From a virus, in the IMG/VR virus record IMGVR_UViG_3300036770_006092, positions 1-33,725 of that record: 33,725 nt of DNA. One strand, written 5' to 3'. The notes under the pieces are model-generated. The model was not told the DNA's origin. It did no database searches and saw only the letters and a program-made list of their open reading frames with translations. The position numbers and the translations under genes were made by a program. The first letter of the stretch is position 1, and every line of letters begins with the position of its first letter. Shown piece after piece: positions 1-33,725 of the stretch.

Positions 1-127
1 TAGTCTCGACGCTCAACCCCCCCATGTGTTGTCAGGAGCGATTGGCCATGTCACCCCGACCCATTGATCCGCGCTGCGCTGAGGCTGCGGCCCGCGCGTG
101 GCTGGTTGCCAACCCGACGCAGGGCCC
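1..127. repeat. Direct terminal repeat, left copy
   Basis: Bases 1-127 are identical to bases 33599-33725, which shows that the sequence closes into a circle of about 33,598 bp. The repeat carries the leader and first 80 bases of the small terminase gene. A length of exactly 127 matches a common assembler k-mer, so this is probably the overlap left when a circular or circularly permuted genome is linearised, rather than a biological terminal redundancy. Confidence 0.93.
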
Positions 128-650
128 GAATGCGGCGGTCACGGCGCTTGCTCCTGACCTGCTCGGCATCGAGCGACGCAGGGCGCAGGAGTCTGTGTCT
201 CGACTGCGGCGCAATCTGGTGGCCGAGGGCGTTTGCAAGCCGATCGGGCCCGGCCGCCAGCGGAGCGTGATGCCGCCCTCGCAGCCGCCGCCGCCCGATG
301 CAATCGAGCGGGACCTGTTGGCCCTGTCGCCGGCCGAGTCGATCGCGTGGACGATCAAGCGGCTGCGCCGGACGCTCGACGAGGCCGACCCCGGCAGCGC
401 GGCCTACGTCACGGCGGCGGGCCAGATGCAGAAGTGCCTCGACCGGTACCACGAGCTGCGCCGCGCCGAGGAGAAGCCCGCGCCCGGGCCGGCGGACCTG
501 TCCCCGGCCGAGTGGCGCGAGCAGCTCGGTGCGTCGGCCCGCGAGCTGGTCGACGTCGACCTCGAAGTGTACGTCGCCGAGTGGCTCGGGCGGAAGCGGC
601 TGCGGCTGGTGGCCCGGTCGGATGGGACGCTGGTGCTGGAGCGCGCGTGA
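48..650 (+). CDS. Terminase small subunit (probable)
   Basis: The predicted 200-residue protein probably recognises phage DNA and hands it to the large terminase for packaging. The assignment rests mainly on position, directly upstream of and overlapping the large terminase gene (GTGA overlap at 647-650), and on size. The N-terminal third (about residues 15-65) is helical and basic and could form a helix-turn-helix. A proline-rich linker follows near residues 75-88, then charged helices that could oligomerise. I prefer ATG 48 to the in-frame ATG 24 because AGGAG at 34-38 is correctly spaced for 48 and too close to 24. The gene crosses the circular join; its 5' part is repeated at 33646-33725. 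No family signature is strong enough to name a terminase subtype. Confidence 0.72.
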   Translation: MSPRPIDPRCAEAAARAWLVANPTQGPNAAVTALAPDLLGIERRRAQESVSRLRRNLVAEGVCKPIGPGRQRSVMPPSQPPPPDAIERDLLALSPAESIAWTIKRLRRTLDEADPGSAAYVTAAGQMQKCLDRYHELRRAEEKPAPGPADLSPAEWREQLGASARELVDVDLEVYVAEWLGRKRLRLVARSDGTLVLERA

Positions 651-2050
651 TCGACGCCTCAGCCATCGCCGCCCGGGCCGCGGTCCACGGCCGCGCTCCC
701 GCGCACTGGACGAGGCCGCAGCTCGACCTGTTCGACAGCCCCTACCGGCTCACGGTCTGGTGGGGCGCGAACGGCATCGGCAAGTCGGTGGCCTTGGCCG
801 AGGTGACGCGCCGTGCGCTGGGCGGGCTCCTGCCGTGGCAGACCAGCCGAAAGCGGACGGTCATGCTGGTGGGGAACACCTACAAGCAGCTCGGCGTGAC
901 GCTGGAGTACCTGTTCTCGATGGTCCCCCCGTCGTGGTTCGGCCCGCGCATCCGGTTCAACTCGGGCATGGTCCGGGGCCAGCGGATGCCGGTCTACGAC
1001 GTGGTCGGCGGGCCGGGGGCTGGCTCGACGTTGGTCCTCGGTGTGTTCGACGCGGAGAACTTGGCCGGGCCACGCGCCGAGGTCGTGGTGTCAGATGAGC
1101 CGTTGCCCGAGCCCGTCCACAACGAGCTGTGGCCTCGTCTGCTCGGGCGCGGGGGCCGGATGTACGTCGGCTTCACCCCGACCCTCGGCACCGCGGCGGA
1201 CGTCGCCTATCTCTGGAAGCTCGTTGACGACCCGGCCCTGCCGCATGTCGGCGAGCTGCACACCCCGCTCACCTTGGACGCGGTCACCCCGCGCGGGGGT
1301 CTCGTCGACCTCCCCTGGCTGACGGCGCGCGACATTGCCGAGCACGAGGCCGGGCTGTCGGCGCTGGAGGCGGACATGCGGATGGGCCGCAGCCGGACCC
1401 CTCGGCGCGAGACGGCCTACTTCTCGTCGTGGGGCCCGCATCTCATCCGCGACGAGGCCCCGCCTGTCGGGGCGGTGGTCGGCGTCGGGATCGATCACGG
1501 CCCGAAGCCGGGGACCCAGCGTGCGATCCTCGTCGCGTCTGCTCGCCGGGGGCTGCACGCGCACCTCTGGGTCTTGGACGAGTACGCGAGCACCGACCGG
1601 ACGACCCCGCGGGGCGCGGCGCGGGGCGTGTTGGACATGTTGGCCCGGTCTGGCCTTGAGCCCGGCGACGTGGACCGGTGGATCGGCGACCGGGCGCACC
1701 ACGGCGACCATCGAGGCGGGGCGATGAGCAACCGGGCCTTCTTGGAGGCGATGGCCTCCGAACTGGGCATCGGCACCGAGCGCCGGGGATGGACCGAGCA
1801 GCTACCCGAGGGGCTGCGGCGCATCGCGACCCCGCGCAAGTACGAGGGCTCGGTCTGGGAGGGCTCTCTGATGCTGCACCGGCTGATGGTGGACGACCCC
1901 CCGAGGCTGACGGTGTCGACGCGCTGCTCGCTCCTGCACGCGGACCTCGCCGGATGGCAGGGCTCGACGTCGCCCTCGGACCCCCACAAACACGGCCTCG
2001 ACGGTCTGCGCTACATCGCGGTCCCGTTGCTTGAGGGCCGCGCTCGGTGA
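647..2050 (+). CDS. Terminase large subunit (packaging ATPase-nuclease)
   Basis: This 467-residue protein should drive DNA into the prohead and cut it. The ATPase domain has a Walker A-type loop GANGIGKS at residues 40-47 and a Walker B strand VVVSDEP at 146-152, with Asp150 and Glu151 as the acidic pair. The C-terminal RNase H-like nuclease domain shows GIDHGP with Asp283, GDRAHHGD with Asp348, and SDPHKHGLDG with Asp445 and Asp452 as likely metal ligands. The GTG start at 647 overlaps the small-subunit stop by four bases, so the genes are probably translationally coupled. An upstream extension of the same frame only shadows the small terminase gene. Length and motif order are normal for the family. 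Confidence 0.93.
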   Translation: MIDASAIAARAAVHGRAPAHWTRPQLDLFDSPYRLTVWWGANGIGKSVALAEVTRRALGGLLPWQTSRKRTVMLVGNTYKQLGVTLEYLFSMVPPSWFGPRIRFNSGMVRGQRMPVYDVVGGPGAGSTLVLGVFDAENLAGPRAEVVVSDEPLPEPVHNELWPRLLGRGGRMYVGFTPTLGTAADVAYLWKLVDDPALPHVGELHTPLTLDAVTPRGGLVDLPWLTARDIAEHEAGLSALEADMRMGRSRTPRRETAYFSSWGPHLIRDEAPPVGAVVGVGIDHGPKPGTQRAILVASARRGLHAHLWVLDEYASTDRTTPRGAARGVLDMLARSGLEPGDVDRWIGDRAHHGDHRGGAMSNRAFLEAMASELGIGTERRGWTEQLPEGLRRIATPRKYEGSVWEGSLMLHRLMVDDPPRLTVSTRCSLLHADLAGWQGSTSPSDPHKHGLDGLRYIAVPLLEGRAR

Positions 2051-2072
2051 TACCTTGCATGTGGGGGCGTCC

Positions 2073-3479
2073 ATGATCTCGGTTCTCGGCTACGGCTACC
2101 AGCCCGCGGTGAAGCGCACCCCCCGCGAGGAGGCCGCGCTGCGCATCCGCATCCTCAAGGGGATGCACGTCGAGGATGTCCGAGTGCGGACGCGGCAGGA
2201 GATGGGCGACCGGGCGCGCGAGCTGGGCCCGGTCGACCTCTCGATGAACCCCCTGCGGAGTTACGTCGAGCGGCGGGGCACGGCGTACCGGACACCCCCG
2301 GCCGTCTTCGGGCTGCCCGGAGACCTGGCCCTCGCGCTCGGCGACGCGTCCGCTCGGACGACGGTCGCGCGGTACGCTCGGATCGGGGCGCGGCCGATGC
2401 CGACGCGGATGTCGGCGGTCTCGGCCGAGGCGCTGCGCTACCGGCTGGCGGCGAACTGGGCCGGCACCCTGATCGGGTGGAGCGCGGCGAGCGAGCGCCC
2501 GTTCCTTGAGGCCCTGTCCCCGGAGCACCTCTCGGTGGAGTACCTGAGCGACGACCCGACGGCCCCGACGGTCATCCGACATCGGCGGCTGCGGCGGCTC
2601 GGCCGCGATCTCGTCGAGGTCGAGGACCTCTACGACCTGTCGGACCTCGACGCGCCGGTCTTCGCGGTGCTTCGCGGCGAGACGGACGTCACCGACGAGG
2701 CCCTCGGCGACCTTGCCGCGGACGCTCGCGCCTACCCCTGGCGATACGCGGACGGCCGGCCCTTCCATCGGATCGTGGTCTCGGGCGACCCTCGCGCGCC
2801 CTACGAGGGCATCGAGATCGTCGAGGGCACCCTGCGGACCTGCGGCCTCTACACCCACTGGGGAGCGGCGGTGCGCGATGCGGGCTGGCCTCAGCGGAAT
2901 GCGATCGGCCTGGAGCTTGACGGCCTCGACACGCGGTCGGAGACGATGCAGGCTGGGATCTCGGTCGGCCCTGAGTCGGTGCTGCGCTGGCGGCACATCG
3001 ATCCCGAGCGGCCCGGGATGCTTCACCAGTTCGGCCCGGGCTTCGATCCGCTGCCGCTTCACACGGCCATCCGGCAGTACGCCGAGCAGCTCGTCTCCGC
3101 GATGGGGCTGCCCGTCTCGATGGCCGCGACGGGCGGCGAGCCCTCGGAGACCGAGCGGCGGGCGCTGGCCGAGGCCGTCGCGGCGACCTACCCGGACTGC
3201 CGCGCGCACGATGGCCTCGTCCTGCGGCGGGTCTCGGCGCTGATCAATCGCGAGACCGGCAGCACTCTGCCCGAGCAGGCCTACCCGGTCCTCTACGGGG
3301 CCGAGGTCGAGCAGGAGTTCGAGGCCGTGGCAACCGACGACGGCGATAGCGAGGACGCGCGGGCCGAGCTGGAGGGGGCCCGGTCTGCGCTGGAGGATGC
3401 GCTGGCCGGCGACGCGAGCCCGGACGTGCTGCGGGCCGCGCTGGAGGCCGTCGTCGAGGCGATGGGGATGCTCGGCTGA
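2073..3479 (+). CDS. Portal protein
   Basis: The predicted 468-residue protein fits the dodecameric portal at the capsid vertex through which DNA enters and the tail attaches. Evidence is its place between the large terminase and the scaffold/capsid genes, its typical length, and a portal-like C-terminal half. There the helical stretch around IRQYAEQLVSAMGLPVS is followed by an acidic, helix-rich tail. The ATG at 2073 is preceded by a purine-rich GTGGGGG ribosome site at 2061-2067; an in-frame ATG at 2031 lies inside the terminase gene without a ribosome site. The stop overlaps the next start (TGATG). Confidence 0.85.
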   Translation: MISVLGYGYQPAVKRTPREEAALRIRILKGMHVEDVRVRTRQEMGDRARELGPVDLSMNPLRSYVERRGTAYRTPPAVFGLPGDLALALGDASARTTVARYARIGARPMPTRMSAVSAEALRYRLAANWAGTLIGWSAASERPFLEALSPEHLSVEYLSDDPTAPTVIRHRRLRRLGRDLVEVEDLYDLSDLDAPVFAVLRGETDVTDEALGDLAADARAYPWRYADGRPFHRIVVSGDPRAPYEGIEIVEGTLRTCGLYTHWGAAVRDAGWPQRNAIGLELDGLDTRSETMQAGISVGPESVLRWRHIDPERPGMLHQFGPGFDPLPLHTAIRQYAEQLVSAMGLPVSMAATGGEPSETERRALAEAVAATYPDCRAHDGLVLRRVSALINRETGSTLPEQAYPVLYGAEVEQEFEAVATDDGDSEDARAELEGARSALEDALAGDASPDVLRAALEAVVEAMGMLG

Positions 3480-3859
3480 TGCCGATCCGTCCGCCGCTTG
3501 GAGTCGCCCGGGCCGCGCAGCGGGGGCTCGACGTGCGCGCGAGCAAGCCCCCTTCGCAGCGGGGCGGGACCGCGGTCGGTCTGGCCCGGGCGCGCGACCT
3601 GGCCAACCGGCGCACCCTGAGCCTCGACACGATCTTGCGGATGCTGCGCTACTTCGCCCGGCACTACGTCGATCGCGAGGGCGCGACGTGGGGCGAGCAG
3701 GGCCCCGGCTGGCAAGCGTGGCAGCTCTGGGGCGGCGACCCGGGCGTGCGCTGGGCCCTGTCCGTGGCCCGGCGCGAGGCCCCGGAGTGGTACGCGCGGT
3801 TCGTCCGGTCGCCGACCGGTGGTCGGCTGTTGCGAGAGTTCACTGAGAGAGGAGGGTAG
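3479..3859 (+). CDS. Small head-associated protein with conserved WGG module
   Basis: This 126-residue basic protein overlaps the portal stop by one base (TGATG). Its middle contains a module I recognise from phage proteins encoded near portal and prohead genes: a helix rich in Arg and Ala, then MLRYFARHYVD, a short loop, and WQLWGGDPGVRWA (about residues 55-92). That module is found alone or fused to larger head proteins. Its biochemical role is not known to me. The location between portal and scaffold suggests a part in head assembly, but nothing here shows enzymatic activity or protease residues. Confidence 0.6.
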   Translation: MPIRPPLGVARAAQRGLDVRASKPPSQRGGTAVGLARARDLANRRTLSLDTILRMLRYFARHYVDREGATWGEQGPGWQAWQLWGGDPGVRWALSVARREAPEWYARFVRSPTGGRLLREFTERGG

Positions 3860-3862
3860 GTG

Positions 3863-4450
3863 ATGAGTGACGATCTGATCGAGAAGATCAAGGCGGCGCT
3901 GGGCGGTCGGCAGACGACCGAGGACGACGACGACGAGCCCAGCGGCAACAAGGTGCCGGTCGACCGGTTCCGCGCGGTCGTGCGCGAGAAGAACGAGATC
4001 AAGCGCCAGCTCGCGGATCTCGCCTCGGCCGTGGAGGCCGAGCGCAAGACCGCTGCCAAGTCGATCGAGGAGGTCAAGGCCGCGGCGGCGCGCGAGGTTG
4101 CGAGCCTTGCGGCGCAGCATCAGGAGCACCTCGCGGCGCGTGACCTCGGCTTCGACGAGGACGGCCTCGTCGCGCTTCGGACCGCCTTCCAGCGACTGCC
4201 CGAGCAGGGACGCCCGAAGTCGGCGGTCGAGTGGTGGCGCTCGGTCTCGGCGGACGAGAAGGCTCGCGAGACGCTGCCGAAGACCCTCCAGGCCTACATC
4301 CCCGCAGCGAAGGACGAGGCCCCGGCACCGAAGACCCGCTCGGCAGGTCTCGACACTGGGGCCCGGCCGGCGGGTGTGAAGACCAAGATCGAGGACGTCA
4401 ACGGGGCCAAGTCGATGGCAGACCTTGCCAAGCTCCTCGGCGCACGGTAG
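3863..4450 (+). CDS. Capsid scaffolding protein (probable)
   Basis: This 195-residue, highly charged protein has the usual features of a phage scaffold: an acidic N-terminus (EDDDDE near residue 25), a central Lys/Glu/Ala-rich coiled coil (about residues 40-85), and a basic C-terminal helix ending MADLAKLLGAR that could bind the capsid shell. It sits directly upstream of the major capsid gene. I choose ATG 3863 over GTG 3860 because GGAGG at 3851-3855 is best spaced for the ATG. No protease motif is present, so scaffold removal would need another mechanism or simple exit. A promoter-like sequence lies across the 3' end. Confidence 0.75.
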   Translation: MSDDLIEKIKAALGGRQTTEDDDDEPSGNKVPVDRFRAVVREKNEIKRQLADLASAVEAERKTAAKSIEEVKAAAAREVASLAAQHQEHLAARDLGFDEDGLVALRTAFQRLPEQGRPKSAVEWWRSVSADEKARETLPKTLQAYIPAAKDEAPAPKTRSAGLDTGARPAGVKTKIEDVNGAKSMADLAKLLGAR

Positions 4451-4453
4451 CAT
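4425..4453 (+). promoter_or_regulatory. Candidate promoter for the capsid gene
   Basis: TTGCCA at 4425-4430 (five of six matches to TTGACA) and TAGCAT at 4448-4453 (four of six to TATAAT) are separated by exactly 17 bases. This would start transcription near 4460, about 65 bases before the capsid start. It overlaps the end of the scaffold gene. The host sigma factor is unknown, so this is suggestive only. Confidence 0.3.
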
Positions 4454-4526
4454 CGGGGTACATTCCAGGCCGCGGGTCGCTCCGGTATCAGCGTAGGCCA
4501 CCATCCGAGCTTTCTGGAGGTCTACC

Positions 4527-5456
4527 GTGGGCGATCCGATCCGTACTGGCACCACTCCGATGTCCGACATCCTCGTCGCGGCGATCACCCGTTCCATCGG
4601 GCTGACGCTGGGCGACCGTTCTGGCGGCGGCCTGCTGGCCAACCCCGTCCTCGCCTCGCAGTTCCTGGGCGCGACCCGTCTCGGCGCCGCCCTCGGGACC
4701 AAAATGGTCGACGTCGGCTGGGGATTGAATAAGTTCACGGCGACGAGCCAGGGCTCTGACTTCACTGTCGAGACCCTGTCCAGCGCGGCCGCGACCGTCA
4801 CCCCGGCCCGCCGCGGCATGGCGCGTCAGGTCTCCGACATGGCCCGCGCGCTGCAGTCGATGGACGAGCTGGCCTTTGTGCAGTTCGTGACCGATCAGAC
4901 GATCGCTTGGCAGCAGAGCGTGGTCTCCCTGATCGCCTCCCTGTTCCCGAGCTTCTCGGCGTCGGGCGGCGTGTCCGGCGGCACCGCGACCTGGGCCTCG
5001 ATCCTCTCGGCGTACCAGACCCTCGGCATCGCCAACTCGGCCGGCCCCTACGTCCTCGTCCTGCGGCCGAAGGACTGGGCCAACGTGGCCTCCGACGCCT
5101 TCGCGCTCGGTGGTCGGGTGCAGATGCAGGCCGAGACCGACGGGTACCTGAACACGGTCAACCCCGGGTTCAAGGGCCAGTTCATGAACGGCAACCTCTG
5201 GGTCTACACCTCCAGCGAGCTGCCGACTTCCGCAGGCGACACGGTCTGCGGGATGTTCGGCCCCGAGGCGCTCGCCTGGGACGCCTTCATGCCCGAGCCC
5301 TCGCCCGCGACGCAGGTGCTGCTCTGGACGCCCTTGTACGGCGTCGAGATCAACCGCGACAGCCTCAAGAGCGAGGATCAGGTCGTCGGCTCGACGCACC
5401 TCGGCGCGTCCATCCGGCAGAACGCGGGCGGCATCAAGCTCCTGTTCGCGACCTGA
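4527..5456 (+). CDS. Major capsid protein
   Basis: The 309-residue product is the best candidate for the shell protein. It follows the scaffold gene, has its own 76-base leader, and has a strong ribosome site (TGGAGG at 4515-4520) six bases before the GTG start. The sequence looks like an HK97-type fold: a short flexible N-terminus, a long alternating helix/strand centre with a YVLVLRPKDWANVA segment, and a C-terminal beta-rich region ending near IKLLFAT. At 309 residues it is at the small end for this fold, consistent with a separately encoded scaffold. Its composition (Ala, Ser, Thr, few charges) differs from its charged neighbour. Confidence 0.82.
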   Translation: MGDPIRTGTTPMSDILVAAITRSIGLTLGDRSGGGLLANPVLASQFLGATRLGAALGTKMVDVGWGLNKFTATSQGSDFTVETLSSAAATVTPARRGMARQVSDMARALQSMDELAFVQFVTDQTIAWQQSVVSLIASLFPSFSASGGVSGGTATWASILSAYQTLGIANSAGPYVLVLRPKDWANVASDAFALGGRVQMQAETDGYLNTVNPGFKGQFMNGNLWVYTSSELPTSAGDTVCGMFGPEALAWDAFMPEPSPATQVLLWTPLYGVEINRDSLKSEDQVVGSTHLGASIRQNAGGIKLLFAT

Positions 5457-5479
5457 TCTGATCTGATCCAACCCGGTAC

Positions 5480-5499
5480 ACGTCGAGGAGGACGTCATG
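5480..5499 (+). promoter_or_regulatory. Ribosome site inside a small hairpin, copy 1
   Basis: ACGTC and GACGT form a 5-bp stem around the loop GAGGAG, so the Shine-Dalgarno sequence is displayed in a hairpin loop and the start codon follows directly. The same 20 bases recur at 8793-8812. The shared leader may set expression of two structural genes. Confidence 0.55.
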
Positions 5500-6159
5500 C
5501 CGATCCCCGGAAAGTCCGCTACTCCCTCTGGCCCTGTCGCTGCGCCGCTGGCCGCCCGTCCTGCATCGTCCCCTGTGACGGTGCTCGGCGGTCTGCCCGA
5601 GATCGCGCGCGGGGCCGAGTATCCCCCGCTCCCCGAGACCCCGATCTTTGCCTACTTCGCGGACGCGACCTCGGTCACGTTCGTGGACGGTGAAGCCCTG
5701 TACCTGCCGATCAAGGTCGGCTTCGAGGCGGGCATTCAGGGCGTGCGGGATGGGTCGATGCTCGCGGCATCGATCGAGTACGAGCAGCGGACTAACCGGC
5801 GCATGATGATCCCCCTCGACGTCAAGGTGATCGCGTTCGGCACCGAGCACGGCGGGTATGTCCAGCGGATCGAGCTGGCGCCCGACCGGCGGGGCAAGCC
5901 GCGGCACCATCACGCCGACGTCTGGACCCGCTACGACGTCGTCGGCGCCGAGGCGATCCCGACCTTCGACGCCGAGGGCTTTATCGCGTTCCGCCGCAGC
6001 CTCGTCGACCTCCTGGGCCCCGTCCACCCGGGCGTGATCCAGGCCACCAAGGCGAAGACCCTCCAGCTCGCCGAGGCGCATCGCCGCATCGGCCACGCGT
6101 CCCCGGGGATGGCCCGGATCGCAGACTCCATCGAGGCGCAGCTCGCGCCCCGCACCTGA
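5497..6159 (+). CDS. Capsid-associated protein of unknown function
   Basis: This 220-residue protein follows the major capsid gene. I do not recognise a family. The first 30 residues are Pro/Ala-rich and probably flexible. The centre alternates short hydrophobic strands with charged loops (for example VTFVDGEALYLPIKVGF). The C-terminal part is helical, ending in an EAHRRIGHASPGMARIADS segment. Position suggests a head accessory, head-fibre or connector role. The start is well supported by GAGGAG at 5485-5490, in the hairpin leader shared with the gene at 8810. Confidence 0.6.
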   Translation: MPIPGKSATPSGPVAAPLAARPASSPVTVLGGLPEIARGAEYPPLPETPIFAYFADATSVTFVDGEALYLPIKVGFEAGIQGVRDGSMLAASIEYEQRTNRRMMIPLDVKVIAFGTEHGGYVQRIELAPDRRGKPRHHHADVWTRYDVVGAEAIPTFDAEGFIAFRRSLVDLLGPVHPGVIQATKAKTLQLAEAHRRIGHASPGMARIADSIEAQLAPRT

Positions 6160-6186
6160 TCTCGTCCCTCCACCGGAGAGTGTCCG

Positions 6187-6639
6187 ATGCCCGTCGCCTC
6201 TGCTGCCGTCTATGAAGTCCTGCGCCGCGCCCTGGTCGGCGTCGGCGTCATCATCCGCCCGAGCGGGACCACTGCGCTGACGGCGTCCCCGTCGATCACG
6301 GCCGGGTCTGGCGCGGCCTCCGAGGCCGAGCCGAATGGTTCGGTCTACCTCCGCACGAACGGCGACCTCGTCCAGCGCGTCAGCGGCGCCTGGTCCGTGG
6401 TGCTGACCGGGGGGCGGGCGGCCCGGGTCGCGGCGCCCTTCAAGTCGACGCTGCAGACCGGCACCGGCTCGGCGCAGAACGTCGCGCACGGCCTGGGCGT
6501 GACCCCCTCGCTCGTCGTGGTTGTCCCCTACGACCTGACGGGCGGCGCCTATGTCGTTAGCGAGGGCAGTCACACCTCGACCAACGTCGTCCTCACCGTG
6601 ACCAACGGCGAGAAGTTCATCGTCCTGGCTTACGCGTGA
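6187..6639 (+). CDS. Putative capsid decoration or head-fibre protein
   Basis: The 150-residue product is Ser/Thr/Gly/Val-rich and predicted almost wholly beta. Its last half contains NVAHGLGVTPSLVVVVPYD followed by alternating strands, a pattern common in the compact beta-sandwich domains of phage decoration and fibre proteins. It lies between the capsid genes and the connector gene, with GGAGAG at 6174-6179 as ribosome site. A host-binding or shell-stabilising role is an inference from this. The stop overlaps the next start (GTGA). Confidence 0.5.
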   Translation: MPVASAAVYEVLRRALVGVGVIIRPSGTTALTASPSITAGSGAASEAEPNGSVYLRTNGDLVQRVSGAWSVVLTGGRAARVAAPFKSTLQTGTGSAQNVAHGLGVTPSLVVVVPYDLTGGAYVVSEGSHTSTNVVLTVTNGEKFIVLAYA

Positions 6640-7376
6640 CGATCCGCGCCGCGACCTATGCCTTCGGGCGGCCGATCCCCTACCTGCTCCAACGTGGCGC
6701 AGCGCAGACGATCGACTGCCCGGTGCGCTACGGGGCCGGCGGCGCGCTTGTCGCCCCGACGGGCGGGACGTACTCCGTCCTGCGCCCGGGCGGGACAGCC
6801 CTGGTCTCGGCGGCACCGGTTACGCCTTCCTCCTCGATCGCGACCGGGACGGTCACCCCGTCTGCCGCCGAGACTCTCGGCTCGGGCTGGACTGTCGAGT
6901 GGGCCCTGTCCATCGGCGGGCTGTCCTACCCCGTCCGCATCGAGGCCTATCTCTGCGACTGGGTCCCGCTGAACCCGGTCTCGGAGGCCGACCTGTACCT
7001 GCGTCTGCCCGAGCTGCGGCATCGGGTGCCGCAGAGCCAGGGCGAGCGCGGGACCGGCGAGGGCTGGCAGCCGCAGATCGACGCGGCCTGGTACGAACTC
7101 GTCAGGAAACTCCTGAGCGACGGCAAGCGCCCGTGGACGATCCGGGGCATCCACGGGTCCTATGACTGGGTCCTGACGCGGTCGCTCCAGCTCTGCGTCG
7201 ATGCGATCTCGGTGGGCCTCGACGAGTCGCTCGCCGAGCGCAAGCGGCAACTGCACTTCGACATGAACCGGGTCGCGTCTGACCTTCGGTTCCAGTTCGA
7301 CGAGGACGCGGCCGAGCTGCGACGGGGCCACGGCCCGGTCATGCGGCTGGCGCCGGTCGGGAGGCCCACATGGTAG
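6636..7376 (+). CDS. Putative head-tail connector protein
   Basis: This 246-residue protein has a beta-rich N-terminal half (residues 1-105) and a helical C-terminal half (about 110-235) with a conserved-looking WYELVRKLLSDGKRPW segment, followed by long charged helices. Helical adaptors that sit beneath the portal are usual at this position, after the capsid genes and before the tail tube. The GTG start at 6636 overlaps the previous stop by four bases. Connector is inferred from order and architecture; the extra N-terminal beta domain is unusual for a simple adaptor and could be a separate structural domain. Confidence 0.5.
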   Translation: MTIRAATYAFGRPIPYLLQRGAAQTIDCPVRYGAGGALVAPTGGTYSVLRPGGTALVSAAPVTPSSSIATGTVTPSAAETLGSGWTVEWALSIGGLSYPVRIEAYLCDWVPLNPVSEADLYLRLPELRHRVPQSQGERGTGEGWQPQIDAAWYELVRKLLSDGKRPWTIRGIHGSYDWVLTRSLQLCVDAISVGLDESLAERKRQLHFDMNRVASDLRFQFDEDAAELRRGHGPVMRLAPVGRPTW

Positions 7377-7804
7377 CCCGCGGCGACGGCGCGTCGCTCG
7401 GCGAGTCGACGTGGCTCGCCGCGATCGAGGGCGTGTACCAGCGCATCGAGGGCCTCGACGCGGCCGGCTACCGGTCCTCGGAGTCGGACGGCTGGACCCG
7501 GGCGCGGGGCCCGGTCCCGACGACGCATCTCAGCTTCTGGGTCTTCGCTGGCGACGAGGTCGTCACGGCGGCGGGCGGCACGCTGGTCATGCGCTCTCGC
7601 GTCCTGTTCGCGGCGCGCTACGTCGCCGAGGAGCACCCCGCGCACCTGGCCCGGGCGCACGCGGCGGCCTACGCGGTGCGCTGCGCGCTCCAGTCTCGTC
7701 AGGACCCCCGCTGTCTGGTCGGCGGGTGGACGCCGGATTATTCTCTCGTCGAGGCCGGCTGGGTCCTCGTCGATCTCGCCTTCGACCTGCACCTCCCCTG
7801 GTAG
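7370..7804 (+). CDS. Putative tail terminator or tail completion protein
   Basis: This 144-residue protein overlaps the previous gene by seven bases. Its helix-strand pattern fits the small alpha/beta tail terminator family: an N-terminal helix, a WVFAGDEVV strand, an LVMRSRVLFAARYV strand pair, an Ala-rich helix near residues 90-110, and a C-terminal GWVLVDLAFDLHLPW strand. Genes of that type normally lie just before the tail tube gene, as here. The assignment rests on order and predicted fold. I see no diagnostic motif. Confidence 0.45.
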   Translation: MVARGDGASLGESTWLAAIEGVYQRIEGLDAAGYRSSESDGWTRARGPVPTTHLSFWVFAGDEVVTAAGGTLVMRSRVLFAARYVAEEHPAHLARAHAAAYAVRCALQSRQDPRCLVGGWTPDYSLVEAGWVLVDLAFDLHLPW

Positions 7805-7812
7805 GAGTCCCC

Positions 7813-8301
7813 GTGGCCACGTCCCTCGCGTCCCTCGTCTCCATCCGCTCGCTCGCCGAGCTGACCCCCGACTCCCCTCAGACCGGCGCCGTCAAGGGCG
7901 AGATCTCGGTCGACACGCGGACGGCCAACGGCATCGGCTCCGGGCAGGCCGACCGGGCGTACTTCGCTGAGCGCAGCCTGAGCAGCGGCGCGACTCACAC
8001 CTACAACGTCCTCGCGGCCGGCTCGCTGACCGACATGCTCGGGCAGGCGATCGATCTCGACGAGGTCAAGGCCATCACGGTGCAGTGCCTCACGGGCGCG
8101 ATCAAGGTCGAGGGCGGCAGCGCGAACGTGCTGGCGGCCTTCACCGGGGCAAACGAGGGCCTCAACCTCGCGGCCGGGCAGAGCTTCGCGATGGACCTCG
8201 GCCCGGCCGGTGTGTCCGTCGGCTCGAACGGCACCTTCGTGGTGACCGAGACGGCCGCGAGCACCGCGTCCTACCGCATCCTCATCGTGGGAGCGCAGTG
8301 A
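7813..8301 (+). CDS. Conserved beta-rich virion protein
   Basis: The 162-residue product has a GTG start with AGGAG at 7803-7807. The phrase GSLTDMLGQAIDLDEVKAI, followed by strands and a closing YRILIVGAQ, matches a small phage structural protein that I have seen repeatedly near head-tail joining genes and usually left unnamed. It is beta-rich and has no catalytic motif. Likely roles are a decoration or tail tube-associated protein. The next gene (8305) is the better tail tube candidate, but the two assignments could be exchanged. Confidence 0.5.
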   Translation: MATSLASLVSIRSLAELTPDSPQTGAVKGEISVDTRTANGIGSGQADRAYFAERSLSSGATHTYNVLAAGSLTDMLGQAIDLDEVKAITVQCLTGAIKVEGGSANVLAAFTGANEGLNLAAGQSFAMDLGPAGVSVGSNGTFVVTETAASTASYRILIVGAQ

Positions 8302-8304
8302 ACC

Positions 8305-8784
8305 ATGTCCCTGATCCCCTCCAGCTTCTCTGACGGGCAGCTCGTCATCACCGACGACGCGGGTCACTCCGCGACGCTCCAGCTCTCGCAGGGCGATACC
8401 TCGGTGTCGGGCCTGATCCCCGGCGGCCGCACGGTCACCGAAGTGCAGTCCCGCGGCGCGTTCGTCGGGCTTCGCTTGGGCCAGCGCGTGGCCCCGACGA
8501 TCACGATCAACGCCGTGCTGTCGTCGCCGACCGACGCCTTCTACCGGCTCGCGATGGGTACGACGTCCGGCTTCGTCTCGACGTCTGCCGACATCGGGGA
8601 CGCCCGCACGGTCGATGGAACTTTCTCGTTCAACTACGGCGCCGAGAGCCGCAGCATCACCTTCGACGACGCGTACTTGCAAGCCTTCGACGTGTCGGAG
8701 GGCGACCCGTCCACGGTCTCGCTCACGCTCGCGATCGTGGGCCCGGTGGAGTTGGACGGCGTGACGCTGATCGCGCAACGCTGA
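8305..8784 (+). CDS. Putative major tail tube protein
   Basis: This 159-residue beta-rich protein lies directly before the tail-assembly chaperone pair and tape measure gene, the normal site for the tail tube gene. It has an N-terminal strand pair, a long loop, a GFVSTSADIGDARTVDG hairpin and a C-terminal strand set ending VELDGVTLIAQR, consistent with the tail tube fold that stacks as hexamers. The length is typical. It starts three bases after the preceding stop, with GGGAGCG upstream. Confidence 0.55.
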   Translation: MSLIPSSFSDGQLVITDDAGHSATLQLSQGDTSVSGLIPGGRTVTEVQSRGAFVGLRLGQRVAPTITINAVLSSPTDAFYRLAMGTTSGFVSTSADIGDARTVDGTFSFNYGAESRSITFDDAYLQAFDVSEGDPSTVSLTLAIVGPVELDGVTLIAQR

Positions 8785-8792
8785 GTCTGCCA

Positions 8793-8812
8793 ACGTCGAG
8801 GAGGACGTCATG
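8793..8812 (+). promoter_or_regulatory. Ribosome site inside a small hairpin, copy 2
   Basis: This is an exact 20-base copy of 5480-5499: stem ACGTC/GACGT, loop GAGGAG, then ATG. It leads the tail-assembly chaperone gene. Exact conservation outside coding sequence suggests a shared translational control or a recently duplicated leader. Confidence 0.55.
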
Positions 8813-9217
8813 GCCCTGTCTCCTGTCTCTGAGGTGACCGTCGACATCGGCGGTCACCGAGTCACCCTCCGCAAGTTGGGGGCCACGGCGCAGGTCGCCG
8901 TGGCCTCGGCGCAGCAGCGGGTCGGCGGCGAGCCGGTCGCCGTCCTCGCGCTGGGCGCGGCGGTGCTGGCCCTGTCGTGGCCCGAGGGCGCGGCGTGGCC
9001 GACTCGGTCCCGCCCGCGGCCGTGGCGGCTGACTGATCCGCTGCTCGACTACGGGTCGCGCGTCTTCGACGACCTCGGCGACGCGCTCGGGCTCGACGAG
9101 GCCGCGCGCATCTCGCAGGAGGGGTTCTGGTGGGGCCTGGGCGCGCGGGTCACCGAGGACGAGGTCGTGGCCGCCGAGGGTTTCTCCGAGGCCCCGGTGG
9201 CGGGTACGGACGGCTAA
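8810..9217 (+). CDS. Tail assembly chaperone, short form (gpG-like)
   Basis: The 135-residue product lies between tail tube and tape measure genes, where siphoviruses encode the chaperone that coats the tape measure during tail assembly. The N-terminus is a small beta/alpha domain; the C-terminal half is helical and acidic. Near its end (residues 123-125) the message contains G GGT TTC in the reading frame, a heptamer of the XXXYYYZ form used for programmed -1 frameshifting. The -1 frame from there is open to 9345. The gene could therefore make a 135-residue short form and a 178-residue extended form, as in phage lambda G and GT. Confidence 0.68.
   Translation: MALSPVSEVTVDIGGHRVTLRKLGATAQVAVASAQQRVGGEPVAVLALGAAVLALSWPEGAAWPTRSRPRPWRLTDPLLDYGSRVFDDLGDALGLDEAARISQEGFWWGLGARVTEDEVVAAEGFSEAPVAGTDG
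9178..9184 (+). promoter_or_regulatory. Programmed -1 frameshift site (candidate)
   Basis: GGGTTTC lies in the correct phase (G GGT TTC in the zero frame) 33 bases before the end of the tail chaperone gene. Slipping back one base continues translation into the 9217-9345 frame and adds 53 residues. Only a weak downstream stem (CCCG/CGGG) is visible. Confidence 0.55.
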
Positions 9218-9345
9218 TGCTCGCCGTCTGCCGCGACTGGGGCCAGCCCTTGAGCTGGTGGGCGGCGCTCGATCCGGCGGACCGGGCCCTGGTTGTGGCC
9301 GACTACCGGATGCGCCAGCGCGAGGCCGCCCGTGCCCAGAGGTAA
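9217..9345 (+). CDS. Tail assembly chaperone extension (T-like frame)
   Basis: This small frame can be read in two ways. As a free gene it starts at ATG 9217, overlapping the previous stop (TAATG), and makes 42 residues by coupled re-initiation. As a frameshift extension it is entered at 9178-9184 and forms the C-terminal 53 residues of a 178-residue fusion. The sequence (WGQPLSWWAALDPADRALV, then a basic Ala/Arg helix) resembles the short helical C-terminal parts of other phages' tail chaperones, which bind the tail tube or tape measure protein. The frameshift reading is favoured by lambda-like gene order. Confidence 0.6.
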   Translation: MLAVCRDWGQPLSWWAALDPADRALVVADYRMRQREAARAQR

Positions 9346-9892
9346 GACGACCGAGAAGTCGGGCGCCGCCGCGATCGTGGTCGACCAGACGGCGCTCCTC
9401 AAGTTGCTCGATCGGACCGCCGACGGCGCGGCGTCCAACTTCGTGCGCGTCGTGACGGCCGAGCTGGAGGAGCGGCAGGTCGAGGCCGTCAGGGTCTGGC
9501 CCGTGCGCTCGGGCCGGTCGCGTCGGTCGTTCGCGGTTCAGACGCGGATCCGAGAGGACGTGATCGAGGTCGCGATCACCAACGACGCTAAGAGTTCTTG
9601 GGGCTTCTACGCATACAAGATCCGCAACAGCGTCAGGACCCGCGAGAGTCTGGAGCGCGAGGCGCTGCAGTGGAGCCAGCGCGGCGACACTCCCGAGGCC
9701 CGGGCCCGCATCTTCGACTACCGGTGGCGGCAGCTTCGACGCATCCACGGCGAGGGGGCCCGGTCGGCCGCCGAGGCCGGTAAGAACGTCTGGAGCGTCT
9801 ACGTCCGCAAGCCGGCAGAGAAGCGGCGGGCCGAGATAGTGGCTACGCTGCAGGCGGACCTCGCGAAACTGGCCCAGCCGGTAGGAGTGTGA
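9332..9892 (+). CDS. HK97 gp10-like tail completion protein (tentative)
   Basis: This 186-residue basic protein starts at GTG 9332 inside the end of the chaperone frame, with GAGG at 9321-9324. The first half has a WPVRSGRSRRSF segment followed by a strand, TNDAKSSWGFYAYKIR, reminiscent of the HK97 gp10/neck family, in which a conserved 'V.TG.L..S' turn precedes beta strands. The C-terminal half is helical and Arg-rich. That family is usually encoded before the tail tube rather than between chaperone and tape measure, so the assignment is uncertain. It could instead be a tail-tip or assembly factor. Confidence 0.4.
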   Translation: MPRGKTTEKSGAAAIVVDQTALLKLLDRTADGAASNFVRVVTAELEERQVEAVRVWPVRSGRSRRSFAVQTRIREDVIEVAITNDAKSSWGFYAYKIRNSVRTRESLEREALQWSQRGDTPEARARIFDYRWRQLRRIHGEGARSAAEAGKNVWSVYVRKPAEKRRAEIVATLQADLAKLAQPVGV

Positions 9893-9893
9893 C

Positions 9894-11903
9894 ATGGCCG
9901 GCGCTGTCGTCAGTCTCACGTATCAGGCTCAGGTCGACGACCTCAGAAAGAAGCTCTCCTCGATCCCGGACATCACGGCGGCCGAGGCTCGGAAGGCCGT
10001 CAGGGAGCTGGACAAGGCCATCAAGGCGAGCAGCCGGGCGGCGGCCGGGGCGGGCGACGCGGGGGCCAAGGCGGCGAAGTCGGCCGCGGCGGCGTCTGAG
10101 CAGGTGCGTCGCGGGCTGCTCGATCTCGGCGCTGTGGCGGGTCTGCCTGCCGAGCAGATCGGAAAGCTGGGTAACGGCTTCGCGGCCCTGTCCTCGCCGA
10201 TCGGCCTGGCGGTCGCGGGCGTGGGCGCGCTGGCCGTCGGGCTGGGTGCCGCGGCTGTCGGCGCCGTCAAGCTCGTGCGCGAGGCCGCGGCTGTCGGCCC
10301 GGCGCTGGAGCCCTTCCGCGAGCTGGCAGGATTCGGCGGGCTGTCGCCGTCGGCTGTGTCCTCGCTGTCGGCCGCGGGCGCGGCGCTCGACGCTGTGGCG
10401 ACTGTCGGTCGGCGGGTCGTCGAGGTCCTCGGCGCCGATCTCGCGCCGACCGTCGAGCGCGCGGCGCTGGTGGTGGTGCAGCTCGGGCTCGCGCTGGTGG
10501 ACTCGGCCAACGCTGCAGCGGACGGGCAAGGCATCTTCCGGGCGCTGGCCGATCAGCTTGGCGTTGCCTTCGTCCGCTCGGCCTTCCGGGTGGCAGACGT
10601 CCTGACCCGACTCGTCGGCGGTCTCGGAGACCTCGCCGCGGCCGCGGGGCTCGGCTCGGTGGGCGACGCGCTGCGGTCGGTGCGCTCCGGCTTCGAGGGC
10701 GTGACCGAGAGTGCAGGCAAGGCCCTGTCCTCGGCGGCGCTCGGTGGTGTCGGCGCGACGCTGGAGCGGATCGAGATCGGAACCGCGGACTACGCGGGCC
10801 GGGCGCGCGAGCTGGTGGCCGTGCAGGCGCAGGTCTCGTCATCTGCCGAGAAGCAGGCGACGGCGACGGGCAAGGCGGCGAGCGCGACCGACGCGGCGGC
10901 AGCGGCGGCCAAGCGCGCGGCGGCCGAGTACCGGGCGGCAGAGGCGGCGCGGCGAGGGCAGATCGCCGTCGAGGGCCTCGCGTTGCAGGTCATCGAGGAG
11001 CAGGCTCGGCTCACCGGGACCGAGGCCGACAAGATCGCGGCGATCGACGCGAGGGCGCAGGCGGAGAAGGCCGCGGTCGACGAGCAGGTGCGGGACCTCA
11101 CCAAGCTCGGGCAGGGAGAGGAGGCGCGGCGGCTCGCCGATCAGCGGTACGCGCAGATCGCGATCCAGAAGGAGCAGGAGCTGCAGGGCGTCCAGGCCGA
11201 GACGGCGGCGCAGGCAGATCAAGCCAGACAGAAGGCAAAGGCGGCGACGGCTGCGCTCGTCGCGGACGTCGTCGGCGTCACCTCGGCGGCGGCGCAGGCT
11301 GCCGCGGCGATCGGCGACCTCGCGGCGCAGCGGGCGCAGCGGCAGATCGAGGAGGTCCGCGCGGCCCGCGAGCGGCTCGGCGAGGACATCACCGAGGCCG
11401 AGGAGCGGCAACTGGAGAAGCGCGAGAAGGCGGCCGAGAAGGCGGCGCAGCGGGCGTTTCGCATCCAACAGGGCGCGGCAATCGCGACGGCCGCGGTGCA
11501 GGGCGCGCAGGCTGTGATCTCCGCGCTGGCCACGCTCGGGCCGATTGCGGGCCCGATCGCGGCCGGGCTCCTGAGCACGGCAATCGCGGCCCAGGTTGCG
11601 CTCATCGCGTCGGCGCCGCCCCCGAAGTTCGCCGCGGGCGGCATCGTCGAGGCCCAGTCCTACGACGGGCGGCTGATCGAGGCCGAGCCCGGGGAAGGTG
11701 TCTTGACCCGTCGAGGCGTCCGTGCCGTCGGTGGTGAGGCCGGTGTCGCGGCAGCGAACCGCGGCGATGTCTCTGCCGGCGGGACCGGGGCGCTCGTCGT
11801 CGCCTTCCCGAGCATGGCGCGATACCTCGCAGTGGAGGCCGCGCGCCCGTCGGCCTTCGGGCGCGCCGTCCGCGGCCGCACCCCCGCGACGGGTCGGAGG
11901 TAA
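9894..11903 (+). CDS. Tape measure protein
   Basis: The 669-residue product sets tail length and probably helps DNA entry. It has the usual composition: very Ala-rich, long helices and coiled coils (about residues 20-70 and 310-520, with Glu/Arg/Gln repeats), and two hydrophobic segments, one near residues 95-125 (Gly/Ala/Val-rich) and one near 525-575, which could insert into the host membrane. At about 1.5 angstrom per residue the tail would be roughly 100 nm long. The start is two bases after the preceding stop, with TAGGAG at 9881-9886. No peptidase or lysozyme domain is visible. Confidence 0.88.
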   Translation: MAGAVVSLTYQAQVDDLRKKLSSIPDITAAEARKAVRELDKAIKASSRAAAGAGDAGAKAAKSAAAASEQVRRGLLDLGAVAGLPAEQIGKLGNGFAALSSPIGLAVAGVGALAVGLGAAAVGAVKLVREAAAVGPALEPFRELAGFGGLSPSAVSSLSAAGAALDAVATVGRRVVEVLGADLAPTVERAALVVVQLGLALVDSANAAADGQGIFRALADQLGVAFVRSAFRVADVLTRLVGGLGDLAAAAGLGSVGDALRSVRSGFEGVTESAGKALSSAALGGVGATLERIEIGTADYAGRARELVAVQAQVSSSAEKQATATGKAASATDAAAAAAKRAAAEYRAAEAARRGQIAVEGLALQVIEEQARLTGTEADKIAAIDARAQAEKAAVDEQVRDLTKLGQGEEARRLADQRYAQIAIQKEQELQGVQAETAAQADQARQKAKAATAALVADVVGVTSAAAQAAAAIGDLAAQRAQRQIEEVRAARERLGEDITEAEERQLEKREKAAEKAAQRAFRIQQGAAIATAAVQGAQAVISALATLGPIAGPIAAGLLSTAIAAQVALIASAPPPKFAAGGIVEAQSYDGRLIEAEPGEGVLTRRGVRAVGGEAGVAAANRGDVSAGGTGALVVAFPSMARYLAVEAARPSAFGRAVRGRTPATGRR

Positions 11904-11904
11904 G

Positions 11905-14900
11905 ATGGCCGCGATCACCCGGACCCAGTACCAGGCCCTCGTCGAGCCCTTCGGCTGGGCGGCCGACGCGTCGTCGTTCTGGTCCGCCGAGTCGACCTAC
12001 GACGAGGCCGGTGTCGTCGCGGGGCAGCCGGTGGCGGCGCAGGCCTCGGCGCTGGTTCTCCGCGCGACGGGCTCGCAGACCGGTACGGTGCAGGTCCGGG
12101 TCCAGACCGGCGGGCACGCGGGGCCCGGTCTCGGCGACTGCGCGCTGGTGCAGCGGCCGGGGACCTCGGGCGCCTACTACGGGTGGGAAGGCCCGGCGAC
12201 GGTGTCCGGGATGGACGCGCTCAACTGGTCCACGGCGGACAACGTCCAGACGAGCCACATCGCGGGGCTGCCTGGTGGAGCCCTGATCGCGGCGGGCTGC
12301 GGGGGCGCGACGCCGACGGACGGCGGCACCCTCTGGGCGTGGCACCGGCTGTCCACTGCGACGACGTGGACGCGGGTCACGGTCTGGGACGCGACGGCGA
12401 CCGGGCGCGCGGCCTATGCCCCGTGCGTCGTGGCGATCGACTCGCTGCGGGCGGTGCTGTTCGCCTTCGTTGCCAGCCCGACCACGGGTCTCGGCGCCGC
12501 GACGCGCTACTCGATCTCGTCGTGGGAGACCTCCGACGGCGGGGCGACGTGGACGCAGCGCGGCGAGGGCCTCGCCTCCGAGACCGACATGCGGCTCGGC
12601 GGTGCGACGACGGGTAGCGGCACCCCGGGGCGCTCTGTGCGGCGGCTCCGAGGGGCCTACCGGGCGGGGCAGATCCTCCTCGTCGCGCACCTGCGAAACC
12701 TTCTCGTCGACGGCACCTACGATCGTCTCGACGTCCTGCGGCAGTGGGCGAGCGACGACCAGGGCCAGACATTGACCTCGATCTCGACGGGGGACGGCCT
12801 CGCCTCCTCGGGCCGCGATGGCGGGTACCACGACATCGCCGTGCTGGGCGGGCAGTTCGTCGTTTTCCGACTGCGCTCGAACGGGGTTCCCGCGTTCCAG
12901 CGTCTCGGCTCTGCGTTCGCGCCGCTCACCCAGGCGGACGGCTACGGGCTCGGCGTGCTGGCCACGTTCGCCGACGACAACGTCACGACGGCAACCGCGA
13001 GCCACGGTTCGCACTCGGCCGACTACATCACCGACGGCGACACGGCCCTCGTCGCCGACGACTACGGCGGCGGGTGGCTGTTCGTTACGCAGGTCGCGGG
13101 AACCAACCGCCCGACGATGGTCGCGTGGTCGGCGGACTACGGGCAGAGCTGGGCGGGGTACGGCCGCAACCCGGCGAACACCGAGGTCTCGACGGACGCG
13201 GCGACGGTCGGGCGGGCGGTCGACACGGGCGACTCTCGGCTTTACCGGCTGTGCGCGGCCCCGTCCCTCGGGCGGATCGTGCTGCTCGCGCAACCCCTCG
13301 TCGACACCGCGACCTCGACGCAGGACTCGCTCCTCGCAGCGTTTCTCGGCGGGTGGTCGACGTTGACGATGCCCCCGGTCGGCGACGCGGGCCGCACCCA
13401 GGACCGGGCCTGCTGGGATCAGACTTGGCTCCCGATCGAGCGGCCGGACGACGTCTCGGGCTGGACCACCACGGCGACGGGCACCTCGTCGTCGACGCTG
13501 AGCACTTCGACGGCGCCCTTCCTGACCCTCTCGACGACGGGGATCGGCTCGACGCACTTTTTCGCGCCGACGGCGTCGTTCCTGTCTCAGACGCACCTGA
13601 TCGCTGAGTGGGCGGTCGGGTCGATCACCAACGGGGCATCGGCCACGGCCCTCGTCGCCGTCGAGGCCCGCGTCACTGACGGGACCGTGACCCGGACCGT
13701 GCGCGTCCACCTCGACGCGACGGCCTACCGACTCGTCGACGTCAACGGCGGCATCAACCTCGGCGATGTGACCGGGCTCGCGAACGAGGCTCGGCAGTAC
13801 CGGCTGGCGCTCGACCGGGCGTCCGGCCGGGTGCGAGTCTGGCACCGGACCTATCAGGGGCAGGCGGGCGCCGAGGTCCGCGCGTGGACGCTGGGCGCGT
13901 CGGGCACCGCGAGCGACTCGGGTGCAGCGACGAACAACACCTACGTCACCTGGGGGCACCTGGTCGCGCCCGCGCTGGCGACGACCGTCACCTCGGCGTG
14001 GGGCCCGGTCCAGCTCTCGCGCGGCCGGCTCGACGAGACGGCGGGCGCCTACGGCAACGCGGGCTCGACGCGGCTGTGGTCGGCGTCGCTGGCGCCCTCG
14101 ACGGACGAGCTGTGGGGCCGGCCGGTCGGAGCACCGGGGGCCCGGTCCTACGTTGGACGGGGCCTGTACCTGAGCGCAGTCGACGGCCCGGGGCGGCGCA
14201 CCGAGACTTGGACCTGCTCGACGGCGAGCACCTACCCGGTGCAGCGCATCTTTCCGGGCAGCAACCGATCGCCGCGCCGGCAGTGGCGCAGCGCGACGGC
14301 GACGCTCAAGCGGCTGGCGGTGCAGGTGCCCGGCGGCGTCGAGCGCGAGCTGCTCACGGGGTACCTGGCCGTGGTCGTCAGGGGCGCCAACTGGCGGACG
14401 GGGCTCATCGAGCGGCGCTCGGGCGGCGTCTGGTCGACGCTGGCGACGATCGACCTGGCCGCAGGTCGGACCTCGGTCGCGTTCCAGCGGTACGGCCGCT
14501 CGGTGGTGCCGAACGGGACCTCGATCGGGCTGCGCTTCGACGCGCAGGAGCTGGCGGGCTGGACAGTGGACTTCGGGTCGGGCGTGACCCGGGCGATGCG
14601 CATCGGGGCGAACCGCGAGGGGGCGTGGACCAACACGGGCGGCGGCCCCCGCGTCGAGTTCGACGTCACGGCCGATCCGACGGGCGTCCCCTCCTCGGGC
14701 AACTGCTCGTTGTGGAGCCCGTCCGGCGCGTGGATCATCCCGAGCCCCGGGCGGTGTGAGGGGCTGCGGCTGACGGTGGACGCGCAGACCACGGCCGACG
14801 GCGACATCCGGCTCGGGCAAGTCCTGTTCGGCGCGGCGCACATCCTGCCCGTGCCGCCGAGCTGGGGCCAATCGCAACGGCTCGATCTCGGCTACGACGT

Positions 14901-15288
14901 CGAGATCTCTCGCTCGGGCGTCGCGCGTCTGGACCGGGCTGCGCCCCCGGCCCGGGCGGTCGACATCGCCTGGACCGACGGCGTCGACATGTCGGTGTCG
15001 ACCGACCCTGACTACCTCAACCCCGCGACCTCGGGAACGCCGATGTCGCCGGGGACGCTACGGGGGCAGGTCCGGTCGCTGGAGGGCATCCTGCGGCGCG
15101 TCCAAGGGCTGCCCGTCGCGTACCTCCCGCGCGTCGATCCGGTCTCGGGCGTGCAGTTCCTGAGCCTGCGCGAGCAGATCGTGGTCGGGGCCTTGTCGCG
15201 CGAGGTCGGCCGCGATCACATCCTCGGCGACGAGCTGTCGGCTGAGCTGGTCCGCGTCCCCGTCCTGACGATCCGGGAGGAGCTGTGA
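11905..15288 (+). CDS. Large tail protein with Asp-box beta-propeller
   Basis: This 1127-residue protein is the largest in the genome and follows the tape measure gene, where distal tail proteins are encoded. It contains three sialidase-type Asp-boxes: S-D-G-G-A-T-W at 210-216, a degenerate S-D-D-Q-G-Q-T at 283-289, and S-A-D-Y-G-Q-S-W at 409-416. These mark blades of a BNR-type beta-propeller spanning about residues 100-500. A following region (about 530-720) looks like a concanavalin/LamG-type beta-sandwich. The C-terminal third is beta-rich and probably anchors to the tail tip. I cannot identify the Arg triad and Tyr/Glu of true sialidases, so surface glycan binding is more likely than cleavage. 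ATG 11905 follows CGGAGG at 11895-11900. Confidence 0.72.
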   Translation: MAAITRTQYQALVEPFGWAADASSFWSAESTYDEAGVVAGQPVAAQASALVLRATGSQTGTVQVRVQTGGHAGPGLGDCALVQRPGTSGAYYGWEGPATVSGMDALNWSTADNVQTSHIAGLPGGALIAAGCGGATPTDGGTLWAWHRLSTATTWTRVTVWDATATGRAAYAPCVVAIDSLRAVLFAFVASPTTGLGAATRYSISSWETSDGGATWTQRGEGLASETDMRLGGATTGSGTPGRSVRRLRGAYRAGQILLVAHLRNLLVDGTYDRLDVLRQWASDDQGQTLTSISTGDGLASSGRDGGYHDIAVLGGQFVVFRLRSNGVPAFQRLGSAFAPLTQADGYGLGVLATFADDNVTTATASHGSHSADYITDGDTALVADDYGGGWLFVTQVAGTNRPTMVAWSADYGQSWAGYGRNPANTEVSTDAATVGRAVDTGDSRLYRLCAAPSLGRIVLLAQPLVDTATSTQDSLLAAFLGGWSTLTMPPVGDAGRTQDRACWDQTWLPIERPDDVSGWTTTATGTSSSTLSTSTAPFLTLSTTGIGSTHFFAPTASFLSQTHLIAEWAVGSITNGASATALVAVEARVTDGTVTRTVRVHLDATAYRLVDVNGGINLGDVTGLANEARQYRLALDRASGRVRVWHRTYQGQAGAEVRAWTLGASGTASDSGAATNNTYVTWGHLVAPALATTVTSAWGPVQLSRGRLDETAGAYGNAGSTRLWSASLAPSTDELWGRPVGAPGARSYVGRGLYLSAVDGPGRRTETWTCSTASTYPVQRIFPGSNRSPRRQWRSATATLKRLAVQVPGGVERELLTGYLAVVVRGANWRTGLIERRSGGVWSTLATIDLAAGRTSVAFQRYGRSVVPNGTSIGLRFDAQELAGWTVDFGSGVTRAMRIGANREGAWTNTGGGPRVEFDVTADPTGVPSSGNCSLWSPSGAWIIPSPGRCEGLRLTVDAQTTADGDIRLGQVLFGAAHILPVPPSWGQSQRLDLGYDVEISRSGVARLDRAAPPARAVDIAWTDGVDMSVSTDPDYLNPATSGTPMSPGTLRGQVRSLEGILRRVQGLPVAYLPRVDPVSGVQFLSLREQIVVGALSREVGRDHILGDELSAELVRVPVLTIREEL

Positions 15289-16886
15289 TCGCGTCGTGGG
15301 TCTGGACCCTGTCGGTGGACTGGCACGGCGGCCCGTACCTGCTGTCGTCGGCGGACCTGCCCGGGTACGAGACCGTGCTCGACTCCATCGCCTTCGAGGA
15401 GCGGCTGGACATCTTGCCCGATGCGCCCTCCGACCAGCAGGTCTCGGTGCGCTTCGACCTCGGCGACCGGCTGCGCACGCTCCTGGCGGCCGGCTGCGAC
15501 CCGCGCACCATGACGGGCGTCCTGCGCCTGGTGCCGGTCGACGCCGAGGGCGAGGTGCTGGACGGGGCCCGGCTGGTCGCGCTGGGTCCGCTACGGGGCC
15601 TGGTCTGGGGCAGCGTCGAGGCCCCGGGCGTCGTCGAGGGCTCGATCGGCGTCGGCGAGCAGGAGGAGACCCCGCTGCTCAACCCGTCCGCTGTGATCTC
15701 GGCAGAGCTGTGGCCGACGGCGCCCGAGCAGGCGCACGGCGTCGCCTACCCCCTGGTTTTTGGCCGGCCGGGGGATGTGCTGGTCGACGACAACCGTCGG
15801 CGCGCGGGCAGCCCGGCGACCGTGATCACGACCTCGGGCGGCGGCAGTCCGATCCTCGCGCTCGTCGCTGGGCATCCGGTCGACGCGAGCGACGTCGAGC
15901 TGTACAACGCCACGACTGACACTTGGACGTCGGGCGTGGACGTGGCCACGACGGCCGACCTCGCGCGGGAGTGGCGCGAGGCGCTCGCGGACTCGGGCCT
16001 TGACTACGCCGTGGCCGAGCAGTTTCAGATCGGCGTTGAGGGCCGCTACGGGGCCGAGCTTGACGGGGCCCTCGGCGGCCTGTCGGTGATCGACGTCACC
16101 GGTCTGGCGGCCGTGGAAGACGAGCTTTTCGTCGCGTGGACCTCGGGCCGGGCCCTGTCCGGCATGGCGACGGCCGGGGACCTCCTCCGGTACCTCCTGC
16201 GCCGCTCGGGCTGGGCGGTGGACGCAGGCCGCACCGAGGCCGTCTGCCGGGCACTGGGACACGACGTCGCGGGCTACGTCGACGATCCGGGCGTCTCGGT
16301 GCAGTCCTACCTCCAAGACGTCGTCCTGCCACTGCTGCCCGTCGCACTGGCCCGCGGGCCGGCGGGCGTCTACCCGGTGCTCCTCGCGCCCGAGGCCCTC
16401 GACGGGGCCCCGACCTTCGCGCTCGTTGAGGGCGAGGACTGCGAGGCCATCGGGGCGGTCGGCGCCGAGGACCTCGTCGGGCCCCGCGCGGTCCGGGTGT
16501 CCTTCGGGTGGGACGCCTCGCGTGAACGGTACGAGGGGCAGGCGGCGACCGGGACCCTCCCCGGTGCCCAGTACGGGCGGTCGACGACGCTGGGTAGCCG
16601 ACAGCTCGCCACGCGCGGCAGTGGCCCGGTCGAGGACATCGAGGGCATCATCCTTCGGGACGTGCAGACCGCGCAGCAGGTGGGCGTGGAGCAGCACCGG
16701 CTCAGGAACTTCAGCCCCCTGCAGCGGTCCTACGCCTGCCCCGCCGATCGCATCCTTGAGCTGGGCGACGTGGGCCGGGTGACCGACGCGGCGGTCGGCT
16801 GGTCGTCGAGGCCGGTGCTGGTCATCGGTCGCGAGTGGGACGGGGCCCGCTGGCTCTACCGTCTCGCGGCGTGGTCTGTCCCGTGA
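15285..16886 (+). CDS. Tail tip or hub-like virion protein
   Basis: The 533-residue product overlaps the Asp-box protein by four bases (GTGA), with GGGAGG at 15275-15280. It opens with beta strands (WVWTLSVDWHGGPYLL), has a mixed alpha/beta centre with a segment TAGDLLRYLLRRSGWAVD that resembles the helix found in tail-hub and baseplate proteins, and ends in strands (RPVLVIGREWDGARWLYRL). Position after the large tail protein supports a tail-tip role. No lytic enzyme motif is visible. The family is not certain. Confidence 0.55.
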   Translation: MIASWVWTLSVDWHGGPYLLSSADLPGYETVLDSIAFEERLDILPDAPSDQQVSVRFDLGDRLRTLLAAGCDPRTMTGVLRLVPVDAEGEVLDGARLVALGPLRGLVWGSVEAPGVVEGSIGVGEQEETPLLNPSAVISAELWPTAPEQAHGVAYPLVFGRPGDVLVDDNRRRAGSPATVITTSGGGSPILALVAGHPVDASDVELYNATTDTWTSGVDVATTADLAREWREALADSGLDYAVAEQFQIGVEGRYGAELDGALGGLSVIDVTGLAAVEDELFVAWTSGRALSGMATAGDLLRYLLRRSGWAVDAGRTEAVCRALGHDVAGYVDDPGVSVQSYLQDVVLPLLPVALARGPAGVYPVLLAPEALDGAPTFALVEGEDCEAIGAVGAEDLVGPRAVRVSFGWDASRERYEGQAATGTLPGAQYGRSTTLGSRQLATRGSGPVEDIEGIILRDVQTAQQVGVEQHRLRNFSPLQRSYACPADRILELGDVGRVTDAAVGWSSRPVLVIGREWDGARWLYRLAAWSVP

Positions 16887-16908
16887 TAGCATCCCTTCGG
16901 AGGCTCCG

Positions 16909-17223
16909 ATGGCCGATCTCAACCTGGCGGGCGTCGCTGCCCCGTGGACCTGCTCTTTCGTCCCCGGCGCGTCCGGCCGACTGACCGTCGACCCGGTCCT
17001 CCACGGCGAGATCCACGTCTGGATCGCGTCCGGCATCACGATGGAGTACGGCGTGGCGGCCTCGGACCCGGGCGCCGCGGTGCTGCCGCTGCCCTCCGAG
17101 CAGTACGTGCGCGTCTGGGAGGCCCCGTCTGGCCTCTCGGCGCCCCTGTCGCGGTGCGAGCTGACCTTCGAGGAGACCGGCGGCACCAGCGGCGTCGTCT
17201 ACGTTCGCGTGGTCGCCCGATGA
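16909..17223 (+). CDS. Small beta-rich tail protein
   Basis: This 104-residue protein has an ATG preceded by CGGAGG at 16898-16903. It is predicted to be one small beta-sandwich (strands such as GEIHVWIASGITMEYGV and GVVYVRVVAR) with no charged motifs. It lies between the tail tip gene and the fibre-like gene and overlaps the latter by four bases (ATGA). It could be a tail-tip adaptor or a short fibre chaperone. I recognise no family. Confidence 0.55.
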   Translation: MADLNLAGVAAPWTCSFVPGASGRLTVDPVLHGEIHVWIASGITMEYGVAASDPGAAVLPLPSEQYVRVWEAPSGLSAPLSRCELTFEETGGTSGVVYVRVVAR

Positions 17224-18296
17224 AGCCCCGCCCGTCCAGTCTCTACTCGATGGGCGCGGCCGCGGGTGGTGGGTCGGTGCCGCCCGATCTGACGGCGCCC
17301 GCGACGCCCTCGCCGCAGGTGCTGTCGCCTGGCTCTACGTCGCTCAGCTCGACATTGGTCGGGTCGTGGTCGGCCTCTGTGACCGTCACTGCCTCGGTGA
17401 TCGCCTCCAGCGGTTCACCCCCGACGGCGACGGTCACCGGCTCGGGCGCGGGTCCGTACTCCGTCTCGATCGCGTCCGGGCTCGCCGATGGGCGGGTTTA
17501 CGCCGTCCGGCTTCGCGGGACCGGCGCGGACGGCCAGGTCGCCGACGTCGTGCTGTCCTTGGCCGTTGCCAACGCTACGAGCGTCACTGGTTCGATCAAC
17601 TGGGTGGTCGCCGCGGACTACGACTATACGCAAGTGGCGACCTCTTCGGCGGTCACCTCGCCGGGTACCGTCGCTTCCGGCAACGTGGCGCTGCCGGACC
17701 TCACCGCGGCGACAGATGCATCCGGGACGTGGAGCGTCACACCGACCAACGGCACCGGAATGGTGCTTTCCTCGACGAGCACCGCCCGCCCGTATGTCTA
17801 TTTTGTGCCGGACTGGACGGGGCTTGGGATCAACACCACGGGCCCTGAGGGCTACGCCGTCGAGGTGCAGATCTCGTCTCCGGTGCAGGCGTCCTCGTCA
17901 TTTTTCACCTTCTTCTTTGGCAGCGCGGCGAATCCAAACGGTAGCGGGTCAGGCAGCGGCGGCCGGTGCCTCAACACCGCGGGCACGCGAAACGTCATCG
18001 CGCGGTCCGTCTCGGCCGGCACCGCGGAGCTGGGGGCCACCATCGCCTCCCAGGCCTCCGACTTCGCCTCGCTGTCGTTCTTCGCGGCCGCCTTGCCCGG
18101 GGAGGTCATCGGGTCCGGCCTGGGGTCTGCTCTGCCTGCTGGCCCCGGGTCCTACACCTTCTATCGTGACGGCTACGCTCGCTCTCTGAGCACGGCCTGG
18201 GGCCTCTCCCCGGGCAACGTCGCGCTGCTCTTTGGTGGCGGCAACATCAGCGGCAACCTGACGCGCATTCGCATTTGGAAGCGGGGTGTCTCGTGA
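17220..18296 (+). CDS. Tail fibre or receptor-binding protein (probable)
   Basis: The 358-residue product is rich in Ser, Thr, Gly, Ala and Val and poor in charge, as tail fibres often are. Residues 30-115 form an Ig- or fibronectin-like beta domain (strand pairs around VTVTASVIASSG and VYAVRLRGTG). A linker and a larger C-terminal beta domain (about 120-355) follow, which may be a LamG-type sandwich. The gene lies last among the structural genes and before the lysis genes, the usual place for host-binding proteins. Its lower GC at some codons (for example AATCCAAACGG at 17932-17942) hints that the tip region has a different history. Confidence 0.6.
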   Translation: MKPRPSSLYSMGAAAGGGSVPPDLTAPATPSPQVLSPGSTSLSSTLVGSWSASVTVTASVIASSGSPPTATVTGSGAGPYSVSIASGLADGRVYAVRLRGTGADGQVADVVLSLAVANATSVTGSINWVVAADYDYTQVATSSAVTSPGTVASGNVALPDLTAATDASGTWSVTPTNGTGMVLSSTSTARPYVYFVPDWTGLGINTTGPEGYAVEVQISSPVQASSSFFTFFFGSAANPNGSGSGSGGRCLNTAGTRNVIARSVSAGTAELGATIASQASDFASLSFFAAALPGEVIGSGLGSALPAGPGSYTFYRDGYARSLSTAWGLSPGNVALLFGGGNISGNLTRIRIWKRGVS

Positions 18297-18502
18297 AGGT
18301 CAACGCTCGGGTGATCACCACTGAGACGCCGGCCGGCGACGACCCCCGCGCCGTCGTCGTGACGGTCGTGCTCTACGGAGACGAGGCCGACGACCTCGTC
18401 GCCGCTTACCGCCCGGGCCAGTCGCCCGAGATGCTCGCCGACCCGGCCCGCGTCGTCGCGGTGCCCGTCGCTGCCGCAGTCGCTGAGCTGGTGCGCCCGT
18501 GA
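18293..18502 (+). CDS. Small protein of unknown function
   Basis: This 69-residue acidic protein begins with GTG overlapping the fibre gene stop (GTGA) and itself overlaps the next gene. A strand (RAVVVTVVLYGDEADDLVAAY) and two short helices are predicted. I recognise no family. The run of four-base overlaps from 17220 to 19103 suggests one coupled translation unit including the lysis genes. Confidence 0.55.
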   Translation: MKVNARVITTETPAGDDPRAVVVTVVLYGDEADDLVAAYRPGQSPEMLADPARVVAVPVAAAVAELVRP

Positions 18503-18690
18503 AGCGCCTCAGCCGCACGACGCGCCGCAAGATCGCCCGCTTCCTCGGCCTCGTCGGCGTGTCCCTCGTCGACGGCAAGCTCACCCCGGCCGAGATCTCG
18601 ATGCTCGTCGGGTCTGCCGCGCAGGTCTACGAGGCCCTTCGCGCCGAGCGCGACGGCACGGCCCCGGCCGACGAGGCGGACGGCGAGTGA
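18499..18690 (+). CDS. Small basic protein in the lysis cassette
   Basis: The predicted protein has 63 residues. Its N-terminus is basic (KRLSRTTRRKIARFLG) and is followed by a short helix, DGKLTPAEISMLVGSAAQVY. The sequence DGKLTPAE resembles turns seen in small phage proteins next to endolysin genes. There is no clear transmembrane segment, so it is unlikely to be the holin. It starts at GTG 18499 within a GTGA overlap. Confidence 0.55.
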   Translation: MKRLSRTTRRKIARFLGLVGVSLVDGKLTPAEISMLVGSAAQVYEALRAERDGTAPADEADGE

Positions 18691-19103
18691 CGGGGCCCCG
18701 CTACCAGTGGGGGGCCCGGTCCGTGGCTCGTTTGGCGACGGTCCACCCGGCGCTGCGCGAGCTGTTCGAGCGCGTGATCGCGCGGCCCGACCTGCCGCAC
18801 GACCTGACCGTCCTCTGCGGGCACCGCGGAGAGGCCGAGCAGGCGGCCGCGGTGTCGTCGGGCGCGTCGAGGCTCCCGTGGCCCCGCTCCAAGCACAACA
18901 AGACCCCGTCTCTGGCGGTCGACGTGGCCCCCCTCGTCGGCGGGTCCGTCACCTGGGACTGGGCCGCCTACCGGGCGATCGCGCCGCACGTCAAAGCGGA
19001 GTGGGCCGAGATGCAGGCCGAGGGGCGCTATCCGGGCGTGGGCCTCGTCTGGGGCGGCGACTGGGTCCGGTTCCCCGACGGGCCGCACTGGGAGCTGTCG
19101 TGA
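18687..19103 (+). CDS. Endolysin: M15-family L-alanyl-D-glutamate/D-Ala carboxypeptidase-like
   Basis: This 138-residue enzyme should cut the peptide part of peptidoglycan for host lysis. It carries the zinc site of the VanY/T5-endolysin family: S68-x-H70 followed by A77-V-D79 (the SxHxxxxxxAxD pattern) and D131-G-P-H134-W-E near the C-terminus. His70, Asp79 and His134 are the expected zinc ligands. The length suits a single-domain enzyme with no cell-wall binding domain. It has no signal peptide, so it needs the holin or another release route. GTG start in a GTGA overlap with the previous gene; its own stop overlaps the holin candidate in the same way. Confidence 0.88.
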   Translation: MTGPRYQWGARSVARLATVHPALRELFERVIARPDLPHDLTVLCGHRGEAEQAAAVSSGASRLPWPRSKHNKTPSLAVDVAPLVGGSVTWDWAAYRAIAPHVKAEWAEMQAEGRYPGVGLVWGGDWVRFPDGPHWELS

Positions 19104-19447
19104 CCTTCATCCTGGCCCTGTCAACCGCGCTCGCGCAGGACCCCGCCGCCACGACGTCTGCCCCGACGTCCGACCCGTGGACGCTGATCGGCGTGGGGCT
19201 CGGGTCCGCGGTCACTGCCTGGCTCGCCGAGCACATCCGCTCGCGCCGCAACACTGCCCCTGCCGACGACCTCTCGCCGCTGCTCGCGCGGTCCGCGGAC
19301 GGCGGCATCCTCCTGCTCCAGCGCCTCGCGCGCATCGAGGAGTCGGTTCATGATCTCGCCTCTGCGCTCGCCGTCCTTGCCCGTGCTGTCTCCGACGACG
19401 CCACCATCAGCAGCGTCCGCCGACGGCGCCCGTCCGGCGGGAACTGA
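19100..19447 (+). CDS. Holin candidate
   Basis: This 115-residue protein follows the endolysin with a GTGA overlap. The N-terminus (MTFILALSTALA) is short and hydrophobic and could be a signal or first membrane segment. Residues 29-44 (TLIGVGLGSAVTAWLA) are a likely membrane span, followed by a basic HIRSRR stop. The rest is a soluble helical, possibly coiled-coil tail ending in a basic RRRRPSGG. This layout suits a small holin or a membrane-anchored lysis regulator. No other membrane protein of this type is visible in the late region. Confidence 0.55.
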   Translation: MTFILALSTALAQDPAATTSAPTSDPWTLIGVGLGSAVTAWLAEHIRSRRNTAPADDLSPLLARSADGGILLLQRLARIEESVHDLASALAVLARAVSDDATISSVRRRRPSGGN

Positions 19448-19562
19448 CCCTCGGCCCGCGGTGCGCTCGGCGCTCGTCGAGATCGTCGCCGCGGTGCGCG
19501 CCTTGAGCGGCGACGACGCGGGCGATCGGCTGGAGCACGCGCTGCGGCTCGTCGGCCCGTAA
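19350..19562 (+). CDS. Short overlapping frame at the end of the late operon
   Basis: A 70-codon frame opens at ATG 19350, inside the holin candidate in another phase, and ends just before the terminator. Its first half is Pro/Ser-rich and its second half is a plausible helix (ALVEIVAAVRALSGDDAGD). A GTG at 19461 would give only the second half (33 residues), after the holin stop. The Pro-rich start inside another gene recalls nested spanin pairs, but there is no lipobox cysteine. It is either a small real gene using the later start, or chance. Confidence 0.3.
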   Translation: MISPLRSPSLPVLSPTTPPSAASADGARPAGTDPRPAVRSALVEIVAAVRALSGDDAGDRLEHALRLVGP

Positions 19563-19570
19563 AGTAGGAA

Positions 19571-19598
19571 CCCCCACCCGGACCATTCCGAGTGGGGG
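19571..19598. terminator. Bidirectional hairpin between convergent operons
   Basis: CCCCCACCCGGA pairs with TCCGAGTGGGGG (one mismatch in 12) around a CCAT loop. It lies nine bases after the last rightward frame and about 40 bases after the last leftward gene, the expected place for a shared terminator. There is no strong run of T after it on either strand, as is often true in high-GC genomes. Confidence 0.7.
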
Positions 19599-19640
19599 CC
19601 TATCGGATGCGGGGCCCGGCGCAGACCACGCGTGAAGATG

Positions 19641-19847
19641 CTACCCGGCTGACTGGGCCTCGTCCAGTGTCGCGACGATGCGCTGCGCCGTCTCGATCGC
19701 GACCTCGGCAGTGGGCGACTGCGACGAGATCACCACGACGTCCTCGGAGGCGCCGCAGAGCGGGGACCACTGGAGAGTCCAGCGGACGCAGGTCGGGCGC
19801 TGGTGCAGCTCGATCGTGCCCCAGGGGCCGAGGTGGTGGGTGGTCAT
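19641..19847 (-). CDS. Small protein, last gene of the leftward operon
   Basis: This 68-residue product starts at ATG 19847, overlapping the DpdA-like gene stop (ATGA). It has a strand-rich N-terminus with two Trp and two Cys residues (RPTCVRWTLQWSPLCG) and a C-terminal helix. I recognise no family. The coupling suggests that it is made together with the transglycosylase and could be a partner, but that is inference. Confidence 0.55.
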   Translation of the reverse strand: MTTHHLGPWGTIELHQRPTCVRWTLQWSPLCGASEDVVVISSQSPTAEVAIETAQRIVATLDEAQSAG

Positions 19848-20467
19848 GCGCGCTCCGATGCGAGATCAAAGTGAAGATACTTCTGCCTGATCGCGGCGTC
19901 TAAACGTGGGAGAGTAACGGCGTACCGGGTTGCGCTGGTGCCGTCGATGCTGTCCGCGCCTGCAATAGCGCACATGCGTATGCGCCGGGCTGAGTTGACG
20001 CGCCCAACATGAAGATACACACCAGCCTGACGCGCCACTTTTCCCCACAACGGAAGTGTGGCCAGCTTCCAGTCGGTCGTGCCGCCGAGGAATATTCCGA
20101 CGTCCGGTCCGAGGTGCGGCATGACGTCCGCTGGCTGCATTCCATCCTGTACTGCGATAAGGCGCCGCCGACCGGCTCCATTCAGCCGCGGAAGCCACGA
20201 CAAGGACAGGTCAAGCGACGCGAGGCCGCCCGCTACGATGTCAGGCAGGACAACGAACTGGGCTCCATCTCCATGACGCTCGACATGCCGCTCAAAGGCC
20301 GGCACATCGAACGAGCGCCCCTGCTGCCACGCGGTAAAGGCGCCGTTGTCGAGCGCGAAGGGAAACCGATGGTCGCGCGGCTTGCCCGGAGACAACAGCA
20401 GACCCCAGCCAGCTGCTGCCATTGCGGCAAGGTTTCGCCTGGTGCCGGTGTGCGCGGCGTAGGCCAT
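19844..20467 (-). CDS. DpdA/TGT-like base transglycosylase (probable DNA 7-deazaguanine modification)
   Basis: This 207-residue protein resembles the tRNA-guanine transglycosylase superfamily, and in particular the short phage DpdA-type enzymes that swap guanine in DNA for a 7-deazaguanine base. Visible blocks are LDNGAF at 39-44, PD at 75-76, QDG at 107-109, FLGGTTDWK at 126-134, HVGRVNS at 153-159 and DSIDGTSATR at 172-181. The last aligns by eye with the TGT block D-x-F-D-x-x-x-P-T-R, making Asp175 the candidate nucleophile. The TGT zinc site (CxCxxC) is absent. I see no queC, queD, queE or folE-like gene here, so the base would have to come from the host. Start ATG 20467 overlaps the preceding stop. 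Confidence 0.65.
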   Translation of the reverse strand: MAYAAHTGTRRNLAAMAAAGWGLLLSPGKPRDHRFPFALDNGAFTAWQQGRSFDVPAFERHVERHGDGAQFVVLPDIVAGGLASLDLSLSWLPRLNGAGRRRLIAVQDGMQPADVMPHLGPDVGIFLGGTTDWKLATLPLWGKVARQAGVYLHVGRVNSARRIRMCAIAGADSIDGTSATRYAVTLPRLDAAIRQKYLHFDLASERA

Positions 20468-20805
20468 CACGGCGCGGCCTCCAGGGCGGCAATGAGGGCC
20501 TCGATGGTCCGCGGGTGTGCGAGCCCCCAGGCCGCAGCCATCGTGTACACGCGGTCGGGGCAGCAGAGTGTTTCGCGCGTCTCCTCGTAGATGGCCATGA
20601 CGCAGCCCAGCGTGGCGGCGTCGGCGAGGTCGGGCAAGCCAAGAAAGGCCGACGAGTCCGGTGCGCGCCGGTCGCAATCGAGGATACGCCCGGCGTAATC
20701 CTCTAAGGGTGCCGAGCGGGACACGGTCCAACGCATGCCCGGCATCCATCTCCACCGGGGGCAGGCGACGGCGCGGCGGGCGAGGTCGAGGTCGGCGGGG
20801 GTCAC
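20467..20805 (-). CDS. Conserved phage protein of unknown function
   Basis: This 112-residue protein starts at GTG 20805 in a GTGA overlap. It opens with an ARRAVACPRWRWMPGMRW block and has a second block, LPDLADAATLGCVMAIYEE. Both are familiar from unnamed phage early proteins. The predicted fold is alpha/beta with several Cys residues but no clear metal site. Its stop overlaps the DpdA-like start, so a linked role is possible. Confidence 0.55.
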   Translation of the reverse strand: MTPADLDLARRAVACPRWRWMPGMRWTVSRSAPLEDYAGRILDCDRRAPDSSAFLGLPDLADAATLGCVMAIYEETRETLCCPDRVYTMAAAWGLAHPRTIEALIAALEAAP

Positions 20806-21389
20806 GGCTGCACCCGATGCGCACCGGCGTCGATCGCGTCGATCGCGTCGGAGAGTGCAGCGTCGCAGCAGGCGGCGCAGACCTCGGGCAGGTGCTGCAG
20901 GTAGCGCACGACGGCCGCGCACTCCGCCGCCGCCGCCGCGGCCCGGTCCTCGCTGTCGCACAACCCGTAGCGAAGCGCGGTGCGCCAGCCACGGCGGCCT
21001 GCCGAGCTGGCAGCCATTGTGTGCAGCCACCAACGCTCCTCGGGCAGCAGCGCGAGCCAGTTCGCCAGCGCAGTCGGGACCTTGCCCGGGGGCTCGTCCT
21101 CGACGGCCCAGGCGAGCGCGAGCAGCTCCTTCCCGAGCACGCGGGCGAGAAGTGTCGAGCCCTTGGAGGCCCAGCGTCCGCGCGGCAGTCCAATCGCCCT
21201 CAGCCGACGGTTGAACTCGTCCGTCACTGTCGGCGAGATGGCATCCCAGAGGTCCCGGTGCAGCGTCGAACACAAGCCGTCGAGGCTGCCGTAGATGGAG
21301 ACAGTATCGGCGCTGGCGATGTGCTCGACCCGGTAGTGCGCGGCCTCGATCTCCGCGTCGAACCCGAAGCCCTGCACCGCGCGGCTCAC
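20802..21389 (-). CDS. DUF3780-like protein (defence-associated family)
   Basis: The 195-residue product begins VSRAVQGFGFDAE at GTG 21389, in a GTGA overlap with the MazG-like gene. From memory, its blocks resemble DUF3780, a family found beside anti-phage methyltransferase and helicase genes in bacterial defence islands: an EFNRRLRAIGLPRGRW segment (residues 58-73), LLGKELLALAWAVED-type helix (80-98), and NWLALLPEERWWLHTM (110-125). The function of that family is not established. Cys residues cluster near the C-terminus (VCAACC). Finding it in a phage early operon is unusual. I could not confirm the family by search. Confidence 0.5.
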   Translation of the reverse strand: MSRAVQGFGFDAEIEAAHYRVEHIASADTVSIYGSLDGLCSTLHRDLWDAISPTVTDEFNRRLRAIGLPRGRWASKGSTLLARVLGKELLALAWAVEDEPPGKVPTALANWLALLPEERWWLHTMAASSAGRRGWRTALRYGLCDSEDRAAAAAAECAAVVRYLQHLPEVCAACCDAALSDAIDAIDAGAHRVQP

Positions 21390-21964
21390 GGCGACACCTT
21401 CGGGCGGTGCTCTCCGCGCTCGATCTGATCGGCGGCGATGACGCAGGCCTCCTCGATGACCCCGTCGACGCACGGGCCGCGCAGGTAGGCCACGATCGTC
21501 GCGACCTCGGCCCGGTCCTCACCGGACCCACCGATCGTGCCCGTCGCGGCGCGGCGCGCGAGCTTGTCGACGTTCGCCTCCATGACCTCGGCGAGCCCGA
21601 GCCCGTGCCGCCCCGCGATCTCGGCGACGAGGCCAGGGAGCGTGGTCAACGAGTGCCACGTCGCGGCCTGGACGAGCTGAAGCATCGACAGCCCGGGCTG
21701 CGGCGCGTGCATCCCGAGGTCGGACATGCTGAGCCCTTGCAGCGTCGCGCACGCAGCGACGTACCAGAGCACGTCGCCGAGTTCGGCCCGGACGCGGTCC
21801 CGGTCCACGGGCACGCCGTCGCGCACCGACTTCTGGAAGATCGCGGCAAGCTCGCCGATCTCGGCGAGGAGACCGTAGCGGGCGTGGTCCTGGGCCTTGT
21901 CGCCCTCGCGGACGGACGCACAGGCGAAGCGCCAGGCGGCGAGCTGGTACTGGTCGGGGGTCAT
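21386..21964 (-). CDS. MazG-type nucleotide pyrophosphohydrolase
   Basis: This 192-residue enzyme should hydrolyse nucleoside triphosphates to monophosphate and pyrophosphate. The all-alpha NTP pyrophosphatase signature is clear: E35-x-x-E38 in LLAEIGELAAIF, then E61-x-x-D64 in ELGDVLWYVA, which together bind magnesium. A later NVDKLARR helix is also typical. The C-terminal 55 residues are an addition beyond the core. Phages use such enzymes to blunt (p)ppGpp-type alarms or to trim unwanted dNTPs. Start ATG 21964; both ends overlap neighbours by four bases. Confidence 0.8.
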   Translation of the reverse strand: MTPDQYQLAAWRFACASVREGDKAQDHARYGLLAEIGELAAIFQKSVRDGVPVDRDRVRAELGDVLWYVAACATLQGLSMSDLGMHAPQPGLSMLQLVQAATWHSLTTLPGLVAEIAGRHGLGLAEVMEANVDKLARRAATGTIGGSGEDRAEVATIVAYLRGPCVDGVIEEACVIAADQIERGEHRPKVSP

Positions 21965-22335
21965 GGAGTCACCTCGCGGGAGATCATGTCAGCCAGGCAC
22001 TCGGCCGGTATCGGGGCGCCCCGCAGTTCGTAGTGATGAAAAAGCCCGTCGTACCACACGAGATCGAGCAGCAGGTGCGGGCCTTTCTGGAGCGTCGCCC
22101 GAGCCCCGGTCACAGACCAGGCCCAGGGCGGGGAGACGGCGGGCAGCTCCGGCATCGGGATGGCGGCGACGGCGGCGTTGAGCGCGCTCAGTCGCCGCCG
22201 CTCCTCTTTCATTTCGACGACGAGATCGGTGGTGTCGGCGCCGCCGGCGTCGAGCACTCGCCGCAAGAACCACTCGACATCGGACCGGGCCTCGTCGCGC
22301 AGGCGGCGCAGAACCTGGATCTGGTCGGGGGTCAT
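21961..22335 (-). CDS. Protein of unknown function
   Basis: The 124-residue product has a charged helical N-terminal half (about residues 1-58, with an EMKEERRRL stretch) and a beta-rich C-terminal half with several Trp residues (PPWAWSVTG, DLVWYDGLFHHYELRG). I recognise no family. It begins at ATG 22335 in an ATGA overlap with the upstream gene and shares the MTPDQ start with the MazG-like protein, which may reflect a duplicated leader or chance. Confidence 0.55.
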   Translation of the reverse strand: MTPDQIQVLRRLRDEARSDVEWFLRRVLDAGGADTTDLVVEMKEERRRLSALNAAVAAIPMPELPAVSPPWAWSVTGARATLQKGPHLLLDLVWYDGLFHHYELRGAPIPAECLADMISREVTP

Positions 22336-22559
22336 TCGGTCACCTCCAGTCGGAGTCGGGGCAGAACGGTGGCGAGGACAGCCGGCAGGCGCTCAGTGAG
22401 GACGCCGTCGCGGATCACGGTGCCGTCGGCGTGGGACACCTCCCAGGAGCCGAGGCGCCACTGCAGCGCGAGTCTGGGCACCGAGCCCTCGTAGAGCAGA
22501 TCGAACGGCCCGTGTTTGGTCCAGCGCCAGGGGGCGGGGACTTCGACGGGCCCTGTCAC
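22332..22559 (-). CDS. Small protein of unknown function
   Basis: This 75-residue protein has a Trp-rich beta N-terminal part (PWRWTKHGPFDLLYEG, LQWRLGSWEVSH) and a short C-terminal helix. The C-terminal portion of the downstream 124-residue protein has a similar Trp-rich, strand-rich look, so the two may be distantly related. GTG 22559 lies in a GTGA overlap. Confidence 0.5.
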   Translation of the reverse strand: MTGPVEVPAPWRWTKHGPFDLLYEGSVPRLALQWRLGSWEVSHADGTVIRDGVLTERLPAVLATVLPRLRLEVTE

Positions 22560-22705
22560 GCGTCACCCGCGAGGATGGGCGCGATCGAGGCGACGGCCGC
22601 GATGGCGAGGGGAGCCCAGAGCGCATGCCAGCCGGCCAGGCCAGACAGCGAGAAGGCGACAGACAGGGCCATGAAGGCGGCACAGAGCAGGTAGCGGGCG
22701 ATCAC
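22556..22705 (-). CDS. Small membrane protein, two predicted spans
   Basis: The 49-residue product begins at GTG 22705, overlapping the SANT-like gene stop. Two hydrophobic segments are visible: residues 4-20 (about LLCAAFMALSVAFSL) and 28-46 (ALWAPLAIAAVASIAPIL), joined by a short GLAGWH turn. It has few charges. It could alter the host membrane, exclude other phages, or act in lysis control, but I have no motif for any of these. Confidence 0.55.
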   Translation of the reverse strand: MIARYLLCAAFMALSVAFSLSGLAGWHALWAPLAIAAVASIAPILAGDA

Positions 22706-22869
22706 TTGGACTCCAGGCGGCGGCAGAGGAGGATGCAGCTCATCGCGCTGCGGGGGGCACCGATGGCCGAGACGCGGGCGGCGACCTCGGTCCATGACAG
22801 CGTGCGGGGCATGGACAGGGCCCGAAGCAGCTCGATCTGCTCGCGGGTCCAGCGGTGACGGGCGGGCAT
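22702..22869 (-). CDS. SANT/Myb-like small DNA-binding protein
   Basis: This 55-residue gene is below the usual size cut-off but fits the operon: ATG 22869 lies one base after the upstream stop, and its own stop overlaps the next start (GTGA). The sequence has a Myb/SANT-like pattern: W7-T-x-E-Q-I-E-L-L at the first helix, LSWTEVAA at 24-31, and APRSAMSC at the third. The gene at 25110-25472 has the same LTWTEVGA block, so the two are probably paralogues. The role may be DNA binding or host transcription interference. Confidence 0.55.
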   Translation of the reverse strand: MPARHRWTREQIELLRALSMPRTLSWTEVAARVSAIGAPRSAMSCILLCRRLESK

Positions 22870-22870
22870 G

Positions 22871-23065
22871 TCAGGCGCCGATGACGTGCGCGATGTCGCC
22901 GATGGTGTCGACCGGTTCGTGCGCGCCGTTGGCCAGCGTGACGACCCAGCCGGGGTTGCTGGCGTCGGCGTCGTCGTGCCAGACGGTGAAGCCGTCGAGG
23001 GTGATGCTGCCGTCGGTGTTCTCGGTGGCGCGGGGAAAGGCGAGGAGGATGTCGATCGAGGTCAT
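22871..23065 (-). CDS. Small acidic protein of unknown function
   Basis: This 64-residue protein starts at ATG 23065, with TAGGAA upstream on the minus strand. It is acidic and beta-rich (GSITLDGFTVWHDD, GWVVTLANG) and ends in a short helix. An upstream extension of the frame is unsupported low-complexity sequence. I recognise no family. Its size and charge would suit a host-takeover or anti-defence protein, though no motif shows that. Confidence 0.55.
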   Translation of the reverse strand: MTSIDILLAFPRATENTDGSITLDGFTVWHDDADASNPGWVVTLANGAHEPVDTIGDIAHVIGA

Positions 23066-23096
23066 GGTCGTTCCTACGGGGTGGTGGGGGTGGTGC

Positions 23097-23321
23097 TCAG
23101 ACGGCGGCGTCGAGGGCGTCCGCGATCGCCTCAGGGGCAAGGTTGTCTCGGCACCAAGCCGAGTAGACGTCCTCGTAGCTACGCGCGTCCTCCCAGGAAA
23201 CGAGCTGCTTGGTGGCACCACGGCGAACCCAAAAGAGGTTCTCTCCGTCTCCGACGCGCGTCCACTCGTCGGTGCGGGTGTCCACGGTGAGGCTGAAGGC
23301 GGCGGCGGCGGTGTCGGTCAT
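23097..23321 (-). CDS. Small protein, first gene after the internal leftward promoter
   Basis: The 74-residue acidic product starts at ATG 23321 with GGAG nine bases upstream. Strands (FSLTVDTR, ENLFWVRRG) precede a helical C-terminus (SYEDVYSAWCRDN). It is the first gene downstream of the promoter/operator at 23370-23416 and so is probably among the earliest made. I recognise no family. Confidence 0.55.
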   Translation of the reverse strand: MTDTAAAAFSLTVDTRTDEWTRVGDGENLFWVRRGATKQLVSWEDARSYEDVYSAWCRDNLAPEAIADALDAAV

Positions 23322-23369
23322 GGTAGCGGCTCCAGAGCGCCGAGGACTCCATCGCCCCCGGACACTCAG

Positions 23370-23416
23370 AGTCTATGCTGCACCTTTCATCCGTGCAAGG
23401 CGTAAACGGATGAAAG
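23370..23416 (-). promoter_or_regulatory. Promoter with embedded operator dyad
   Basis: On the minus strand TTGCAC (23398-23393) and TAGACT (23375-23370) are separated by 17 bases. A perfect 11-bp inverted repeat, CTTTCATCCGT (23384-23394) and ACGGATGAAAG (23406-23416), with an 11-base spacer, brackets the -35 element. Arm centres are 22 bases apart, about two helical turns, typical of a dimeric repressor site. The 23322-23424 gap otherwise holds no gene. Confidence 0.5.
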
Positions 23417-23424
23417 TTAGTGCA

Positions 23425-25107
23425 TCACACCTTCTTGACAACCAGAGCCCCGGCACGCGTCTCCAGTCGCCACCAGGGCGCCGCGATCGAGGGCCATTCA
23501 CCCGACCAGTCCTGGGCCCGGTCAATGACGATGGGCACCTCGTCGTAGCCGATCGGGCCGCCGGGGTAGCGGGCCGCCGCGAGCGACCGGATCGCAGCTC
23601 GCAGCGCAGCATCGGCCGCGACTTGCCGCCCCGTCGAGGCGATCCACCAGGGCCGCCCGTCGATCGTGACGCGGACCTCGTCGCCGGACTCGCCGGGCTC
23701 CGCGAGGATCACGCCGACGCCGGACCCGGCGAGGGCCTCGTCGAGTGCCACGCGGCCGCGGCGGACCAGCTCGGCGGGCGCGCCCCGCACCGCGACGACG
23801 AGCTGCGCGACGCGCGCGGCCTCGGCCTCGGCGGCCTGGAGCTGCGCGCGGGCGGCCATGACAGCGGACTCCATCGCCCGGATCGCAGAGGCGCGGCGGC
23901 CGGCAGCGCCCTCGGCCTGCTGGGCGCGGTCGAGGTAGGCGCGGGCGCCGGCCTCGCGCGCGAAGTCGGGCCGAGCGCCGGCAGGGGCCTCGGGCACCGG
24001 CCCCGGGTCCGGCAGTGGAGACGGGCAAGGGCCGTTCGACTGGGCGGCGATCTCGGCCGCGGCCTCGTCGTCGGCGGGGCCTTGGAGCTGCGCCGCGCGA
24101 TCGGTCGCTTCTCCGATCCTCGCACGGATCGCATCCCGCGCCAGCACCGCCGCATCGTAGCTAGCGACGTTCGCGGCGTGGCGCTCTGCCGCGGCCGCGG
24201 CGTCGGGCAGAGACTGGCCGCACGTCGGGCAGTGGTCGGCGACGTGGGCGGCCGGTCGGGGCGGCAGCGGCGACAGGGCCAGCTCCGACCGCAGCGTCTC
24301 CACCTCGCGGCGCGCGTCGGCGAGCGCATTCCGAGCGGTCCGGCCGGGCGGGGCCACGGCGGCGCGCGAGTGCCACTGACGGATCCGCTCTGCGCGCTCG
24401 GAGTGCCGCGCCGCGAGCAGGGTGTGCCGCTCGATCGCGTCGTCGTAGCGGCGCCACGCGTCGATGTCGGCGACGAGCGCACGGGCAGCCTCGACGTGCG
24501 CCGGGTTCGGCGGCGGGGCCTCGTCGGGGACGGTCATCCGTTCGGCCTGGGCCAGCGCGCCACGGGCCTCGTCGCGGGCGCGATTGGCCGCGGTCTGCCG
24601 GGCCTCGGCGCCCTTGACGTCGGTGGGGTCGCCCGCGCGCAGGTCAGCGCTCTCGGCGATGATCGCGGCCAGGTCCCCGGCCGGCAGCACCGACGCGAGC
24701 AGGTCGCGCAGCGCCCGGGCCCTCGGGCTGCGCGCGAGGTCGACCCAGCGCAGAGGCCAGAGGATCGCCTGCGTGATCACCGGATCGAGACCGACGGCGG
24801 CCCGGTGCGCTGCCAGGGACGGGCAGTTGGTGTCGTTGACGCGTGCGATCGCGCGGCCCCCGACGCGGCGAGACCACGACAGCGCCACCCCAGCCACGCC
24901 GGCCTCGACCGTCGCGCGCTCGCCGTGGATGGCCTCATCCTCCTCCGCGCCGTGGGGCGTCGAGCCAGTGAGGGCCAGAGACAGGGCCGAGAGCAGCGAG
25001 GTCTTGCCCGACTCGGACGGGCCGGCGACGAGCGCGCAGTCGGGGATGCGGAGGTCGACGGCGCCCGAGTACGCGCCGAGACCGGAGACAAAGAGAGAGA
25101 CGGGCAT
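23425..25107 (-). CDS. Rad50/SbcC-like ATPase with zinc hook
   Basis: This 560-residue protein has the SMC-type layout. Walker A is GPSESGKT at 29-36. Long Ala/Arg/Glu coiled-coil segments flank a CPTC hook at 293-296. A signature-like ASTGRQ lies at 490-495 and a Walker B-like VPIVIDRAQ at 524-532. The residue after Asp529 is Arg where a catalytic Glu is usual, so ATP turnover may be slow. It is about half the length of cellular Rad50. No Mre11/SbcD-type phosphoesterase is encoded here; the operon instead carries a RecE-like nuclease. I take ATG 25107, preceded by GAGGA, rather than TTG 25113. Confidence 0.8.
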   Translation of the reverse strand: MPVSLFVSGLGAYSGAVDLRIPDCALVAGPSESGKTSLLSALSLALTGSTPHGAEEDEAIHGERATVEAGVAGVALSWSRRVGGRAIARVNDTNCPSLAAHRAAVGLDPVITQAILWPLRWVDLARSPRARALRDLLASVLPAGDLAAIIAESADLRAGDPTDVKGAEARQTAANRARDEARGALAQAERMTVPDEAPPPNPAHVEAARALVADIDAWRRYDDAIERHTLLAARHSERAERIRQWHSRAAVAPPGRTARNALADARREVETLRSELALSPLPPRPAAHVADHCPTCGQSLPDAAAAAERHAANVASYDAAVLARDAIRARIGEATDRAAQLQGPADDEAAAEIAAQSNGPCPSPLPDPGPVPEAPAGARPDFAREAGARAYLDRAQQAEGAAGRRASAIRAMESAVMAARAQLQAAEAEAARVAQLVVAVRGAPAELVRRGRVALDEALAGSGVGVILAEPGESGDEVRVTIDGRPWWIASTGRQVAADAALRAAIRSLAAARYPGGPIGYDEVPIVIDRAQDWSGEWPSIAAPWWRLETRAGALVVKKV

Positions 25108-25109
25108 GG

Positions 25110-25472
25110 TCAATCCTCGCAGGGCTGGAAGTCAACCCGCACGCCGTCAGGTCCAACGTGGACGACGACGCGGCACGGGCTGGCCACATCGAAGGCGATG
25201 CAGCGCAGTGACGGGGCCTTGGTGGTGGGGATGGTGGGCGCCGGGGGCGGGGCCTTGCGCTCGACGAGGTCGGGCCGGCAGAGCTTCCCGTCGTCGCGCG
25301 TGCGCCGGGGAGCGCCAGCCGCGAGCAGCCGCGCTCCCAGGGCTTTGGGCGCGCGTGCGGGGTAGTGCTCGTCGACGAGTGTGGCGCCGACCTCAGTCCA
25401 TGTCAGGGACGCATCTGCGGCGATTTCGCAGGCGCGGCGCAGCTCGTTCGCAGTCCAGGGGTCGTAGGCCAT
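25110..25472 (-). CDS. SANT/Myb-like protein with C-terminal extension
   Basis: The 120-residue product has a SANT/Myb-like N-terminal domain (PWTANELRRAC at 5-15, LTWTEVGATLV at 23-33, APKALGARLL at 41-50), a Pro-rich linker, and a beta-rich C-terminal part (CRVVVHVGPDGVRVDF). It shares the W-T-E-V block with the 55-residue protein at 22702-22869. It lies between the SSB-tip protein and the Rad50-like ATPase, so it may bring recombination proteins to DNA. ATG 25472 overlaps the upstream stop (ATGA). Confidence 0.6.
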   Translation of the reverse strand: MAYDPWTANELRRACEIAADASLTWTEVGATLVDEHYPARAPKALGARLLAAGAPRRTRDDGKLCRPDLVERKAPPPAPTIPTTKAPSLRCIAFDVASPCRVVVHVGPDGVRVDFQPCED

Positions 25473-25771
25473 CAGAACGGAGCCTCGTCGTCGGCGACCA
25501 GCGAGATCGGCTCGGGCTGGGGCAGGATCGGCTCGGGCGTCGTCGTGACCGCTGCGGGGTATCTGCGGCGGCGCGAGGGGGCGGCGATCGGAGTCGGCGC
25601 CGGAACCACGACGACCTCCTCGGGCTCGGTGGCGGGCGCCGGGGCAGTGAGGACCTCGGGCTCGGTCGGGATTTCGGCCCGCATGATCATCTCGTCGAGT
25701 TCGTCGAGCAGCACGTCGTAGGCGCGGGCCTTGACGCGGAGGATCAGGTTTCGGATGTCGTTGGTGTCCAT
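25472..25771 (-). CDS. Protein with SSB-type acidic C-terminal tip
   Basis: This 99-residue protein has a helical N-terminus (residues 1-35, DIRNLILRVKARAYDVLLDELDEM-like), a long Pro/Ala/Glu linker, and ends ADDEAPF. An acidic stretch closing with P-F is the hallmark of bacterial single-stranded DNA-binding proteins, where it docks helicases, nucleases and polymerases. There is no room for an OB-fold. The gene upstream encodes an OB-like candidate, so the two may form a split SSB. ATG 25771 lies one base past the upstream stop. Confidence 0.6.
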   Translation of the reverse strand: MDTNDIRNLILRVKARAYDVLLDELDEMIMRAEIPTEPEVLTAPAPATEPEEVVVVPAPTPIAAPSRRRRYPAAVTTTPEPILPQPEPISLVADDEAPF

Positions 25772-25772
25772 G

Positions 25773-26432
25773 TCACTCTCCGAGGTTGCTGTTCAGAACG
25801 TTGATCGCATCGGCGAGCAGGGCCTTCCCCTCGCCCTCCAGCCACTCGATCGCCTTCGCCCGAGCGCGGGCCGGCACCTTTCCGACCGACGGCTTCCCAC
25901 CCGCCGCCAGCGCCGCCTCGACTGCCGCGAGCGGGTAGCCCTTTGCCTGGGCCCAGTCCTCGATGCTGACGTCGGGCGTCCGCTCAGGCTCAGGCGCCGG
26001 CCGCCCGCCCGTCCGCCGCAGAACGACCGTCTCGGGCCGCTTCCGCGGGTTCGGCTGGATCGTGATCGTGAGGTCCCACTCCAGCCACGGCGCGCCCGCA
26101 ATGCGGATCCCGCCGACTTTGGCCGATCCGAGGCTCACAGTCGGGTCGTGATAGAGCGTGATCGCACGGCCGATTGCGTCGCCAATGCGCTCGCCGCAGA
26201 GGGCCCGCAGCGTCTTCTTGCTCGTCGTGTTGAGCAGCCAGGGCTTCCACCCCTGCTCGCGCCAGTGAACGGCCCAGGCTTGCTTGAGCGCGTCATCCCG
26301 CCGCGCCTTGTTGTCCCTCACCTCGACGGGCTCGACGCCCGCGATCGTCAGGGTGACCCCTCCATCGGGGATGTCGACGGCCTTCATGTAGGCCCCGATC
26401 GTGCTGTCCCAGTCTACATCCTCGATCCGCAT
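25773..26432 (-). CDS. Putative ssDNA-binding (OB-like) recombination protein
   Basis: The 219-residue product contains a block I know from phage proteins encoded beside RecE-type exonucleases: LNTTSKKTL (67-75), GRAITLYHD (88-96), then VGGIRI (106-111) and flanking strands. The strand-rich middle (about residues 20-135) could form an OB-like fold that coats single-stranded DNA. The C-terminal third is basic and helical. It starts at ATG 26432 with GAGGAGG upstream, one base after the exonuclease stop. A single-strand annealing role is a second possibility. Confidence 0.5.
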   Translation of the reverse strand: MRIEDVDWDSTIGAYMKAVDIPDGGVTLTIAGVEPVEVRDNKARRDDALKQAWAVHWREQGWKPWLLNTTSKKTLRALCGERIGDAIGRAITLYHDPTVSLGSAKVGGIRIAGAPWLEWDLTITIQPNPRKRPETVVLRRTGGRPAPEPERTPDVSIEDWAQAKGYPLAAVEAALAAGGKPSVGKVPARARAKAIEWLEGEGKALLADAINVLNSNLGE

Positions 26433-26433
26433 G

Positions 26434-27255
26434 TCACACCTCCTCGTCGTAGTCAGCGCCCGCGTCATCCGTGGCGAGCCCCGGCGCCCAGCGCGGCAGA
26501 ACAACCTGCACTGGCTCAGGGCACGCGCCTTCCCACCGGCCGGACAGGGCCGCCGATGCGTAGCAGCAGAGACGCTCGGCCCGGTAGACCTCCCCGGTGT
26601 AGAGGGCCTCGTCGGCCGGCAGCTCGAACACTCCGACGTCGTAGGGCGCTCGCGCTTCGTAGGCGATGATCATCGCGCATACACGCGTGATCTCGGGCCA
26701 GACCGCCCGGACGCCCGCGGCGTAGTGCGCGAGCTGGCCGTGGTACCCGCGGCGGGCGATCTCGACGGCGACGTGCCGGTGGCTGACGCGAGGCACGGCC
26801 TTGAGGTCGACGATCGTCGCCATGTCGTCGACGATGATCAGCGCGTCCAGGCGCCCCTTCATCGGCCAGACCTGCCCGGCGACCGTCTCCCGCCACTCCA
26901 GCGTCACCTCGGCCGAGTCCTGACACGACCGAAGCAGCGGCCCCGCCACCGGGTGCCCGTGGACGGCCTCGACGACGGCACGGATCGCGAGGTCGTCGCG
27001 CTCGGTGAGGAGGATGCGATCCCCCGCGGCAGCCTTGGCCGCGGCCGTCCGCCGGCCCTCCGAGACGGTGTAGCGGGCCTCGAACTCGCCCGGCTCCAGC
27101 AGGGCGCAGTGGAGCGCCGAGTAGAGCGGATCGGAGTCGGAGCCCCCAGACAGGGCCGCCCGCTGCGCGAGTGCAGTGGGATGCTTGATCGTGGACCAGT
27201 TCAGCGCCTTGATCGCGGCGTACTCGTGAAACGGCATGTGCGGGTGATAGGGCAC
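26434..27255 (-). CDS. RecE-like PD-(D/E)XK exonuclease
   Basis: This 273-residue protein fits the nuclease domain of RecE/exonuclease VIII-type enzymes, which resect double-stranded ends for phage recombination. Visible features are a SALHCALLEP block (46-55), GRLDALI with Asp137, IVDLKAV with Asp150 and Lys152, and YHGQLAHYAAG with Gln174. These match the core of the fold, motif Q included. I start at GTG 27255 because AAGGAG stands five bases upstream; the ATG at 27276 has no ribosome site and lies in the operator region. It is the first gene of the leftward operon. Confidence 0.82.
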   Translation of the reverse strand: MPYHPHMPFHEYAAIKALNWSTIKHPTALAQRAALSGGSDSDPLYSALHCALLEPGEFEARYTVSEGRRTAAAKAAAGDRILLTERDDLAIRAVVEAVHGHPVAGPLLRSCQDSAEVTLEWRETVAGQVWPMKGRLDALIIVDDMATIVDLKAVPRVSHRHVAVEIARRGYHGQLAHYAAGVRAVWPEITRVCAMIIAYEARAPYDVGVFELPADEALYTGEVYRAERLCCYASAALSGRWEGACPEPVQVVLPRWAPGLATDDAGADYDEEV

Positions 27256-27361
27256 GGTGGCTCCTTGGGTCGACATGTGTTTATCGCGCAAACCGTTGTC
27301 ATAGGTCCACCCCGCAAACACTTTACAACCGCATGACAAGACCCCGGGGTAAGTGTTTGCC
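27256..27361. promoter_or_regulatory. Divergent control region with XRE operator-like sites
   Basis: The gap between the exonuclease and XRE genes contains repeated GTTTGC/GCAAAC half-sites. A 15-base dyad GTTT-N5-GCAAAC occurs at 27279-27293, a full GTTTGC-N3-GCAAAC dyad at 27355-27369 spans the XRE start codon, and GCAAACACTT (27314-27323) mirrors AAGTGTTTGC (27351-27360). TTGTCA at 27296-27301 is a possible -35, but I cannot place a good -10. TAGGTCCACC at 27302-27311 is a stray copy of the 10-bp origin-region element. Confidence 0.6.
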
Positions 27362-27643
27362 ATGCAAACGCATCTCTTTCGCGCTCTGGTCGACCTGCGG
27401 GGCAATCGCTCACAACGCGAGATTGCCGACATGATCGGCATCTCACGCGTGACGCTGGCCAACATCGAGCTGGGCCGCACGCGCCCTTCGCTGCGGCTCT
27501 GGGCCGCGCTGCGTGCCGCGCTCGACGTGCCGCCCGATCTGGCGGCCGAGCTTGAGGCGCACTGGACTTCTGCGGGGCCCGCATCGGCGGGGACATCGGC
27601 TGCTCCGTCCGCCGATGCGGGGCCTCGTCTGGGGGACCGGTGA
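27362..27643 (+). CDS. XRE-family transcriptional regulator
   Basis: This 93-residue protein has a classic HTH_3 domain: SQREIADMIGISRVTLANIE (about residues 17-36) followed by GRTRPSLRLWAAL. The C-terminal 30 residues are Ala/Pro-rich and disordered. It stands at the divergence point and its start codon lies within one dyad, so it probably represses its own gene and the leftward operon. I use ATG 27362; GTG 27353 is too close to the GGGGTAAG ribosome site. The type is like phage Cro or controller proteins. There is no integrase in the window. Confidence 0.85.
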   Translation: MQTHLFRALVDLRGNRSQREIADMIGISRVTLANIELGRTRPSLRLWAALRAALDVPPDLAAELEAHWTSAGPASAGTSAAPSADAGPRLGDR

Positions 27644-28152
27644 AAGGCCTTGGCTGGGAGGATGTCTGTGGGGACCTGCTCGATCGCTGCGAGCAGCTCG
27701 GGCTTCTGGTGTGGCATCGGTTCTCGGTTCCGTTGAAGCAGATCGGCAAGCGCGGGCCCGGCGGCCGCTTCGTCGCTGTCTACGCGGCCAAGGCCCCGCC
27801 CGACCTCTTAATCGTGCTGCGCGGCATCTTCGGGCAGGCCATCCTCGCGGACTGGAAGGACTGCGCGTCGCCGCCTTGGTCTCTGAGTGCGATCCCAGCG
27901 CATCAGGCGAACGCCTTTGAGTCGATGGTCAAAGCCGGGGGCCGGGGCCTTGTCCTCCTGCGCGTCCACCAGGGCACCGCGGGCCCGCCCGTCATGCTGG
28001 CGCTCGACTGGTCTCGGATCCGCGTCCGATACCGGGACTGGGCCACCGGCAAGTGCTCGGGCAGCCTGACGCTTGTCGAGGCGCGCACTCTCGGCCGCGA
28101 GTTCCGCGGCTACGTCGACCTCTGTAATGCACTGGAGCAGCCGCATGATTGA
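27640..28152 (+). CDS. RecU-like Holliday junction resolvase
   Basis: This 170-residue protein matches the RecU-like branch of the PD-(D/E)XK superfamily: P54-D55, D71-W-K73 (in ADWKDC) and H88-Q89 (in IPAHQANAF), the last being a family trait. Such enzymes cut four-way junctions made during recombination and before packaging. The GTG start overlaps the XRE stop by four bases. Location between the regulator and the replication genes supports the role. Confidence 0.75.
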   Translation: MKGLGWEDVCGDLLDRCEQLGLLVWHRFSVPLKQIGKRGPGGRFVAVYAAKAPPDLLIVLRGIFGQAILADWKDCASPPWSLSAIPAHQANAFESMVKAGGRGLVLLRVHQGTAGPPVMLALDWSRIRVRYRDWATGKCSGSLTLVEARTLGREFRGYVDLCNALEQPHD

Positions 28153-28342
28153 CCCTATCGAAGCCGCGATCCGCGCGGCACTTGTCGCCGGGCACGGGCC
28201 CGCCGTGGCGTGGTACCTCCTGCGCGCGATCGCCGCGATTGCACAGCAGGTCGGCGCGTCCTACGTCGAGGTGGAGGCGGCCCTGGCCCGGGCGTGGGGC
28301 GAGGTGGCGCGGCGCGATCAGCGCCCGGTGGGGGACGCATGA
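28145..28342 (+). CDS. Small helical protein of unknown function
   Basis: The 65-residue product is almost all helix and Ala-rich (AAIRAALVAGHGPAVAWYLLRAIAAIAQQVG), with a charged C-terminus. The hydrophobic run is broken by polar residues, so it is more likely a soluble helical bundle than a membrane protein. ATG 28145 overlaps the resolvase gene by eight bases; the stop overlaps the methyltransferase start (ATGA). Confidence 0.5.
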   Translation: MIDPIEAAIRAALVAGHGPAVAWYLLRAIAAIAQQVGASYVEVEAALARAWGEVARRDQRPVGDA

Positions 28343-28914
28343 GCCGCGACGCATCGGACCGCTACTACACTCCCCACGCCCTCGCCCTGGCGCTCTGCCG
28401 CATCGTCGACGAGCACCTCGACGACGCGCCGCGCAACATCCTTGAGCCCTGCGCCGGGGGCGGCGCGATCACGCGGGCCGCCCGGGAGGTCTGGCCCCGC
28501 GCCGGGGTCAAGGAGAACGACCCGGACCCCGCGGCCGGCCTGCTGTCCGTCCTGACCCTCGCCGACCTCGCCACCGGCATCGAGGGGTCATACGACGCGA
28601 TCATCACGAACCCGCCGTTCAGCGGGTACAACCAGCACATCGCCGACCTGCGCCGCATCCAGCACCGGACGGGCGCGCACATCCTCGCCGTGATCCTCCG
28701 CGAGACGGCCGTGGCGCACCTCCTTGAGCCCGACCCGCCCCACTACTCCTACCGGACGCCGATCCGGCCGCGGTGGGAGGGTCCGGGCGGCGTCCAGTAC
28801 CGGGCCTCGGATACCGTCAGTACCGAGATCCTCGTCTGGCAGTACGGCGACAATGTGCTTGGAGAGACCATCATGCGCCGCCTGCCGGACTGGCGCCCGC
28901 GCGGTCGCCGATGA
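28339..28914 (+). CDS. DNA adenine N6-methyltransferase-like protein
   Basis: This 191-residue protein has the S-adenosylmethionine pocket LEPCAGGGAIT (35-45) and the catalytic NPPF at 91-94, the signature of amino-methyltransferases acting on adenine. The N-terminal YYTPHALALALC is also typical. It is shorter than most solitary phage methyltransferases and shows little target-recognition sequence, so the specificity is unclear. It may protect phage DNA from host restriction. It overlaps both neighbours by four bases. Confidence 0.8.
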   Translation: MSRDASDRYYTPHALALALCRIVDEHLDDAPRNILEPCAGGGAITRAAREVWPRAGVKENDPDPAAGLLSVLTLADLATGIEGSYDAIITNPPFSGYNQHIADLRRIQHRTGAHILAVILRETAVAHLLEPDPPHYSYRTPIRPRWEGPGGVQYRASDTVSTEILVWQYGDNVLGETIMRRLPDWRPRGRR

Positions 28915-30698
28915 TCCCCCTCGCTCCCGGCCAGCGCCCCCGCGCGTGGCAGCTTGCCGCGACCGACGCGGCCCGCGCCGCGTTCCGGCAGGGCCTCCAG
29001 GCCGTGATCGTCTCCGCGGCGACGGGCACGGGCAAGGGCACGTTGCTCGCGGCCTGGGCGCGCTTGGCTGCCGCCCGAGGCCCTGTCCTTGTCCTCGTCC
29101 ATCGCGAGGAGCTGGTGATCGACCTCTACGAGCGCATCAAGGCCATCCCGGGGCCGCACTCGGTCGGCGTGGTCTGGGCCGCCAGGAACGAGATCCTCGC
29201 CGACATCGTCGTCGCGTCGGTGCAGTCCCTGCGCGGCCGGCTTGCTCAGCTCCGGGGCCCGCACCTCGTAATCACCGACGAATGCCACCATGCGCCGGCC
29301 CCGACCTACCGGGCGATCTACGAGCGCGTGGCCGAGCTGGTCCCGAAGTGGCGCCACCTCGGCATGACGGCCACGCCCTTCCGTTCGGCAGAGGGCGGCT
29401 CCACGACGGGCCTCGGCGACGTCTTTCAGGCCGTGGTCTACGAGCACGGGATCGGAGACGCGATCGCGGCGGGCGACCTCGTCCCGGTCCGCGGGATTCG
29501 CGTCGAGACCCAGCTCGACATCTCCGAGTGTCGGGTCGGCAAGTCCGGGGACTACGTCGAGGACGACCTGGCCCGGCTGGTCGACGTCGAGGCGCGCAAC
29601 TCGCTGATCGTCGACTACTACGAGCGCGAGGGCGCCGGCCGTCCGGCCCTGGTTTTCGCGGCCTCGGTGGAGCACGCGCAGCACCTGGCCGAGACCTTCC
29701 AGCGGCGCGGGCATGACTTCGCCGCGGTCTGGGGCGACATGCCGCGGGCCGACCGGAAGCGCATCGTCGGCGACTACCTCGCGGGGCGCACCTTGGGCCT
29801 CGTTTCGCGTGACCTGCTGTTCGAGGGCTTCGACGCGCCGCGCGCGAGCATCCTCCTCAAGGCCCGGCCGACCAAGTCCCGCGTCGTCTTCGTGCAGATG
29901 GTCGGACGGGGGCTCAGGTTGTTCCCGGGGAAAAGTGAGGCGCTCCTGCTCGACTTCGTGGACAACGGCTGCGACCTCGACCTCTCCAGCATTGCCGATC
30001 TCTCGCCGACTGCTGCGACGGCGGACAAGGCCGCCCGGACCTTCGTCGAGGGCGACCTCGTCGAGCACCGGACCCAGCCGCTCGGGCAGGGCATCGTCGA
30101 GGCCGTCGTCGAGGGCCCGCTTTACTGGGTGATGTGGTACGAGTCCGGGGACCGGGCCCTGCACGGCCCCGGCGACCTCATGCGGCCGCGCGCGGCCCGA
30201 CCCGAGGACGACGTCGACCGGGACGGCCTGCGGATCGCCCGCGTCGCCGATTACGAGGTGCTCCTGCTCCCCGGCGCGAAGACCCGGGACGCGGCCGGCT
30301 GGTACCACTACTCGGACGTCTGGACCGTCGGCGCCCGCGGGGAGGACGGGGCGCAGGCGACGGGCCTCGTCCGCCAGACCGGGCCCGATTGGTCGGCGTG
30401 GCTCGTCCGCCGCGGCGACGCCGAGCAGCTCGGACGCGCGCCGACGCGCGAGGCCGCCTGCCTCACGACCGAGACCGCCCTGCGGGCCCGGGGCCTGCGC
30501 TTCGGGCGGGTCGACGCCGAGTGGAAGGCCCAGGCGGCGACCGAGCGTCAGATCGCCGCCCTTCGCGCGTGGCGCATCCGCCGCGACCTCGACACGATCT
30601 CCAAAGGGGAGGCCAGCGCCCTCCTCGACGCGGTGGCGGCCCGGCGGACCGTCGCAGCGGCAATCCGAGACCTGTCCGCCCGTAGAGCAGCCGAATGA
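28911..30698 (+). CDS. SF2 DNA helicase
   Basis: The 595-residue product has all main SF2 motifs: Walker A SAATGTGKG (35-43), DECH at 123-126, TATP at 153-156, LLFEGFDAP at 302-310 and QMVGRGLRL at 329-337. The C-terminal 240 residues hold a small beta domain (VEGPLYWVMWYESG) and end in basic helices that may bind DNA. It resembles the RecG/UvrB-like and phage replicative SF2 helicases such as those encoded beside primase-polymerases. The start overlaps the methyltransferase stop. Confidence 0.88.
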   Translation: MIPLAPGQRPRAWQLAATDAARAAFRQGLQAVIVSAATGTGKGTLLAAWARLAAARGPVLVLVHREELVIDLYERIKAIPGPHSVGVVWAARNEILADIVVASVQSLRGRLAQLRGPHLVITDECHHAPAPTYRAIYERVAELVPKWRHLGMTATPFRSAEGGSTTGLGDVFQAVVYEHGIGDAIAAGDLVPVRGIRVETQLDISECRVGKSGDYVEDDLARLVDVEARNSLIVDYYEREGAGRPALVFAASVEHAQHLAETFQRRGHDFAAVWGDMPRADRKRIVGDYLAGRTLGLVSRDLLFEGFDAPRASILLKARPTKSRVVFVQMVGRGLRLFPGKSEALLLDFVDNGCDLDLSSIADLSPTAATADKAARTFVEGDLVEHRTQPLGQGIVEAVVEGPLYWVMWYESGDRALHGPGDLMRPRAARPEDDVDRDGLRIARVADYEVLLLPGAKTRDAAGWYHYSDVWTVGARGEDGAQATGLVRQTGPDWSAWLVRRGDAEQLGRAPTREAACLTTETALRARGLRFGRVDAEWKAQAATERQIAALRAWRIRRDLDTISKGEASALLDAVAARRTVAAAIRDLSARRAAE

Positions 30699-33211
30699 TG
30701 CCAAACCCTGTCCATCGGGCCGCCCGGCAGTATGCCGATCGCGGCTGGTCCGTCCTGCCCCTGCACTCGTTATCGCTGGACGGGGCCTGCACCTGCTCCC
30801 GCGGCGCCGACTGCGCGAGCCCGGGCAAGCACCCCCGCCTGGAGGACGGCGTCAAGGGCGCCAGCCGTGACCCGGTCGTGATCGACGGGTGGTGGGAGCG
30901 ATGGCCCGACGCGCACCTCGGCGTGGCCACTGGCGCGCCTTCGGGCGTCTGGGTCCTCGACGTGGACACAGGCGACGACGTCGACGGCGCCGCCGACCTG
31001 GCGCGACTGGAGGCCCAGCACGGGGCCCTGTCCGCGCTGCGGGCTCGGACCGGATCGGGCGGGCAGCACTTGTTCTTCGCGTTCGACGAGCGGGCCGCCG
31101 AGCTGCGCAACCGCGCGCGGCTCAAGATCGGCGGGGCGAAGACCGGCCTCGATGTCCGAGCGACGGGCGGGTACGTCGTCGCGGCGCCCTCGGGCCACGT
31201 CTCCGGGGGCCGCTACGAGTGGGTCCAGCGCCAGGTGCCCGAGCCCGCGCCGGGCTGGCTGCTCGATCTCCTGCTCGCGCCCGCGCCGGTCTCGCCGCCC
31301 TCTCTGCCCCTCCTCCCCTCGGCCCCGTCGGACGACCGTCAAGCGAAGTACCTCGCGCGGGTGCTGCAGGACCAGGCCGAGCGCATCCTGTCGGCGCCGG
31401 TCGGCGGCCGGCATCCGGCGATCGTCGCGGCCGCGCACAAGGTCGGGATGTACCTGCATCACTGGCCGACATTCGAGCAGGATGCTGTCGTGCTCGCGCT
31501 GATCGATGCGGCCTGCGCGGCCGGCAAGGACCGGGCCGACGCCGAGCGCGCGGTGCGGCAGATGGTCGCGGTCGGGCAGGGACATCCAAAGAGCATCGAC
31601 TGGAAGGCGCCGCCGTCCCGCGACGACGACGACGCGCCGCTGCCCGAGGAGCCCCCGCCGTTCGAGCAGGAGGCCCCGCGTCGCCCTCGCATCCTCGTCA
31701 CCGGTCGCCAGCTTCGCGAGGTCGTCGCGGACGCGTGGCGAGCCCTGGACAGAGCCAACCGGCCGACCCCGCGGCTCTACCGGCGCGGCGGTGCCCTCGT
31801 CGAGGTCCACCAGACCGAGCAGGGGCCGCGGATCGTCGCGGTCACGGCGAACGCTCTGCTCGGGCACCTTGCGGGGGCCGCCGACTGGATCAAGACCCGG
31901 CGGGCGCACGCTGGCGAGGCCACGGCGAGCCCCTTCGTCGAGGTCGACGCCGACCGTCCGCCGCAGGCCGTGGTCGACGTGCTGCTGTCGCAGCCCGACG
32001 AGCGCCTGCCCGTGCTGGAGGGCCTCGTCGCGGGGCCGGTCGTCGACGCGCAGGGCCGGATCGTCGATCGGCCTGGCTACTCCGACTCGGCCCGGGTGCT
32101 CTACGTCGGGGCGCCCCTCCAACTTGTCGAGGGGCCCGCGCCCGAAGCGGCCCGGCTCCTGCTCGATCACTGGCTGGGCGACTTTCCCTGGGCGTCGGAC
32201 TCGGACCGGGCTCATGCCCTGGCCCTGGTTCTGACCCCGTTCCTGCGGCGGCTCATCGCCGGGCCCTGCCCCGGTTTTCTCATCGAGGCCCCGACGCCGG
32301 GCTCGGGCAAGTCCCTGCTCGCCGAGCTGGCGGGGACCGTCGCCCTCGGCGCGGCGCCTCCCCCGACGCCGTTTGCTCGGCAAGAGGAGGAGCGGCGGAA
32401 GGCGCTCCTCTCGGCCCTGTCCTCGGGCCGGCCGATGATCCTGCTCGACAACGTGTCGGGGGCGGTCGCGGACAGCACCTTGGAGGGCATCCTCACGGCC
32501 TACCCCGCGTGGACCGACCGGGACCTCGGGCGCATCGCCGAGCTGACCGTGCCGGCCCTGTCGGTGTTCGCCCTCACGTCAAACAACGCGACCCTAAGCA
32601 CGGACATGGCCCGGCGGGTCTGTCGGATCCGACTCAACCCAGCGACCGATCGGCCCGGGGAGCGCAGCGGGTTCAGGATGCCCGATATTCGCGCCTGGAC
32701 GCGCGAGCACCGAGGGCTGCTGGTCTCGGCCGCCCTGAGCATCATCCGCGCTTGGATGGCCGCAGGGAGGCCCTACGACGGGGCCCGGCTGGGGTCCTTC
32801 GAGCGGTTCTCCGAGGTCGTGGGCGGCTGCCTCCAGGTGGCGCAGGTTCCGGGCTTCCTCGGCGATCGGGACGCGCTCTTTCGCGAGTCCGATCGGGAGG
32901 GCAGCGAGTGGGCTGAGTTCGTGTGTGGCTGGTGGGCCCGGACGCAGGAGCAGCACGTCGGCGCGGCCGAGCTGCTTGCGATGGCGGACGACGCGGGCCT
33001 GCTCACCTGGGCGACTGGGGATGGCAGCGACAAGGCCCGCGGGACGCGGCTTGGCATCGCACTTCGGAAGATGCGCGATCGGGTCTGGACGCTGCCCGGA
33101 GTGGGCCGGGTGACTCTCAGCGGGCCGCACATGTGGGAGGGCAGGTCGAGGTACCGGCTGCGGGCTCTGGACTCAGCCCGCGCGGGGCAGGTGGTGTCCC
33201 TGCATGTCTGA
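30695..33211 (+). CDS. Primase-polymerase fused to a P-loop ATPase
   Basis: This 838-residue protein has an N-terminal Prim-Pol domain (about residues 1-195). It shows GWSVLPL at 17-23, a possible zinc cluster CTCSRGADCASPGKHPR with Cys32, Cys34 and Cys40, LDVD at 88-91 (metal-binding Asp pair), SGGQH at 121-125 and a DVRATGGYVVAAPSGH block at 153-168. The C-terminal half has Walker A GSGKS at 536-540 and Walker B MILLD at 581-585, and should act as helicase or origin unwinder. It probably starts and extends DNA synthesis at the adjacent repeat array. ATG 30695 or 30698 both fit; the first overlaps the helicase stop. Confidence 0.88.
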   Translation: MMPNPVHRAARQYADRGWSVLPLHSLSLDGACTCSRGADCASPGKHPRLEDGVKGASRDPVVIDGWWERWPDAHLGVATGAPSGVWVLDVDTGDDVDGAADLARLEAQHGALSALRARTGSGGQHLFFAFDERAAELRNRARLKIGGAKTGLDVRATGGYVVAAPSGHVSGGRYEWVQRQVPEPAPGWLLDLLLAPAPVSPPSLPLLPSAPSDDRQAKYLARVLQDQAERILSAPVGGRHPAIVAAAHKVGMYLHHWPTFEQDAVVLALIDAACAAGKDRADAERAVRQMVAVGQGHPKSIDWKAPPSRDDDDAPLPEEPPPFEQEAPRRPRILVTGRQLREVVADAWRALDRANRPTPRLYRRGGALVEVHQTEQGPRIVAVTANALLGHLAGAADWIKTRRAHAGEATASPFVEVDADRPPQAVVDVLLSQPDERLPVLEGLVAGPVVDAQGRIVDRPGYSDSARVLYVGAPLQLVEGPAPEAARLLLDHWLGDFPWASDSDRAHALALVLTPFLRRLIAGPCPGFLIEAPTPGSGKSLLAELAGTVALGAAPPPTPFARQEEERRKALLSALSSGRPMILLDNVSGAVADSTLEGILTAYPAWTDRDLGRIAELTVPALSVFALTSNNATLSTDMARRVCRIRLNPATDRPGERSGFRMPDIRAWTREHRGLLVSAALSIIRAWMAAGRPYDGARLGSFERFSEVVGGCLQVAQVPGFLGDRDALFRESDREGSEWAEFVCGWWARTQEQHVGAAELLAMADDAGLLTWATGDGSDKARGTRLGIALRKMRDRVWTLPGVGRVTLSGPHMWEGRSRYRLRALDSARAGQVVSLHV

Positions 33212-33225
33212 CGTCCGCGCTTGTC

Positions 33226-33495
33226 GGTGGACCTCGGTGGACCTCGGTGGACCTCGTTTTAGAGGTCCACCGGGCACATTGACGAGCTTGCAGGCCGATA
33301 AAGTGGACCTCAAGGACCTCGGTGGACCTCGCCCTATCTTTATATGTGTGTGTGCAATCTGGACAAGTCCATTCCATCTACCTCTTAGAAGGTCCACCGA
33401 GGTCCACCGAGGTTCTATGAACGCGGGCCCTGTCCATGTTCTGAAAGAGTTCAGAGGTCCACCGGGCAGGGGTGGTAGGTCCACCGAGGTCCACC
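33226..33495. repeat. Iteron-like array of GGTGGACCTC
   Basis: Forward perfect copies start at 33226, 33236, 33246 and 33321; a forward copy with one mismatch starts at 33302. Inverted perfect copies (GAGGTCCACC) start at 33262, 33399, 33454 and 33486; inverted copies with one mismatch start at 33389 and 33476. Three of the forward copies are strictly tandem at a 10-bp period, one turn of the helix. A twelfth, one-mismatch copy lies at 27302-27311. Confidence 0.85.
33440..33455. repeat. Small hairpin within the array
   Basis: TCTGAA and TTCAGA form a perfect 6-bp stem around an AGAG loop, immediately left of the inverted copy at 33454. It is modest in strength and may be chance. Confidence 0.35.
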
Positions 33496-33509
33496 GGCCG
33501 GGCCGGGGT

Positions 33510-33531
33510 GGTGTCTACCTGCGTAGACACC
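33510..33531. repeat. Perfect 9-bp hairpin upstream of small terminase
   Basis: GGTGTCTAC and GTAGACACC flank a CTGC loop. It lies between the iteron-like array and the terminase leader. No T-run follows, so a structural or protein-binding role (packaging, origin) is as likely as termination of the replication operon. Confidence 0.55.
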
Positions 33532-33563
33532 CCTACCGGCAGGGGCCGGGCATGATGACCCCT

Positions 33564-33589
33564 CCCCCCCGGGGGGCGGGGTACCCCCC
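33564..33589. repeat. G/C-tract hairpin near the circular join
   Basis: A run of seven C, six G, CGGGGTA and six C can fold several ways, including a 6-bp all-GC stem from 33571-33576 to 33584-33589 with a seven-base loop. It contains a GGGGTACCCC palindrome. It lies about 60 bases before the small terminase start. Confidence 0.5.
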
Positions 33590-33598
33590 GAGGTGGCG

Positions 33599-33725
33599 TA
33601 GTCTCGACGCTCAACCCCCCCATGTGTTGTCAGGAGCGATTGGCCATGTCACCCCGACCCATTGATCCGCGCTGCGCTGAGGCTGCGGCCCGCGCGTGGC
33701 TGGTTGCCAACCCGACGCAGGGCCC
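33599..33725. repeat. Direct terminal repeat, right copy
   Basis: This is the second copy of bases 1-127 and marks circular closure. Features within it should be counted once. Confidence 0.93.
33646..33725 (+). CDS. Small terminase, 5' part (same gene as 48-650)
   Basis: These 80 bases are the start of the small terminase gene, cut by the window end. It is not a second gene; it is the repeated copy created by linearising a circular sequence. The ribosome site AGGAG is at 33632-33636, inside the window, with the leader continuous from the origin region. Confidence 0.9.
   Translation, partial: MSPRPIDPRCAEAAARAWLVANPTQG

Follow-up and report, generated by a model that had tools for sequence, protein, structure and literature searches.

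We examined, at 33226-33495 of the window (the whole 33,725-nt stretch analysed, IMG/VR record IMGVR_UViG_3300036770_006092), an array of short repeats that we regard, with a probability of about 93%, as the replication origin of this phage, and whose iterons, as predicted from comparative sequence evidence, the adjacent primase-polymerase/helicase would read through its winged-helix-like domain at the C terminus. The sequence-only reading had named an origin as one possibility, and this is strongly supported by the constant pairing of array and helicase and by the co-variation of the repeated word with the domain. The window is a single circularised virus contig, at which positions 33599-33725 repeat positions 1-127 exactly (127 bases). 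GC skew along it showed no clear inflection and was uninformative, and no match was returned by a nucleotide search of phage records, an exact 20-mer scan of viral contigs, phmmer against PDB sequences or an NCBIfam search. The coordinates of the features are collected in Table 1.

Table 1. Features of the putative origin region, the initiator gene and the probable cos region (positions in the window)
Feature	Position	Strand	Basis or remark
Initiator gene, 838 aa, prim-pol/D5-type helicase	30695..33211	+	PF09250, PHROG primase/helicase families, AF2 and Foldseek
Predicted DNA-binding domain (aa 734-824)	32894..33166	+	changes along with the iteron word; L005 comparison, AF2
Predicted recognition helix (aa 779-792)	33029..33070	+	residues 780, 784 and 788 show the strongest co-variation with bases 5, 6 and 7 of the iteron
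Predicted wing tip (aa 815-816)	33137..33142	+	strongest co-variation with base 2 of the iteron
Three tandem forward iterons, period 10	33226..33255	+	
Lone inverted iteron of the left set	33262..33271	-	
Core-proximal forward iterons (33302 one mismatch, 33321 perfect)	33302..33330	+	corresponds to the three forward copies conserved in relatives
Core between the convergent inner iterons, presumed melting site	33332..33388	.	conserved in L005
Alternating purine-pyrimidine tract TATATGTGTGTGTGCA, 16 bp	33341..33356	.	one of the three longest such runs of the window
Core-proximal inverted iterons (33389, 33399)	33389..33408	-	degenerate third copy directly after
Outer inverted iterons (33454, 33476, 33486)	33454..33495	-	
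Block identical in window and L005	33514..33602	.	bounds the diverged cassette on the right; the probable cos site forms the end of the block
Probable cosN GTGGCGTAGT between CGAG/CTCG arms	33593..33602 (and 1-4)	.	both contigs break within a few bases
Putative small-terminase gene	48-650		start repeated at 33647

The recount with the element GGTGGACCTC agreed with the eleven copies in 270 bases, eight of them perfect, that had been noted before. The array holds exactly 11 copies, at which the perfect ones start at 33226, 33236, 33246 and 33321 on the forward strand and at 33262, 33399, 33454 and 33486 on the reverse strand, while the three with one mismatch start at 33302 (forward), 33389 and 33476 (both inverted). 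The convergent layout that had been described also stood, with all copies to the right of the core inverted and one inverted copy on the left, although the forward copies on the left number five and not four. In the register CGGTGGACCT, 10 perfect copies were found within the array and 0 elsewhere in the window. The commonest 10-mer occurs 10 times in the array; in 2000 Markov shuffles of this region no 10-mer exceeded 4 copies, and other 300-bp stretches of the window contained at most 3 copies of any 10-mer.

The gene that ends with the stop codon at 33211, just before the array, had been called a primase-polymerase gene, and this was borne out by its Prim-Pol domain (aa 10-188; PF09250, E 6e-41). 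The primase is fused to a D5-type AAA+ helicase (about aa 334-733), which is followed by a predicted winged-helix-like DNA-binding domain (aa 734-824). The AF2 model of the protein (pLDDT 85) retrieved AsfvPrimPol, SaPI5 Rep (7OLA, 7PDS), NrS-1 and poxvirus E5/D5 in Foldseek, with E values of 1e-8 to 1e-5 for AsfvPrimPol, 7OLA and NrS-1. The DNA-binding domain was modelled (pLDDT 88) with the topology H-H-H-beta-wing and a two-stranded wing, which fits a winged-helix fold; its comparison with the PDB gave no significant match, and many of the best, weak ones were winged-helix proteins. In the model, residues 780, 784 and 788 lie one turn apart on a single face of the predicted recognition helix, and residues 815/816 form the wing tip.

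One close relative, IMGVR_UViG_3300035187_003732 (here L005), was found, and it offers what may be a natural switch of specificity. Over most of the genome the two phages are about 94-95% identical. The L005 array has the layout and core of that in the window and an identical right flank, but GTGGACCT, the form in the window, is replaced by GTGGACGT in each full copy. Their initiators are 99% identical in the helicase and only about 73% in the C-terminal domain, with 26 residue changes in aa 742-838 compared to at most 4 in aa 201-741; residue 788 is I in the window and L in L005, and iteron base 7 is C and G, respectively. Since the diverged stretch of the gene also shows more synonymous changes, block recombination explains part of this pattern. 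Further diverged stretches were detected in the tail region, in accessory genes and at the N terminus of the putative small terminase; at 17201-18600, in a probable tail or receptor-binding gene (a function suggested by position), identity falls to about 45-50%. A 153-aa frame at 33204-33665, which overlaps the initiator stop (ATGTCTGA), is open through the array and cos region in both phages; we considered it as a gene and took it as probably spurious.

To place the array in a wider context, an alignment of seven helicases, without use of the array, was scanned against viral contigs and yielded 80 loci. In 78 of them (77 under another counting of cut contigs) the densest 9-mer cluster was located where the helicase homology ends or shortly beyond, the exceptions being two contigs cut there and L020, at which the densest repeat cluster is upstream. 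Among 80 loci from bacterial genome assemblies, an array was present in 60, one locus was cut and no adjacent array was detectable in 19; the two sets, 160 loci in all, overlap in a few contigs. Helicase relatives from Planctomycetota and Myxococcales (L096, L097, L098, L119 and L131) have different C-terminal ends and no detectable adjacent array, and may use another origin type. Beside the more distant helicases of phiAsp2, DSS3_MAL1, RBC11 and JackieB no arrays were seen. A distant archaeal-virus homologue (26% identity) has an AT-rich core immediately 3′ of its gene, surrounded by 8 exact copies of TGCGGGTAT in both orientations. Contigs of the relatives were assigned to Alphaproteobacteria, Acidobacteria, Myxococcota and others.

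The usual layout in the family is two forward copies, one inverted, three forward, the core, three inverted, two forward and two inverted, and the window array retains its inner convergent part. At least 25 different 8-bp words were found (25 in 47 non-redundant loci, the word register being picked by eye for some loci), nearly all of which fit GNGNNNNT.

The core of the window is 57% AT compared to 28% for the genome, so that the AT-rich core described earlier holds for this phage, but the more general property is a run of alternating purines and pyrimidines. Such a run of at least 16 bp was present in 60 of 83 distinct related cores, and the median run length of all cores was 23, compared to 6-8 in shuffles and 6 in other stretches of the same loci. 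The cores of GC-rich relatives consist mainly of alternating purines and pyrimidines, and their AT content often barely exceeds that of the locus. We therefore dropped the plain AT-rich label for the whole family, as its cores are typically alternating. The tract of the window alternates in L005 too, where it lies outside the initiator frame. Alternating purine-pyrimidine tracts are prone to form Z-DNA, and we infer that the alternating core has a part in origin opening.

In the window the initiator stops before the array, whereas in most relatives its reading frame passes through the array and ends beyond it. Across 42 such in-gene loci, the gene frame of the arrays had 0 stops and the two remaining forward frames had 92 and 158, a difference that is partly by construction as an open frame was the basis for choosing the loci. 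The independent evidence is the spacing and a conserved peptide: the distance between tandem copies in the in-gene loci was 9 or 12 bp for 137 of 149, and many relatives continue, in frame, into a C-terminal peptide with P-x-W-L after the array (e.g. PDWLRELDP). The spacing is mostly 10 in the window, L005 and L016, which have array and gene largely apart. In L026 and other relatives a conserved P[DA]WL[RKDE]E[LV] peptide directly follows the in-gene array, and it is possibly a protein-interaction tail.

The word and the C-terminal domain change together across the family. With helicase similarity controlled, word distance and divergence of the domain gave a partial r of -0.44, and 0 of 2000 permutations were as strong. 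Pairs more than 85% identical in the helicase had a DNA-binding domain identity of 0.80 with the same word and 0.56 with different words. In 31 disjoint close pairs, a test that reuses the viral loci from which the residue rules came, domain identity was 0.64 for different words (n 27) and 0.84 for the same word (n 4), with both groups at an equal helicase identity of 0.89 (p 1.3e-4). Where the members of a close pair have different words, their DNA differs mostly in the domain and the array, with conserved sequence on either side.

At the level of single residues, the best of 483 residues per base were 815 (base 2), 780 (base 5), 784 (base 6) and 788 (base 7), with p-values that are borderline after correction for 483 residues and several bases; base 4 gave no signal from the DNA-binding domain. 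Residue rules derived from the viral loci gained little elsewhere over the commonest base, with 26/29 for base 6 (baseline 22), 26/29 for base 5 (baseline 25) and 20/26 for base 2. For base 7, a rule based on residue 781 failed outside the viral loci (only 16/29), and residue 788 is the better candidate.

A packaging recognition site had also been named as a possibility, and a rival reading takes the array as a cosB-like site of this kind, bound by the small terminase, and not as an origin. A probable cos site does lie about 100 bp to the right of the array: there the window contig and that of L005, which is independent of it, have starts no more than 6 bases apart, and L005 has a 10-bp terminal repeat, GTGGCGTAGT. 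The gene that had been called the small terminase stands just before a large-terminase candidate (phrog_2, a weak match, E 1.4e-5), but the name rests on this position, as it matched no family model. Its N-terminal ~70 residues (48-257) are strongly diverged between window and L005, with about 30 changes compared to one or two in the rest of the protein, and L016, a full-length relative, also has a downstream terminase large-subunit gene. However, the array lies inside the helicase gene in most relatives and follows it even where no terminase is next, the following genes being resolvase- or methyltransferase-like in L132 (a Paracoccus prophage) and HNH in L103, and the co-variation falls, down to single residues, in the C-terminal domain of the helicase. 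We thus consider packaging recognition in place of an origin to be very improbable. In the block identical in both phages, at 33512-33602, a GTGTCTACCTGCGTAGACAC palindrome and G/C-rich inverted repeats were also observed, which are candidates for an operator, a terminator or a cos flank.

A double role in the lineage of the window, at which the origin serves also as a packaging enhancer or an auto-regulatory operator, is compatible with the origin reading and seems to us unlikely rather than implausible. It would suit the placement of the array between initiator, cos and terminase, and the diverged stretches of window and L005 include both the array and the terminase N terminus; yet the terminase divergence is set apart from the array by the identical block and may simply belong to one recombined segment. 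That the array is a selfish or neutral tandem repeat, or an array of transcription-factor operators unrelated to replication, is hardly credible. Repeats homogenise easily and the array is partly tandem, but a mixed-orientation layout with a special core is conserved in many loci of several phyla, the in-gene arrays are under the coding-phase constraint given above, and the array co-varies with the DNA-binding domain of the initiator.

Taking the array as the origin, the C-terminal winged-helix-like domain would recognise the 8-bp core G-T-G-G-A-C-C-T of each iteron, the two iteron sets would load two oppositely facing helicase rings, the alternating purine-pyrimidine core would give way as the unwinding site and the Prim-Pol domain would then prime synthesis. 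The DNA-binding domain and the array behave as a single specificity cassette, exchanged or evolving together, with the helicase and flanks nearly constant. We also think it probable that this represents a widespread family of phage and prophage origins, with domain and origin as an exchangeable cassette, at least 25 words (nearly all GNGNNNNT), reading by residues 780/784/788 and 815/816, a mostly in-gene position with spacing in multiples of a codon, and a conserved, Z-prone core of alternating purines and pyrimidines.

The earlier remark that no named phage origin has this layout needs amending, since in SaPI/PICI origins an AT-rich region with a set of iterons on each side lies immediately 3′ of the initiator gene (PMC6092414, PMC7581432), and SaPI Rep and Cch2 use the C-terminal domain to bind iterons that lie downstream of the respective genes (PMC7581432). 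The likeness to these origins with Rep (PriRep1) extends to the D5-type helicase/initiator 5′ of the origin, the two sets of short iterons around a core, the Foldseek match to SaPI5 Rep and, as predicted here for the window phage, reading by the C-terminal domain. As in SaPI/PICI origins, the array of the window immediately follows the initiator (33226 after the stop at 33211, likewise in L005), and its two iteron sets flank an AT-rich region. The window phage differs in its Prim-Pol N terminus and the typically alternating core, and most relatives in having the array inside the gene. As the 33.7-kb circular genome has its own large-terminase, tape-measure and endolysin candidates, it is not a PICI, though its origin would work like one.

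Other systems share single features. The iterons of lambda are inside its initiator gene O, beside an AT-rich region (PMC7466680), and in this most relatives of the window phage resemble it. The lambda origin differs in its four to six iterons beside the AT-rich region and in its protein, which is unrelated and is not a helicase; in the window itself the array stands outside the initiator gene. The archaeal plasmid pRN1 has the same domain order of Prim-Pol, SF3 helicase and winged helix, with an essential origin directly downstream of the gene, but this is a stem-loop of ~100 nt, stated to lack iteron structure (PMC4234260). At the putative origin of SCCmec Cch2, a D5-type helicase binds short downstream repeats via its C-terminal domain (PMC7581432), but there are only three 5-nt iterons and the primase is separate. 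Close relatives among geminiviruses have different iterons, each paired with its own Rep (PMC12548392), although these are unrelated single-stranded DNA viruses with another initiator type and with iterons upstream of the Rep gene. Within the open-access literature, the wide occurrence of SaPI/PICI-like origins in phages, their in-gene position and a readable recognition code appear to be new, and an earlier description elsewhere is possible.

The natural pairs of word and domain offer a direct test of how the specificity of an initiator shifts while every copy of its site changes. Their number suggests diversifying pressure on origin specificity, which may arise from competition with co-infecting phages or satellites. 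The array also provides an annotation of origin and initiator for many uncharacterised phages, and the family may supply a set of mutually non-cross-reacting replicons for little-studied bacteria.
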